41,394 nt of DNA from an uncultured Bacteroidota bacterium (GTDB taxonomy: Bacteria; Bacteroidota; Bacteroidia; AKYH767-A; OLB10). The stretch lies in contig CAINEC010000050.1 of NCBI GenBank assembly GCA_903847585.1, forward strand, positions 1 to 41,394. The letters are read 5' to 3'. This document shows, one piece after another, positions 1-41,394 of this stretch; position 1 is the first letter of the stretch; the number at the start of each line of letters is the position of its first letter. Position numbers and translations under genes: made by a program. The notes beneath the pieces were generated by a model. The model saw only the letters and a program-made list of their open reading frames with translations. It had not been told where the DNA came from and did not search any database.

Positions 1-295
1 GCGTGAAGAAACGAATGGGGGACTTATTAATTATGGAGACATACGCACAATCGACGTACGTAATGCCACCATTATCATCAATACAACGCCACTCGGAATG
101 AGTCCGAATATAAATGCCTTCCCAGCTATACCTTACGAGGGTATCGATAAATTCCATTTGGCGTATGATTTAGTCTACAATCCGGCAGAGACACAATTCT
201 TGAAAAAGGCCAATTTACAAGGGGCCATGACGAAAAATGGCTATGATATGCTGATTAGACAGGCGGAAGAATCCTGGAAAATCTGGAATAATTAA
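1..295 (+). CDS. aroE: Shikimate dehydrogenase, C-terminal part (5' truncated by window edge)
   Basis: The reading frame is open from base 2 to the TAA at 293-295, giving 97 residues with no start in the window. It carries the C-terminal AroE signatures: INTTPLGMSPN, where the substrate lobe meets the NADP lobe, then DLVYNPAETQFL, and a final helix with GYDMLIRQAEESW. The enzyme reduces 3-dehydroshikimate to shikimate with NADPH in the cytosolic chorismate pathway. The first visible methionine (base 98) lies inside the conserved TTPLGM motif, so it is internal and not a start. No neighbouring aromatic-pathway gene is visible. The family assignment is confident; the missing N-terminal part cannot be judged. 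Confidence 0.93.
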   Translation, partial: REETNGGLINYGDIRTIDVRNATIIINTTPLGMSPNINAFPAIPYEGIDKFHLAYDLVYNPAETQFLKKANLQGAMTKNGYDMLIRQAEESWKIWNN

Positions 296-372
296 GTGTT
301 TAATAAAATATCCATCCACTTTCAAAAACTAATTAGTTCGTTGTATATTCGCAATCTTAATAGAATACTATC

Positions 373-909
373 GTGAAAAACATTCAACTTAAAGACATCA
401 GTATTATCTCAGGAATTATCCTTTTAGGCGCTTTGAGCCGTTTAATTCCACATCCAATGAACTTCACTCCTATTGCTGCTATGGCACTGTTTGGAGCAGC
501 TGTATTGAACGATAAACGCCTTGCTATCATTATCCCTTTTGCTGCGATGTTCATCAGCGATATCTTATTACAACTTGTCAACGGAACAGGATTTCATGAT
601 CAGATGTTCTTAGTTTACGGATGTACAATTTTCAGTTCGCTAATCGGATTTCAGATCAGAGAGAAATTACAATTCAAAAATATTTTGATGGCAACTGTAG
701 GTTCTGCAATCCTATTCTTCGTAACTACCAATTTCGGAGTATGGATGTTAGGTTATTATGGTTACACAATGACAGGATTAATTAACTGCTTCACAATGGC
801 GATTCCTTTCTTCCGTGGTACTATCACTGGCGATTTATTCTATTCATTGGTTTTCTTCGGAAGTTATTCCTTGATAAAAAATCAGATTCCTGTTTATCTG
901 AAAAAATAA
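373..909 (+). CDS. DUF6580-type integral membrane protein (putative transporter)
   Basis: A 178-residue hydrophobic protein with about five predicted membrane segments. The N-terminal pattern ALSRLIPHPMNFTPIAAMALFG is typical of the DUF6580 'putative transport protein' family of Bacteroidota, which resembles small ECF-type substrate-binding membrane subunits. The start is GTG at 373, the first start in frame after the aroE stop. A near-consensus TATATTCG box lies upstream, but I do not call it a promoter. A strong hairpin terminator follows the stop. No ATPase or ECF T-component is nearby, so the substrate is unknown and transport itself is only an inference from the family. Confidence 0.75.
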   Translation: MKNIQLKDISIISGIILLGALSRLIPHPMNFTPIAAMALFGAAVLNDKRLAIIIPFAAMFISDILLQLVNGTGFHDQMFLVYGCTIFSSLIGFQIREKLQFKNILMATVGSAILFFVTTNFGVWMLGYYGYTMTGLINCFTMAIPFFRGTITGDLFYSLVFFGSYSLIKNQIPVYLKK

Positions 910-930
910 AAAAACTACTCGTAAAATTAG

Positions 931-962
931 CCCCGGACAATTAACTCCGGGGTTTCTTTTTT
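931..962 (+). terminator. Intrinsic terminator after the DUF6580 gene
   Basis: Perfect 7-bp GC-rich stem, CCCCGGA (931-937) with TCCGGGG (946-952), an 8-nt loop, then a T-rich tract. The T tract runs into the presumed -33 element of the next gene, so termination and re-initiation are tightly packed here. Confidence 0.85.
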
Positions 963-987
963 GTTATAGCTAATAGCCCTAACTTTG
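961..987 (+). promoter_or_regulatory. Bacteroidota-type promoter for mrp-nifU
   Basis: TTG at 961-963, a 16-bp spacer, then TAACTTTG (980-987), matching TAnnTTTG. The box ends 17 nt before the ATG at 1005, which fits a short leader and supports that ATG over the upstream in-frame TTG at 999. Confidence 0.6.
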
Positions 988-1004
988 CAACACAATTTTT
1001 GAAA

Positions 1005-2087
1005 ATGATTACCAAAGAACAAGTATTAGAAGCATTAAGCCATGTAGAGGAACCCGATTTAAAAAAGGACCTTGTCACACTTAATATGATCAGTGATGTG
1101 GAGATTGATGGCAAGAATGTAAGTTTCACTGTTATCCTTACAACTCCTGCTTGTCCGCTAAAAGAACTAATCTCCAATGCTTGTCGCAATGCGATCATTC
1201 ACATGGTTGATGCAGAGGCAATCGTTACCGTAAACATGACTGCGCGTGTAACAACGCAGCGTAATCAAGGAAATGATTTCTTGAAAGGAGTAAAAAATAT
1301 TATTGCTGTTTCTTCTGGTAAAGGCGGTGTAGGGAAATCGACTGTTGCTGCTAACCTTGCAATAGCCATGGCACAAACAGGTGCTCGTGTCGGTTTGATT
1401 GATGCAGATATCTACGGTCCATCGCAACCGATTATGTTTGGTGTGGAGCACGAACAATTATTCATTACTGAACGCGACGGAATGCAGCTAATGGTTCCAG
1501 TAGAGAAATACGGAGTGAAATTATTGTCCATCGGATTTTTAACTGATCCAGCGCAAGCAATTGTGTGGCGCGGACCAATGGCAGCAAAAGCATTGCGTCA
1601 GTTATTTTCTGACGGTGATTGGGGCGAATTAGATTATTTATTTATTGACTTACCTCCGGGAACAGGCGATGTACATTTAACATTAGCGGCTTCTGTTCCA
1701 CTTACAGGCGCTGTTGTGGTTTCTACTCCTCAACAAGTTGCACTAGCGGATACATTAAAAGGAATCGGTATGTTCAGAATGGAGCAAATCAATATTCCTA
1801 TTATCGGAATTATTGAAAACATGGCTTACTTTACGCCGAGAGAATTACCCGATAATAAATATTACTTGTTTGGAAAAGATGGTTGTAAAAAACTGGCTAC
1901 CGAATTAAATATTCCATTCTTAGGCGAGCTTCCATTAATACAAAGTATTTGCGAAGGTGGTGATCAAGGTTACCCTGCTATCTTAGATGAACAAGGTCCT
2001 GCTTACTTACCTTTATTAACGATTGCAGGAAACGTAGCACAACAAATTGCTATTCGTAATGCACAACCAGCAGCAGTGAATTCTTAA
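1005..2087 (+). CDS. mrp: Mrp/ApbC family Fe-S cluster carrier P-loop ATPase
   Basis: A 360-residue protein. Residues 1-85 form a MIP18/DUF59 domain with TTPACPLKE. A Mrp/NBP35 P-loop domain follows, with the deviant Walker A SSGKGGVGKST near residues 103-113 and the family motif DLPPGTGDVHLT. The family binds and transfers Fe-S clusters to apoproteins in the cytosol. Many Mrp proteins carry a C-terminal CxxC; here the equivalent stretch reads ENMAYFTPRELPDNKYY without cysteines, which I believe is common in Bacteroidota. I chose ATG 1005 because of its spacing from the TAACTTTG box; a TTG at 999 would add two residues. It lies 4 nt upstream of the NifU-domain gene, so the two almost certainly form a Fe-S operon. 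Confidence 0.93.
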   Translation: MITKEQVLEALSHVEEPDLKKDLVTLNMISDVEIDGKNVSFTVILTTPACPLKELISNACRNAIIHMVDAEAIVTVNMTARVTTQRNQGNDFLKGVKNIIAVSSGKGGVGKSTVAANLAIAMAQTGARVGLIDADIYGPSQPIMFGVEHEQLFITERDGMQLMVPVEKYGVKLLSIGFLTDPAQAIVWRGPMAAKALRQLFSDGDWGELDYLFIDLPPGTGDVHLTLAASVPLTGAVVVSTPQQVALADTLKGIGMFRMEQINIPIIGIIENMAYFTPRELPDNKYYLFGKDGCKKLATELNIPFLGELPLIQSICEGGDQGYPAILDEQGPAYLPLLTIAGNVAQQIAIRNAQPAAVNS

Positions 2088-2091
2088 TATT

Positions 2092-2334
2092 ATGAAAACA
2101 CAATTAATCGATCGAATTGAAGAAACACTTGCGCAGCTTCGTCCTTATTTAGAGGCTGACAATGGCAATGTTTCATTTGTAGAATTAACAGAGGATATGA
2201 TTGTGCGCGTGCAGTTAGAGGGAGCATGCTCTTCGTGCTCTATGAGCAGCATGACATTAAGAGCAGGTATCGAACAATCCCTGCTAAAAGCAATTCCAGA
2301 AATTAAAGGAGTTGAGGCTGTTAATCAAAACTGA
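2092..2334 (+). CDS. NifU C-terminal-domain protein, Fe-S scaffold
   Basis: An 80-residue protein made of just the NifU C-terminal (Nfu) domain. The cluster-binding CxxC is visible in GACSSCSMSSMTL (C46 and C49). Nfu proteins accept Fe-S clusters and pass them to targets. It starts 4 nt after the mrp stop, giving a two-gene operon of cluster carrier plus ATPase. The stop codon abuts the stop of the opposing gene, and the short inverted repeat TAATCA-AAAC-TGATTA (2322-2337) spans both stops; it is AT-rich and at best a weak terminator. Length and motif are complete. Confidence 0.92.
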   Translation: MKTQLIDRIEETLAQLRPYLEADNGNVSFVELTEDMIVRVQLEGACSSCSMSSMTLRAGIEQSLLKAIPEIKGVEAVNQN

Positions 2335-3066
2335 TTACTTGTCTTCGTCAGGCAACTTACCATTTACGTAAGTATATTTTTTCAGCGTACGTCCCATCGC
2401 ATCCATATCCTGCCAGTTACCGTCGCGTAATCCATTTTTAAACTTACCGACTGTTTTTATTTTTCCTTCGGGACCATATACACGAACGATTCCATTCTCG
2501 ATGTCATTGATAATCTCTTGCTCGAAAATTTTATTTCCGTTCTTAGCATATTGAATATACCATCCGTTGATTTTATCATTCACAAATGTTTTCTCTTCTG
2601 CTTTCGCTCCATTCTCGTAGTATACAATCCATTTTCCATCACGAACACCTGCTTTGTACGATTCTACTTTGGTTAGTAATGAATCTTCAGAATAATAATT
2701 CCAAACACTATCCTTCTTCTGCATTTTATAATTACCCTTCGAATGAATCTTTCCCGATTCGTAATACATCACCACGCGAGCTGATTTACCGTCGGTTGAA
2801 TTTTTTATCTCAGCCTGGATTTTTCCACTCTCAAAAAAAGATTTTGATATACCTACCTGTACATTGTTTTTGAAGGTTGTTTCACCAAGCACTTTTTTCG
2901 TTTCATAGAATTTCTTCCATACACCTTGCTTCATTCCTTTCTGATCGACACAATTAATTGTATCGCCATTGTACACCTGAAATGATTTCCATTTGGTCGT
3001 TTGTGCTGAAGAAATTTCTGCTGCCAAAACAAGTATCAAACAAAATAAAATACGCATTCGATTCAT
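2335..3066 (-). CDS. Secreted MORN-variant (YwqK-type) repeat protein
   Basis: A 243-residue protein with an N-terminal signal peptide (MNRMRILFCLILVLAAEISS, likely cut near AQ-TT). It is followed by tandem repeats of the kind YYENGAKAEEKTFVNDK and YGPEGKIKTVGKFKNGLRDG. These match the MORN_2 repeat (PF07661) that databases label 'toxin-antitoxin system YwqK family antitoxin'. No toxin gene is adjacent, and the signal peptide argues for an envelope or periplasmic repeat protein of unknown role rather than an antitoxin. The open frame extends upstream to 3159, but only the ATG at 3066 (or 3057) gives a clean signal peptide. It is divergent from the TonB-dependent receptor gene and ends flush against the NifU-domain gene. 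Confidence 0.8.
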   Translation of the reverse strand: MNRMRILFCLILVLAAEISSAQTTKWKSFQVYNGDTINCVDQKGMKQGVWKKFYETKKVLGETTFKNNVQVGISKSFFESGKIQAEIKNSTDGKSARVVMYYESGKIHSKGNYKMQKKDSVWNYYSEDSLLTKVESYKAGVRDGKWIVYYENGAKAEEKTFVNDKINGWYIQYAKNGNKIFEQEIINDIENGIVRVYGPEGKIKTVGKFKNGLRDGNWQDMDAMGRTLKKYTYVNGKLPDEDK

Positions 3067-3126
3067 GAGTGTAAAATTAATAGTTTCTACAATATAGCCA
3101 TAAGGCCGATGGTATCTAAATATTTT

Positions 3127-3134
3127 TAATTTTG
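3127..3134 (+). promoter_or_regulatory. TAnnTTTG box upstream of the TonB-dependent receptor gene
   Basis: TAATTTTG, ending 7 nt before the ATG at 3142. No TTG is found at the usual -33 distance, so the call rests on the -7 box alone. If used, the mRNA leader would be only a few nucleotides. Confidence 0.4.
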
Positions 3135-3141
3135 TTAAACT

Positions 3142-6000
3142 ATGAACAGTATCAACCATCTTTCATTTTATAAACGAGGACTTGGCCTATCTATTATATT
3201 TGTCTTATTCTCGTTTATATCCTATTCACAAACCATCACCGGAACCGTTCAGGATAAAGCAACCAAAGAGTTATTATTTGGAGCTGTTGTCAATATAAAA
3301 GGGACCAACATTGGAGCATCTACCGACATGGATGGAAAGTTTTCGCTTAAGGCGACCTCTTTGCCTTGTACCATCAATGTCATGTATATTGGATATGTAA
3401 AGGCGGAGATTACGGTTACTTCAGCTGATAAGCCTATCCAAATTGATTTAGTTGCTGATTCAAAGACATTAAAAACCGTTGAAATATCTGATCGTCGCTT
3501 AACAGAAAAGCAGAAAGAGTCGCCAGTAACGGTTGAAGCCCTCGATTATTTAGCCATCAAGCAAACCACTGCTGCTAATTTTTACGAAGGCTTAGGTAAT
3601 TTAAAAGGGGTTGATATTACCTCAGCCAGTCTTGGATTTAAAGTCATTAACACCCGCGGATTTAATAGCACCTCTCCTGTTCGTTCATTACAAATTATTG
3701 ATGGTGTCGATAATCAGGCTCCTGGCTTAAATTTCTCGTTGGGTAATTTTCTTGGCTCTTCGGAATTAGATATTCAAAAAGTAGAGTTGATTGTTGGAGC
3801 AAGTTCAGCCTTTTATGGTCCGAATGCATTCAATGGTGTTATCAGCATGACTACTCGTAGTCCGTTTGTTAGACCTGGATTTGAAATACAAGTTAAAAGT
3901 GGAACTCGTGATTTATTAGAGTCGTCGTTTCGCTATGCAGTTGTTTTTAAAAATTCATTGAAAGAAGATAAACTCGGAATTAAATTCAATGCAAGCTTTT
4001 TTAAAGCAAGAGATTGGGAAGCGAACAATCTAAATCCAACCATCGCTTCTAAAAGTGATATGAATAATCCTGGAGGATATGATGCCGTAAATATTTATGG
4101 TGATGAATATTTTTCTGGTGGTGATTTAACACAAGCTACTACTTCACGACCAGGATTTGGAATTATCTATCGTACGGGATATGCAGAAAAAGATTTGGTT
4201 GATTATAACACACGCAATATAAAATTAAGCGCAGCTGCTCATTATAAAATTGATAAAGAAACAGAATTCATTGCTTCTTCTAACTTCGGAACAGGCACTA
4301 CTATTTATCAAGGGGACAATCGTTATTCATTAAAAGATATTTTGTTTTTTCAGAATAGAATTGAATTAAAAAAGAACAACAAGTACTTTATTCGTGCTTA
4401 TCTAACAACAGAAAATGCGGGTAAATCATACGATGCATTTTTCACTGCATTACTACTTCAGAAATCAGTTAAATCAGATAATGATTGGGTAAACGATTAT
4501 ACAACTTGCTTCAACAACAATCAGTACTTTCAAGCTATAAGAAATTTTCCTGGTTATCCGCAGCCACAACAGTTTGCGCAGTACCAAGATTACCTGGCAG
4601 CGATTAATCCATTTTTGTTAAACAACTATTACGATTCATTAGTTCTATATCATAATACAGCTAACGCATTTGCTGATCAATATTCAAATCCTTTTGATGG
4701 CACTAAACCATTTTTAGTTCCTGGTTCAGCTTCATTCGATAGTGCTTTTGCAAGTGTAACATCAAGAGAAACATTTAACGGAGGTGGTTCAAAATTCTTC
4801 GATAAATCAGCCTTAGCTCATATTCACGGAGAGTACAAATTTGATTTGAAGTGGGCGCAATTAACTACCGGTGCGAATTACCGTAAATACCTTCCTAATT
4901 CAAGAGGAACAATTTTTTCTGATACTTCAGGAAGAAAAATCACTAATTCAGAATTTGGGATCTATGGTGGATTAGATAAAAAATTAAAAGAGGATAAACT
5001 GAAACTAAATTTATCTGCACGTCTAGATAAAAATCAAAACTTCGGATATTTATTTTCGCCTGCCTTATCTGCTATTTACTCTCCTAACAAAGACAACACG
5101 ATTCGCGTTTCATTTAGCTCTGCAATTCGTAACCCAACGTTAGGTGATCAGTATTTATTTTACAAAGTTGGTAGAGCTACCTTGATTGGAAATATTGATG
5201 GCTTTGATTCATTAGTGACTATTCCATCATTATTATCTGCACTCTCGTATCAGAGTACCGATTCACTCTCCTACTTTAATGTTGATCCAGTGAAGCCAGA
5301 GCAAGTACAAACAATTGAAGTGGGTTATCGTAATGGATTGTTTGGCTGTTTGTATTCTGATGTGAATGCTTATTTCAGTCGTTATCAAAATTTCATCGGA
5401 TATAAAATCGGAGCAGCAACGGACATTATCACAACTCCTTTTGGATCGAAAGAAATTTTCTTGAAAGATATTTATCGCGTTGCTACTAACTCAGAAGACA
5501 TTATCAACACCTATGGATTTAGTTACGGAATGTATTATTACTTTAAAGAGTTTTATAGCATCAGTGCAAATTACTCTCTTAATATTTTAGATAGAAGTCC
5601 GATTAAAGTAGGTAGTAGCTCTAACTTCCCTTTCATCTCTGTGAAGAAAGGAGAAACATCGGATGATCCATTAATCCCTGCTTACAATACACCAAAAAAC
5701 AAATTCAATATTGGTATCGGCGGAAGTAACATCAAAAATAAATTAGGTAAAGACTGGGGATTTGCCATCAACTACAAATGGGTGGAAGGATTTTTATTTG
5801 AAGGCTCACCGCAATTCACTGGGAATATTGATAGCTACGGATTGTTAGATGTTCAAGTCAACAAAAAGATTGATGTAACAAAAACCACTTTTAAAATTGG
5901 TGCGACAAACATTCTAAACAATAAGCATTACGAAGTATTTGGTGGTCCGTTGATTGGACGAATGCTTTACATTCAACTATCAGTCGATCTAACTAAATAG
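3142..6000 (+). CDS. TonB-dependent outer-membrane receptor with CarboxypepD_reg-like domain
   Basis: A 952-residue protein. A signal peptide occupies residues 1-29 (ends SYSQ). A carboxypeptidase-regulatory-like beta domain covers about 30-115 (ITGTVQDKATKELLFGAVV, STDMDGKFSL). The plug domain follows at about 120-240 (VINTRGFN, LQIIDGVDN, VELIVGASSAFYGPNAFNGVI), then a long beta-barrel with alternating aromatic strands. Such receptors import large or scarce substrates across the outer membrane using TonB energy. There is no adjacent SusD homologue, so it is not a classical polysaccharide-utilisation pair. The substrate cannot be told; siderophore, metal complex or peptide are all possible. 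Its last 8 bp overlap the end of priA on the opposite strand. Confidence 0.92.
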   Translation: MNSINHLSFYKRGLGLSIIFVLFSFISYSQTITGTVQDKATKELLFGAVVNIKGTNIGASTDMDGKFSLKATSLPCTINVMYIGYVKAEITVTSADKPIQIDLVADSKTLKTVEISDRRLTEKQKESPVTVEALDYLAIKQTTAANFYEGLGNLKGVDITSASLGFKVINTRGFNSTSPVRSLQIIDGVDNQAPGLNFSLGNFLGSSELDIQKVELIVGASSAFYGPNAFNGVISMTTRSPFVRPGFEIQVKSGTRDLLESSFRYAVVFKNSLKEDKLGIKFNASFFKARDWEANNLNPTIASKSDMNNPGGYDAVNIYGDEYFSGGDLTQATTSRPGFGIIYRTGYAEKDLVDYNTRNIKLSAAAHYKIDKETEFIASSNFGTGTTIYQGDNRYSLKDILFFQNRIELKKNNKYFIRAYLTTENAGKSYDAFFTALLLQKSVKSDNDWVNDYTTCFNNNQYFQAIRNFPGYPQPQQFAQYQDYLAAINPFLLNNYYDSLVLYHNTANAFADQYSNPFDGTKPFLVPGSASFDSAFASVTSRETFNGGGSKFFDKSALAHIHGEYKFDLKWAQLTTGANYRKYLPNSRGTIFSDTSGRKITNSEFGIYGGLDKKLKEDKLKLNLSARLDKNQNFGYLFSPALSAIYSPNKDNTIRVSFSSAIRNPTLGDQYLFYKVGRATLIGNIDGFDSLVTIPSLLSALSYQSTDSLSYFNVDPVKPEQVQTIEVGYRNGLFGCLYSDVNAYFSRYQNFIGYKIGAATDIITTPFGSKEIFLKDIYRVATNSEDIINTYGFSYGMYYYFKEFYSISANYSLNILDRSPIKVGSSSNFPFISVKKGETSDDPLIPAYNTPKNKFNIGIGGSNIKNKLGKDWGFAINYKWVEGFLFEGSPQFTGNIDSYGLLDVQVNKKIDVTKTTFKIGATNILNNKHYEVFGGPLIGRMLYIQLSVDLTK

Positions 6001-8473
6001 GATCAACATCAATTTGAATAATGAGTTGTTGTACTTTCGAATTCGTTTTGAAAGTATGTATCACCTCGCCCATCATTGTTTTTACTTCTGCGGCATTTAG
6101 ATTTTTTTCTATTTTCAATAGAATCGTACGAATGAAATAATTACGAATTCTGTTTATAGAAGGTTGATTGGGACCTAATACTCGTTTACCAAACTTTCGC
6201 TTCAACAATAAAGTTAAATCATTAGCCGCCGCATCAACTTGGGTATAGTCTTGATGCTTCAAACGAATTTCAATCAAACGAGAATAAGGAGGATAACCAA
6301 AATTATATCGCTCGGTTAATTCACGTTTATAAAACGATTCAAAATCGTGATTAATCACATCGTGCAATACCGCATGATCAGGACTATAGGTTTGAATAAT
6401 TACTTTTCCTTTTTGATTTTTGCGTCCTGCTCTTCCACTCACTTGCGAAAGCAACTGATAACCTCTTTCATTAGAACGAAAATCAGGATAATGCAACATC
6501 GAATCTGCATTTAAAATTCCAACTACATGTACGCGATCGAAGTCGAGCCCTTTCGTTACCATCTGCGTCCCGACTAAAATATCAATATTACCTGCTTCGA
6601 AATCTGCTAAGATGGATTGATATCCGTTTTTCGTCCGCGTAGTATCGTGATCTAATCGAGCGACTTTAACATCAGGCAGAATTAATTTTAAATCTTCTTC
6701 GATACGCTCCGTTCCAAATCCACGCATTTGCAAATCATAACTATGACAACTGCTACACTCCACCGGTTTTATCATTGTTTGTCCGCAGTAATGACATTTT
6801 AATTCATTACGAATTTTATGATAGGTAAATGAAACATCACAATTGCTGCAGATGGGCACCCATGAGCAAGCGCCACATTCTAAGAAAGGTGCAAATCCTC
6901 TTCTATTTTGAAATAAAATGACCTGATGATTTTTCGAAATCGTTTCTTCAATTTCTTCAATCAATTTACTTGAAAAATTACCCTTCATTGATTTACTCTG
7001 ACGCGCTTGCTGTACATTCACTAATACAACATCGGGCATTTCAATTCCTGCGTAGCGCTTTTTCAAATTCACCAATGCATACTTACCAGTAATTGCATTG
7101 AAGTAAGTTTCCATACTTGGAGTTGCAGAGCCGAGCAATACATCTGCACCTTGATGCGCTGCCATTACAATGCCTACATCACGTCCGTTATAACGAGGTG
7201 AAGGATCTGTTTGCTTATAACTAGGATCGTGCTCTTCATCAACGATTACCAACCCTAATTTTTCAAACGGTAAAAAAACCGACGAGCGCGCACCAATAAC
7301 TATTCGCGAAGTATTTTGATTCAGATTATCATCTAAAATTTTATTCCAGACTTCTACCCTTTCATGCTCATTAAAGCGACTATGATAAATCAACACCTGC
7401 TGACCAAAATGCTTTTGTAGTCGATGAATGATTTGAGAGGTTAAAGCAATCTCCGGAAGAAGATATAATACCTGTTTATTTTTTTTGAGTTTCTCTTCGA
7501 TGAGATGAATGTAAATCTCCGTTTTACCAGAAGAAGTCACACCATGCAACAAGGTAACTTTATTATGCTCAAAAGCAATTTGAATATCATGCAAGGCCAC
7601 CTTCTGAATATCATTTAATTCCTTTGGCGGTACTACATCACCGTTATAAGGTGCAATTCGGTCGGACTTGATTGTCTGAAGAGAAAGAATATTTTTCTTT
7701 ACCAACGTGGTAATAATCGCGGTTGTTGAATTAGCTTCCTTTAACAAGATGGATTTCAATACAGCTTCCTCGCCTTGCTCACGCTTTAATTTCATCAAGG
7801 CAAGAATAACATCTAATTGCTTAGGCGCTTTCTTTTCAATTCCTGCTAAGAGCGTATTAAATTCATCAGATGTAATATCAACAGAAGCATGAAAATCGAC
7901 AATATCAACCATTTTCGGTTTATAGCGATCTTCTAATTCTTCTAAGACCTGTACTACTTTCTTTTTTACCAAAGCACGAATGATGGGCATTACCTGTCGT
8001 ACAGATAAAATTTTTCCAATTTCATTTAGCGTTAGCTCTTGCTGCATTTGCAATGCTTCCCATACGAGAAACTCTTTATCTGTCAGAATAGAAGTATCGC
8101 CATTAAACTCATCATTGATCACAATCACCGATTCACTTTGCAATCGCAAGGCAACAGGTAAAGCGGCTGCCATAATTTCACCGGGATAAGCCATATAATA
8201 ATTACTCATCCATTGCCATAACTTAAATTGCGAATTAGTTACTACAGGACTTTCATCAATCACATCAAGAACATCTTTTGTGATATAACCTTCTGGTTGC
8301 TTATCATGAAGCTTTGTAACAATTGCAGCATATACTCTTTGCTTGCCAAACTGCACTACCACTCGATGACCTACAGCAATCACCTCTTGCAATGACGGAG
8401 GCACCTGATACGTGAATGTATCAGGCAATGGCAATGGAAGAATTACATCTGCAAATAAAATATTCTCACTCAT
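5993..8473 (-). CDS. priA: Primosomal protein N', replication restart helicase
   Basis: An 826-residue superfamily 2 helicase with Walker A GVTSSGKT (residues 311-318) and the DEEH box at 412-415. Eight zinc-binding cysteines lie in four CxxC pairs (C533/C536, C542/C545, C560/C563, C573/C576). The conserved FGTERIEEDL and QVSGRAGRK helicase motifs follow. PriA recognises stalled forks and D-loops and reloads the replisome. The start ATG overlaps the end of corA by 4 bp, so translational coupling is likely. At the 3' end it overlaps the receptor gene by 8 bp in convergent orientation. Length and all motifs look complete. Confidence 0.97.
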   Translation of the reverse strand: MSENILFADVILPLPLPDTFTYQVPPSLQEVIAVGHRVVVQFGKQRVYAAIVTKLHDKQPEGYITKDVLDVIDESPVVTNSQFKLWQWMSNYYMAYPGEIMAAALPVALRLQSESVIVINDEFNGDTSILTDKEFLVWEALQMQQELTLNEIGKILSVRQVMPIIRALVKKKVVQVLEELEDRYKPKMVDIVDFHASVDITSDEFNTLLAGIEKKAPKQLDVILALMKLKREQGEEAVLKSILLKEANSTTAIITTLVKKNILSLQTIKSDRIAPYNGDVVPPKELNDIQKVALHDIQIAFEHNKVTLLHGVTSSGKTEIYIHLIEEKLKKNKQVLYLLPEIALTSQIIHRLQKHFGQQVLIYHSRFNEHERVEVWNKILDDNLNQNTSRIVIGARSSVFLPFEKLGLVIVDEEHDPSYKQTDPSPRYNGRDVGIVMAAHQGADVLLGSATPSMETYFNAITGKYALVNLKKRYAGIEMPDVVLVNVQQARQSKSMKGNFSSKLIEEIEETISKNHQVILFQNRRGFAPFLECGACSWVPICSNCDVSFTYHKIRNELKCHYCGQTMIKPVECSSCHSYDLQMRGFGTERIEEDLKLILPDVKVARLDHDTTRTKNGYQSILADFEAGNIDILVGTQMVTKGLDFDRVHVVGILNADSMLHYPDFRSNERGYQLLSQVSGRAGRKNQKGKVIIQTYSPDHAVLHDVINHDFESFYKRELTERYNFGYPPYSRLIEIRLKHQDYTQVDAAANDLTLLLKRKFGKRVLGPNQPSINRIRNYFIRTILLKIEKNLNAAEVKTMMGEVIHTFKTNSKVQQLIIQIDVDPI

Positions 8474-9570
8474 GATTTATCAAGCCACCCTTTTCTCCAA
8501 AAAAATAAAAACTGTAAAATAACCAATACACCAATGCCTATCATCACTATAGGATAACCATAACGCCAATGTAGCTCCGGCAAATAATCGAAGTTCATTC
8601 CGTATACACCCACAACGAATGTCAGTGGAATAAAGACCGTAGAAATAATTGCCAACACTTTCATGATTTGATTCATTCGGTTGCTAACGTTTGATAAATA
8701 AATATCCATCAACGAAGCCGTAATCTCTTTATAAGAATCAACAATATCGAGTACTTGAATTGTATGATCATAAGTATCCTTTAAGTAAACCTTTGTTTGC
8801 TCTGAAAAGAAATCAGTATGCGTACGAAGTAAATCATTGATCTTATCTCGCTCAGCAAACACAGCTCTGCGTATAGCAATTAATTCTCTCTTGAATTTCT
8901 GAATTTGCTGTAACAAACTTCTTGTTGGCTGATCAAATAAATTATCTTCTAAAACATCCAGCGACTCACTAACAGCTTCCAGCAATGGGAAATAATTATC
9001 GATAGCAGTATCCATTAATCCATAAGCCAGATAATCGACATTAGCTGTACGGATAAGTCCTTTACCACTACGTAATCTTGCACGCACTGATTCAAACTGA
9101 TCGACATATGAATCTTGCATAGAAACAAGCAAATTAGGGAATAGAAAAATAGATACTTGCTCATTCTTTAAATCATCATTCACATCTCTGTAAAACAATC
9201 GAGAGACAAGAAAAAGATGACTCGTATGTTCTTCCATCTTCGGACGTTGGTATGCATTTACTACATCTTCCATTTCCATATGATGAATCGAATAATGCTC
9301 GCATAACTCTTCCAACATTTTCTTTGCTCCAAGCCCTTTGATCTCTAACCAATGTTTATACTGAGGTTGGTCTTGGATTTTTGAAAAAGCTTCTGCTAAA
9401 TTATCGCAAGGCATTTCCAACAAAGCATCCGTATTATATGAAACCAATACCAACTTTGGCGTTAATGAATCTGACGATGGTTGAATCAAGCCTGGTGAAG
9501 CCCCTGGAGGACTAACACTTTTATGGACCATTTTGACACGGTCCGAGCGATATGCAGCTTTCTTTTTCAT
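8470..9570 (-). CDS. corA: CorA family magnesium/divalent cation channel
   Basis: A 366-residue protein with a long acidic cytoplasmic domain, a long stalk helix, and two C-terminal membrane segments. The signature YGMNF lies at the end of the first membrane helix, and the second helix ends FFWRKGWLDKS. CorA forms pentameric inner-membrane Mg2+ channels, sometimes carrying Co2+ or Ni2+. The acidic loop between the helices reads DYLPELHWRYG rather than the more usual MPE; this variation is tolerated in the family. It is the first gene of a two-gene unit with priA, a pairing without obvious functional logic. A TATTTTTG box sits 7 nt upstream of the ATG. Confidence 0.93.
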   Translation of the reverse strand: MKKKAAYRSDRVKMVHKSVSPPGASPGLIQPSSDSLTPKLVLVSYNTDALLEMPCDNLAEAFSKIQDQPQYKHWLEIKGLGAKKMLEELCEHYSIHHMEMEDVVNAYQRPKMEEHTSHLFLVSRLFYRDVNDDLKNEQVSIFLFPNLLVSMQDSYVDQFESVRARLRSGKGLIRTANVDYLAYGLMDTAIDNYFPLLEAVSESLDVLEDNLFDQPTRSLLQQIQKFKRELIAIRRAVFAERDKINDLLRTHTDFFSEQTKVYLKDTYDHTIQVLDIVDSYKEITASLMDIYLSNVSNRMNQIMKVLAIISTVFIPLTFVVGVYGMNFDYLPELHWRYGYPIVMIGIGVLVILQFLFFWRKGWLDKS

Positions 9571-9577
9571 TTCTATT

Positions 9578-9585
9578 CAAAAATA
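9578..9585 (-). promoter_or_regulatory. TAnnTTTG box upstream of corA
   Basis: On the minus strand this reads TATTTTTG followed by 7 nt and the ATG at 9570. No TTG is visible at normal -33 spacing. Confidence 0.45.
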
Positions 9586-9625
9586 AAAATTAAGTATAAA
9601 TAAAAGGGCATTGTTTATAAATGAC

Positions 9626-9656
9626 TTGTTTTACAGCAATAAAAAAATCAATTTTG
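9626..9656 (+). promoter_or_regulatory. Possible promoter for methyltransferase-ZIP operon
   Basis: TTG (9626-9628), a 20-bp spacer, and CAATTTTG (9649-9656), one mismatch from TAnnTTTG. It ends 17 nt before the ATG at 9674. If real, it rules out the in-frame upstream methionine at 9611 as a start. Confidence 0.35.
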
Positions 9657-9673
9657 TCCTAAGATTAATAAAT

Positions 9674-10414
9674 ATGGAAAACAAGGTAGGTGGTGAATGG
9701 TATTCGACGTGGTTTGACTCCCCTTTTTACCATATTCTATATCAGCACAGAAATCATGAGGAAGCGGAAGAAGCCGTAAAACATCTCCTAGATTTTGCAG
9801 GCGTAACAAAAGGATCTGTGGTTATGGACCTATGTTGTGGGAAGGGAAGGCATTCTGTTTTATTAGAAAAAGCTGGAAATATTGTTACTGGTCTCGACCT
9901 TTCTCCAGCGAATATTGCCCATTGTAAATCGTTTGAAAATGATCATCTGCATTTTGATGTTCATGATATGCGTGATGTTTATGCGCCTGGTAAATTCGAC
10001 TATATCTTTAACCTTTTTACAAGCTTCGGATATTTTGATGATGAAGGTAATGAGCAGACCTTGAAGTCTATTAAACAAAGTTTAAAAACAGGTGGCAAAG
10101 TAATTATTGATTTTCTGAATGTCATTCCTGCAATTAAACCCTTACCTGTTGAAGAAACCATCAGCTTGAATGGAATTGATTTTTTCATTCATAAATACCT
10201 AGAGAACAATCGCATTTACAAACAAATAAAATTTACGCATGAAGGGCATAACTATTCGTTTTGTGAGGATGTAAATGCGCTTCAATTAGCTGATTTTAAA
10301 CGCTACTTTGAGAACGCAGGATTTAAACTGTTATCTGTTTCAGGCGATTATAATGGTGGTGCCTTCGATGAACATCAATCAAAAAGATTAATTTTACTCG
10401 CTGAAAGTATTTAA
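9674..10414 (+). CDS. Class I SAM-dependent methyltransferase
   Basis: A 246-residue Rossmann-type methyltransferase. Motif I VVMDLCCGKGRHS and motif II acidic residue (VTGLDLS) are clear, followed by FDYIFNLFTSFGYFDDEGNE as motif IV. The substrate cannot be predicted from sequence; the aromatic GYF stretch is common in small-molecule or ubiquinone-like methyltransferases. The frame is open upstream to 9611, but MENKVGGEWYSTWF at 9674 resembles the normal N-terminus of this family in Bacteroidota and sits after a plausible promoter. It is followed after 1 nt by the ZIP transporter gene, which suggests co-transcription. Confidence 0.85.
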   Translation: MENKVGGEWYSTWFDSPFYHILYQHRNHEEAEEAVKHLLDFAGVTKGSVVMDLCCGKGRHSVLLEKAGNIVTGLDLSPANIAHCKSFENDHLHFDVHDMRDVYAPGKFDYIFNLFTSFGYFDDEGNEQTLKSIKQSLKTGGKVIIDFLNVIPAIKPLPVEETISLNGIDFFIHKYLENNRIYKQIKFTHEGHNYSFCEDVNALQLADFKRYFENAGFKLLSVSGDYNGGAFDEHQSKRLILLAESI

Positions 10415-10415
10415 A

Positions 10416-11123
10416 ATGTTAGCTCAAAATTCGCTCGTTTTATTTTTAAGTGTATTGGCCGGTGGCGGTTTGTTTTTTCTTTTGAAGAAAACGCCGCAGC
10501 ATTTTTTAAAGTTAACACTATCCTTTTCGGGAGCCTTTTTATTTTCAATTACTGTTTTGCATTTAATGCCGGAAGTATATCAGCAAGCCGATTTCAAAAT
10601 TGGAATCTGGATTATGATTGGATTCTTCTTGCAGATTGTTTTAGAGTTCTTCTCTGAAGGGATTGAGCATGGACACGTACATGTACACGATCATCAACAT
10701 CATTTTCCTTTAGCCATGATGCTAAGTTTATGTTTGCATAGTTTTTTAGAAGCAATGCCTTTATCGTCTGAAAATGATGGCAACAATAATTTACTTATAG
10801 GAATTGCGATGCACCATATTCCTGTTGCATTTGCATTTGTGAGTATGCTGGTACAATCAGGTGTTAAACGAAATAATGCCTTTTTGTTTTTAGCGCTCTT
10901 CGGATTAATGGGTCCTTTGGGAGCATCTACATCATTTCTATTGGGTGCAGGAATGGTTCCTGTTTTAACAGCATTAGCTCCTAAAATTATGGCAATCGTT
11001 ATTGGAATTTTCTTACATATATCCACCACGATTTTATTCGAATCAAGTTCAAATCACCGATTCAATCTGATGAAAATGATTGTGATTGTTATTGGTGGAT
11101 TAGCAGGAATTTTACTTAGCTAA
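10416..11123 (+). CDS. ZIP family metal transporter
   Basis: A 235-residue membrane protein with about eight helices. The metal-binding motifs of ZIP helices IV and V are visible as LHSFLEAMPL and MHHIPVAFAF. The loop before helix IV is histidine-rich (EHGHVHVHDHQHH), as usual for zinc or iron ZIP proteins. These move Zn2+, Fe2+ or similar ions into the cytoplasm. It starts 1 nt after the methyltransferase stop, so the two are probably translated from one message. Its last 12 bp overlap the end of the DUF4153 gene on the other strand. Confidence 0.9.
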   Translation: MLAQNSLVLFLSVLAGGGLFFLLKKTPQHFLKLTLSFSGAFLFSITVLHLMPEVYQQADFKIGIWIMIGFFLQIVLEFFSEGIEHGHVHVHDHQHHFPLAMMLSLCLHSFLEAMPLSSENDGNNNLLIGIAMHHIPVAFAFVSMLVQSGVKRNNAFLFLALFGLMGPLGASTSFLLGAGMVPVLTALAPKIMAIVIGIFLHISTTILFESSSNHRFNLMKMIVIVIGGLAGILLS

Positions 11124-12941
11124 TTTCTTTTTTACCAGGATCATACCTCGAAGAGATGATAAGGTAGTCTCTTTACTGTCTGTTTCCGTATTGACATTCA
11201 AACCATCTATCTCAATATGATAATCATAATTTTCTCCAGCATAATTAATATTCATAAGAGCAGGATCAACATCTGAATTACTTTGTCCGTATTCCGTTTT
11301 AAGTTTACTAAAAGTATTATCTAATAAAATGGTATCGGTATTTCCTACATTGATTTTAATAATAATCGCAAATAATTTTTTATCGTAGTTTACTTCAAAA
11401 GGAATTGCATCAACAAAACCTTTATCGTCATACGAATTATTATTTGGATAAATTCCTAAAGGAAGATAATAATCATAACCTGAAATTATTTTTCCATCAC
11501 GACGGTTACAGGAATATTCATAATTCTGAATTGCGGCATCAATATCAATACTTGCATATGCAACTCCTGAGTCTATTGCCAATAAAGCTAAAACACGATC
11601 TGTTTTGTTGAAATACTCTCCTCTCTTTTCTTTTGTAACAACTGCTAAATCCTGCGTAAACAAGTCCTGAATACTTTCTACACCATGCACATCAATCATG
11701 TATTCAACAATAGAAGCAATTTCTTTTTGATCTACTTTGGTAATCGTCTTTTTCGATTTTGTTGCTTTACCATTCACGATCATTTTATTCTTCTGAAAGA
11801 AATTTTCCAATCGTGAATGCTGACTTAAAGAACTTACTTCAAAAGCATTCCAAGGACCAAATCCTGAAAGCAAGGCAGCAAAAAATAAACTCAATGGAAC
11901 AAACTTAATATTCTTTCTGCGGCTAAATAAAAAGTAAAGCGCAACAATAAAAAGCCATAGCGAAAGTACAATCAAGAAGTACCTGTTTTCAGTCACACCG
12001 TACTCCATTACACGGCGACCAATGGCCATAATCAGCAATACAATCAATGGAAATATAGCCAGGAAAAATCGTTTGGTGAATGTACGTATCCACGTATGTT
12101 CTGCATCATCACGCAATGGCCATACGAGCAATAATGCTAATATTCCCAGCGTAGAAAATCCAATAATCAAATATGAAACGATACCGCGAGGCCATACCAG
12201 CGTAAATAAAATTTTCGCTTCGTAGAAATATAAAATGATTAAATAAATAACCACTAACGGCAGCAATACATACTGCGTAAAAATGCGAAGTCCTTTAGGG
12301 TATTCTCTCACCTGCTCTAACGCAATGATTCGCGATGGAATGCCAGCAATAAAAAACCAGGTATTCATAACAATAGCAACTGTAATGAACAAATCGATAT
12401 ATACCTTTTCTCCAAAATCGATATTGAAGAGTTCTTTAATTGCAAGTAATGCGATAGATAATCCAATATAAAAAACAGCTGAATAAATGGCTGAAGTTAA
12501 AAATCGCAGAAAGAGCGATTTATTGTATTGCCAAAATCCATTTACTTCAGTATTTACAAGGAAAGGTGCGAATGAAACTCCGAGATGAGCTCCGATAACT
12601 AAAATTATAAATCGTGATACTGACTTAACCGTGTACGATTCTGGTTGTGCATAAAAGAAATAAACCATCAAGGCAACAACTGCAACGTTAAGCAAGATAA
12701 CCGTAGAAGTACGCATGGTGTATCGTTGCGTAAACACTGATAAACCTACAAATGAAATCATACCCAACCACAGCGTTTGAAGAATATAATACATCGGAAT
12801 ATTCTCCTTAAAACCTGCATTATCATCAACAAGATGCATCATCAAGGCTGCTGCAAGAATAGCGCAGATTAATGCCATTGGGAAGCGACGAAATGCTTTG
12901 GCCGCCTGATGAATAATAAGTTCAATTGATTGAAACTTCAT
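11112..12941 (-). CDS. DUF4153 family integral membrane protein
   Basis: A 609-residue protein. About eleven to twelve membrane segments fill residues 15-390 and are followed by a soluble C-terminal domain of about 200 residues, probably exported. The N-terminal pattern, ending in LVDDNAGFKENIPMYYILQTLWLG, fits DUF4153, a widespread family without a proven function. It is the third gene of a minus-strand run (cytochrome, Hsp15-like, DUF4153) with 10-11 nt gaps. The 3' end overlaps the ZIP gene by 12 bp. The function is unknown; an envelope role is only a guess. Confidence 0.8.
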   Translation of the reverse strand: MKFQSIELIIHQAAKAFRRFPMALICAILAAALMMHLVDDNAGFKENIPMYYILQTLWLGMISFVGLSVFTQRYTMRTSTVILLNVAVVALMVYFFYAQPESYTVKSVSRFIILVIGAHLGVSFAPFLVNTEVNGFWQYNKSLFLRFLTSAIYSAVFYIGLSIALLAIKELFNIDFGEKVYIDLFITVAIVMNTWFFIAGIPSRIIALEQVREYPKGLRIFTQYVLLPLVVIYLIILYFYEAKILFTLVWPRGIVSYLIIGFSTLGILALLLVWPLRDDAEHTWIRTFTKRFFLAIFPLIVLLIMAIGRRVMEYGVTENRYFLIVLSLWLFIVALYFLFSRRKNIKFVPLSLFFAALLSGFGPWNAFEVSSLSQHSRLENFFQKNKMIVNGKATKSKKTITKVDQKEIASIVEYMIDVHGVESIQDLFTQDLAVVTKEKRGEYFNKTDRVLALLAIDSGVAYASIDIDAAIQNYEYSCNRRDGKIISGYDYYLPLGIYPNNNSYDDKGFVDAIPFEVNYDKKLFAIIIKINVGNTDTILLDNTFSKLKTEYGQSNSDVDPALMNINYAGENYDYHIEIDGLNVNTETDSKETTLSSLRGMILVKKKLAK

Positions 12942-12951
12942 AATTTTATTT

Positions 12952-13335
12952 TTACCAATCCATTGTATAATCGTCTAAGTCGCGACGTTCTTTTTTTGTT
13001 GGACGACCTTCACCACCTTTGAAATGAAAAGAAGATTGCGCTAACTGATACAATCTAAACTTCTCTAATTCTCCTTCTGTTGTGATATCTTCCATATACT
13101 CTTTTACTAACGCTGCCCCTATCCGTCGTTCAATTACATTCACCACTTTCACTGTTTGCTGCCATGGTCCGCGATGTAAAACAATCACATCACCAATTTT
13201 AACTGTGCGCGATGCCTTTACTGTTTGCTCAGCAATTTTCACTTTGCCCTTTTCACAAGCCTCGGCTGATAAGCTTCTTGTTTTAAACAAGCGCACCGCC
13301 CAAAGCCATTTATCTATGCGGACTTTCTCCGTCAT
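12952..13335 (-). CDS. S4-domain RNA-binding protein, Hsp15 (HslR) family
   Basis: A 127-residue protein opening with the S4 domain (VRIDKWLWAVRLFKTRSLSA, residues 4-23, then KVKIAEQTVKASRTVKIGD). This is the Hsp15 signature. A basic C-terminal tail follows (GRPTKKERRDLDDYTMDW). E. coli Hsp15 binds free 50S subunits that carry a nascent chain and helps recycle stalled ribosomes. It is the middle gene of the minus-strand trio, 11 nt after the cytochrome gene and 10 nt before the DUF4153 gene. Confidence 0.9.
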   Translation of the reverse strand: MTEKVRIDKWLWAVRLFKTRSLSAEACEKGKVKIAEQTVKASRTVKIGDVIVLHRGPWQQTVKVVNVIERRIGAALVKEYMEDITTEGELEKFRLYQLAQSSFHFKGGEGRPTKKERRDLDDYTMDW

Positions 13336-13346
13336 GATGAATTATT

Positions 13347-13655
13347 TTAATGCTTAGCGTTATTTGATAAATAAGCGAAAATACTTGCCTTTTGATCATC
13401 CGAAATTTTTGCTTTCGGCGCCATCCAATCTAAGTATTTCGTCCACTGTTGCTCGTTGTACTTACCTGGATTATGTAACTCATGACATTTATTACAATTG
13501 GTTTCATACAACGATTTACCCTCGGTAATTTTAGCGAGCATGATTGGATCTGTTACGGGAGCTGGAGTGGTAGTAGTCGTTTTAACTTTAGGACTACATG
13601 CTACCACCACAATCACTAAAACGATCGCAAATGAATATTTCAAATTAATTTTCAT
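13347..13655 (-). CDS. Small c-type cytochrome lipoprotein
   Basis: A 102-residue protein. A lipoprotein signal ends in VVAC with the lipidated Cys at position 20. A threonine/proline-rich linker follows, then one haem-binding CNKCH (C54, C57, H58). Met78 in DWMAPKAK is a good candidate for the sixth haem ligand. It is probably an envelope-anchored electron carrier. It heads a minus-strand trio with the Hsp15-like and DUF4153 genes. The 175-bp gap to the divergent peroxiredoxin gene holds no TAnnTTTG match on this strand, and I see no other feature in it. Confidence 0.88.
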   Translation of the reverse strand: MKINLKYSFAIVLVIVVVACSPKVKTTTTTPAPVTDPIMLAKITEGKSLYETNCNKCHELHNPGKYNEQQWTKYLDWMAPKAKISDDQKASIFAYLSNNAKH

Positions 13656-13830
13656 ATCAATGATTTTTTGCTAATATAAACAGATATCGTTAATTATTTC
13701 AGCGCTGTTTTACTTTGTTTTCGAATTCATATGAACAACGAAAAGTGATGAAAATATTCCAGCCATATGATTCATCTCATTTATGCGAGTTAGTACATAA
13801 GCCTATCTTCGTACTTTAAACCACACAATT

Positions 13831-14385
13831 ATGAGCAATAAAATTTTATCCGTAGGTTCTAAATTCCCAACATTTAATAAGAGAGCCGTTGTTTCAATTG
13901 AAAAAGACAAAGAATTTTTCGATATCAATACTGATCAGTTATTTGAGTCTGGCAAATGGACTGTTTTATTCTGGTGGCCCAAGGACTTCACCTTTGTATG
14001 CCCGACAGAAATTATTGAATTTGATAAACATATTGATGACTTCAAAAACCGCAATACGGTGTTATTAGGAGCATCCACCGACTCTGAATTTGTCCATTTA
14101 GCATGGAGACTAAACAATGCCGATTTAAATGATATTTCCTTTCCGATGATTGCTGATACTTCTAAATCGCTTGCAGAAGAATTAGGAATATTAGAAGCTC
14201 ACGAAAAAATTGCGTACCGCGCTACTTTCATCATCGATCCTCAGGGAATTATCCGTTGGGTTTCTGTATATGATTTATCGGTTGGCCGTAATGTGAACGA
14301 AGTTATTCGTGTATTAGACGCACTGCAAACAGATGAGTTAACCCCTTGCGGATGGCAAAAGGGAGAGGCAACGCTTACTGCTTGA
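13831..14385 (+). CDS. AhpC-type 2-Cys peroxiredoxin
   Basis: A 184-residue thioredoxin-fold protein. The peroxidatic cysteine C57 lies in DFTFVCPTEI, and a C-terminal C173 in ELTPCGWQKGEATL is the likely resolving cysteine. The tail layout resembles the actinobacterial AhpC type, where two cysteines sit close together (CxC). Here the first of that pair is a threonine, so only one resolving cysteine remains. It reduces H2O2, alkyl hydroperoxides or peroxynitrite using a thiol donor. No ahpF or ahpD partner is adjacent. Upstream, TATCTTCG at 13804-13811 is one mismatch from the TAnnTTTG box and ends 19 nt before the ATG. Confidence 0.9.
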   Translation: MSNKILSVGSKFPTFNKRAVVSIEKDKEFFDINTDQLFESGKWTVLFWWPKDFTFVCPTEIIEFDKHIDDFKNRNTVLLGASTDSEFVHLAWRLNNADLNDISFPMIADTSKSLAEELGILEAHEKIAYRATFIIDPQGIIRWVSVYDLSVGRNVNEVIRVLDALQTDELTPCGWQKGEATLTA

Positions 14386-14401
14386 GGAATTAATGCTGAC
14401 T

Positions 14402-14435
14402 TTGTAGTTTTTGAGGGCTGAAAGTCGTATCTTTG
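14402..14435 (+). promoter_or_regulatory. Promoter for the ABC-F gene
   Basis: TATCTTTG (14428-14435) is a perfect TAnnTTTG box ending 18 nt before the ATG at 14454. A TTG at 14402-14404 lies 23 bp upstream; another at 14411 lies only 14 bp away. It sits in the 68-bp gap after the peroxiredoxin gene, so the ABC-F gene can be transcribed on its own. Confidence 0.6.
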
Positions 14436-14447
14436 CAGCCCAAATAA

Positions 14448-16085
<1,638 letters not shown>

Positions 16086-16091
16086 ACTTAT

Positions 16092-16122
16092 AACCCAGAC
16101 CCAATAAACGTCTGGGTTTTTT
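16092..16122 (+). terminator. Intrinsic terminator after the ABC-F gene
   Basis: Perfect 9-bp stem AACCCAGAC (16092-16100) with GTCTGGGTT (16110-16118), a 9-nt loop, then a T run. It separates the ABC-F gene from the pyrophosphatase unit. Confidence 0.88.
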
Positions 16123-16151
16123 AATTACTATATTTACTAAAATTATTTTTT

Positions 16152-16676
16152 ATGAATCCTTGGCACGATGTACACTATGGAGATAAAGCTCCTGAAATTG
16201 TAAAAGCAATTATTGAAATCCCGAAGGGAAGTAAAGGAAAATATGAAATCGATAAAGAAAGTGGATTGATCAAATTAGATCGCGCTTTATTTTCTGCTGT
16301 GCACTACCCTGCTAATTATGGATTTATTCCAAAGACCTATGCAGATGATAAGGACCCATTGGATATTCTTGTCATCACCTCACTTGAACTCCCTCATTTA
16401 TGTCTCGTAGAAGCGAAAGTAATCGGTGTTATGCGCATGGTTGATCAAGGTGAGATGGATGATAAGATTATTGCGGTTGCGCTTAATGATGAATCTGTAA
16501 ATTACATCAACGATATTTCTGAATTGCCTCCTCATACCACTATTGAGATGAGAAGATTTTTTGAAGATTATAAACTTTTAGAAAAGAAAAAAGTTGTAGT
16601 AGAAGAATTTCTAAATAAAGAAAAAGCATTAGGTATTATCAATGATGCGATTCAACTTTATAAGGATACATTTTAA
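16152..16676 (+). CDS. ppa: Family I inorganic pyrophosphatase
   Basis: A 174-residue soluble enzyme of normal length. Active-site signatures are [10 protein letters not shown] near the N-terminus, [12 protein letters not shown], and the metal-binding [11 protein letters not shown] Tyr-Lys pair lies in [18 protein letters not shown]. It hydrolyses pyrophosphate to two phosphates and so drives biosynthetic reactions that release PPi. A lycopene cyclase gene follows after only 9 nt, so the two are probably co-transcribed. Upstream, TATATTTA at the end of the terminator gap is an imperfect promoter box that I do not call. Confidence 0.96.
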
Positions 16677-16685
16677 TAATTAAGC

Positions 16686-17849
16686 ATGTCGGACAATCAC
16701 TACGATTACATCTTTGCAGGAGGTGGCGCAGCTGCGCTTAGTCTGTTGGTGCGTATGCAACAAGAAGGAATTTTGCGAGATAAAAAAGTGTTGGTGATTG
16801 ATAAAGACAAAAAAGAGCATAACGATCGTACCTGGTGTTTTTGGGAAGAGAAAGAAGGTTTGTTTGAATCATGCGTTGTAAAAACGTGGGATAAAATCCG
16901 CTTTGCTTCTCCGGGTTATGATGCAAAATTAAATCCGCAGCCTTACCAATATAAGATGATTCGCTCGCAAGGGTTTTATCAATATTGCAATCAAATCATT
17001 TCACAAAATAGCCATATTCATTTTGTGCAAGACATGATTTTGAATTTTGAAAACAATGCAGTTGTTACTACAGATGGAAGATATACTGGAAATATTATTT
17101 TCAATAGTTCCATTCAGTATTTAGACAAAGACGAATCGCGTTATCATTATTTCTTACAGCATTTCAAAGGTAAGTTTATAGAAACAGAACAGCCTTTTTT
17201 TGAAGAAGGTGTTGCTACATTAATGGACTTTACCATCGACCAACACAATGAATGTCGGTTTATGTATATCCTACCCGTTAGTAAAACAAAAGCCTTAATT
17301 GAGTTTACTATTTTTTCGGAAAATTTATTGGAAAAAGAAGAATACGAAACGGAGTTAAACAATTACATCGACGAAAAATTAAAATACCACGCGTACAAAG
17401 TTACAGAAGAAGAGTTTGGTGTTATTCCGATGTACAATCAGCCATTCATCAAGAAAATCAATCCGCATGTTTTCAATATCGGCACTAATGGCGGAGCGAG
17501 TAAAGCATCAACTGGATTTACATTTCACTTTATACAGGAAGAATCGAAACAGTTAATTGCTCACTTGAAAAAACATCCGACCTTGAGTAATTACAATCCG
17601 AAGAGCAAAGGTAGATTTCAATTTTATGATGATGTATTTTTGAGAGTATTACGTGAGAAAAAAGTTCCAGCTTTTTATTTATTCAATTGCATGTTCAGAA
17701 AACTTCCTGCTTACTTACCATTGAAATTTTTAAGTGAAGAAACTTCGATGTTGGAAGATTTAAAAATTCTTCGTGTATTTCCAACGATGGTATTTATGAA
17801 AGCAGCGATTGGTGAATTGCTTAAGCAACCTGTCCGTCGCGCTGAATAA
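16686..17849 (+). CDS. crtY: Lycopene beta-cyclase (CrtY-type flavoprotein)
   Basis: A 387-residue protein with an N-terminal dinucleotide fold (DYIFAGGGAAALSLLVRM), an acidic strand end (VLVIDKD), and the lycopene-cyclase motif NDRTWCFWE at about residues 40-48. The C-terminal half has the family patterns FGVIPMYNQPF and NIGTNGGASKASTGFTF. The enzyme cyclises the ends of lycopene to beta-ionone rings, giving beta-carotene, the precursor of zeaxanthin-type pigments. No other crt gene is in the window, so this gene is separated from the rest of the pathway. It follows ppa by 9 nt and overlaps the opposing hydrolase gene by 29 bp. Confidence 0.92.
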   Translation: MSDNHYDYIFAGGGAAALSLLVRMQQEGILRDKKVLVIDKDKKEHNDRTWCFWEEKEGLFESCVVKTWDKIRFASPGYDAKLNPQPYQYKMIRSQGFYQYCNQIISQNSHIHFVQDMILNFENNAVVTTDGRYTGNIIFNSSIQYLDKDESRYHYFLQHFKGKFIETEQPFFEEGVATLMDFTIDQHNECRFMYILPVSKTKALIEFTIFSENLLEKEEYETELNNYIDEKLKYHAYKVTEEEFGVIPMYNQPFIKKINPHVFNIGTNGGASKASTGFTFHFIQEESKQLIAHLKKHPTLSNYNPKSKGRFQFYDDVFLRVLREKKVPAFYLFNCMFRKLPAYLPLKFLSEETSMLEDLKILRVFPTMVFMKAAIGELLKQPVRRAE

Positions 17850-18609
17850 AATCAATAGCGACTCTATTAAAAGCATCCGACTGATCCATATTCACTACGT
17901 GACCACAATTTTCTAAAATTTCCAAGAAGGAATTTTTATGCATCGTTACCATTCGTTTAACAGGCTCTAAGAACATATAATCTTCAGAACCCATCACATA
18001 TAAAATTGGTAAACCCGTTTCTTTCTCTCGAATAAAACGTAATAGTGGATTTAACTCTGCTGTTAATTTATACCAACGTAAAAATTCTTTTTGATATAAC
18101 TTTCTTGCTTCGCTGATAAAAAACTTTCGTGATTCTGCATGACGCTTACGAGGCATGATGATCCAAGCGAAGAACGAATAAAGCCAGATATACGGCACAA
18201 TCGATTTCATTCGATTACCGAACCATACCAAAAATCGAGAACGGATATTCAGTCGGGTTATAGCACCACCCATAATCAATGTTTTGATGCGTTCTGGTTG
18301 CATCTCTCCTATCATTCGGATGATTAGTGTACCGAGCGATATTCCAACGAAATGTGCTTTCTGAATCTTTAAATGATCTAACACTTCAAGCACATCTTTG
18401 CTTACTTTTTCGAAAGTGTATTTCTTATCCAGCTTAAACTTTACATGCTTTGATTTTCCGTGTCCGCGTAAATCAACAATCAACACATTAAACTTTTCGC
18501 TGAACGCTTTAAGTTGTTTATGCCAAATAGAAGAACTACCACCTGCGCCATGTACAAACACGACCCAATCGGCATTTTCATTTAAATCAAACTTCTTAAA
18601 GTGTAGCAT
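17821..18609 (-). CDS. Alpha/beta hydrolase
   Basis: A 262-residue alpha/beta-hydrolase fold protein. Visible features are the oxyanion-hole HGAGGSSSIW, the strand DLRGHGKS, the nucleophile elbow GISLG (S91), a likely catalytic Asp in GSEDYMF (about D210) and the His in NCGHVVNMD (about H237). There is no signal peptide, so it should be cytosolic. The substrate is unknown; esterase or thioesterase activity is plausible. It starts 6 nt after the acyltransferase stop and is probably in its operon. Its 3' end overlaps crtY by 29 bp, around a TTGCTTAAGCAA palindrome at 17817-17828 that contains this gene's stop. Confidence 0.88.
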   Translation of the reverse strand: MLHFKKFDLNENADWVVFVHGAGGSSSIWHKQLKAFSEKFNVLIVDLRGHGKSKHVKFKLDKKYTFEKVSKDVLEVLDHLKIQKAHFVGISLGTLIIRMIGEMQPERIKTLIMGGAITRLNIRSRFLVWFGNRMKSIVPYIWLYSFFAWIIMPRKRHAESRKFFISEARKLYQKEFLRWYKLTAELNPLLRFIREKETGLPILYVMGSEDYMFLEPVKRMVTMHKNSFLEILENCGHVVNMDQSDAFNRVAIDFIQRDGQVA

Positions 18610-18615
18610 TATTTA

Positions 18616-19515
18616 TTATTCGAATACTGTTTCCATTTGAATTCCTTCGGGACGTTGGTGCTTCCATCGTTTATGCGTCCACAACCAAAATTCAGGAGCT
18701 TGCAAGATATCGTTTTCTAAAATCAAATTAGTCTTTTTCGTAATAAATCCTTTTTCTTCGGATGCTGGATTTTCTGTCACAACCGAAAAACTATACTCAT
18801 AATGCCCACGGGATACCTTTTTCACAGAGCCAAACAACACAGGCATATTATACTGACGCGCATATTTCTCTGTTCCGTAAAAGCAAGCAGTTTCTTGATT
18901 TAAAAACTGCATCCAATAGGCTTTTCGCGGATTCGATGGACTTTGATCAATAGCGAAGATTGTTGCGGTTAAATCGTTTTTGTTATTATCAAATACCTCT
19001 GCCACGCGCTTGGTGCTGATCATTTGCAATCCGAAATTACTTCTCGACTTCAACACTTTTTCATCAAAGAATTTATTCGATAAGGCTTTATAGATTGCAA
19101 TTACCTGATGCTTCACCTGATGATCCATTCCTGTTGCTACCCACTCCCAATTATTATAATGACCTCCAGCTAATATCACACTTTGTCCCTTTTCAAAATA
19201 CTTATTGATTAATTCAGGATTGGTCAGTTTATTTCGTTTTAACAATTCTTCTTTGGTAATTGCGAAAGACTTGAATGTCTCCATCATTACATCGCAGAAG
19301 TGACGATAAAATTTTGATGCGATGCGATTATGCTCTTCTTTCGATAATTCAGGAAATGAATTGGCAATATTTCGCAACACCACCTTCTTACGATATCCCG
19401 CAAGATGAAAAAACACTAAAAACAACACATCCGACAAAAAATAAAGCACCCTAAAAGGAAGGTATGCAATTGGTAAAATGATAAAATAGTAGAGGAGATA
19501 ATTCAGGATATTCAT
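18616..19515 (-). CDS. LpxL/HtrB-like lysophospholipid acyltransferase
   Basis: A 299-residue protein with an N-terminal membrane anchor (residues 5-38) and the acyltransferase HX4E motif in GGHYNNWEW (H119, E124). Further family patterns are IYKALSNKFFDEKVLKSRSNFG and FAIDQSPSNPRKAYWMQFL. Members add secondary acyl chains to lipid A or acylate other lipids at the inner membrane. With one such gene visible, lipid A acylation is the likeliest job, but ornithine-lipid or glycine-lipid acylation cannot be excluded. It is divergent from the J-protein gene across a 72-bp gap that carries a palindromic double promoter box. Confidence 0.9.
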   Translation of the reverse strand: MNILNYLLYYFIILPIAYLPFRVLYFLSDVLFLVFFHLAGYRKKVVLRNIANSFPELSKEEHNRIASKFYRHFCDVMMETFKSFAITKEELLKRNKLTNPELINKYFEKGQSVILAGGHYNNWEWVATGMDHQVKHQVIAIYKALSNKFFDEKVLKSRSNFGLQMISTKRVAEVFDNNKNDLTATIFAIDQSPSNPRKAYWMQFLNQETACFYGTEKYARQYNMPVLFGSVKKVSRGHYEYSFSVVTENPASEEKGFITKKTNLILENDILQAPEFWLWTHKRWKHQRPEGIQMETVFE

Positions 19516-19522
19516 ATTCGTT

Positions 19523-19538
19523 TACTTTTGCAAAAGTA
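19523..19538. promoter_or_regulatory. Palindromic pair of TAnnTTTG boxes in a divergent intergenic region
   Basis: TACTTTTG (19523-19530) is followed directly by CAAAAGTA (19531-19538), a perfect 16-bp palindrome. Each half is a full TAnnTTTG match on its own strand, so one site can in principle fire the acyltransferase unit leftward (15 nt before ATG 19515) and the J-protein unit rightward (57 nt before ATG 19588). Two polymerases could not occupy it at once. It could equally be an operator for a dimeric repressor. Confidence 0.5.
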
Positions 19539-19587
19539 CCAATAAAGACAACATCTTTGATAAAAGGTATTTTGTCAAATTACGGCT

Positions 19588-20358
19588 ATGCTCAACGATT
19601 TTCAAACATTAGGAATTAGTTCATCCGCTTCGATGGCAGAGATAAAAAAAGCCTATCGTCTGAAAGCCAAAGAATTCCATCCTGATGTGAATGATAGTCC
19701 TGATGCAGCCGATCAATTCCGAAAAATTACAGAGGCTTATCATCGTATTATCGACTTTCGGGAAGGAAGACATAATTATCAGCAACCTGCTATTGATTAC
19801 GAAGCTATTTTACGAGAAAAAGCCAGAGCTCAGGCACGTATGCGTTATCAGGAATGGAAGCAAAAGTTAGAGGAAGAAGAGAAAAACAAGTCGATACACG
19901 AGATTTATTGGGGTAAAAATGCTTCTTATGTTCTATTACTGATTACCCTCTTTTTGTTAACCGACCAATTTATAGGAACAAAAATTAGCGTCGAGAAAAT
20001 CATCAAAACCAACGTTACTGCCGACGATCAACTCTACTATACCATTCAAACAGATCAGCGTAAAATTGAAATTATGAGTGATACTGAAATTGAAGGTTTA
20101 GAGGCGAATAATCTGATTATGATAGGTGAAACGCCAATTTTGCATTCGATGAAAGAAATCAGAACAATTCAGAATAAAGTAGTGGTTCCCGACAATATTG
20201 TAAGTAACTTTACGCCAGCATTAATCATTAACCTGATTTTACTTTTACTCAACTTCTATTATCCGCTCTCCACCTATCATCAAAAATTGTGGATAAAAAC
20301 ATTGTTGATCATCAGTTCACTCTACTATTTAGTTTCATTTTTACAAGCACAACGTTAA
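19588..20358 (+). CDS. Membrane-anchored J-domain protein
   Basis: A 256-residue protein. Residues 3-60 form a J domain with the catalytic HPD at 31-33 and the helix pattern EIKKAYRLKAKEF. A charged coiled coil follows (about 68-105, ending KQKLEEEEKNKS). One membrane segment lies at about 111-127 and two more near 207-224 and 231-250. It lacks the G/F region and zinc fingers of true DnaJ, so it is a type III J-protein that would bring a DnaK partner to the inner membrane. No dnaK is adjacent. It is followed after 18 nt by an RNA helicase gene and is probably co-transcribed with it. Confidence 0.88.
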   Translation: MLNDFQTLGISSSASMAEIKKAYRLKAKEFHPDVNDSPDAADQFRKITEAYHRIIDFREGRHNYQQPAIDYEAILREKARAQARMRYQEWKQKLEEEEKNKSIHEIYWGKNASYVLLLITLFLLTDQFIGTKISVEKIIKTNVTADDQLYYTIQTDQRKIEIMSDTEIEGLEANNLIMIGETPILHSMKEIRTIQNKVVVPDNIVSNFTPALIINLILLLLNFYYPLSTYHQKLWIKTLLIISSLYYLVSFLQAQR

Positions 20359-20376
20359 TTGTTGTCAACCCAACTT

Positions 20377-21576
20377 ATGAATTTCGACAATCTCAATATA
20401 ATTGAGCCTATTTTACAATCACTTCGTGAAGAAGGATATTCAAAACCGACACCTATTCAGGAAAAAGCAATTCCTATCATTTTAAACAAAGATGATTTAT
20501 TAGGATGTGCTCAAACTGGAACAGGTAAAACAGCAGCCTTTTCCATTCCTCTCTTGCAGCTCATGCATCAGCAAGGAAGAAAAAAAGGAATCACCTGTTT
20601 AATACTAACTCCAACGCGCGAGTTAGCGATACAGATTAATGAAAGCATTGCTGCGTATGGAAGACATTTAGCAATTAGACATACCGTGATTTTTGGAGGT
20701 GTATCACAGTTACCACAGACGCAGGCTTTGCGCAATGGAATTGATATTTTAACGGCTACGCCTGGCCGTTTGTTAGACTTAATGAATCAACGCATCATCT
20801 CATTAAACGATATTGAGTTTTTTGTGTTAGATGAAGCGGATCGAATGTTAGACATGGGATTCATTCATGATGTAAAAAAAGTGGTAGCGAAACTTCCTGA
20901 AAAACGTCAGACCTTATTTTTCTCGGCTACTATGCCGCTGGAAATTGCTGAATTAGCTAAACGAATTTTAAATAATCCGAAGTATGTAGAAGTAACACCT
21001 GTTTCATCGACAGCTGAATTGGTAAAACAGGAATTATACTTCGTGAATAAAAGCGACAAGCGTGATTTTCTTTCTGATTTATTATTAGAGCAGCCTATTA
21101 CTTCCGCAATTGTATTTACGCGTACAAAGCATGGAGCAGATCGCGTAGCAAGACATTTACAAAAAAACGGTATTAAGGCAGATGCTATTCACGGAGATAA
21201 ATCGCAAAACCAGCGACAGAATGCATTGAATAGTTTTAAGAGCGGTCAGTCGCGGGTGTTAGTAGCCACCGATATTGCAGCAAGAGGAATTGATATCGAT
21301 AATTTAAGTCACGTAATCAACTTCGATATTCCCAATGTAGCCGAGACGTATGTTCATCGCATTGGAAGAACTGGTCGTGCGGGAGCAGCAGGAATTGCAA
21401 TCAGTCTTTGTGACTTTGAAGAGCAAGCATACCTTCGCGATATTGAAAAACTGATTGGAAAAAAGATTGAATACAAGAATCCTTCTACACATTTGAAAAA
21501 GGCGGAAGCGCCACCTGAAGGAGCGAAAAAAGATTTCCGTCATCAGAAGAAAAAACAAGCGCCCAAAAGAAGATAA
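20377..21576 (+). CDS. DEAD-box RNA helicase, RhlE-like
   Basis: A 399-residue protein starting [13 protein letters not shown], with Q motif [11 protein letters not shown], motif I AQTGTGKT, motif [10 protein letters not shown], motif III SAT and motif [13 protein letters not shown] basic tail follows ([16 protein letters not shown]). This is the compact RhlE plan: ATP-dependent RNA remodelling in ribosome assembly, cold growth or RNA decay. I placed the start at ATG 20377, because the in-frame TTG at 20359 would begin directly after the J-protein stop and adds only six weakly conserved residues. The basic tail probably binds RNA. Confidence 0.93.
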
Positions 21577-21591
21577 TTTAATCAAGTCTAT

Positions 21592-21599
21592 TAGATTTG
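21592..21599 (+). promoter_or_regulatory. TAnnTTTG box upstream of the serine ammonia-lyase gene
   Basis: TAGATTTG in the 42-bp gap after the helicase gene, ending 19 nt before ATG 21619. There is no TTG at the standard distance upstream. Confidence 0.5.
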
Positions 21600-21618
21600 C
21601 AATTGCATAAAATCGAAT

Positions 21619-23040
21619 ATGGAAAGTATCAGTGCTTTTGAAATGATTAAAATTGGAATTGGTCCATCGAGTTCACATACGATGGGGCCATGGATTGCTT
21701 CGGGAATGTTCATCCGAAGAATACAACAATTTAGTCCGTTAGAAGAAGTAGTTTCTGTTAAAGCTCACCTCTATGGTTCACTTGCTAAAACAGGCAAAGG
21801 ACATGGTACAGACGTAGCATTGCTGATGGGCCTAAGCGGAGAAGATTACACTACGATTGATACTAACACCATTACAGAAAAATTCGAAGGCATCCAGAAC
21901 GGAAACACGTTGAATTTAAACAACACGCACGTAATTGACTTTTCGTATAGCCGCGACGTTATATTTCACAAAGATAAAAGCATGCCTCAGCATCCAAACA
22001 CTTTGGTATTTGAAGCAACTTTAAAATCAGGAGAAGTAATATCAAGAAATTATTATTCTGTTGGTGGTGGATTTGTAGCAACAGATGAAGCAAACACAAT
22101 CAACAAAAGTGCGATTGTTACGCCCTACCCTTGCCATATGGCTAACTCGATATTGAGTTACTGCGAGCAGTTAAATGTATCGGTCAGCGACTTGATTTTT
22201 TTAAACGAGCAAGCGTGGAGAACGAGAGAAGAAATTATCGAAAAGGCCTTACATATCTGGAAAGAAATTAAAGATTGTATTTATCGTGGTGCACATAAAA
22301 ACGGAATTTTACCTGGAGGATTACAAGTAAAACGTCGTGCAGCAGAAATTAACAACAAGCTATTGCCGCATGCGAAATACACAAACGTTGATGAATGGAT
22401 TGATTGCATTCGTAGCAGCGAGAAAGATTTTAATTCGGTCAATAAATGGATTAGTTGTTTTGCATTAGCGGTGAATGAAGAGAATGCTTCTTTTGGAAGA
22501 ATCATCACTGCACCTACTAACGGTGCCGCAGGTGTGATTCCAGCTGTATTGATGTATGCTTATTGTTTCGAAAAAGATTTTTCAGAAGATAAAATTGTTC
22601 GATTTATCATTACTGCAGGTGAGATTGGAACGCTGTTTAAAAAGAATGCAACGATCAGCGCAGCAATGGGTGGTTGTCAGGCGGAGATTGGTGTTAGCAG
22701 TGCGATGGCTGCTGCTGCATTAGCTGAATGCTTAGGTGCAAGTCCAGGACAAGTATTAATGGCTGCAGAAATTGCAATGGAGCATCACCTCGGATTAACT
22801 TGTGATCCTATTGGTGGTTTAGTACAGATTCCATGTATTGAGCGAAATAGTATGGGTGCTATTAAGGCTATCACTGCTTCGAATATTTCTTTAGAAAGCG
22901 ATCCATTATCAGCTCGTGTAAGCTTAGAAGATGTGATTAAGAGTATGTGGGAAACGGCGAAAGATATGAGTGCGAAATACAAAGAAACTTCCGAAGGAGG
23001 ACTCGCAACAAATATTTCGGTGAACGTTCCAGAGTGCTAA
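21619..23040 (+). CDS. sdaA: L-serine ammonia-lyase, Fe-S dependent, single chain
   Basis: A 473-residue enzyme with beta and alpha domains fused in one chain. The N-terminus shows GIGPSSSHTMGPW. The C-terminal catalytic domain shows APTNGAAGVIPAVL, GGCQAEIGVSSAMAAAAL and CDPIGGLVQIPCIERN; the cysteines there are the likely [4Fe-4S] ligands. It converts L-serine to pyruvate and ammonia. It has its own TAGATTTG box, so it need not depend on the J-protein/helicase unit. Its stop codon abuts the stop of queA on the other strand, with no hairpin between them. Confidence 0.95.
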   Translation: MESISAFEMIKIGIGPSSSHTMGPWIASGMFIRRIQQFSPLEEVVSVKAHLYGSLAKTGKGHGTDVALLMGLSGEDYTTIDTNTITEKFEGIQNGNTLNLNNTHVIDFSYSRDVIFHKDKSMPQHPNTLVFEATLKSGEVISRNYYSVGGGFVATDEANTINKSAIVTPYPCHMANSILSYCEQLNVSVSDLIFLNEQAWRTREEIIEKALHIWKEIKDCIYRGAHKNGILPGGLQVKRRAAEINNKLLPHAKYTNVDEWIDCIRSSEKDFNSVNKWISCFALAVNEENASFGRIITAPTNGAAGVIPAVLMYAYCFEKDFSEDKIVRFIITAGEIGTLFKKNATISAAMGGCQAEIGVSSAMAAAALAECLGASPGQVLMAAEIAMEHHLGLTCDPIGGLVQIPCIERNSMGAIKAITASNISLESDPLSARVSLEDVIKSMWETAKDMSAKYKETSEGGLATNISVNVPEC

Positions 23041-24261
23041 TTAAGGAAGCAGCAAAGAACTATCGCCATAACTTAGGAAACGATAATTGTTTTGTAACGC
23101 ATGTTCGTATACTTTTCTCCAATCGTTACCAATTAAAGCTGCAACTAATAACAACAAGGTACTCTGTGGCTGATGAAAATTGGTGATTAATCCATCAATG
23201 ATTTTAAACTCATAACCAGGAGCGATTATTATTTGCGTAAATCCTTCAATAAAATCTAATTCATTTTGCTTTGCATAATTGATCAATGCGGTTAATGCCT
23301 CATCAACAGTAGAATTATTTTTCGATTCATAAGGCTCCCACTGGCTAACTGAAAAATCACCTGCTTGATGACGATGTTCAATAATTTGAACGCCCATCCA
23401 ATAAAGACTTTCAAGTGTTCGTGTTGAGGTTGTACCTACGGGAATTATCTTACGATGCTTTTTTTGTTGATTCAGTTTCTCAATAGTATTTATGCTGACC
23501 TTAATGCGTTCTGCGTGCATATCATGATCCTTCATACTATCGGCCTTCACGGGTTTGAATGTACCCGCTCCTACATGCAATAAAACATCAAGCGTTTCAA
23601 CACCATTTGATGTTAAATCCTGCAACAATTCATTGGTAAAATGTAGTCCAGCAGTTGGAGCTGCAACAGATCCTTCGTAAACAGCATAAACAGTATTATA
23701 ACGGATACGGTCATCCGCAGTTGCTGTACGATTCATATAGGGCGGCAATGGAAGTTCGCCTGCTATTTCTAAAATCTCACTGAAGGAAAAATCAGGATTG
23801 TTCCATGTAAATTGAATTAACGATTCTTGTCCGTAGTTTTCTAATCGCGTAGCAGACAAAACAACTTCCGTATTTGCAACAAGTAACTTCAAATTCAAAA
23901 CCTCTTCCTTCCACCTTTTTGAATTACCAATCATGCAAATCCAATTGGTAGTATCACGTTTAGCAAATGATTGTTCAACGGTAATTCCTTTTTGAGGCTC
24001 TAAGCAAAAGACTTCGATATTAGCTCCAGTATCTTTTTGAAATGACAAGCGAGCCTTAACGACTTTCGTATTATTAAAAACGAGCGTAGATGGAGATTGT
24101 AAAAAGGACTTAATGGAAGTAAAAACTTGATCATCAATCATCCCTTTGTTATAAACCAACAATCTTGAATCTCCACGATCGGATGTCGGGGCAGCAGCAA
24201 TCTTTTCATTTGGCAGCTCATAGGTATAATCTGCTATATTGATACTTCCTGGGTGATTCAT
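23041..24261 (-). CDS. queA: S-adenosylmethionine:tRNA ribosyltransferase-isomerase
   Basis: A 406-residue protein with QueA signatures: DYTYELPNEKIA near the N-terminus, SRLLVYN, RYNTVYAVYEGSVAAPTAGLHFT in the middle, and TNFHQPQSTLLLLVAALIG at the C-terminus. It transfers the ribosyl part of SAM to preQ1-tRNA to form epoxyqueuosine in wobble position 34. It is longer than the roughly 340-360 residues of proteobacterial QueA; the longer form is usual in Bacteroidota as far as I recall. The ATG at 24261 lies exactly 4 nt after a TATCTTTG box, so the message may be leaderless. Confidence 0.96.
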   Translation of the reverse strand: MNHPGSINIADYTYELPNEKIAAAPTSDRGDSRLLVYNKGMIDDQVFTSIKSFLQSPSTLVFNNTKVVKARLSFQKDTGANIEVFCLEPQKGITVEQSFAKRDTTNWICMIGNSKRWKEEVLNLKLLVANTEVVLSATRLENYGQESLIQFTWNNPDFSFSEILEIAGELPLPPYMNRTATADDRIRYNTVYAVYEGSVAAPTAGLHFTNELLQDLTSNGVETLDVLLHVGAGTFKPVKADSMKDHDMHAERIKVSINTIEKLNQQKKHRKIIPVGTTSTRTLESLYWMGVQIIEHRHQAGDFSVSQWEPYESKNNSTVDEALTALINYAKQNELDFIEGFTQIIIAPGYEFKIIDGLITNFHQPQSTLLLLVAALIGNDWRKVYEHALQNNYRFLSYGDSSLLLP

Positions 24262-24265
24262 GGGG

Positions 24266-24273
24266 CAAAGATA
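24266..24273 (-). promoter_or_regulatory. TAnnTTTG box 4 nt before queA
   Basis: On the minus strand TATCTTTG, then CCCC, then the ATG at 24261. A TTG lies 26 bp upstream (24300-24302), a little far. With transcription normally starting a few bases after the box, the A of the ATG is the expected +1. Confidence 0.5.
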
Positions 24274-24336
24274 ATCATAGATGGTTGTTATTTTTCGAAC
24301 AAAATTTTATCTTTACAATTCCTGAAAAACCACCAT

Positions 24337-25557
24337 ATGAAAAAAATTATACTATTGGCAGTAATGTTAGTTGGGATTCCCCAATTATTATTAGCACAAT
24401 GCACTGCCAACACAAAGTCTATCACACTGAATGGAACAACTAGTTACGTTTCATTTACGACTGATAACAATTTACAATTAGATTCTGCTATTACAGTGGA
24501 GGCTTGGATAAAACCATCCGCTTTCGGACCCAACCACTATAGCAATTCTATTGCATGTAAGCATAGCTGGAGTTTAAACGGCGAACAAGGATTCGTTTTA
24601 CGTTGTGGTGGATCAGGACAATTATCATTCACATTTTGTGGAGTTGACACACTTGGAAATACAATGAGTTGGCAGCCTATAGTATCACCTGCAAATACAT
24701 TAACGCTCAACACATGGGCCCACGTAGCTGCAAGTTTTGATGGCGACTCTTCAAGGCTTTATGTCAATGGAATAAAAGTAGCATCTCAATACTTCCGTGG
24801 AACGATGAAACCTAACACCGCTTATCCGATGCGTATTGGTCGTTTGAGCGATGCTGCACAGACAGATGCAAGAGCCTTCAACGGACAAATTGACGAAGTA
24901 CGAATCTGGAATATTGCTAAACCTCAAGCAGAAATTTTAGCAGGATATAATCGTCATATTTCTCCTACTTCAAACGGTTTAGTTGGTTATTGGAATTTCA
25001 ATATTGCTTCAGGCACTACAGTTCCTGATCAGACAAGCAGTGGAAATACAGCAACATTTAATACCATTACATTATCTCCCAATGTTCCATTCTTTCAGGC
25101 TACTACAGCGCCTGTAATTACAGCAAATGGATTAAATCTTTCCTCATCATTAGCATTCACATATCAGTGGAATTATAATGGACAGCCGATTGCAAATGCT
25201 ACCACACAAAATTACACCGTAACTCAAAATGGAACCTATACCGTTTCTATTACTGATTCGATTGGATGTCCTGCAATCTCTACCCCTATTATCATCAACA
25301 CAGTTGGAGTACAAGAAATGGGAAATGCACAACAAATTAAATTGTATAACGGTGATGGACATATCCGAATTGACGCTAACAACGGAATTGAACTAAAGAA
25401 CATTTGTTTGTATAACTGCGGTGGTGCGATGATAGAAGAATTAAAAAATCCATCAAGCAGCAATATGATAAATACAGAGCGAATTATTCCAGGAGTTTAC
25501 CTTGTGATGGTCATGACAGAAAATGATATTTATCGAAGTAAAATATTTATCAAATAA
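24337..25557 (+). CDS. Secreted LamG-domain protein with T9SS sorting domain
   Basis: A 406-residue protein. A signal peptide is at residues 1-21 (ends LLLAQ). A concanavalin-like LamG/Laminin_G_3 domain covers about 24-230 (VEAWIKPSAFG, RLYVNGIKVA, FNGQIDEVRIWN, GLVGYWNF). An Ig/PKD-like segment follows (FTYQWNYNGQPI, NGTYTVSITDSIGCP). The last 75 residues look like a type IX secretion C-terminal domain ending GVYLVMVMTENDIYRSKIFIK. It should be exported by T9SS and be surface-attached or released, probably binding glycans or other surfaces. The frame is open upstream to 24253, but only ATG 24337 gives a signal peptide. A good terminator follows. Confidence 0.87.
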   Translation: MKKIILLAVMLVGIPQLLLAQCTANTKSITLNGTTSYVSFTTDNNLQLDSAITVEAWIKPSAFGPNHYSNSIACKHSWSLNGEQGFVLRCGGSGQLSFTFCGVDTLGNTMSWQPIVSPANTLTLNTWAHVAASFDGDSSRLYVNGIKVASQYFRGTMKPNTAYPMRIGRLSDAAQTDARAFNGQIDEVRIWNIAKPQAEILAGYNRHISPTSNGLVGYWNFNIASGTTVPDQTSSGNTATFNTITLSPNVPFFQATTAPVITANGLNLSSSLAFTYQWNYNGQPIANATTQNYTVTQNGTYTVSITDSIGCPAISTPIIINTVGVQEMGNAQQIKLYNGDGHIRIDANNGIELKNICLYNCGGAMIEELKNPSSSNMINTERIIPGVYLVMVMTENDIYRSKIFIK

Positions 25558-25562
25558 TTTTT

Positions 25563-25588
25563 AAAGGTGTCGCGAGGCACCTTTTTTT
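25563..25588 (+). terminator. Intrinsic terminator with GNRA-like loop after the LamG gene
   Basis: A 9-bp stem AAAGGTGTC (25563-25571) pairs with GGCACCTTT (25576-25584), including one T-G wobble. The GCGA tetraloop (25572-25575) is followed by a T run. Confidence 0.88.
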
Positions 25589-25596
25589 ATATGCAT

Positions 25597-25604
25597 TACA
25601 TTTG
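25597..25604 (+). promoter_or_regulatory. TAnnTTTG box 4 nt before the secreted-protein gene
   Basis: TACATTTG, then CAAA, then ATG at 25609. It lies just behind the LamG terminator. No -33 TTG is visible. The N4 spacing predicts a leaderless message. Confidence 0.45.
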
Positions 25605-25608
25605 CAAA

Positions 25609-26322
25609 ATGAAAAAACCGATTGCAGCATTCTTGTTCTGTTTGATTTCATTATTATCCAACGCACAATATTCTTGTATAGAAATCATGTGCGATTGTGA
25701 TAACCAAAATTGTGATACATTGTCGATTTCTACGTACAACCGACAAGAACAATTAATAAAGAAGGTTAAGTTTTCTAAAGTTCCTACGGAGCCCACATTG
25801 TATATTACTTACGATTACAATTCAAACGGACAACTTACTCGTAAAGTAGCACGCAATAAGCAAGGAGATTTGATTTGGTTTAATAAGCTGTATTATCAAT
25901 ACAACAAAACATTATTTGCTGATACTTTATTCAAGGCCGATTCTACTTTAAAGATTGCCTTTTTGCATGTAAAAGATACTGCTTTACGAGGAAAAGTGGT
26001 GTATTGGTCATTTGCTGGTGATTCAGTTCCGAGCGTTGAACAACGCATTGTTATAGATTCATTGGGCAATGAGTTTTTAAATACAACTTGTTATAGTCCG
26101 AATGATTGCATCACCTACAAATCATTTTACAAAGGCAAAACAAAAACAAATACGGAGGTGTGGGTTTTAAAAAGTGAAAAGCCAGTTCCAACATTAACGG
26201 AAATGGAAGATTATATCTTGGATAATAAAAATCGTTGGAGAGCGATGAGCAAAATAAATAGCGAAGGCAGGTGTGCTGAACATTATTTTTATACCTATTC
26301 AGACGATATAGAAAAGAAATAA
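25609..26322 (+). CDS. Secreted protein of unknown function
   Basis: A 237-residue protein with a clear signal peptide (residues 1-20, MKKPIAAFLFCLISLLSNAQ). The N-terminal part of the mature protein is cysteine-rich (CIEIMCDCDNQNCD). The rest resembles YD/RHS-like or YwqK-like beta repeats (YITYDYNSNGQLTRKVARNK, then GDLIWFNKLYYQYNK). I do not recognise a family. There is no T9SS sorting domain or lipobox, so it is probably periplasmic. The in-frame start at 25567 lies inside the upstream terminator and was rejected. The stop lies 1 nt from the end of the opposing DUF1456 gene, and GAAAAG/CTTTTC arms (26311-26332) around that junction could form a weak bidirectional hairpin. Confidence 0.7.
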   Translation: MKKPIAAFLFCLISLLSNAQYSCIEIMCDCDNQNCDTLSISTYNRQEQLIKKVKFSKVPTEPTLYITYDYNSNGQLTRKVARNKQGDLIWFNKLYYQYNKTLFADTLFKADSTLKIAFLHVKDTALRGKVVYWSFAGDSVPSVEQRIVIDSLGNEFLNTTCYSPNDCITYKSFYKGKTKTNTEVWVLKSEKPVPTLTEMEDYILDNKNRWRAMSKINSEGRCAEHYFYTYSDDIEKK

Positions 26323-26323
26323 T

Positions 26324-26554
26324 TTACTTTTCTTGTCTTGGACCACGCTTGTAAGTAATCAAACCATTTAAAAAGTTTCTCAAAAGCTGATCGCCACATT
26401 TTTTATAATTCGGATGATCCTCCTTTCGGAATAATGCGCTGAGTTCAGTTTTAGAAATTTCGAAATCGCTTAGCTTTAAGATCTCAATGATATCATCATC
26501 ACGAAGCTCAAGTGCCACACGTAGCTTTTTAAGAATGTCGTTGTTTGTTAGCAT
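26324..26554 (-). CDS. DUF1456 protein, single-repeat form of YehS
   Basis: A 76-residue protein made of one DUF1456 unit: NNDILKKLRVALELRDDDII, then LFRKEDHPNYKKCGDQLLRNFLNGLITYKRG. E. coli YehS, as I recall it, has two such units in about 156 residues, so this is a one-unit form. No function is established. It follows the GreA-like gene by 18 nt, but CAAAAGTA at 26565-26572 gives a TACTTTTG box on its own strand 10 nt before the ATG, so separate transcription is possible. A homodimer may replace the two-unit protein; that is an inference. Confidence 0.85.
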   Translation of the reverse strand: MLTNNDILKKLRVALELRDDDIIEILKLSDFEISKTELSALFRKEDHPNYKKCGDQLLRNFLNGLITYKRGPRQEK

Positions 26555-26564
26555 AGATGAATGA

Positions 26565-26572
26565 CAAAAGTA
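26565..26572 (-). promoter_or_regulatory. TAnnTTTG box upstream of the DUF1456 gene
   Basis: On the minus strand TACTTTTG, ending 10 nt before ATG 26554, in the 18-bp gap directly after the GreA-like gene's stop. Confidence 0.4.
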
Positions 26573-27058
26573 TTAAAACACATCAACAATTTTAAAGTCT
26601 TTATTATTAAACTTGAATTCAAATCCTTTGGACTTGCCAAGCATGCATTGAACAAATGGACCTTTAGGAGAAAGGATATTTACGGGCATATCATTAATGG
26701 TTAATTTACCCATATTATCAGCGATAAAAACAGTTAAATCATTCAAAATAACAATAGCTCCAAGCTGGATGGTGTCAATTAATTTATCGGGCTTTATCAT
26801 CATAAACACCATTAAATCTTCCATTGCTTTACGGTGCTGATCGCCATATATCAACAAGGTTTGATTAGCATTTTCCCGTCCTGTTTCGTGCTTATCGCCT
26901 GCTGAGCTTTTCTCATTACTTTCTACGGAAGACTTTAGCGATTGCAACATTTCTGTCAGCTCATTAATTTGATTTCGTTTTATACTCAAACATGACTCAA
27001 GCACCACTGATTTAAGTTCGCGCTTCTCCGACTCTGATAAGATTATATTCTGCTGCAT
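26573..27058 (-). CDS. GreA/GreB-like small protein (often mislabelled 3-oxoacyl-ACP synthase)
   Basis: A 161-residue protein: a helical N-terminal half (about 1-85) with the family motif SSAGDKHETGREN, then a C-terminal beta domain like the GreA/GreB C-terminal fold (about 95-161, IQLGAIVILNDLTVFIAD and GKSKGFEFKFNNKDFKIVDVF). Bacteroidota genomes carry this family widely under the wrong name '3-oxoacyl-ACP synthase'; there is no thiolase fold or catalytic Cys-His here. A role at RNA polymerase is possible from the Gre-like parts but unproven. The ATG lies exactly 4 nt after a TAATTTTG box. Confidence 0.75.
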   Translation of the reverse strand: MQQNIILSESEKRELKSVVLESCLSIKRNQINELTEMLQSLKSSVESNEKSSAGDKHETGRENANQTLLIYGDQHRKAMEDLMVFMMIKPDKLIDTIQLGAIVILNDLTVFIADNMGKLTINDMPVNILSPKGPFVQCMLGKSKGFEFKFNNKDFKIVDVF

Positions 27059-27062
27059 AAGG

Positions 27063-27070
27063 CAAAATTA
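27063..27070 (-). promoter_or_regulatory. TAnnTTTG box 4 nt before the GreA-like gene
   Basis: On the minus strand TAATTTTG, then CCTT, then ATG 27058. No -33 TTG at normal spacing. Same N4 arrangement as queA and the gene at 25609. Confidence 0.45.
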
Positions 27071-27121
27071 AACAATTAGGCCATCTTAATTGTTAGTATT
27101 AGCTTGTCAGCAAATAGTTGT

Positions 27122-27129
27122 TAAATTTG
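27122..27129 (+). promoter_or_regulatory. TAnnTTTG box upstream of the repeat-containing T9SS gene
   Basis: TAAATTTG ending 23 nt before ATG 27153. A TTG at 27104-27106 is 15 bp upstream. It is divergent from the GreA-like box 52 bp away. Confidence 0.5.
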
Positions 27130-27152
27130 CTTAACGCACAAAACCAATCCCC

Positions 27153-28484
27153 ATGAAAAAAATCCTTTACACACTTACAATACTAATCGCATATAATACT
27201 ATTAGCTTTGGTCAGATTAGCAATAGCCTTTATGGGATTGTGCGTCAAAACTATTACTCCTATGTTTACAACCCGATTGATTCTAGCATTATCTCTCAGG
27301 TTTTCGATTCTGCAACTGTTCGTTTAGGTACATTAAACACTACCAATGGATTTGTTTCCAACTTGGGAAATTTCACTTATCAAATGGGAATTAATTTGAC
27401 TGGTGCAGCGCTAAACCCTTATGATTCTACCTACATTTTTGTTGGGTCAAGTAACCAAATAAACACATTACATTTAGGTAGCGGAGAAATGATCAATCAG
27501 GCAACTATTAACAATCCAGTTGCAGCAAGTTATTTTGATAATTTCAGATTTTGCAATGGCGATAGCACAATGTACGGCCTAGCAAGAAGAAATTATTATG
27601 ACTCCACTTTAAACCAGAATGTAGGTCAGTTACTCCTTGCTAAAATCAATACAACTACTGGAACTATAACCGAAATATCTCCTAATTCAATCGGACAAGG
27701 ATATGCAATGGCAGGAAGTGCGATTGATCCGTATCAAATGGTTTATTACTACTCCACAGGATCGAATCTTGTTGGTGTAGATATCTATACAGGGAATGTT
27801 TATTCAAACACTCCTATGGTATTGCCTCCTAACAGTCATTTTGATAATTTCACTTACAGTTGTGTTGATACCACTCTTTATGGATTAGTAAGGACAAATT
27901 ATTTCAATAGTGTAAATCCGTTTGTTATTGACTCTTCTACCATTCATTTAGGAAAAATAAATCCTTCAACTGGTAACATTACTATTCTATCTACATCGTC
28001 TTTATTTGGATATGGCTATTCATTAAATGCAGGTTCTGCAATCGATCCGAACAACATGACTTATTATTACAGCACTGGTGATTATATCGTTGGAGCTTCA
28101 CTTTACGACGGTCAACAAAACAGCCTTGACTCCATTCAATTTGCAGATGGTATGTATTTCGACTTGATGAGAAACTTTGACAATTGTAGATCGATAAATA
28201 TTATCCGTACGAATAATAGTACTGGGATATATGAAATAAATCAGAATAAAATAAGCATCGCACCAAACCCATCAAGTGCTGAAATAAATATCCAAAGTGA
28301 AGACTTGATTTCTCAAATCAATATTTACAGTACTCAAGGAAACATCGTTTATTCAGAACAACTAAACTCGAAACAATCATCCGTTTCAGTCAGCGATTTA
28401 AATGAAGGACTTTATATTGTTCAGGTAAAGTTTTTAGATGGTAAGACAGTCAACAAAAAATCATCAAGCAATAACAGCTATTGA
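27153..28484 (+). CDS. Secreted protein with three internal repeats and a T9SS sorting domain, 3' end probably frameshifted
   Basis: A 443-residue protein with a signal peptide (residues 1-21, ends SFGQ). Three internal repeats of about 100 residues lie at roughly 25-136, 139-239 and 241-345. Each opens with a form of LYGLVRTNYF, has a mid motif G(S/A)A(I/L)(D/N)P, and ends with a form of YFDNF plus a cysteine. This suggests a beta-propeller-like surface domain. Residues about 360-443 are a T9SS type A sorting domain (IAPNPSSAEINI, NEGLYIVQV). The last residues, VNKKSSSNNSY, are atypical: one extra A in the A6 run at 28455-28460 would give VNKKIIKQ and a stop at 28472-28474, the normal ending. 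The function of the repeat domain is unknown. Confidence 0.82.
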   Translation: MKKILYTLTILIAYNTISFGQISNSLYGIVRQNYYSYVYNPIDSSIISQVFDSATVRLGTLNTTNGFVSNLGNFTYQMGINLTGAALNPYDSTYIFVGSSNQINTLHLGSGEMINQATINNPVAASYFDNFRFCNGDSTMYGLARRNYYDSTLNQNVGQLLLAKINTTTGTITEISPNSIGQGYAMAGSAIDPYQMVYYYSTGSNLVGVDIYTGNVYSNTPMVLPPNSHFDNFTYSCVDTTLYGLVRTNYFNSVNPFVIDSSTIHLGKINPSTGNITILSTSSLFGYGYSLNAGSAIDPNNMTYYYSTGDYIVGASLYDGQQNSLDSIQFADGMYFDLMRNFDNCRSINIIRTNNSTGIYEINQNKISIAPNPSSAEINIQSEDLISQINIYSTQGNIVYSEQLNSKQSSVSVSDLNEGLYIVQVKFLDGKTVNKKSSSNNSY

Positions 28485-28492
28485 TAATTTTT

Positions 28493-29323
28493 TCATTTAA
28501 GTTTTTTCCTTTTTCTGACACTAGAAGGTGCAAGAAAATTATCGCTCGTAACTATTTTCTTTCCTGTTTTCGACTCAAACTCTACTCGTGCACGCTTTGC
28601 AATAGCACCGCCTTTCTTACTTGCCTTTGCATTTTGGACCAATCCATTTGCACTTATCTTCTCAGAAATAAAATTGGCTGCCATCTCGGCCAAGGATGAA
28701 AAAATCAATTCTGTTTCGCTCATGTGATCACGCAAATTTTGTGTTTTTAATCCTTTGAGTTCTTTATGCTTGTTTATCGTTAAATCTGTCCACTCTTGAT
28801 GAATAATGTTCGTTAAAAATGCAAATTCATTATAGTTTTCAACGCCGTTTGCTTTCCAATAATCCGTAAGTCTATCACGAATCACTTGACCAGCCATTCG
28901 TTGTTGAATCCACTTATCACTCCTGCCCTTTTTTCGCCAATTTTCGCGAGCTCTTTCAATACCTAATGCCGGATCTTGGGTTTCCTTTAAACGTTCGTAA
29001 CCTACCTTCGCCAACCATAATTTAAATGGCTCAGCCTTCGAGGAAGGAATCGCTTGTACCAATCTTAAAACATTTTCGGTATTGCCGGCTAAGGTCTTTC
29101 TGGATTTCCCATTGACGACCATCGCTACCTGGGGACAATTTGTCCCTATGTAGGAATTTAAATCATCATCCCTTTTTCTCATCTTTTTTAGATAATCAGT
29201 GGGGTTAACAGAATCAGTTAAAACTCCAACAATATCTACCAATGAGAAATACCATGTTTCATTCTCGGCATCGTAATATCTACGAATGTTCTTTTCTTCA
29301 AAAACAGTTAACTCTTTACTCAT
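28493..29323 (-). CDS. Bro-N domain protein with DinD-like C-terminal region
   Basis: A 276-residue protein. The N-terminal part (about 5-110) is a Bro-N/antirepressor-type domain (VFEEKNIRRYYD, WYFSLVDIVGVLT, then VLRLVQAIPSSKAEPFKLWLA). The C-terminal half follows the layout of E. coli DinD: NEFAFLTNIIHQEW, KHKELKGLKTQNLRDHMSETEL, and a basic GGAIAKRARVEFESKTGKK. DinD is DNA-damage-induced and has been reported to act against RecA filaments; whether this protein does so is an inference. The start was moved from 29374 to ATG 29323 because the upstream residues do not fit. No phage gene, att repeat or LexA box is evident nearby. The 205-bp AT-rich gap upstream (29324-29528) has no ORF or clear hairpin. 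Confidence 0.78.
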   Translation of the reverse strand: MSKELTVFEEKNIRRYYDAENETWYFSLVDIVGVLTDSVNPTDYLKKMRKRDDDLNSYIGTNCPQVAMVVNGKSRKTLAGNTENVLRLVQAIPSSKAEPFKLWLAKVGYERLKETQDPALGIERARENWRKKGRSDKWIQQRMAGQVIRDRLTDYWKANGVENYNEFAFLTNIIHQEWTDLTINKHKELKGLKTQNLRDHMSETELIFSSLAEMAANFISEKISANGLVQNAKASKKGGAIAKRARVEFESKTGKKIVTSDNFLAPSSVRKRKKLK

Positions 29324-29528
29324 ATTTAAAAAACATTTTAATGTATTCACTTTCGACTTAAGCAAAACGATCATTGATTTATTGCAAATTAAAATTTACT
29401 TATCACTGATTGAATGCTTGAAAAACGGTGGCCAAAATTAAATTATAAAAAAATAAAATATTAATTTCAGAATGAAAAATGGTCGATTTGTTAATAAAAT
29501 GCTTTCGACTATAAAATATAATATCGAG

Positions 29529-30134
29529 TTAAAAAAGCTCTAGCTGCTGATCTTTTAACTGAAAAGACTTACGATGATAAGGAGTTAATCCGTATTGCAT
29601 AATAGCTTTAACATGCACTTCTGTTCCGTATGCTTTGTTACGATCCCAAGCATATTGAGGAAATTCCATATGCAGTTTTTTCATCAACTCATCGCGGTGA
29701 GTTTTAGCTAAAATAGAAGCTGCGGCTATCGACAAATAAAGTCCATCACCCTTAACAATTGTTTTATGCTCTGTGGTTTTATACTTTTTGAAACGATTAC
29801 CGTCAATAAGTAAAAGCTCAGGTTGTACATGTAAGCCTGCAATTGCTTTATGCATGGCTTTGTAAGTAGCATTTAAAATATTAATTCGATCAATCTCTGG
29901 AGCATCAATCATAGCTACCGACCACGCCAGCGCTTCATTCTCAATCAGCACGCGTAAATTATCGCGCATTGTTTCAGGTAGCTTCTTCGAATCGTTTAAT
30001 ACATCATACCAATCCAGCTGAATCTTAGGTGGCAAAATGACTGCAGCAGCAACAACAGGTCCCGCTAGACAACCACGACCGGCTTCATCAACACCAGCTT
30101 CAATCACTTCTTTGTTATAATGTAAGGCTAACAT
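29529..30134 (-). CDS. rnhB: Ribonuclease HII
   Basis: A 201-residue enzyme of normal length with the catalytic N-terminal motif GVDEAGRGCLAGPVVAAAVILP (Asp16 and Glu17). Further motifs are LLIDGN and KGDGLYLSIAAASILAKTHRD. It cuts the RNA strand of RNA-DNA hybrids and starts ribonucleotide excision repair. It is divergent from the flippase gene across 59 bp. I find no TAnnTTTG box on the minus strand upstream. Downstream is the long AT-rich gap before the Bro-N gene, so it is probably monocistronic. Confidence 0.97.
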   Translation of the reverse strand: MLALHYNKEVIEAGVDEAGRGCLAGPVVAAAVILPPKIQLDWYDVLNDSKKLPETMRDNLRVLIENEALAWSVAMIDAPEIDRINILNATYKAMHKAIAGLHVQPELLLIDGNRFKKYKTTEHKTIVKGDGLYLSIAAASILAKTHRDELMKKLHMEFPQYAWDRNKAYGTEVHVKAIMQYGLTPYHRKSFQLKDQQLELF

Positions 30135-30144
30135 TTATCTGCAT

Positions 30145-30178
30145 TTGCTAATTACTCTCCGAAATTGGTTTATTTTTG
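30145..30178 (+). promoter_or_regulatory. Promoter for the flippase gene
   Basis: TTG (30145-30147), a 23-bp spacer, TATTTTTG (30171-30178), then 15 nt to ATG 30194. The position rejects the in-frame TTG at 30176, which lies inside the box. Confidence 0.6.
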
Positions 30179-30193
30179 TACAAGAATCAAGTC

Positions 30194-31639
30194 ATGCAAA
30201 AGAAATTTATCACCAACCTGGCATTTTTGCTTTTCCTTAATTTGCTCATTAAGCCGTTTTGGATTCTAGGCATCGACAGAGCCGTTCAAAATACAGTTGG
30301 TGCTGAATCGTACGGAATTTACTCAGCCTTATTTAACCTTAGTTTTTTATTTAATATTATTCTTGATGTAGGTATTACCAACTACAACAACAGAAATATT
30401 GCAATGCATAATCATTTACTCGAAAAACATTTGAGTGGAATTATTATGCTTCGTTTAGTTCTTGCACTAGCCTATACCGTTATTAGCTTAAGTGTAGCAT
30501 GGATATTAGGTTATCAAGGAATGCAACTTGGAATATTGCTGGTGATGCTAATTAACCAGGCATTAATTTCCTTTATTCTTTACTTACGATCTAATATTGC
30601 GGGACTACAATTGTTTAAAATTGATAGTATGATTTCTGTTCTCGACAGAGCCATCATGATTATCATATGTTCATTGCTGATTTGGGGACATATTGCAGGT
30701 GATGAATTTAAAATAGAATGGTTTGTTTGGGCTCAGACATTAGCCTATGTCATTACAGCCGCTATTACCTTTTTCATTGTAGCGAAAAAAGCGAAGCTTC
30801 GAAAATTACAATGGAATCCCACTTTTTTCTTTATAGTGCTCAAACATAGCTACCCATTTGCCATACTAATTTTACTCATGACATTCTATAATCGAATTGA
30901 TTCGGTTATGATTGAAAGGCTACTTCCGAATGGTGCTGAACAAGCTGGTATTTACGCGCAGAGTTACCGATTACTTGATGCATCTAACATGATTGCTTAT
31001 TTATTTAGCGGATTACTACTTCCAATGTTTTCGCATATGATAAAAAAGAAACAGCCTTTGCAAGAGTTAGCGGAACTTTCATTTTCATTTATCGCAATCC
31101 CTGCGATAGCATTAATAGCTTTTTGTTTCTACTTCAGTCATGATATTATGGGATTACTCTACCATGCGCATGTCGATGCATCAGCAGCTGTATTTAGAAT
31201 TGTGATGTGTTGCTTTTTAGCAATTAGCTCCGTGTATATTTTCGGAACTATGCTTACTGCTAATGGCAATTTAAAATATTTAAATTTAATTGCCCTTTCA
31301 GGAATGGTTTTAAATATTGTCCTGAATCTTATTTTGATTCCTCGTTATTTCTCTTTAGGAGCTGCCTACGCAAGTATGATTACACAATTCGCCTCCGCAG
31401 GATTACAAATAATTTTAGCCCATAAAGTTTTCAATTTTAAATTTCAAAAACTATTAGCTTTGAAATATGTAATACACATAAGCACTACTTTTTACTTGTT
31501 TTTTGCTTTGAGCAACTTTGAATCGAATTGGTTTATCAAAGGTATTATTGGATGTCTGATCAGCTTTTTAATAGCCTTAGGACTAAAGATAATTAGACCG
31601 TTCGAACTGATTCGTCTCTTAAAATCAGAACAACAATAG
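30194..31639 (+). CDS. Polysaccharide/lipid-linked oligosaccharide flippase (Wzx/MATE-like)
   Basis: A 481-residue protein with about 12-14 membrane helices, matching the oligosaccharide flippase (RfbX/Wzx) plan. N-terminal NTVGAESYGIYSALFNLSFL and the conserved NRIDSVMIERL are typical of polysaccharide exporters. It would move lipid-linked glycan units, or possibly another lipid-linked precursor, across the inner membrane. It precedes a Wzz-like and an O-antigen-ligase-like gene, which supports a surface-glycan role, but a 105-bp gap with its own promoter box separates it from them. No glycosyltransferases are in the window. Confidence 0.87.
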   Translation: MQKKFITNLAFLLFLNLLIKPFWILGIDRAVQNTVGAESYGIYSALFNLSFLFNIILDVGITNYNNRNIAMHNHLLEKHLSGIIMLRLVLALAYTVISLSVAWILGYQGMQLGILLVMLINQALISFILYLRSNIAGLQLFKIDSMISVLDRAIMIIICSLLIWGHIAGDEFKIEWFVWAQTLAYVITAAITFFIVAKKAKLRKLQWNPTFFFIVLKHSYPFAILILLMTFYNRIDSVMIERLLPNGAEQAGIYAQSYRLLDASNMIAYLFSGLLLPMFSHMIKKKQPLQELAELSFSFIAIPAIALIAFCFYFSHDIMGLLYHAHVDASAAVFRIVMCCFLAISSVYIFGTMLTANGNLKYLNLIALSGMVLNIVLNLILIPRYFSLGAAYASMITQFASAGLQIILAHKVFNFKFQKLLALKYVIHISTTFYLFFALSNFESNWFIKGIIGCLISFLIALGLKIIRPFELIRLLKSEQQ

Positions 31640-31717
31640 GACAATCGTCTTAATTAATATTCTTAACACTACTGATTTTTAGGATGTTAATTATTTTAAT
31701 CCCTCCTATATTTCCTT

Positions 31718-31725
31718 TAAATTTG
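31718..31725 (+). promoter_or_regulatory. TAnnTTTG box upstream of the Wzz-like gene
   Basis: TAAATTTG ending 19 nt before ATG 31745. There is no TTG at the usual distance. The rest of the 105-bp gap after the flippase gene holds no clear hairpin. Confidence 0.5.
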
Positions 31726-31744
31726 CACTTTAAATTAAAAAATT

Positions 31745-32713
31745 ATGAGCCAGTCAGAAAGTGGACAATTAAGTACAATAATTTTACTTCGTATTATTAA
31801 AAAGTGGCGCAAGCATCTAACTATATGCTTTTTCGGATCAATTGTCGTTGGATTTATTATTTCACTTCCGATTTTCATGAAACCGATGTATAAATCATCG
31901 GCGGTTTTATATCCAGCCAATCTTTCACCCTATTCTAAAGAAACCCCGACTGAACAAATGGTTCAGTTATTAAATTCAGAAGATGTTAGAGATAGTTTAG
32001 TAAAAGAACTTCATTTATTTAAACATTACAAAATTGATTCAATTAATGGATACCCTCGTTATGAAATCATGAAAAGACTTAGCGAGAATATATCAGTCAG
32101 TAAAAATCAATATGAAGCGATAGAAGTGGATGTTATCGACGAGGATCCTAAAATGGCTCAGCGTATTTGTCAATCTTTAATTCATTTCATGGACATTAAA
32201 GCGATTTCATTAATCCACACGAGAGCATTAGAAGTAGCTGAGATGAATCGAAAGAACATGGAAAATGAAAAGAAAGTTTTGGATTCGCTAGATTTAGCCA
32301 TAACTACTCTAAGAGATAGTACGGGTATTACTGATTTTGAAACACAGATTGAAGGATTTTCGAGAGAGTACTATCGTGCCTTAGCGTCTGGTGGAGTCAA
32401 TGGAAATATGAGTACAGTTCAAAAAAATCTAACAACCAAAGGAGCCGAATACATGACACTAAAAGAAGTATTACGTCACAGCAGAGAGGCTTATAATAAT
32501 TTCAGAAGATTTTATGAGAGTGCTTTATATGATTCTAAAAAAGAATTAGAATTTCACAACGTTGTTTCTCCTCCGTTAGTTCCAGAAAAAAAGGACTCGC
32601 CGAAAAGAGCTTTAGTAATGATACTCTTTACACTATCTACCATGCTTATTGCAATTGTTACTGCAGTTTACATTGAACAATACAGAGATAAGTTAAAAAG
32701 TCAGTTGCAATAA
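31745..32713 (+). CDS. Wzz-like polysaccharide chain-length determinant
   Basis: A 322-residue protein with two terminal membrane segments (about residues 28-50 and 287-310) around a periplasmic helical domain, the polysaccharide co-polymerase plan. The conserved proline-rich stretch before the second membrane segment reads VVSPPLVPEKKDSPKRAL. There is no fused or adjacent tyrosine kinase, so it is like a Wzz-type co-polymerase rather than Wzc. It would set chain length of a surface polysaccharide together with the ligase/polymerase gene 6 nt downstream. Confidence 0.85.
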   Translation: MSQSESGQLSTIILLRIIKKWRKHLTICFFGSIVVGFIISLPIFMKPMYKSSAVLYPANLSPYSKETPTEQMVQLLNSEDVRDSLVKELHLFKHYKIDSINGYPRYEIMKRLSENISVSKNQYEAIEVDVIDEDPKMAQRICQSLIHFMDIKAISLIHTRALEVAEMNRKNMENEKKVLDSLDLAITTLRDSTGITDFETQIEGFSREYYRALASGGVNGNMSTVQKNLTTKGAEYMTLKEVLRHSREAYNNFRRFYESALYDSKKELEFHNVVSPPLVPEKKDSPKRALVMILFTLSTMLIAIVTAVYIEQYRDKLKSQLQ

Positions 32714-32719
32714 TCCTGA

Positions 32720-34186
32720 ATGAAAGAAAGCTTTTTTCAGCTTGATAAATCCAAGGTTACCTGGTTTTATATTCTAACCATACTCATAGCATCATTAGCT
32801 GCTTATGGATATGTGAAAGGATACATTGTTGCATTAGCCATCCCATTTTTACTTATCCTTACTATTGCAGCAATATTTCGCTTCGATTTACTAATCTATC
32901 TTGCTGTATTAGTAACTCCATTCTCCATAAATTTAGCTAAAACGGGTATAGGCATAGGTGTTAGTTTGCCATCGGAGCCTTTAATGTTTGGCATTTTCCT
33001 GATATTTTGGATAAAGATTCTTGCTGAAGGGGGGCTTGACAAACGTATACTACAACATCCTGTCACCTGGATGATTTTATTACATCTTGGGTGGTACACT
33101 ATAACTACAATTACAAGCACAATGCCTGTAGTTTCTATAAAATCTACGCTTGCAAGGTTTTGCTACGTCAGTGTTTTTTACTTTTCACTACTCTATCTTT
33201 TTATCAAAAAACAAAATATCCATAAATTTTTATGGGCTTATTTATTACCACTTTTAGCTGTATGTATTATTACAATGCTTAATCAAGCATCAGCAGGATT
33301 TACAGAACAAAATGCTCACATTGCGATGGTTCCTTATTACAATGACCACACTGCATATGCTGCTGTAATCGCATTATTTATTCCTGTTTTAATTGCATTA
33401 TTGTATGAAAACAAAATCAGTAGTGCAGTTAAGTCATTCATATTTATTGTTTGTGCATTATTGATTACTGCAATTATCCTATCGTATACAAGAGCAGCAT
33501 GGGTTGCGTTGGCTGGAGCTCTAGGCTGTTTATTCATTTACATTTTAAAAATCAAAAACTGGGTAGTTTACACAGGAATAGGATTAGTCGTTCTTACTTA
33601 TGCATTATTCCATGTGGAAATTACGATGTATTTGGAACGTAACGATAAAACATCCTCTACTGATTATGCAAAGCATGTTCAGTCCATTGGAAATATTTCA
33701 ACAGATGATTCAAATATAGAGCGACTTAATAGATGGTCGTGCGCGTTGCGAATGTTTAATGAAAAACCATTACTTGGATATGGACCTGGGACATACATGT
33801 TTCAATACGGACAGTTTCAAAAACACTCTGAGCGATCAGGAATCAGTACAAATTTCGCAGAAGGAGGTGGTTCTCACAGTGAGTATTTAGGTCCACTTTC
33901 TGAACAGGGTATACTCGGTCCCGTTACATTTGTTTTAATCTTAGCAGTATTACTCCAACGCTCATCTACTTTTTTACGAAGATGTGCTAATCGAAATACA
34001 CGAGTGATGACCAAGGGAATTGTTTTAGGTTTAGTTACCTATATCATACACGGTGGACTGAATTATTTCCTAGATACAGAAAAATTAGCTGTGCCTTTTT
34101 GGGGATTCATTGCATGCCTGGTTGCATTTGATATTTATTACAACGAGCATCAACAGCAAGAATTAAATCAGCATTCTGCAACTTAA
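32720..34186 (+). CDS. O-antigen ligase/polymerase family membrane protein (Wzy_C)
   Basis: A 488-residue protein with about 11-12 membrane helices and a large periplasmic loop that carries the family patterns LNRWSCALRMFNEKPLLGYG and GGGSHSEYLGPLSEQGILGP. The His in SHSEYL is the usual functional residue of WaaL/Wzy_C proteins. It either ligates or polymerises surface glycan; the fold alone does not decide which. It follows the Wzz-like gene by 6 nt, which favours a polymerase role for the pair. Its last 24 bp overlap the opposing phosphatase gene. Confidence 0.87.
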   Translation: MKESFFQLDKSKVTWFYILTILIASLAAYGYVKGYIVALAIPFLLILTIAAIFRFDLLIYLAVLVTPFSINLAKTGIGIGVSLPSEPLMFGIFLIFWIKILAEGGLDKRILQHPVTWMILLHLGWYTITTITSTMPVVSIKSTLARFCYVSVFYFSLLYLFIKKQNIHKFLWAYLLPLLAVCIITMLNQASAGFTEQNAHIAMVPYYNDHTAYAAVIALFIPVLIALLYENKISSAVKSFIFIVCALLITAIILSYTRAAWVALAGALGCLFIYILKIKNWVVYTGIGLVVLTYALFHVEITMYLERNDKTSSTDYAKHVQSIGNISTDDSNIERLNRWSCALRMFNEKPLLGYGPGTYMFQYGQFQKHSERSGISTNFAEGGGSHSEYLGPLSEQGILGPVTFVLILAVLLQRSSTFLRRCANRNTRVMTKGIVLGLVTYIIHGGLNYFLDTEKLAVPFWGFIACLVAFDIYYNEHQQQELNQHSAT

Positions 34187-35398
34187 AAGTGTTACATCAT
34201 CAATCGGATCAACCGACTTTTTAAAATCATTGAAGGAATTAATTACTCCAACGTGCAGGTCTTTCATTGAATTAGCCTGATGATTTTTCTGAAGTAAATC
34301 CATCAGAACATCAACACCAAAAACATCTCCCGTTAAATTTTCTTGCTCCACTACTCCATCAGTATAACAAAACAATGTTGAACCAGGCTCAAATGCAATT
34401 TGACCTTCATGAATAAATGGTAACTCATCAAACATTCCTAATCCTGTTGTTCCTTTTTCCAACAAATGAAACTCATTACCGCAATAAATCAAAGGAGGGT
34501 TATGTCCTGCATTGACATATTTAAGAACACGATCTTTGGTATTAATTACTGCTAGAAAAACTGTTATAAACTTTTCTCCTTTAGCAGACTTATTTACACT
34601 TTCATTCAAATCATTTACAAGCTCCATTAAAGACGTCGACAAGGGCGCCTTTGCATTTAGGTTGGCTTGAAAATTCGACATTAATAGCGCCGCTGAAATT
34701 CCCTTACCTGAAACATCTGCAAGGCAAATTAGAATCTCATCTTCGTTCAGTTCAATATAATCGTAGTAATCACCACCTACCATTTGATGGGGAAGATATG
34801 TCGCAGCTAAATCAATACGAGAGTTATGAGGAATATGAGCAGGAAACAACATGCTTTGCATTCGCGCAGCTAATTCTAACTCTTTCTCAATTTGCGCTTG
34901 ACGAATCGACTCTTTTGTCAATCGTTTATTCTCAATGGCAACAACAATAATATTGGTGATGGTATGAATAAAAGGAATCACATCCTTGAGGTTTAATATA
35001 TCCTCGTGCGTACTGGCACCTATAAAAGCAAATGCTAATTGTTGTTTATTATGATTAACGGGAATAATTGTTTCGAAAGAAGATAACCATTCAGGCATAT
35101 CACTACCAGTGGTCATTATTTTTTCTATTTCCGCAAGTCGTGCTTCATTAAGGTCAAGTTCAAAATCATCGGGTACACCATACTTAAGCATACAATGCCA
35201 TTGATGCTCGTGAATATAAAGAATGAGTTTGTTAATCTTGAGATGTTCTTTCAATACAGACTGGTAAACCTCAAATAACTGAGGAGCTGGCAAATCATAA
35301 TTAATTGCCTTTGTAATCTGCAAAAGCCAATGCAACTGAAGTTTCTTCACGTTCAGTTCCGATTGCATTCCAGACATATTCTCTATTTCACCAGCCAT
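34163..35398 (-). CDS. SpoIIE/RsbU-type PP2C serine phosphatase with N-terminal GAF-like sensor region
   Basis: A 411-residue protein. Residues about 20-170 look like a GAF-type sensory domain and are followed by a short helical linker (about 172-190, IRQAQIEKELELAARMQSML). The SpoIIE/PP2C domain comes next: PHQMVGGDYYDYIEL, CLADVSGKGISAALLMS, VNAGHNPPLIY and FCYTDGVVEQE. The metal-binding aspartates of the family are present. Such phosphatases usually dephosphorylate anti-sigma antagonists in partner-switching. No STAS-domain or anti-sigma kinase gene is in the window, so its target is elsewhere or different. It follows the lpxD-like gene by 21 nt and may be co-transcribed with it. Confidence 0.9.
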   Translation of the reverse strand: MAGEIENMSGMQSELNVKKLQLHWLLQITKAINYDLPAPQLFEVYQSVLKEHLKINKLILYIHEHQWHCMLKYGVPDDFELDLNEARLAEIEKIMTTGSDMPEWLSSFETIIPVNHNKQQLAFAFIGASTHEDILNLKDVIPFIHTITNIIVVAIENKRLTKESIRQAQIEKELELAARMQSMLFPAHIPHNSRIDLAATYLPHQMVGGDYYDYIELNEDEILICLADVSGKGISAALLMSNFQANLNAKAPLSTSLMELVNDLNESVNKSAKGEKFITVFLAVINTKDRVLKYVNAGHNPPLIYCGNEFHLLEKGTTGLGMFDELPFIHEGQIAFEPGSTLFCYTDGVVEQENLTGDVFGVDVLMDLLQKNHQANSMKDLHVGVINSFNDFKKSVDPIDDVTLLSCRMLI

Positions 35399-35419
35399 AC
35401 TTATTATAACAGTTATGTA

Positions 35420-36346
35420 TTAACGAACTTTATCAAACAATTCAGGTAACTTACCTAAATAAGCAAGCTCTTTCATTTTCTCTCTCGCATCTTTAGCAGG
35501 CGTTCCGAAATATGTTCCGGCTTTAATTGATTTTGTAACACCACTCTGCCCTAAAACAATTGTCCCTTTTGAAATGGTTAAATCTTTTTGCACACCCACT
35601 TGTCCCCATAGTATTACCTCATCTTCAATATTAACACAACCAGCAATACCTACTTGTGCTGCAAACAAACAATTCTTTCCAATTACAGTATCATGTCCAA
35701 CATGAACCTGATTATCCAGCTTACATCCTTCTCCAATAATCGTATCAGCAGAAACACCTCTGTCGATGGTACAAGAAGCTCCTATCTCAACATTATCATG
35801 AATGACAACTCGGCCACAGCTATGCATCTTTTCGTAGAATTCAGGGCGACGTTTAAAATAAAACGCATCGGCACCTAAAACAGTATTAGCATGAATAACG
35901 ACATTATCGCCGATTACTGAATGATCATAAATAACGGCACCACTATGAATCAAACAGTTTTTACCGATAACTACATAAGGTCCAACACTTGCATTTGGCT
36001 GTATAACTGTCCCCTCTCCTATTTTTGCTGTTGGATGTATATTGCTTGATGACGGAATGAATGGCATGTAGTTTTTACAAAGCCAAACATAGTCACGGAA
36101 GGGATCATCTGAATAAATAAGTGCTTTACCTGCTGGCGCTTCCACCATTTTATTGATGATTACAAAAGTAGCAGCTGAGTTTAATGCTTTATCGTAATAC
36201 TTCGGATGATCAACAAATGTTAAATCTCCATTTTCAACACGATGAATTTCATTAATGCCTGTTACCATTGCGTTTTCATCGCCTATCACTTTACAACCAA
36301 CCATTTTGGCCAGCTCTCCTATCGAAATTGCTTTTTCAAGTTTCAT
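35420..36346 (-). CDS. lpxD: LpxD-like UDP-3-O-acylglucosamine N-acyltransferase
   Basis: A 308-residue protein with the N-terminal LpxD uridine-binding-type domain (about 1-95, ENGDLTFVDHPKYYD) and a long left-handed beta-helix of hexapeptide repeats (HPTAKIGEGTVIQPNASVG onward). The acyltransferase His lies in LDNQVHVGHDTVIG. LpxD adds the second acyl chain in lipid A synthesis. The gene lies away from other lpx genes; Bacteroidota often have an lpxD-like paralogue besides the one near lpxC-fabZ, so it may be that paralogue. The start at 36346 (MKLEKAIS) is preferred: the ATG at 36355 directly follows a TATCTTTG box and would not be transcribed. Confidence 0.85.
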   Translation of the reverse strand: MKLEKAISIGELAKMVGCKVIGDENAMVTGINEIHRVENGDLTFVDHPKYYDKALNSAATFVIINKMVEAPAGKALIYSDDPFRDYVWLCKNYMPFIPSSSNIHPTAKIGEGTVIQPNASVGPYVVIGKNCLIHSGAVIYDHSVIGDNVVIHANTVLGADAFYFKRRPEFYEKMHSCGRVVIHDNVEIGASCTIDRGVSADTIIGEGCKLDNQVHVGHDTVIGKNCLFAAQVGIAGCVNIEDEVILWGQVGVQKDLTISKGTIVLGQSGVTKSIKAGTYFGTPAKDAREKMKELAYLGKLPELFDKVR

Positions 36347-36355
36347 AATTGACAT

Positions 36356-36363
36356 CAAAGATA
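36356..36363 (-). promoter_or_regulatory. TAnnTTTG box deciding the lpxD start
   Basis: On the minus strand TATCTTTG is followed at once by ATG (36355) and, 9 nt on, by a second in-frame ATG (36346). Transcription starting a few bases after the box would exclude the first ATG and leave a very short leader before the second. Confidence 0.5.
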
Positions 36364-36418
36364 AATTATCATTTTTGAATTATTAGAAAAACTTCAAGCG
36401 AATTATTAAATTCGTGTC

Positions 36419-36895
36419 GTGTTATCGAAAAAAGCAAAATACGGATTAAAGGCATTGGAATACATTGCGAAGCAGGACCCTAAAACTCCTGTTCACACTT
36501 CAGCTATTTCATTGGCAGAATCAATCCCTAGAAAATTTTTAGAAACCATTTTGCTTGATTTAAAACATGATGGAATTTTAAAAAGCAAACAAGGGAAAAA
36601 TGGTGGTTACAACCTTTTAATCCCACCTTCAGAGGTAACCATTGGAAGAGTAGTTCGATTATTCGATGGACCTATTGCCTTGTTACCATGTGTTTCATCT
36701 AATTATTACGAACCATGTGAAGATTGCGAAAACGAAGCTTTTTGCGGATTAAAAAATATTTTTTCAGAAGTTAGAGAAGCTACAGGATCTATCCTTGATA
36801 AATTAAGCTTGAACGATATTTTAATCAGAGAACGAGCATTGAAAAAAAAGACTTCGAACTCAACCAAGGCTAAACCCCGCTCACCAAAGAAATAA
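36419..36895 (+). CDS. Rrf2 family transcriptional regulator with probable Fe-S cysteines
   Basis: A 158-residue protein. The winged-helix domain (about 1-80) opens MLSKKAKYGLKALEYIA, the usual Bacteroidota Rrf2 start, and carries a KQGKNGGYNLL wing. Cysteines C91, C100, C103 and C109 follow in LLPCVSSNYYEPCEDCENEAFC, spaced for an Fe-S cluster like IscR or NsrR. The tail is lysine-rich (KAKPRSPKK). It should sense Fe-S status, redox or NO. The start is GTG at 36419. TAAATTCG just upstream is one mismatch from the promoter box. The downstream FAD-protein gene is a possible target. Confidence 0.9.
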   Translation: MLSKKAKYGLKALEYIAKQDPKTPVHTSAISLAESIPRKFLETILLDLKHDGILKSKQGKNGGYNLLIPPSEVTIGRVVRLFDGPIALLPCVSSNYYEPCEDCENEAFCGLKNIFSEVREATGSILDKLSLNDILIRERALKKKTSNSTKAKPRSPKK

Positions 36896-36916
36896 CAGCA
36901 TTCAACAAAAATTATA

Positions 36917-36947
36917 TTGTAATTGAAACCTATTTATACTAAATTTG
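36917..36947 (+). promoter_or_regulatory. Promoter with inverted repeat for the FAD/NAD(P)-binding protein gene
   Basis: TTG (36917-36919), a 20-bp spacer and TAAATTTG (36940-36947), 37 nt before ATG 36985. The inverted repeat AATTA-N5-TAATT (36910-36924) covers the -33 element and is a candidate operator, though AT-rich repeats arise easily by chance. Confidence 0.55.
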
Positions 36948-36984
36948 TTTCTCCTACTAATCTTATAGGATTTATAAACTTATT

Positions 36985-38361
36985 ATGAATATACATTACG
37001 ATTTAGTTATAGTTGGGGGTGGCGCTGCAGGATTAATATTACTGGCTAATACTTTTGAAAAAGCAACAAGCCCTTTATCAATCGCAATGATAAACACAGG
37101 ATATCCAACAGGTAAAGGAATTGCTTATTCAACAAAAAACAGTAAACATCTGTTAAACGTTCGTGTATCTCGAATGAGTGCTTTTACATCAGATGCCAAT
37201 CATTTCACCAACTGGATTTTATCGAAACCTGAATACCATGATTATCATCACGAAAATTTAGGAGAACGCTTTGTTGCTCGTAAGATTTATGGAGAGTACC
37301 TTGAAGATTTATACCAATCATTAGTAAAATCTGAAAATAAAAACATTCAATTTGATTTAATAATCGATGAGGTAATCGATATCAAAAAAACCGATAATGG
37401 ATTTGACATTAAACTTAAAAACCATGAATCAATAGATGGTAAAAAAGTAGTACTGTGTACGGGTAATCAACCTCCTATTTCACTTCCTGGTATTTCAAAT
37501 TTAAAATCTTCCAATAAAGTTTTTATTAATCCTTGGGATGACAGAGCTGTTGAAAACATCGACCCAAACCAACCTGTTTTCATTGTAGGTGCAGGTTTGA
37601 CAATGGTTGATACAGTAGTGAGTCTAATAGATCAGGGATTTAAAAATAAAATTATAGTAGTGTCCAAACATGGAGCTATTCCAATGGCCCATCCTGTTAC
37701 TAGAGTATCAGTACCGCATCCGGAGAAAGCACCAGCATCTGACATACACGAAATTTATAGCGAGCTAAAGTCAAAAATCAGATCTGCTATCGATCATACC
37801 GAATGGCACGAGCCAGTTTTAGAAGCGGTAAGACCATTTACACAGAAAATTTGGCAAGAACTGCCTATCGAACAGAAGAACCGATTTTTACGTCATATAA
37901 ACCATCGCTGGGCTAAACTCCGTCACCGCTTACCTCATGAAGTTCACGATTTTATTCAATCATTAATCGATTCCAATCAAATAGAACTTTACGCTGGAAA
38001 ACTGGAAGACGTTCAGGATAATGGCACCGATTTAACTATTCGATTTTTTGATAAATCAACTGAATCCTCTTCTACTATTAAAGCACAACGCATCATTAAT
38101 TGCATTGGACCAGAAGGAGACTTTCACAAAGTTGAAAACCCATTATTGAAAAATATGCTTGCCTCTGGATTGATTGCAAAAGATCCGTTGTCATTAGGAT
38201 TCAATGCTACAGGAAAGGGAGAAATCATAAATAAAGATGGAGAAATAGTTCCTAATTTATTTACGATTGGGTCTGGCTTAAGAGGCATATTATGGGAATC
38301 CACAGCAATTCCTGAATTAAGAGTTCAGGCACATGAAATGGCCAATAAAGTACTTGGCTGA
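36985..38361 (+). CDS. FAD/NAD(P)-binding protein (NAD_binding_9, YdhS-like)
   Basis: A 458-residue flavoprotein-like protein. The FAD-binding motif is VIVGGGAAGLILLAN (about residues 8-22), a second dinucleotide motif is FIVGAGLTMVDTVVSL (about 197-212), and the family region is GKGIAYSTKNSKHLLNVRVSRM. This matches the FAD-NAD(P)-binding family that includes E. coli YdhS, whose reaction is not established. It follows an Rrf2 regulator gene by 89 bp, with its own TTG-N20-TAAATTTG promoter between, so regulation by that Rrf2 protein is plausible but unproven. No signal peptide. Confidence 0.85.
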   Translation: MNIHYDLVIVGGGAAGLILLANTFEKATSPLSIAMINTGYPTGKGIAYSTKNSKHLLNVRVSRMSAFTSDANHFTNWILSKPEYHDYHHENLGERFVARKIYGEYLEDLYQSLVKSENKNIQFDLIIDEVIDIKKTDNGFDIKLKNHESIDGKKVVLCTGNQPPISLPGISNLKSSNKVFINPWDDRAVENIDPNQPVFIVGAGLTMVDTVVSLIDQGFKNKIIVVSKHGAIPMAHPVTRVSVPHPEKAPASDIHEIYSELKSKIRSAIDHTEWHEPVLEAVRPFTQKIWQELPIEQKNRFLRHINHRWAKLRHRLPHEVHDFIQSLIDSNQIELYAGKLEDVQDNGTDLTIRFFDKSTESSSTIKAQRIINCIGPEGDFHKVENPLLKNMLASGLIAKDPLSLGFNATGKGEIINKDGEIVPNLFTIGSGLRGILWESTAIPELRVQAHEMANKVLG

Positions 38362-38400
38362 TTAAACAAATTGTTACTTCTAGCATATTCTGATTCTTTT

Positions 38401-38434
38401 TTGGCGTAAGACCCAAAGAAAAGCCCTACCTTTG
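38401..38434 (+). promoter_or_regulatory. Promoter for typA
   Basis: TTG (38401-38403), a 23-bp spacer, TACCTTTG (38427-38434). It ends 108 nt before ATG 38543, by far the longest leader implied in this window. Confidence 0.6.
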
Positions 38435-38441
38435 CACTCCG

Positions 38442-38542
38442 AATTTTAGCAACCTATTCGTACTCAACTGCCTTTCAGTCAGTTGCAATTAGATTAAAAG
38501 TCGGAATAAATAGGAAATTAACCAAACTGCAGATAAATTAGC
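38442..38542 (+). promoter_or_regulatory. Long 5' leader of typA with a small hairpin
   Basis: About 100 nt of untranslated leader is expected. It holds CAACTG (38465-38470) and CAGTTG (38480-38485), a 6-bp stem with a 9-nt loop, and an AT-rich stretch next to the ATG. It does not match a riboswitch I know. Leader-based control, for example by temperature, is only a suggestion. Confidence 0.3.
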
Positions 38543-40354
38543 ATGCAATCAATCAGAAACATTGCAATTATTGCCCATGTCGATCATGGCAAAACAACTT
38601 TAGTAGATAAAATTTTACTTCAGACACAACTCTTTCGTGACAATGAAAAGACGGGAGAATTAATCCTTGATAACAACGACCTTGAAAGAGAACGTGGTAT
38701 TACCATCATTGCAAAAAATGTATCGGTAAATTATAAAGGAACTAAAATTAACATCATCGATACTCCTGGTCACGCCGACTTTGGAGGTGAGGTAGAGCGT
38801 GTAATGAACATGGCTGATGGGGTAATCCTTTTAGTGGATGCTTTTGAAGGTCCGATGCCACAAACACGTTTCGTATTGAGCAAAGCTTTGGAGATGGGTA
38901 AAAAAGCCATCTTAGTAATTAATAAGGTCGACAAAGAAAATTGTCGTCCCGAAGAAGTACATGAAAAAGTATTTGACTTATTCTTCCATTTAGGTGCTAC
39001 TGAAGAGCAGTTAGGATTCCCTACTGTTTACGGTTCATCAAAACAAGGATGGATGGGACATGATTATAAAACTCCTACTACTGATGTAACAGCTTTGTTG
39101 GATTCAATCATAGAATATTTCCCTGAGCCTCCTGTTTATGAAGGAACTCCTCAGATGTTGATTACTTCATTAGACTTCTCAACTTATGTTGGACGTATTG
39201 CCATCGGACGTATCAGCCGTGGTTCATTGAAAGAAAACCAGCCTGTGAGTCTTGTAAAACGTGATGGAACTATCAAAAAAATGCGTGTAAAAGAGGTATT
39301 TGTTTTTGAAGGTTTAGGACGTAGAAAGGCTGATGAAATTACATGCGGCGACTTATGCGCAGTAACTGGTATCGAAGATTTTGAAATTGGTGATACAATT
39401 GCTGATTTTGAAAATCCAGAGGCTCTTACTCCTATTTCTGTTGATGAGCCAACAATGTGTATGTTGTTTACGATCAATAACAGTCCTTTCTTCGGAAAAG
39501 AAGGTCGTTTTGTAACATCTCGTCACTTACGCGATCGTTTATACAAAGAGTTAGAGAAGAATTTAGCAATGCGTATAGTGGAGACAGAATCTCCTGACTC
39601 TTATTTAGTATATGGTCGTGGTGTACTTCACTTATCGATCTTAATCGAGACGATGCGTCGCGAAGGATATGAATTACAAGTAGGTCAGCCACAAGTTATC
39701 ACGAAAGAAATTGACGGACAACGTTACGAGCCAGTTGAAAATTTAACGGTTGATACTCCGGATGAGGTTGCTGGAAAAGTAATCGAATTAGTAACACAGA
39801 AAAAAGGCGAATTGAAAATCATGGAGCCTAAAGGTGATTTACAACATTTAGAGTTTGAAATCCCAGCTCGTGGTTTAATTGGTTTACGTAGTAACGTACT
39901 TACAGCAACAGCAGGACGTGCTACAATGGCTCATCGTTTCAAAAGCTATGAACCTTGGAAAGGTCCTATCTCAGGACGTATTTCAGGGGTGTTATTAGCA
40001 AAAGAATCAGGTGTTGCTACTCCTTATTCAATTGATAGAATGCAAGACCGTGGATTCTTCTTTATTGATCCAGCTGAGAGTGTTTATGCAGGACAAGTTA
40101 TTGGACAACACATACGCCCTGATGATTTATTAATCAACGTTTGTGAAGCAAAGAAATTAACTAATATGCGTGCTTCTGGTAGTGACGATAACGTTAGAAT
40201 TGCACCAGCAGTGAAGTTCTCTTTAGAAGAATGTATGGAATACATCGAGAAAGATGAATACTTAGAAATCACTCCGAAATCATTACGTATGCGTAAAGTG
40301 CATTTAGATGAGAACGTGAGAAAGCGTATGAGCAGAAAAGAAGAAGCGATCTAA
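38543..40354 (+). CDS. typA: Ribosome-associated GTPase TypA/BipA
   Basis: A 603-residue translational GTPase. G1 AHVDHGKTT is at residues 11-19, followed by switch I ERGITI, G3 DTPGHADFGGEVERV and G4 NKVDKEN. EF-G-like domains II, III and V follow, then the BipA-specific C-terminal domain (ESGVATPYSIDRMQDRGFFF, LTNMRASGSDDNVRIAP). It binds the 70S or 30S ribosome and helps 50S assembly and growth in cold or stress. Length matches the family. It stands alone between a promoter with a long leader and a strong bidirectional terminator. Confidence 0.97.
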   Translation: MQSIRNIAIIAHVDHGKTTLVDKILLQTQLFRDNEKTGELILDNNDLERERGITIIAKNVSVNYKGTKINIIDTPGHADFGGEVERVMNMADGVILLVDAFEGPMPQTRFVLSKALEMGKKAILVINKVDKENCRPEEVHEKVFDLFFHLGATEEQLGFPTVYGSSKQGWMGHDYKTPTTDVTALLDSIIEYFPEPPVYEGTPQMLITSLDFSTYVGRIAIGRISRGSLKENQPVSLVKRDGTIKKMRVKEVFVFEGLGRRKADEITCGDLCAVTGIEDFEIGDTIADFENPEALTPISVDEPTMCMLFTINNSPFFGKEGRFVTSRHLRDRLYKELEKNLAMRIVETESPDSYLVYGRGVLHLSILIETMRREGYELQVGQPQVITKEIDGQRYEPVENLTVDTPDEVAGKVIELVTQKKGELKIMEPKGDLQHLEFEIPARGLIGLRSNVLTATAGRATMAHRFKSYEPWKGPISGRISGVLLAKESGVATPYSIDRMQDRGFFFIDPAESVYAGQVIGQHIRPDDLLINVCEAKKLTNMRASGSDDNVRIAPAVKFSLEECMEYIEKDEYLEITPKSLRMRKVHLDENVRKRMSRKEEAI

Positions 40355-40375
40355 TCTTCATTATATCAAACAAAC

Positions 40376-40410
40376 AAAAAGGGAGCAATTTAAAAATTGC
40401 TCCCTTTTTT
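40376..40410. terminator. Bidirectional terminator between typA and the M13 peptidase gene
   Basis: GGGAGCAAT (40381-40389) pairs perfectly with ATTGCTCCC (40396-40404), with an A run before and a T run after, so it works on both strands. It is the only convergent junction in the window with a strong hairpin. Confidence 0.9.
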
Positions 40411-40431
40411 ATTTATGATGCGGTTTTAAGA

Positions 40432-41394
40432 TTACCAGATTTTTGCTCTTTCAGAATTGCCTCTATACATCTTATCCCCTTCTTTAACTCCAAAGGCTTT
40501 ATAGAATTCTGTCATGTTTGATAATGTACCTAGCACACGGAAATTAGCTGGCGAGTGAACATCTGTAAGTAAACGCTTACGTAACATTTCATCTTTGATA
40601 TTTTGTTTCCACACCTGAGCGAATGCAAGGAAGAAACGTTGTTCCTCTGTAAACCCTTGAATTGAAACAGGCTTCTTACCTTCATTAGCCATTTGCAATG
40701 CATAATAAGCAGTGCTAAGGCCACCTAAATCAGCGATATTTTCTCCGATTGTAAGCTCACCATTAACGAAAGCACCAGGTAGGGCTTCAAATTTATTGAA
40801 GCATTCAATTAACGTTTTTGCACGATCTTCGAATTGCACTTTATCTTTTTCTCCCCACCAGTCCATCATATTACCATTACCATCATACTTAGAACCTTGA
40901 TCATCGAATCCGTGCGTGATTTCATGTCCAATTACAGCACCTAATGCACCATAGTTAGTTGCATCATCAGCGCCTGGATAATAAAAAGGAGGTTGCATGA
41001 TTGCAGCAGGGAAAACGATTTCGTTTAATGTTGGGTCGTAGTATGCATTCACCTGATGAGGTAGCATTGCCCACTCTGATTTATCAACTGGCTTACCTAA
41101 TTTATCGATCATATCTCTATAACCAAATGCTTCAGCACGTTGAACATTTAATACATATGCATCGTCTTTAATCTCCAACTTTGAATAATCTCTCCATTTA
41201 TCAGGGTATCCTAGTTTGGTATTGAATTTAGCTAACTTTTCTAACGCTTTTGTTTTAGTAGAGTCGCTCATCCAATCCAACTTAGTGATACGAACCTTAT
41301 AAGTAGCAAGAATGTTTTTCACCATTGCACTTACCTTCACTTTAAGATCTGGACTGAAATATTTCTGAATATAAAGTTGTCCTACAATTTCACC
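40432..41394 (-). CDS. M13 family zinc metallopeptidase (PepO/neprilysin-like), C-terminal part
   Basis: The frame runs from the window edge (5' end missing) to the stop at 40432, giving 320 residues. The zinc site HEITH lies in VIGHEITHGFDDQGSKYDGNG, and the third ligand motif is GENIADLGGL. The segment DVHSPANFRVLGTLSNMTEFYKAF and the terminal W are typical of M13. These enzymes cleave short peptides; bacterial forms are usually secreted or periplasmic. The GTG at 41340 is internal, because residues upstream of it (GEIVGQLYIQKYFSPDLK) are still conserved M13 sequence. Confidence 0.95.
   Translation of the reverse strand, partial: GEIVGQLYIQKYFSPDLKVKVSAMVKNILATYKVRITKLDWMSDSTKTKALEKLAKFNTKLGYPDKWRDYSKLEIKDDAYVLNVQRAEAFGYRDMIDKLGKPVDKSEWAMLPHQVNAYYDPTLNEIVFPAAIMQPPFYYPGADDATNYGALGAVIGHEITHGFDDQGSKYDGNGNMMDWWGEKDKVQFEDRAKTLIECFNKFEALPGAFVNGELTIGENIADLGGLSTAYYALQMANEGKKPVSIQGFTEEQRFFLAFAQVWKQNIKDEMLRKRLLTDVHSPANFRVLGTLSNMTEFYKAFGVKEGDKMYRGNSERAKIW

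Follow-up and report, generated by a model that had tools for sequence, protein, structure and literature searches.

A T9SS sorting signal whose last strand has probably lost one base recently, in an uncultured Bacteroidota bacterium

The window, by which we mean the whole 41,394-nucleotide stretch of DNA that was analysed (contig CAINEC010000050.1 of assembly GCA_903847585.1, an uncultured Bacteroidota bacterium of the OLB10 lineage), carries a forward-strand gene for a secreted T9SS protein that faces a convergent gene with a Bro-N domain. Four of the genomes used for comparison are referred to as G005, G006, G007 and G008. The features of the locus are as follows.

27153-28484, + strand: T9SS gene encoding a secreted, almost all-beta protein, 443 aa as read, recognised from its orthologues and from matches to TIGR04183 and PF18962
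27153-27212, + strand: probable Sec signal peptide MKKILYTLTILIAYNTISFG, followed by Q, spotted by eye
28257-28484, + strand: T9SS type A sorting domain (TIGR04183 and PF18962); the match does not reach the C-terminus of the model
28455-28460, + strand: A6 run, with A7 in G007 and G008 and no A run that long in G006 and G005
28460-28474, + strand: ancestral tail IIKQ-stop, out of frame; 15 of 15 bases as in G007, with G008 differing at one
28461-28481, + strand: aberrant tail codons SSSNNSY, from ORF translation and alignment with orthologues
28455-28493, no strand assigned: quasi-palindrome AAAAAAT ... ATTTTTT spanning the tail and the 3' junction, from RNA folding
28493-29374, - strand: convergent gene with a Bro-N domain (31.5 bits)

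The predicted product of the T9SS gene has several features of an exported protein. The glutamine that follows the putative signal peptide cleavage site agrees with PMC5837995 (in the part of that article available), and the designation of the product as a repeat protein in an earlier note on this DNA is a fair one, as the repeats can be picked out by eye, and the AlphaFold2 models of both the window protein and an orthologue are almost all-beta. No second full-length copy was found in its own genome, where eight further matches are confined to the sorting-domain end. As read, the gene passes the family cut-offs of both TIGR04183 (34.1 bits, cut-off 23) and PF18962 (45.7 bits, cut-off 27), and the lysine conserved at position 436 is still present in the protein alignment. 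What is lacking is the match to the terminal hydrophobic/basic strand of the full profile. The TIGR04183 match ends at position 66 of 72, or at 67 of 72 when the sorting domain is searched alone, as compared with 72 of 72 for the orthologues L032, L033 and L034. The ORF translation ends in GKTVNKKSSSNNSY, followed by a TGA stop. The earlier note had drawn attention to the odd ending VNKKSSSNNSY and to a switch within an A6 run at 28455-28460, and the run is indeed exactly six bases long and lies at those coordinates.

Comparison with orthologues established the direction of the change. An orthologue of the protein is present in 6 of 6 other same-genus genomes, and further orthologues were located at 23 loci in named MAG records; these 29 rows reduced to 24 distinct loci once five duplicates were dropped, and to 23 complete ones, L071 being cut by a contig end. 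The protein alignments cover 22 of the 23 complete orthologues, L082 having been omitted as its tail is that of L081. Read by eye, the tail is normal in each of the 23 distinct complete orthologues, with a hydrophobic residue straight after K or R. Tails resembling SSSNNSY, which the earlier note had named, in combination with uniform A6 reads, as one observation that would count against its idea, occur in none of these 23. One relative, 40% identical to the window protein, lies in a MAG record titled Streptomyces griseus (L075, CALPIT020000055.1), a title that looks wrong because the record encodes a relative of a T9SS protein.

The closest orthologues, those of G007 (L032, 81% identical) and G008 (L033, 80% identical), have A7 at the matching place, encoding NKKIIKQ in frame and then TAA. 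This is the ending predicted in the earlier note, in which one additional A yields VNKKIIKQ followed by TAA at 28472-28474. Where the window has its A run, G006 has AAGAGG and a tail reading IIKRIIKQ, and G005 has AAGAAATT and a tail reading VKKFLKQ. In the DNA alignment of the window with its relatives, the one-base gap falls within the A run and the flanking bases are identical; the window has one A fewer than its relatives in this run. The bases of the out-of-frame IIKQ and TAA are identical to G007 at 15 of 15 positions, yet over the gene as a whole the same two sequences differ at 43% of third codon positions (dS about 1.5, dN about 0.12). A tail that is intact although it is no longer read in frame, set against such divergence, indicates that the frame was lost recently or in the assembly only, unless the fold at the junction described below has preserved these bases. 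Since the close relatives keep a normal ending, the locus looks like the site of an ordinary recent slip or of an assembly error rather than a switch.

Profile scores also place the ancestral reading above the present one. With the domain searched alone, TIGR04183 gives 39.1 bits as read and 45.5 bits for the ancestral reading (+6.4), and PF18962 gives 47.1 and 50.5 bits (+3.4). Together with the orthologues, these two profiles bear out the suspicion voiced in the earlier note that a homopolymer shift had scrambled the sorting tail, and the search of both versions with TIGR04183 that it had proposed gave the lower score to the present ending, though both pass the cut-off. Because both readings clear the curated cut-offs of the two families, the profile by itself does not condemn the A6 form. 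A profile built from 115 sorting domains of this genome gave 43.4 bits for the as-read form and 47.5 bits for the ancestral reading; two intact orthologues scored about the same as the as-read form (42.7 and 43.7 bits), and four others scored between 46.2 and 51.9 bits.

In order to place the gene among the other sorting domains of its genome (TIGR04183 matches counted at E <= 0.001), 134 of 138 sorting-domain ends were read, and each of the 134 was given one-base shifts, forward as well as backward, at as many as 26 positions. The largest gain, 6.1 bits, was that of the window gene, ahead of a runner-up at 3.4 bits; a gain of any size was seen in 41 of the 134, on a profile trained on 115 other ends that favours the native frames of those ends. 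Among the 19 ends outside the training set, 13 showed some gain, and that of the window gene was again the largest. The best-scoring position of the shift lies 11 codons before the gene end and precedes the A run by three codons, and as the profile thus misses the run, the shift was placed by DNA alignment with the relatives instead. Only three of the 134 domains lack V, I, L, F and M in their last six residues; the window gene is one of them, and in the other two those residues come shortly after VVV or LVKKFY. In the TIGR04183 search of this genome, the match G000:C76:4659-4820 holds two internal stops and is probably a decayed sorting domain.

The A run forms one arm of the quasi-palindrome that reaches across the junction with the convergent gene. 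Its predicted RNA fold is more stable on the - strand (-12.0 kcal/mol, z -3.3) than on the + strand (-6.6 kcal/mol, z -2.4). In G007 the corresponding stretch is without such a fold, and in G008 it gives another hairpin. A scan for consensus terminators between 26300 and 29600 found none, and the quasi-palindrome may be a weak terminator for the convergent Bro-N gene that overlaps the coding tail. As a speculation, a template switch between the two arms could have trimmed the A run to match the T6 of the opposite arm. The Bro-N gene itself is 88-90% identical to genes in the same place beside the orthologues in G006, G007 and G008, with no match in the G005 stretches examined.

The region upstream of the T9SS gene has a different history of similarity. 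The gene at 26573-27058 (- strand), with a DUF1456 gene (26327-26572, - strand) directly behind its stop codon, is 82% identical to G005 but 51-54% identical to G006 through G008. Likewise, the signal peptide of the T9SS protein resembles that of G005 by eye, and the whole protein is closer to G007 and G008. This mosaic pattern suggests, from sequence comparison, recombination within 26573-27212.

In itself, the event is either a commonplace one-base indel or an error of assembly. Of the possibilities raised in the earlier note, a real deletion and an assembly indel both stand, with the former favoured, while a slippage site and phase variation are disfavoured. We consider it fairly probable that one A was deleted by recent, real slippage in the lineage of this genome, with export likely to be impaired as a result, and we give a smaller, though still considerable, chance to an assembly error, with A7 and an unbroken sorting signal in the organism and one A dropped from the contig. 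Indel errors concentrate in homopolymers, and the assembly, 2.99 Mb in size, is broken into 203 contigs and has an estimated contamination of 4.29%. In addition, the perfect conservation of the out-of-frame tail is what an assembly error directly predicts. Against this, the other 23 of the 24 genes between 14454 and 41394 can each be aligned with one or more relatives right up to the C-terminus, give or take one residue, although the 25713 coding bases of these 24 genes contain 62 homopolymers of at least six bases, the tail run included. The frames of SprA (2415 aa) and PorU (1273 aa) are likewise unbroken in this assembly, and no tail among the other 133 sorting domains read was improved as much by a one-base shift. 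A generally error-rich assembly is thus unsupported by the intact neighbouring genes and the unbroken SprA and PorU frames, and because the assembly does not look error-rich, we lean towards a deletion that is real in the organism. Some of the sorting-domain frames shorter than 262 aa may have a frame break upstream; by eye, many of these frames have their own signal peptide at the start, and others are close to a contig end or are cut off at the edge of the stretch read. A further reading takes SSSNNSY to be a stable and functional alternative ending; it is compatible with a real deletion, so that the confidences assigned here sum to slightly more than one. The SSSNNSY form remains above both profile cut-offs, its last strand is retained by AlphaFold2, and C-terminal extensions are tolerated in P. 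gingivalis (PMC11285876, in excerpt). We nevertheless regard a functional ending of this kind as very unlikely, given that no such tail occurs in the 23 complete orthologues and that the only two other tails of the 134 whose last six residues lack V, I, L, F and M are hydrophobic just upstream.

The remaining explanations treat the A run as a working element. Slippage on the run, either in decoding or by RNA polymerase, could yield some normal-tailed protein from the A6 gene: a -1 reading restores exactly IIKQ and the stop, the weak hairpin overlaps the run and extends past it, and poly-A slippage on 11 A rescues the broken secretion gene tssM1 (PMC4256274, in excerpt). The run, however, is six A long, and the cases of transcriptional slippage with a stated length in the available portions of the literature have nine or more bases, in runs of 9 A, 11 A or 9 T. 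Nor is the run conserved, being A7 and in frame in G007 and G008 and replaced by other bases in G006 and G005; the same slip in G007 or G008 would be expected to break the tail. We find slippage of this kind hard to credit. Phase variation, in which A6/A7 toggling in the population switches surface export of the protein on and off, has in its favour that the run sits where one base decides the tail, and that in the 134 sorting-domain genes of this one genome, with frames that are cut at the edges of the stretches read and may reach back beyond the true start, the density of A-runs of at least six is 8.1 times as high over the final 12 codons (20 per 4824 bases) as elsewhere (64 per 125445). 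This excess, however, tracks lysine, which makes up 15.9% of residues in tails and 2.9% elsewhere. Synonymous resampling of the tails predicted 27.6 runs (sd 3.3) as compared with the 20 observed, with 20 or fewer in 2 of 200 resamples, and a second resampling gave a mean of 27.9 with 20 or more runs in 299 of 300 resamples; the rest of the genes held 64 runs where 63.5 were expected. Furthermore, 18 of the 19 run-bearing tails look normal by eye, and the orthologues have not kept a hypermutable repeat (A7 in G007 and G008, none in G006 or G005), leaving phase variation as the least likely of these readings. As the run is short and unconserved and tail A-runs fall below the codon-choice expectation, programmed slippage and phase variation were both rejected as leading ideas. 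A further point against both is that the run is just one of the 62 of this length in the 24 genes, of which the other 23 are intact. A broader form of the idea, in which the lysine-rich tails of AT-rich Bacteroidota sit on A-runs, recurrent and reversible slips toggle export, and the window gene is in the "off" state, is about as hard to credit as slippage on the run. The titles and opening lines of abstracts among the literature matches listed contained no frameshifted or phase-variable T9SS sorting tail; PMC7712824 and PMC5524665, in the parts available, pair a T9SS term with "frameshift".

Under the preferred reading, a recent and real deletion, an ancestral A7 (codons AAC AAA AAA ATC) in the last strand of the sorting domain would have lost one A through ordinary replication slippage, recently and in the lineage of this genome, and the last four residues, IIKQ, would have become SSSNNSY. 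The protein would still cross the inner membrane by means of its signal peptide, and its export across the outer membrane would be expected to be poor because the end of strand beta-7 is replaced. Several results from P. gingivalis bear on this expectation. In the available part of PMC11285876, swapping the last six residues of PorU stops export, as does taking two residues off RgpB, while extra residues are tolerated; in an excerpt of PMC4804311, gingipains with truncated last residues stay in the periplasm. PMC12618676, as far as its available text goes, deals mainly with type B domains. On this analysis, export across the outer membrane is likely impaired. It may also be only weakened, since the profile cut-offs are passed, Lys 436 is kept, and PPAD can do without its last two residues, though not without four (PMC11285876, same excerpt). 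The AlphaFold2 models do not decide on the tail, because a last strand is drawn for both proteins: at residues 421-428 in the orthologue, IIK included (confidence 85 in the last block), and at 432-439 in the window protein, running through SSS (confidence 77 over 431-440, with 43 in the last three residues). A PDB fold search with the orthologue model returned propeller proteins, including four YncE chains (TM 0.30-0.43, rmsd 22 to 26 A), matches that say little beyond a propeller-like fold in the model.

Comparison with known systems helps to place the locus. Like the type A domains of RgpB, PorU and PorZ in P. gingivalis, the window domain is over both cut-offs with its conserved lysine kept, and it belongs to a genome that encodes SprA and PorU homologues; unlike them, it has had its terminal motif, the end of the last strand, replaced. 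In this genome, SprA (2639.2 bits) and PorU (1238.5 bits) score over their cut-offs, and the best PorV match, at 65.1 bits, is under its cut-off of 250. Among engineered variants, RgpB lacking two residues and PorU 1152sHis (PMC11285876, in the part available) have in the window tail a natural counterpart in which the last residues are replaced, the difference being that the latter is a natural one-base frameshift in an uncultured organism known from sequence alone. In Citrobacter rodentium tssM1 (PMC4256274, available portion), an A-run also lies beside a broken C-terminus in a secretion-related gene, but there 11 A and demonstrated slippage contrast with six A and unsupported slippage in the window. 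Similarly, a homopolymer alters a protein C-terminus in Helicobacter canadensis (PMC2823697, in excerpt), through translational phase variation on poly-G as opposed to the short and unconserved A run described here.

In total, this locus has probably lost a single base, recently and in the organism itself, from the final strand of its T9SS sorting signal, and it offers a natural test case for the weight that the last residues carry in a T9SS sorting domain. A side result from this one genome concerns sorting tails more generally. Lysine-rich tails gather A-runs, yet because they hold fewer of them than synonymous codon choice predicts, the tails seem mildly protected from such runs; the effect is modest, and it suggests mild selection against slippage.
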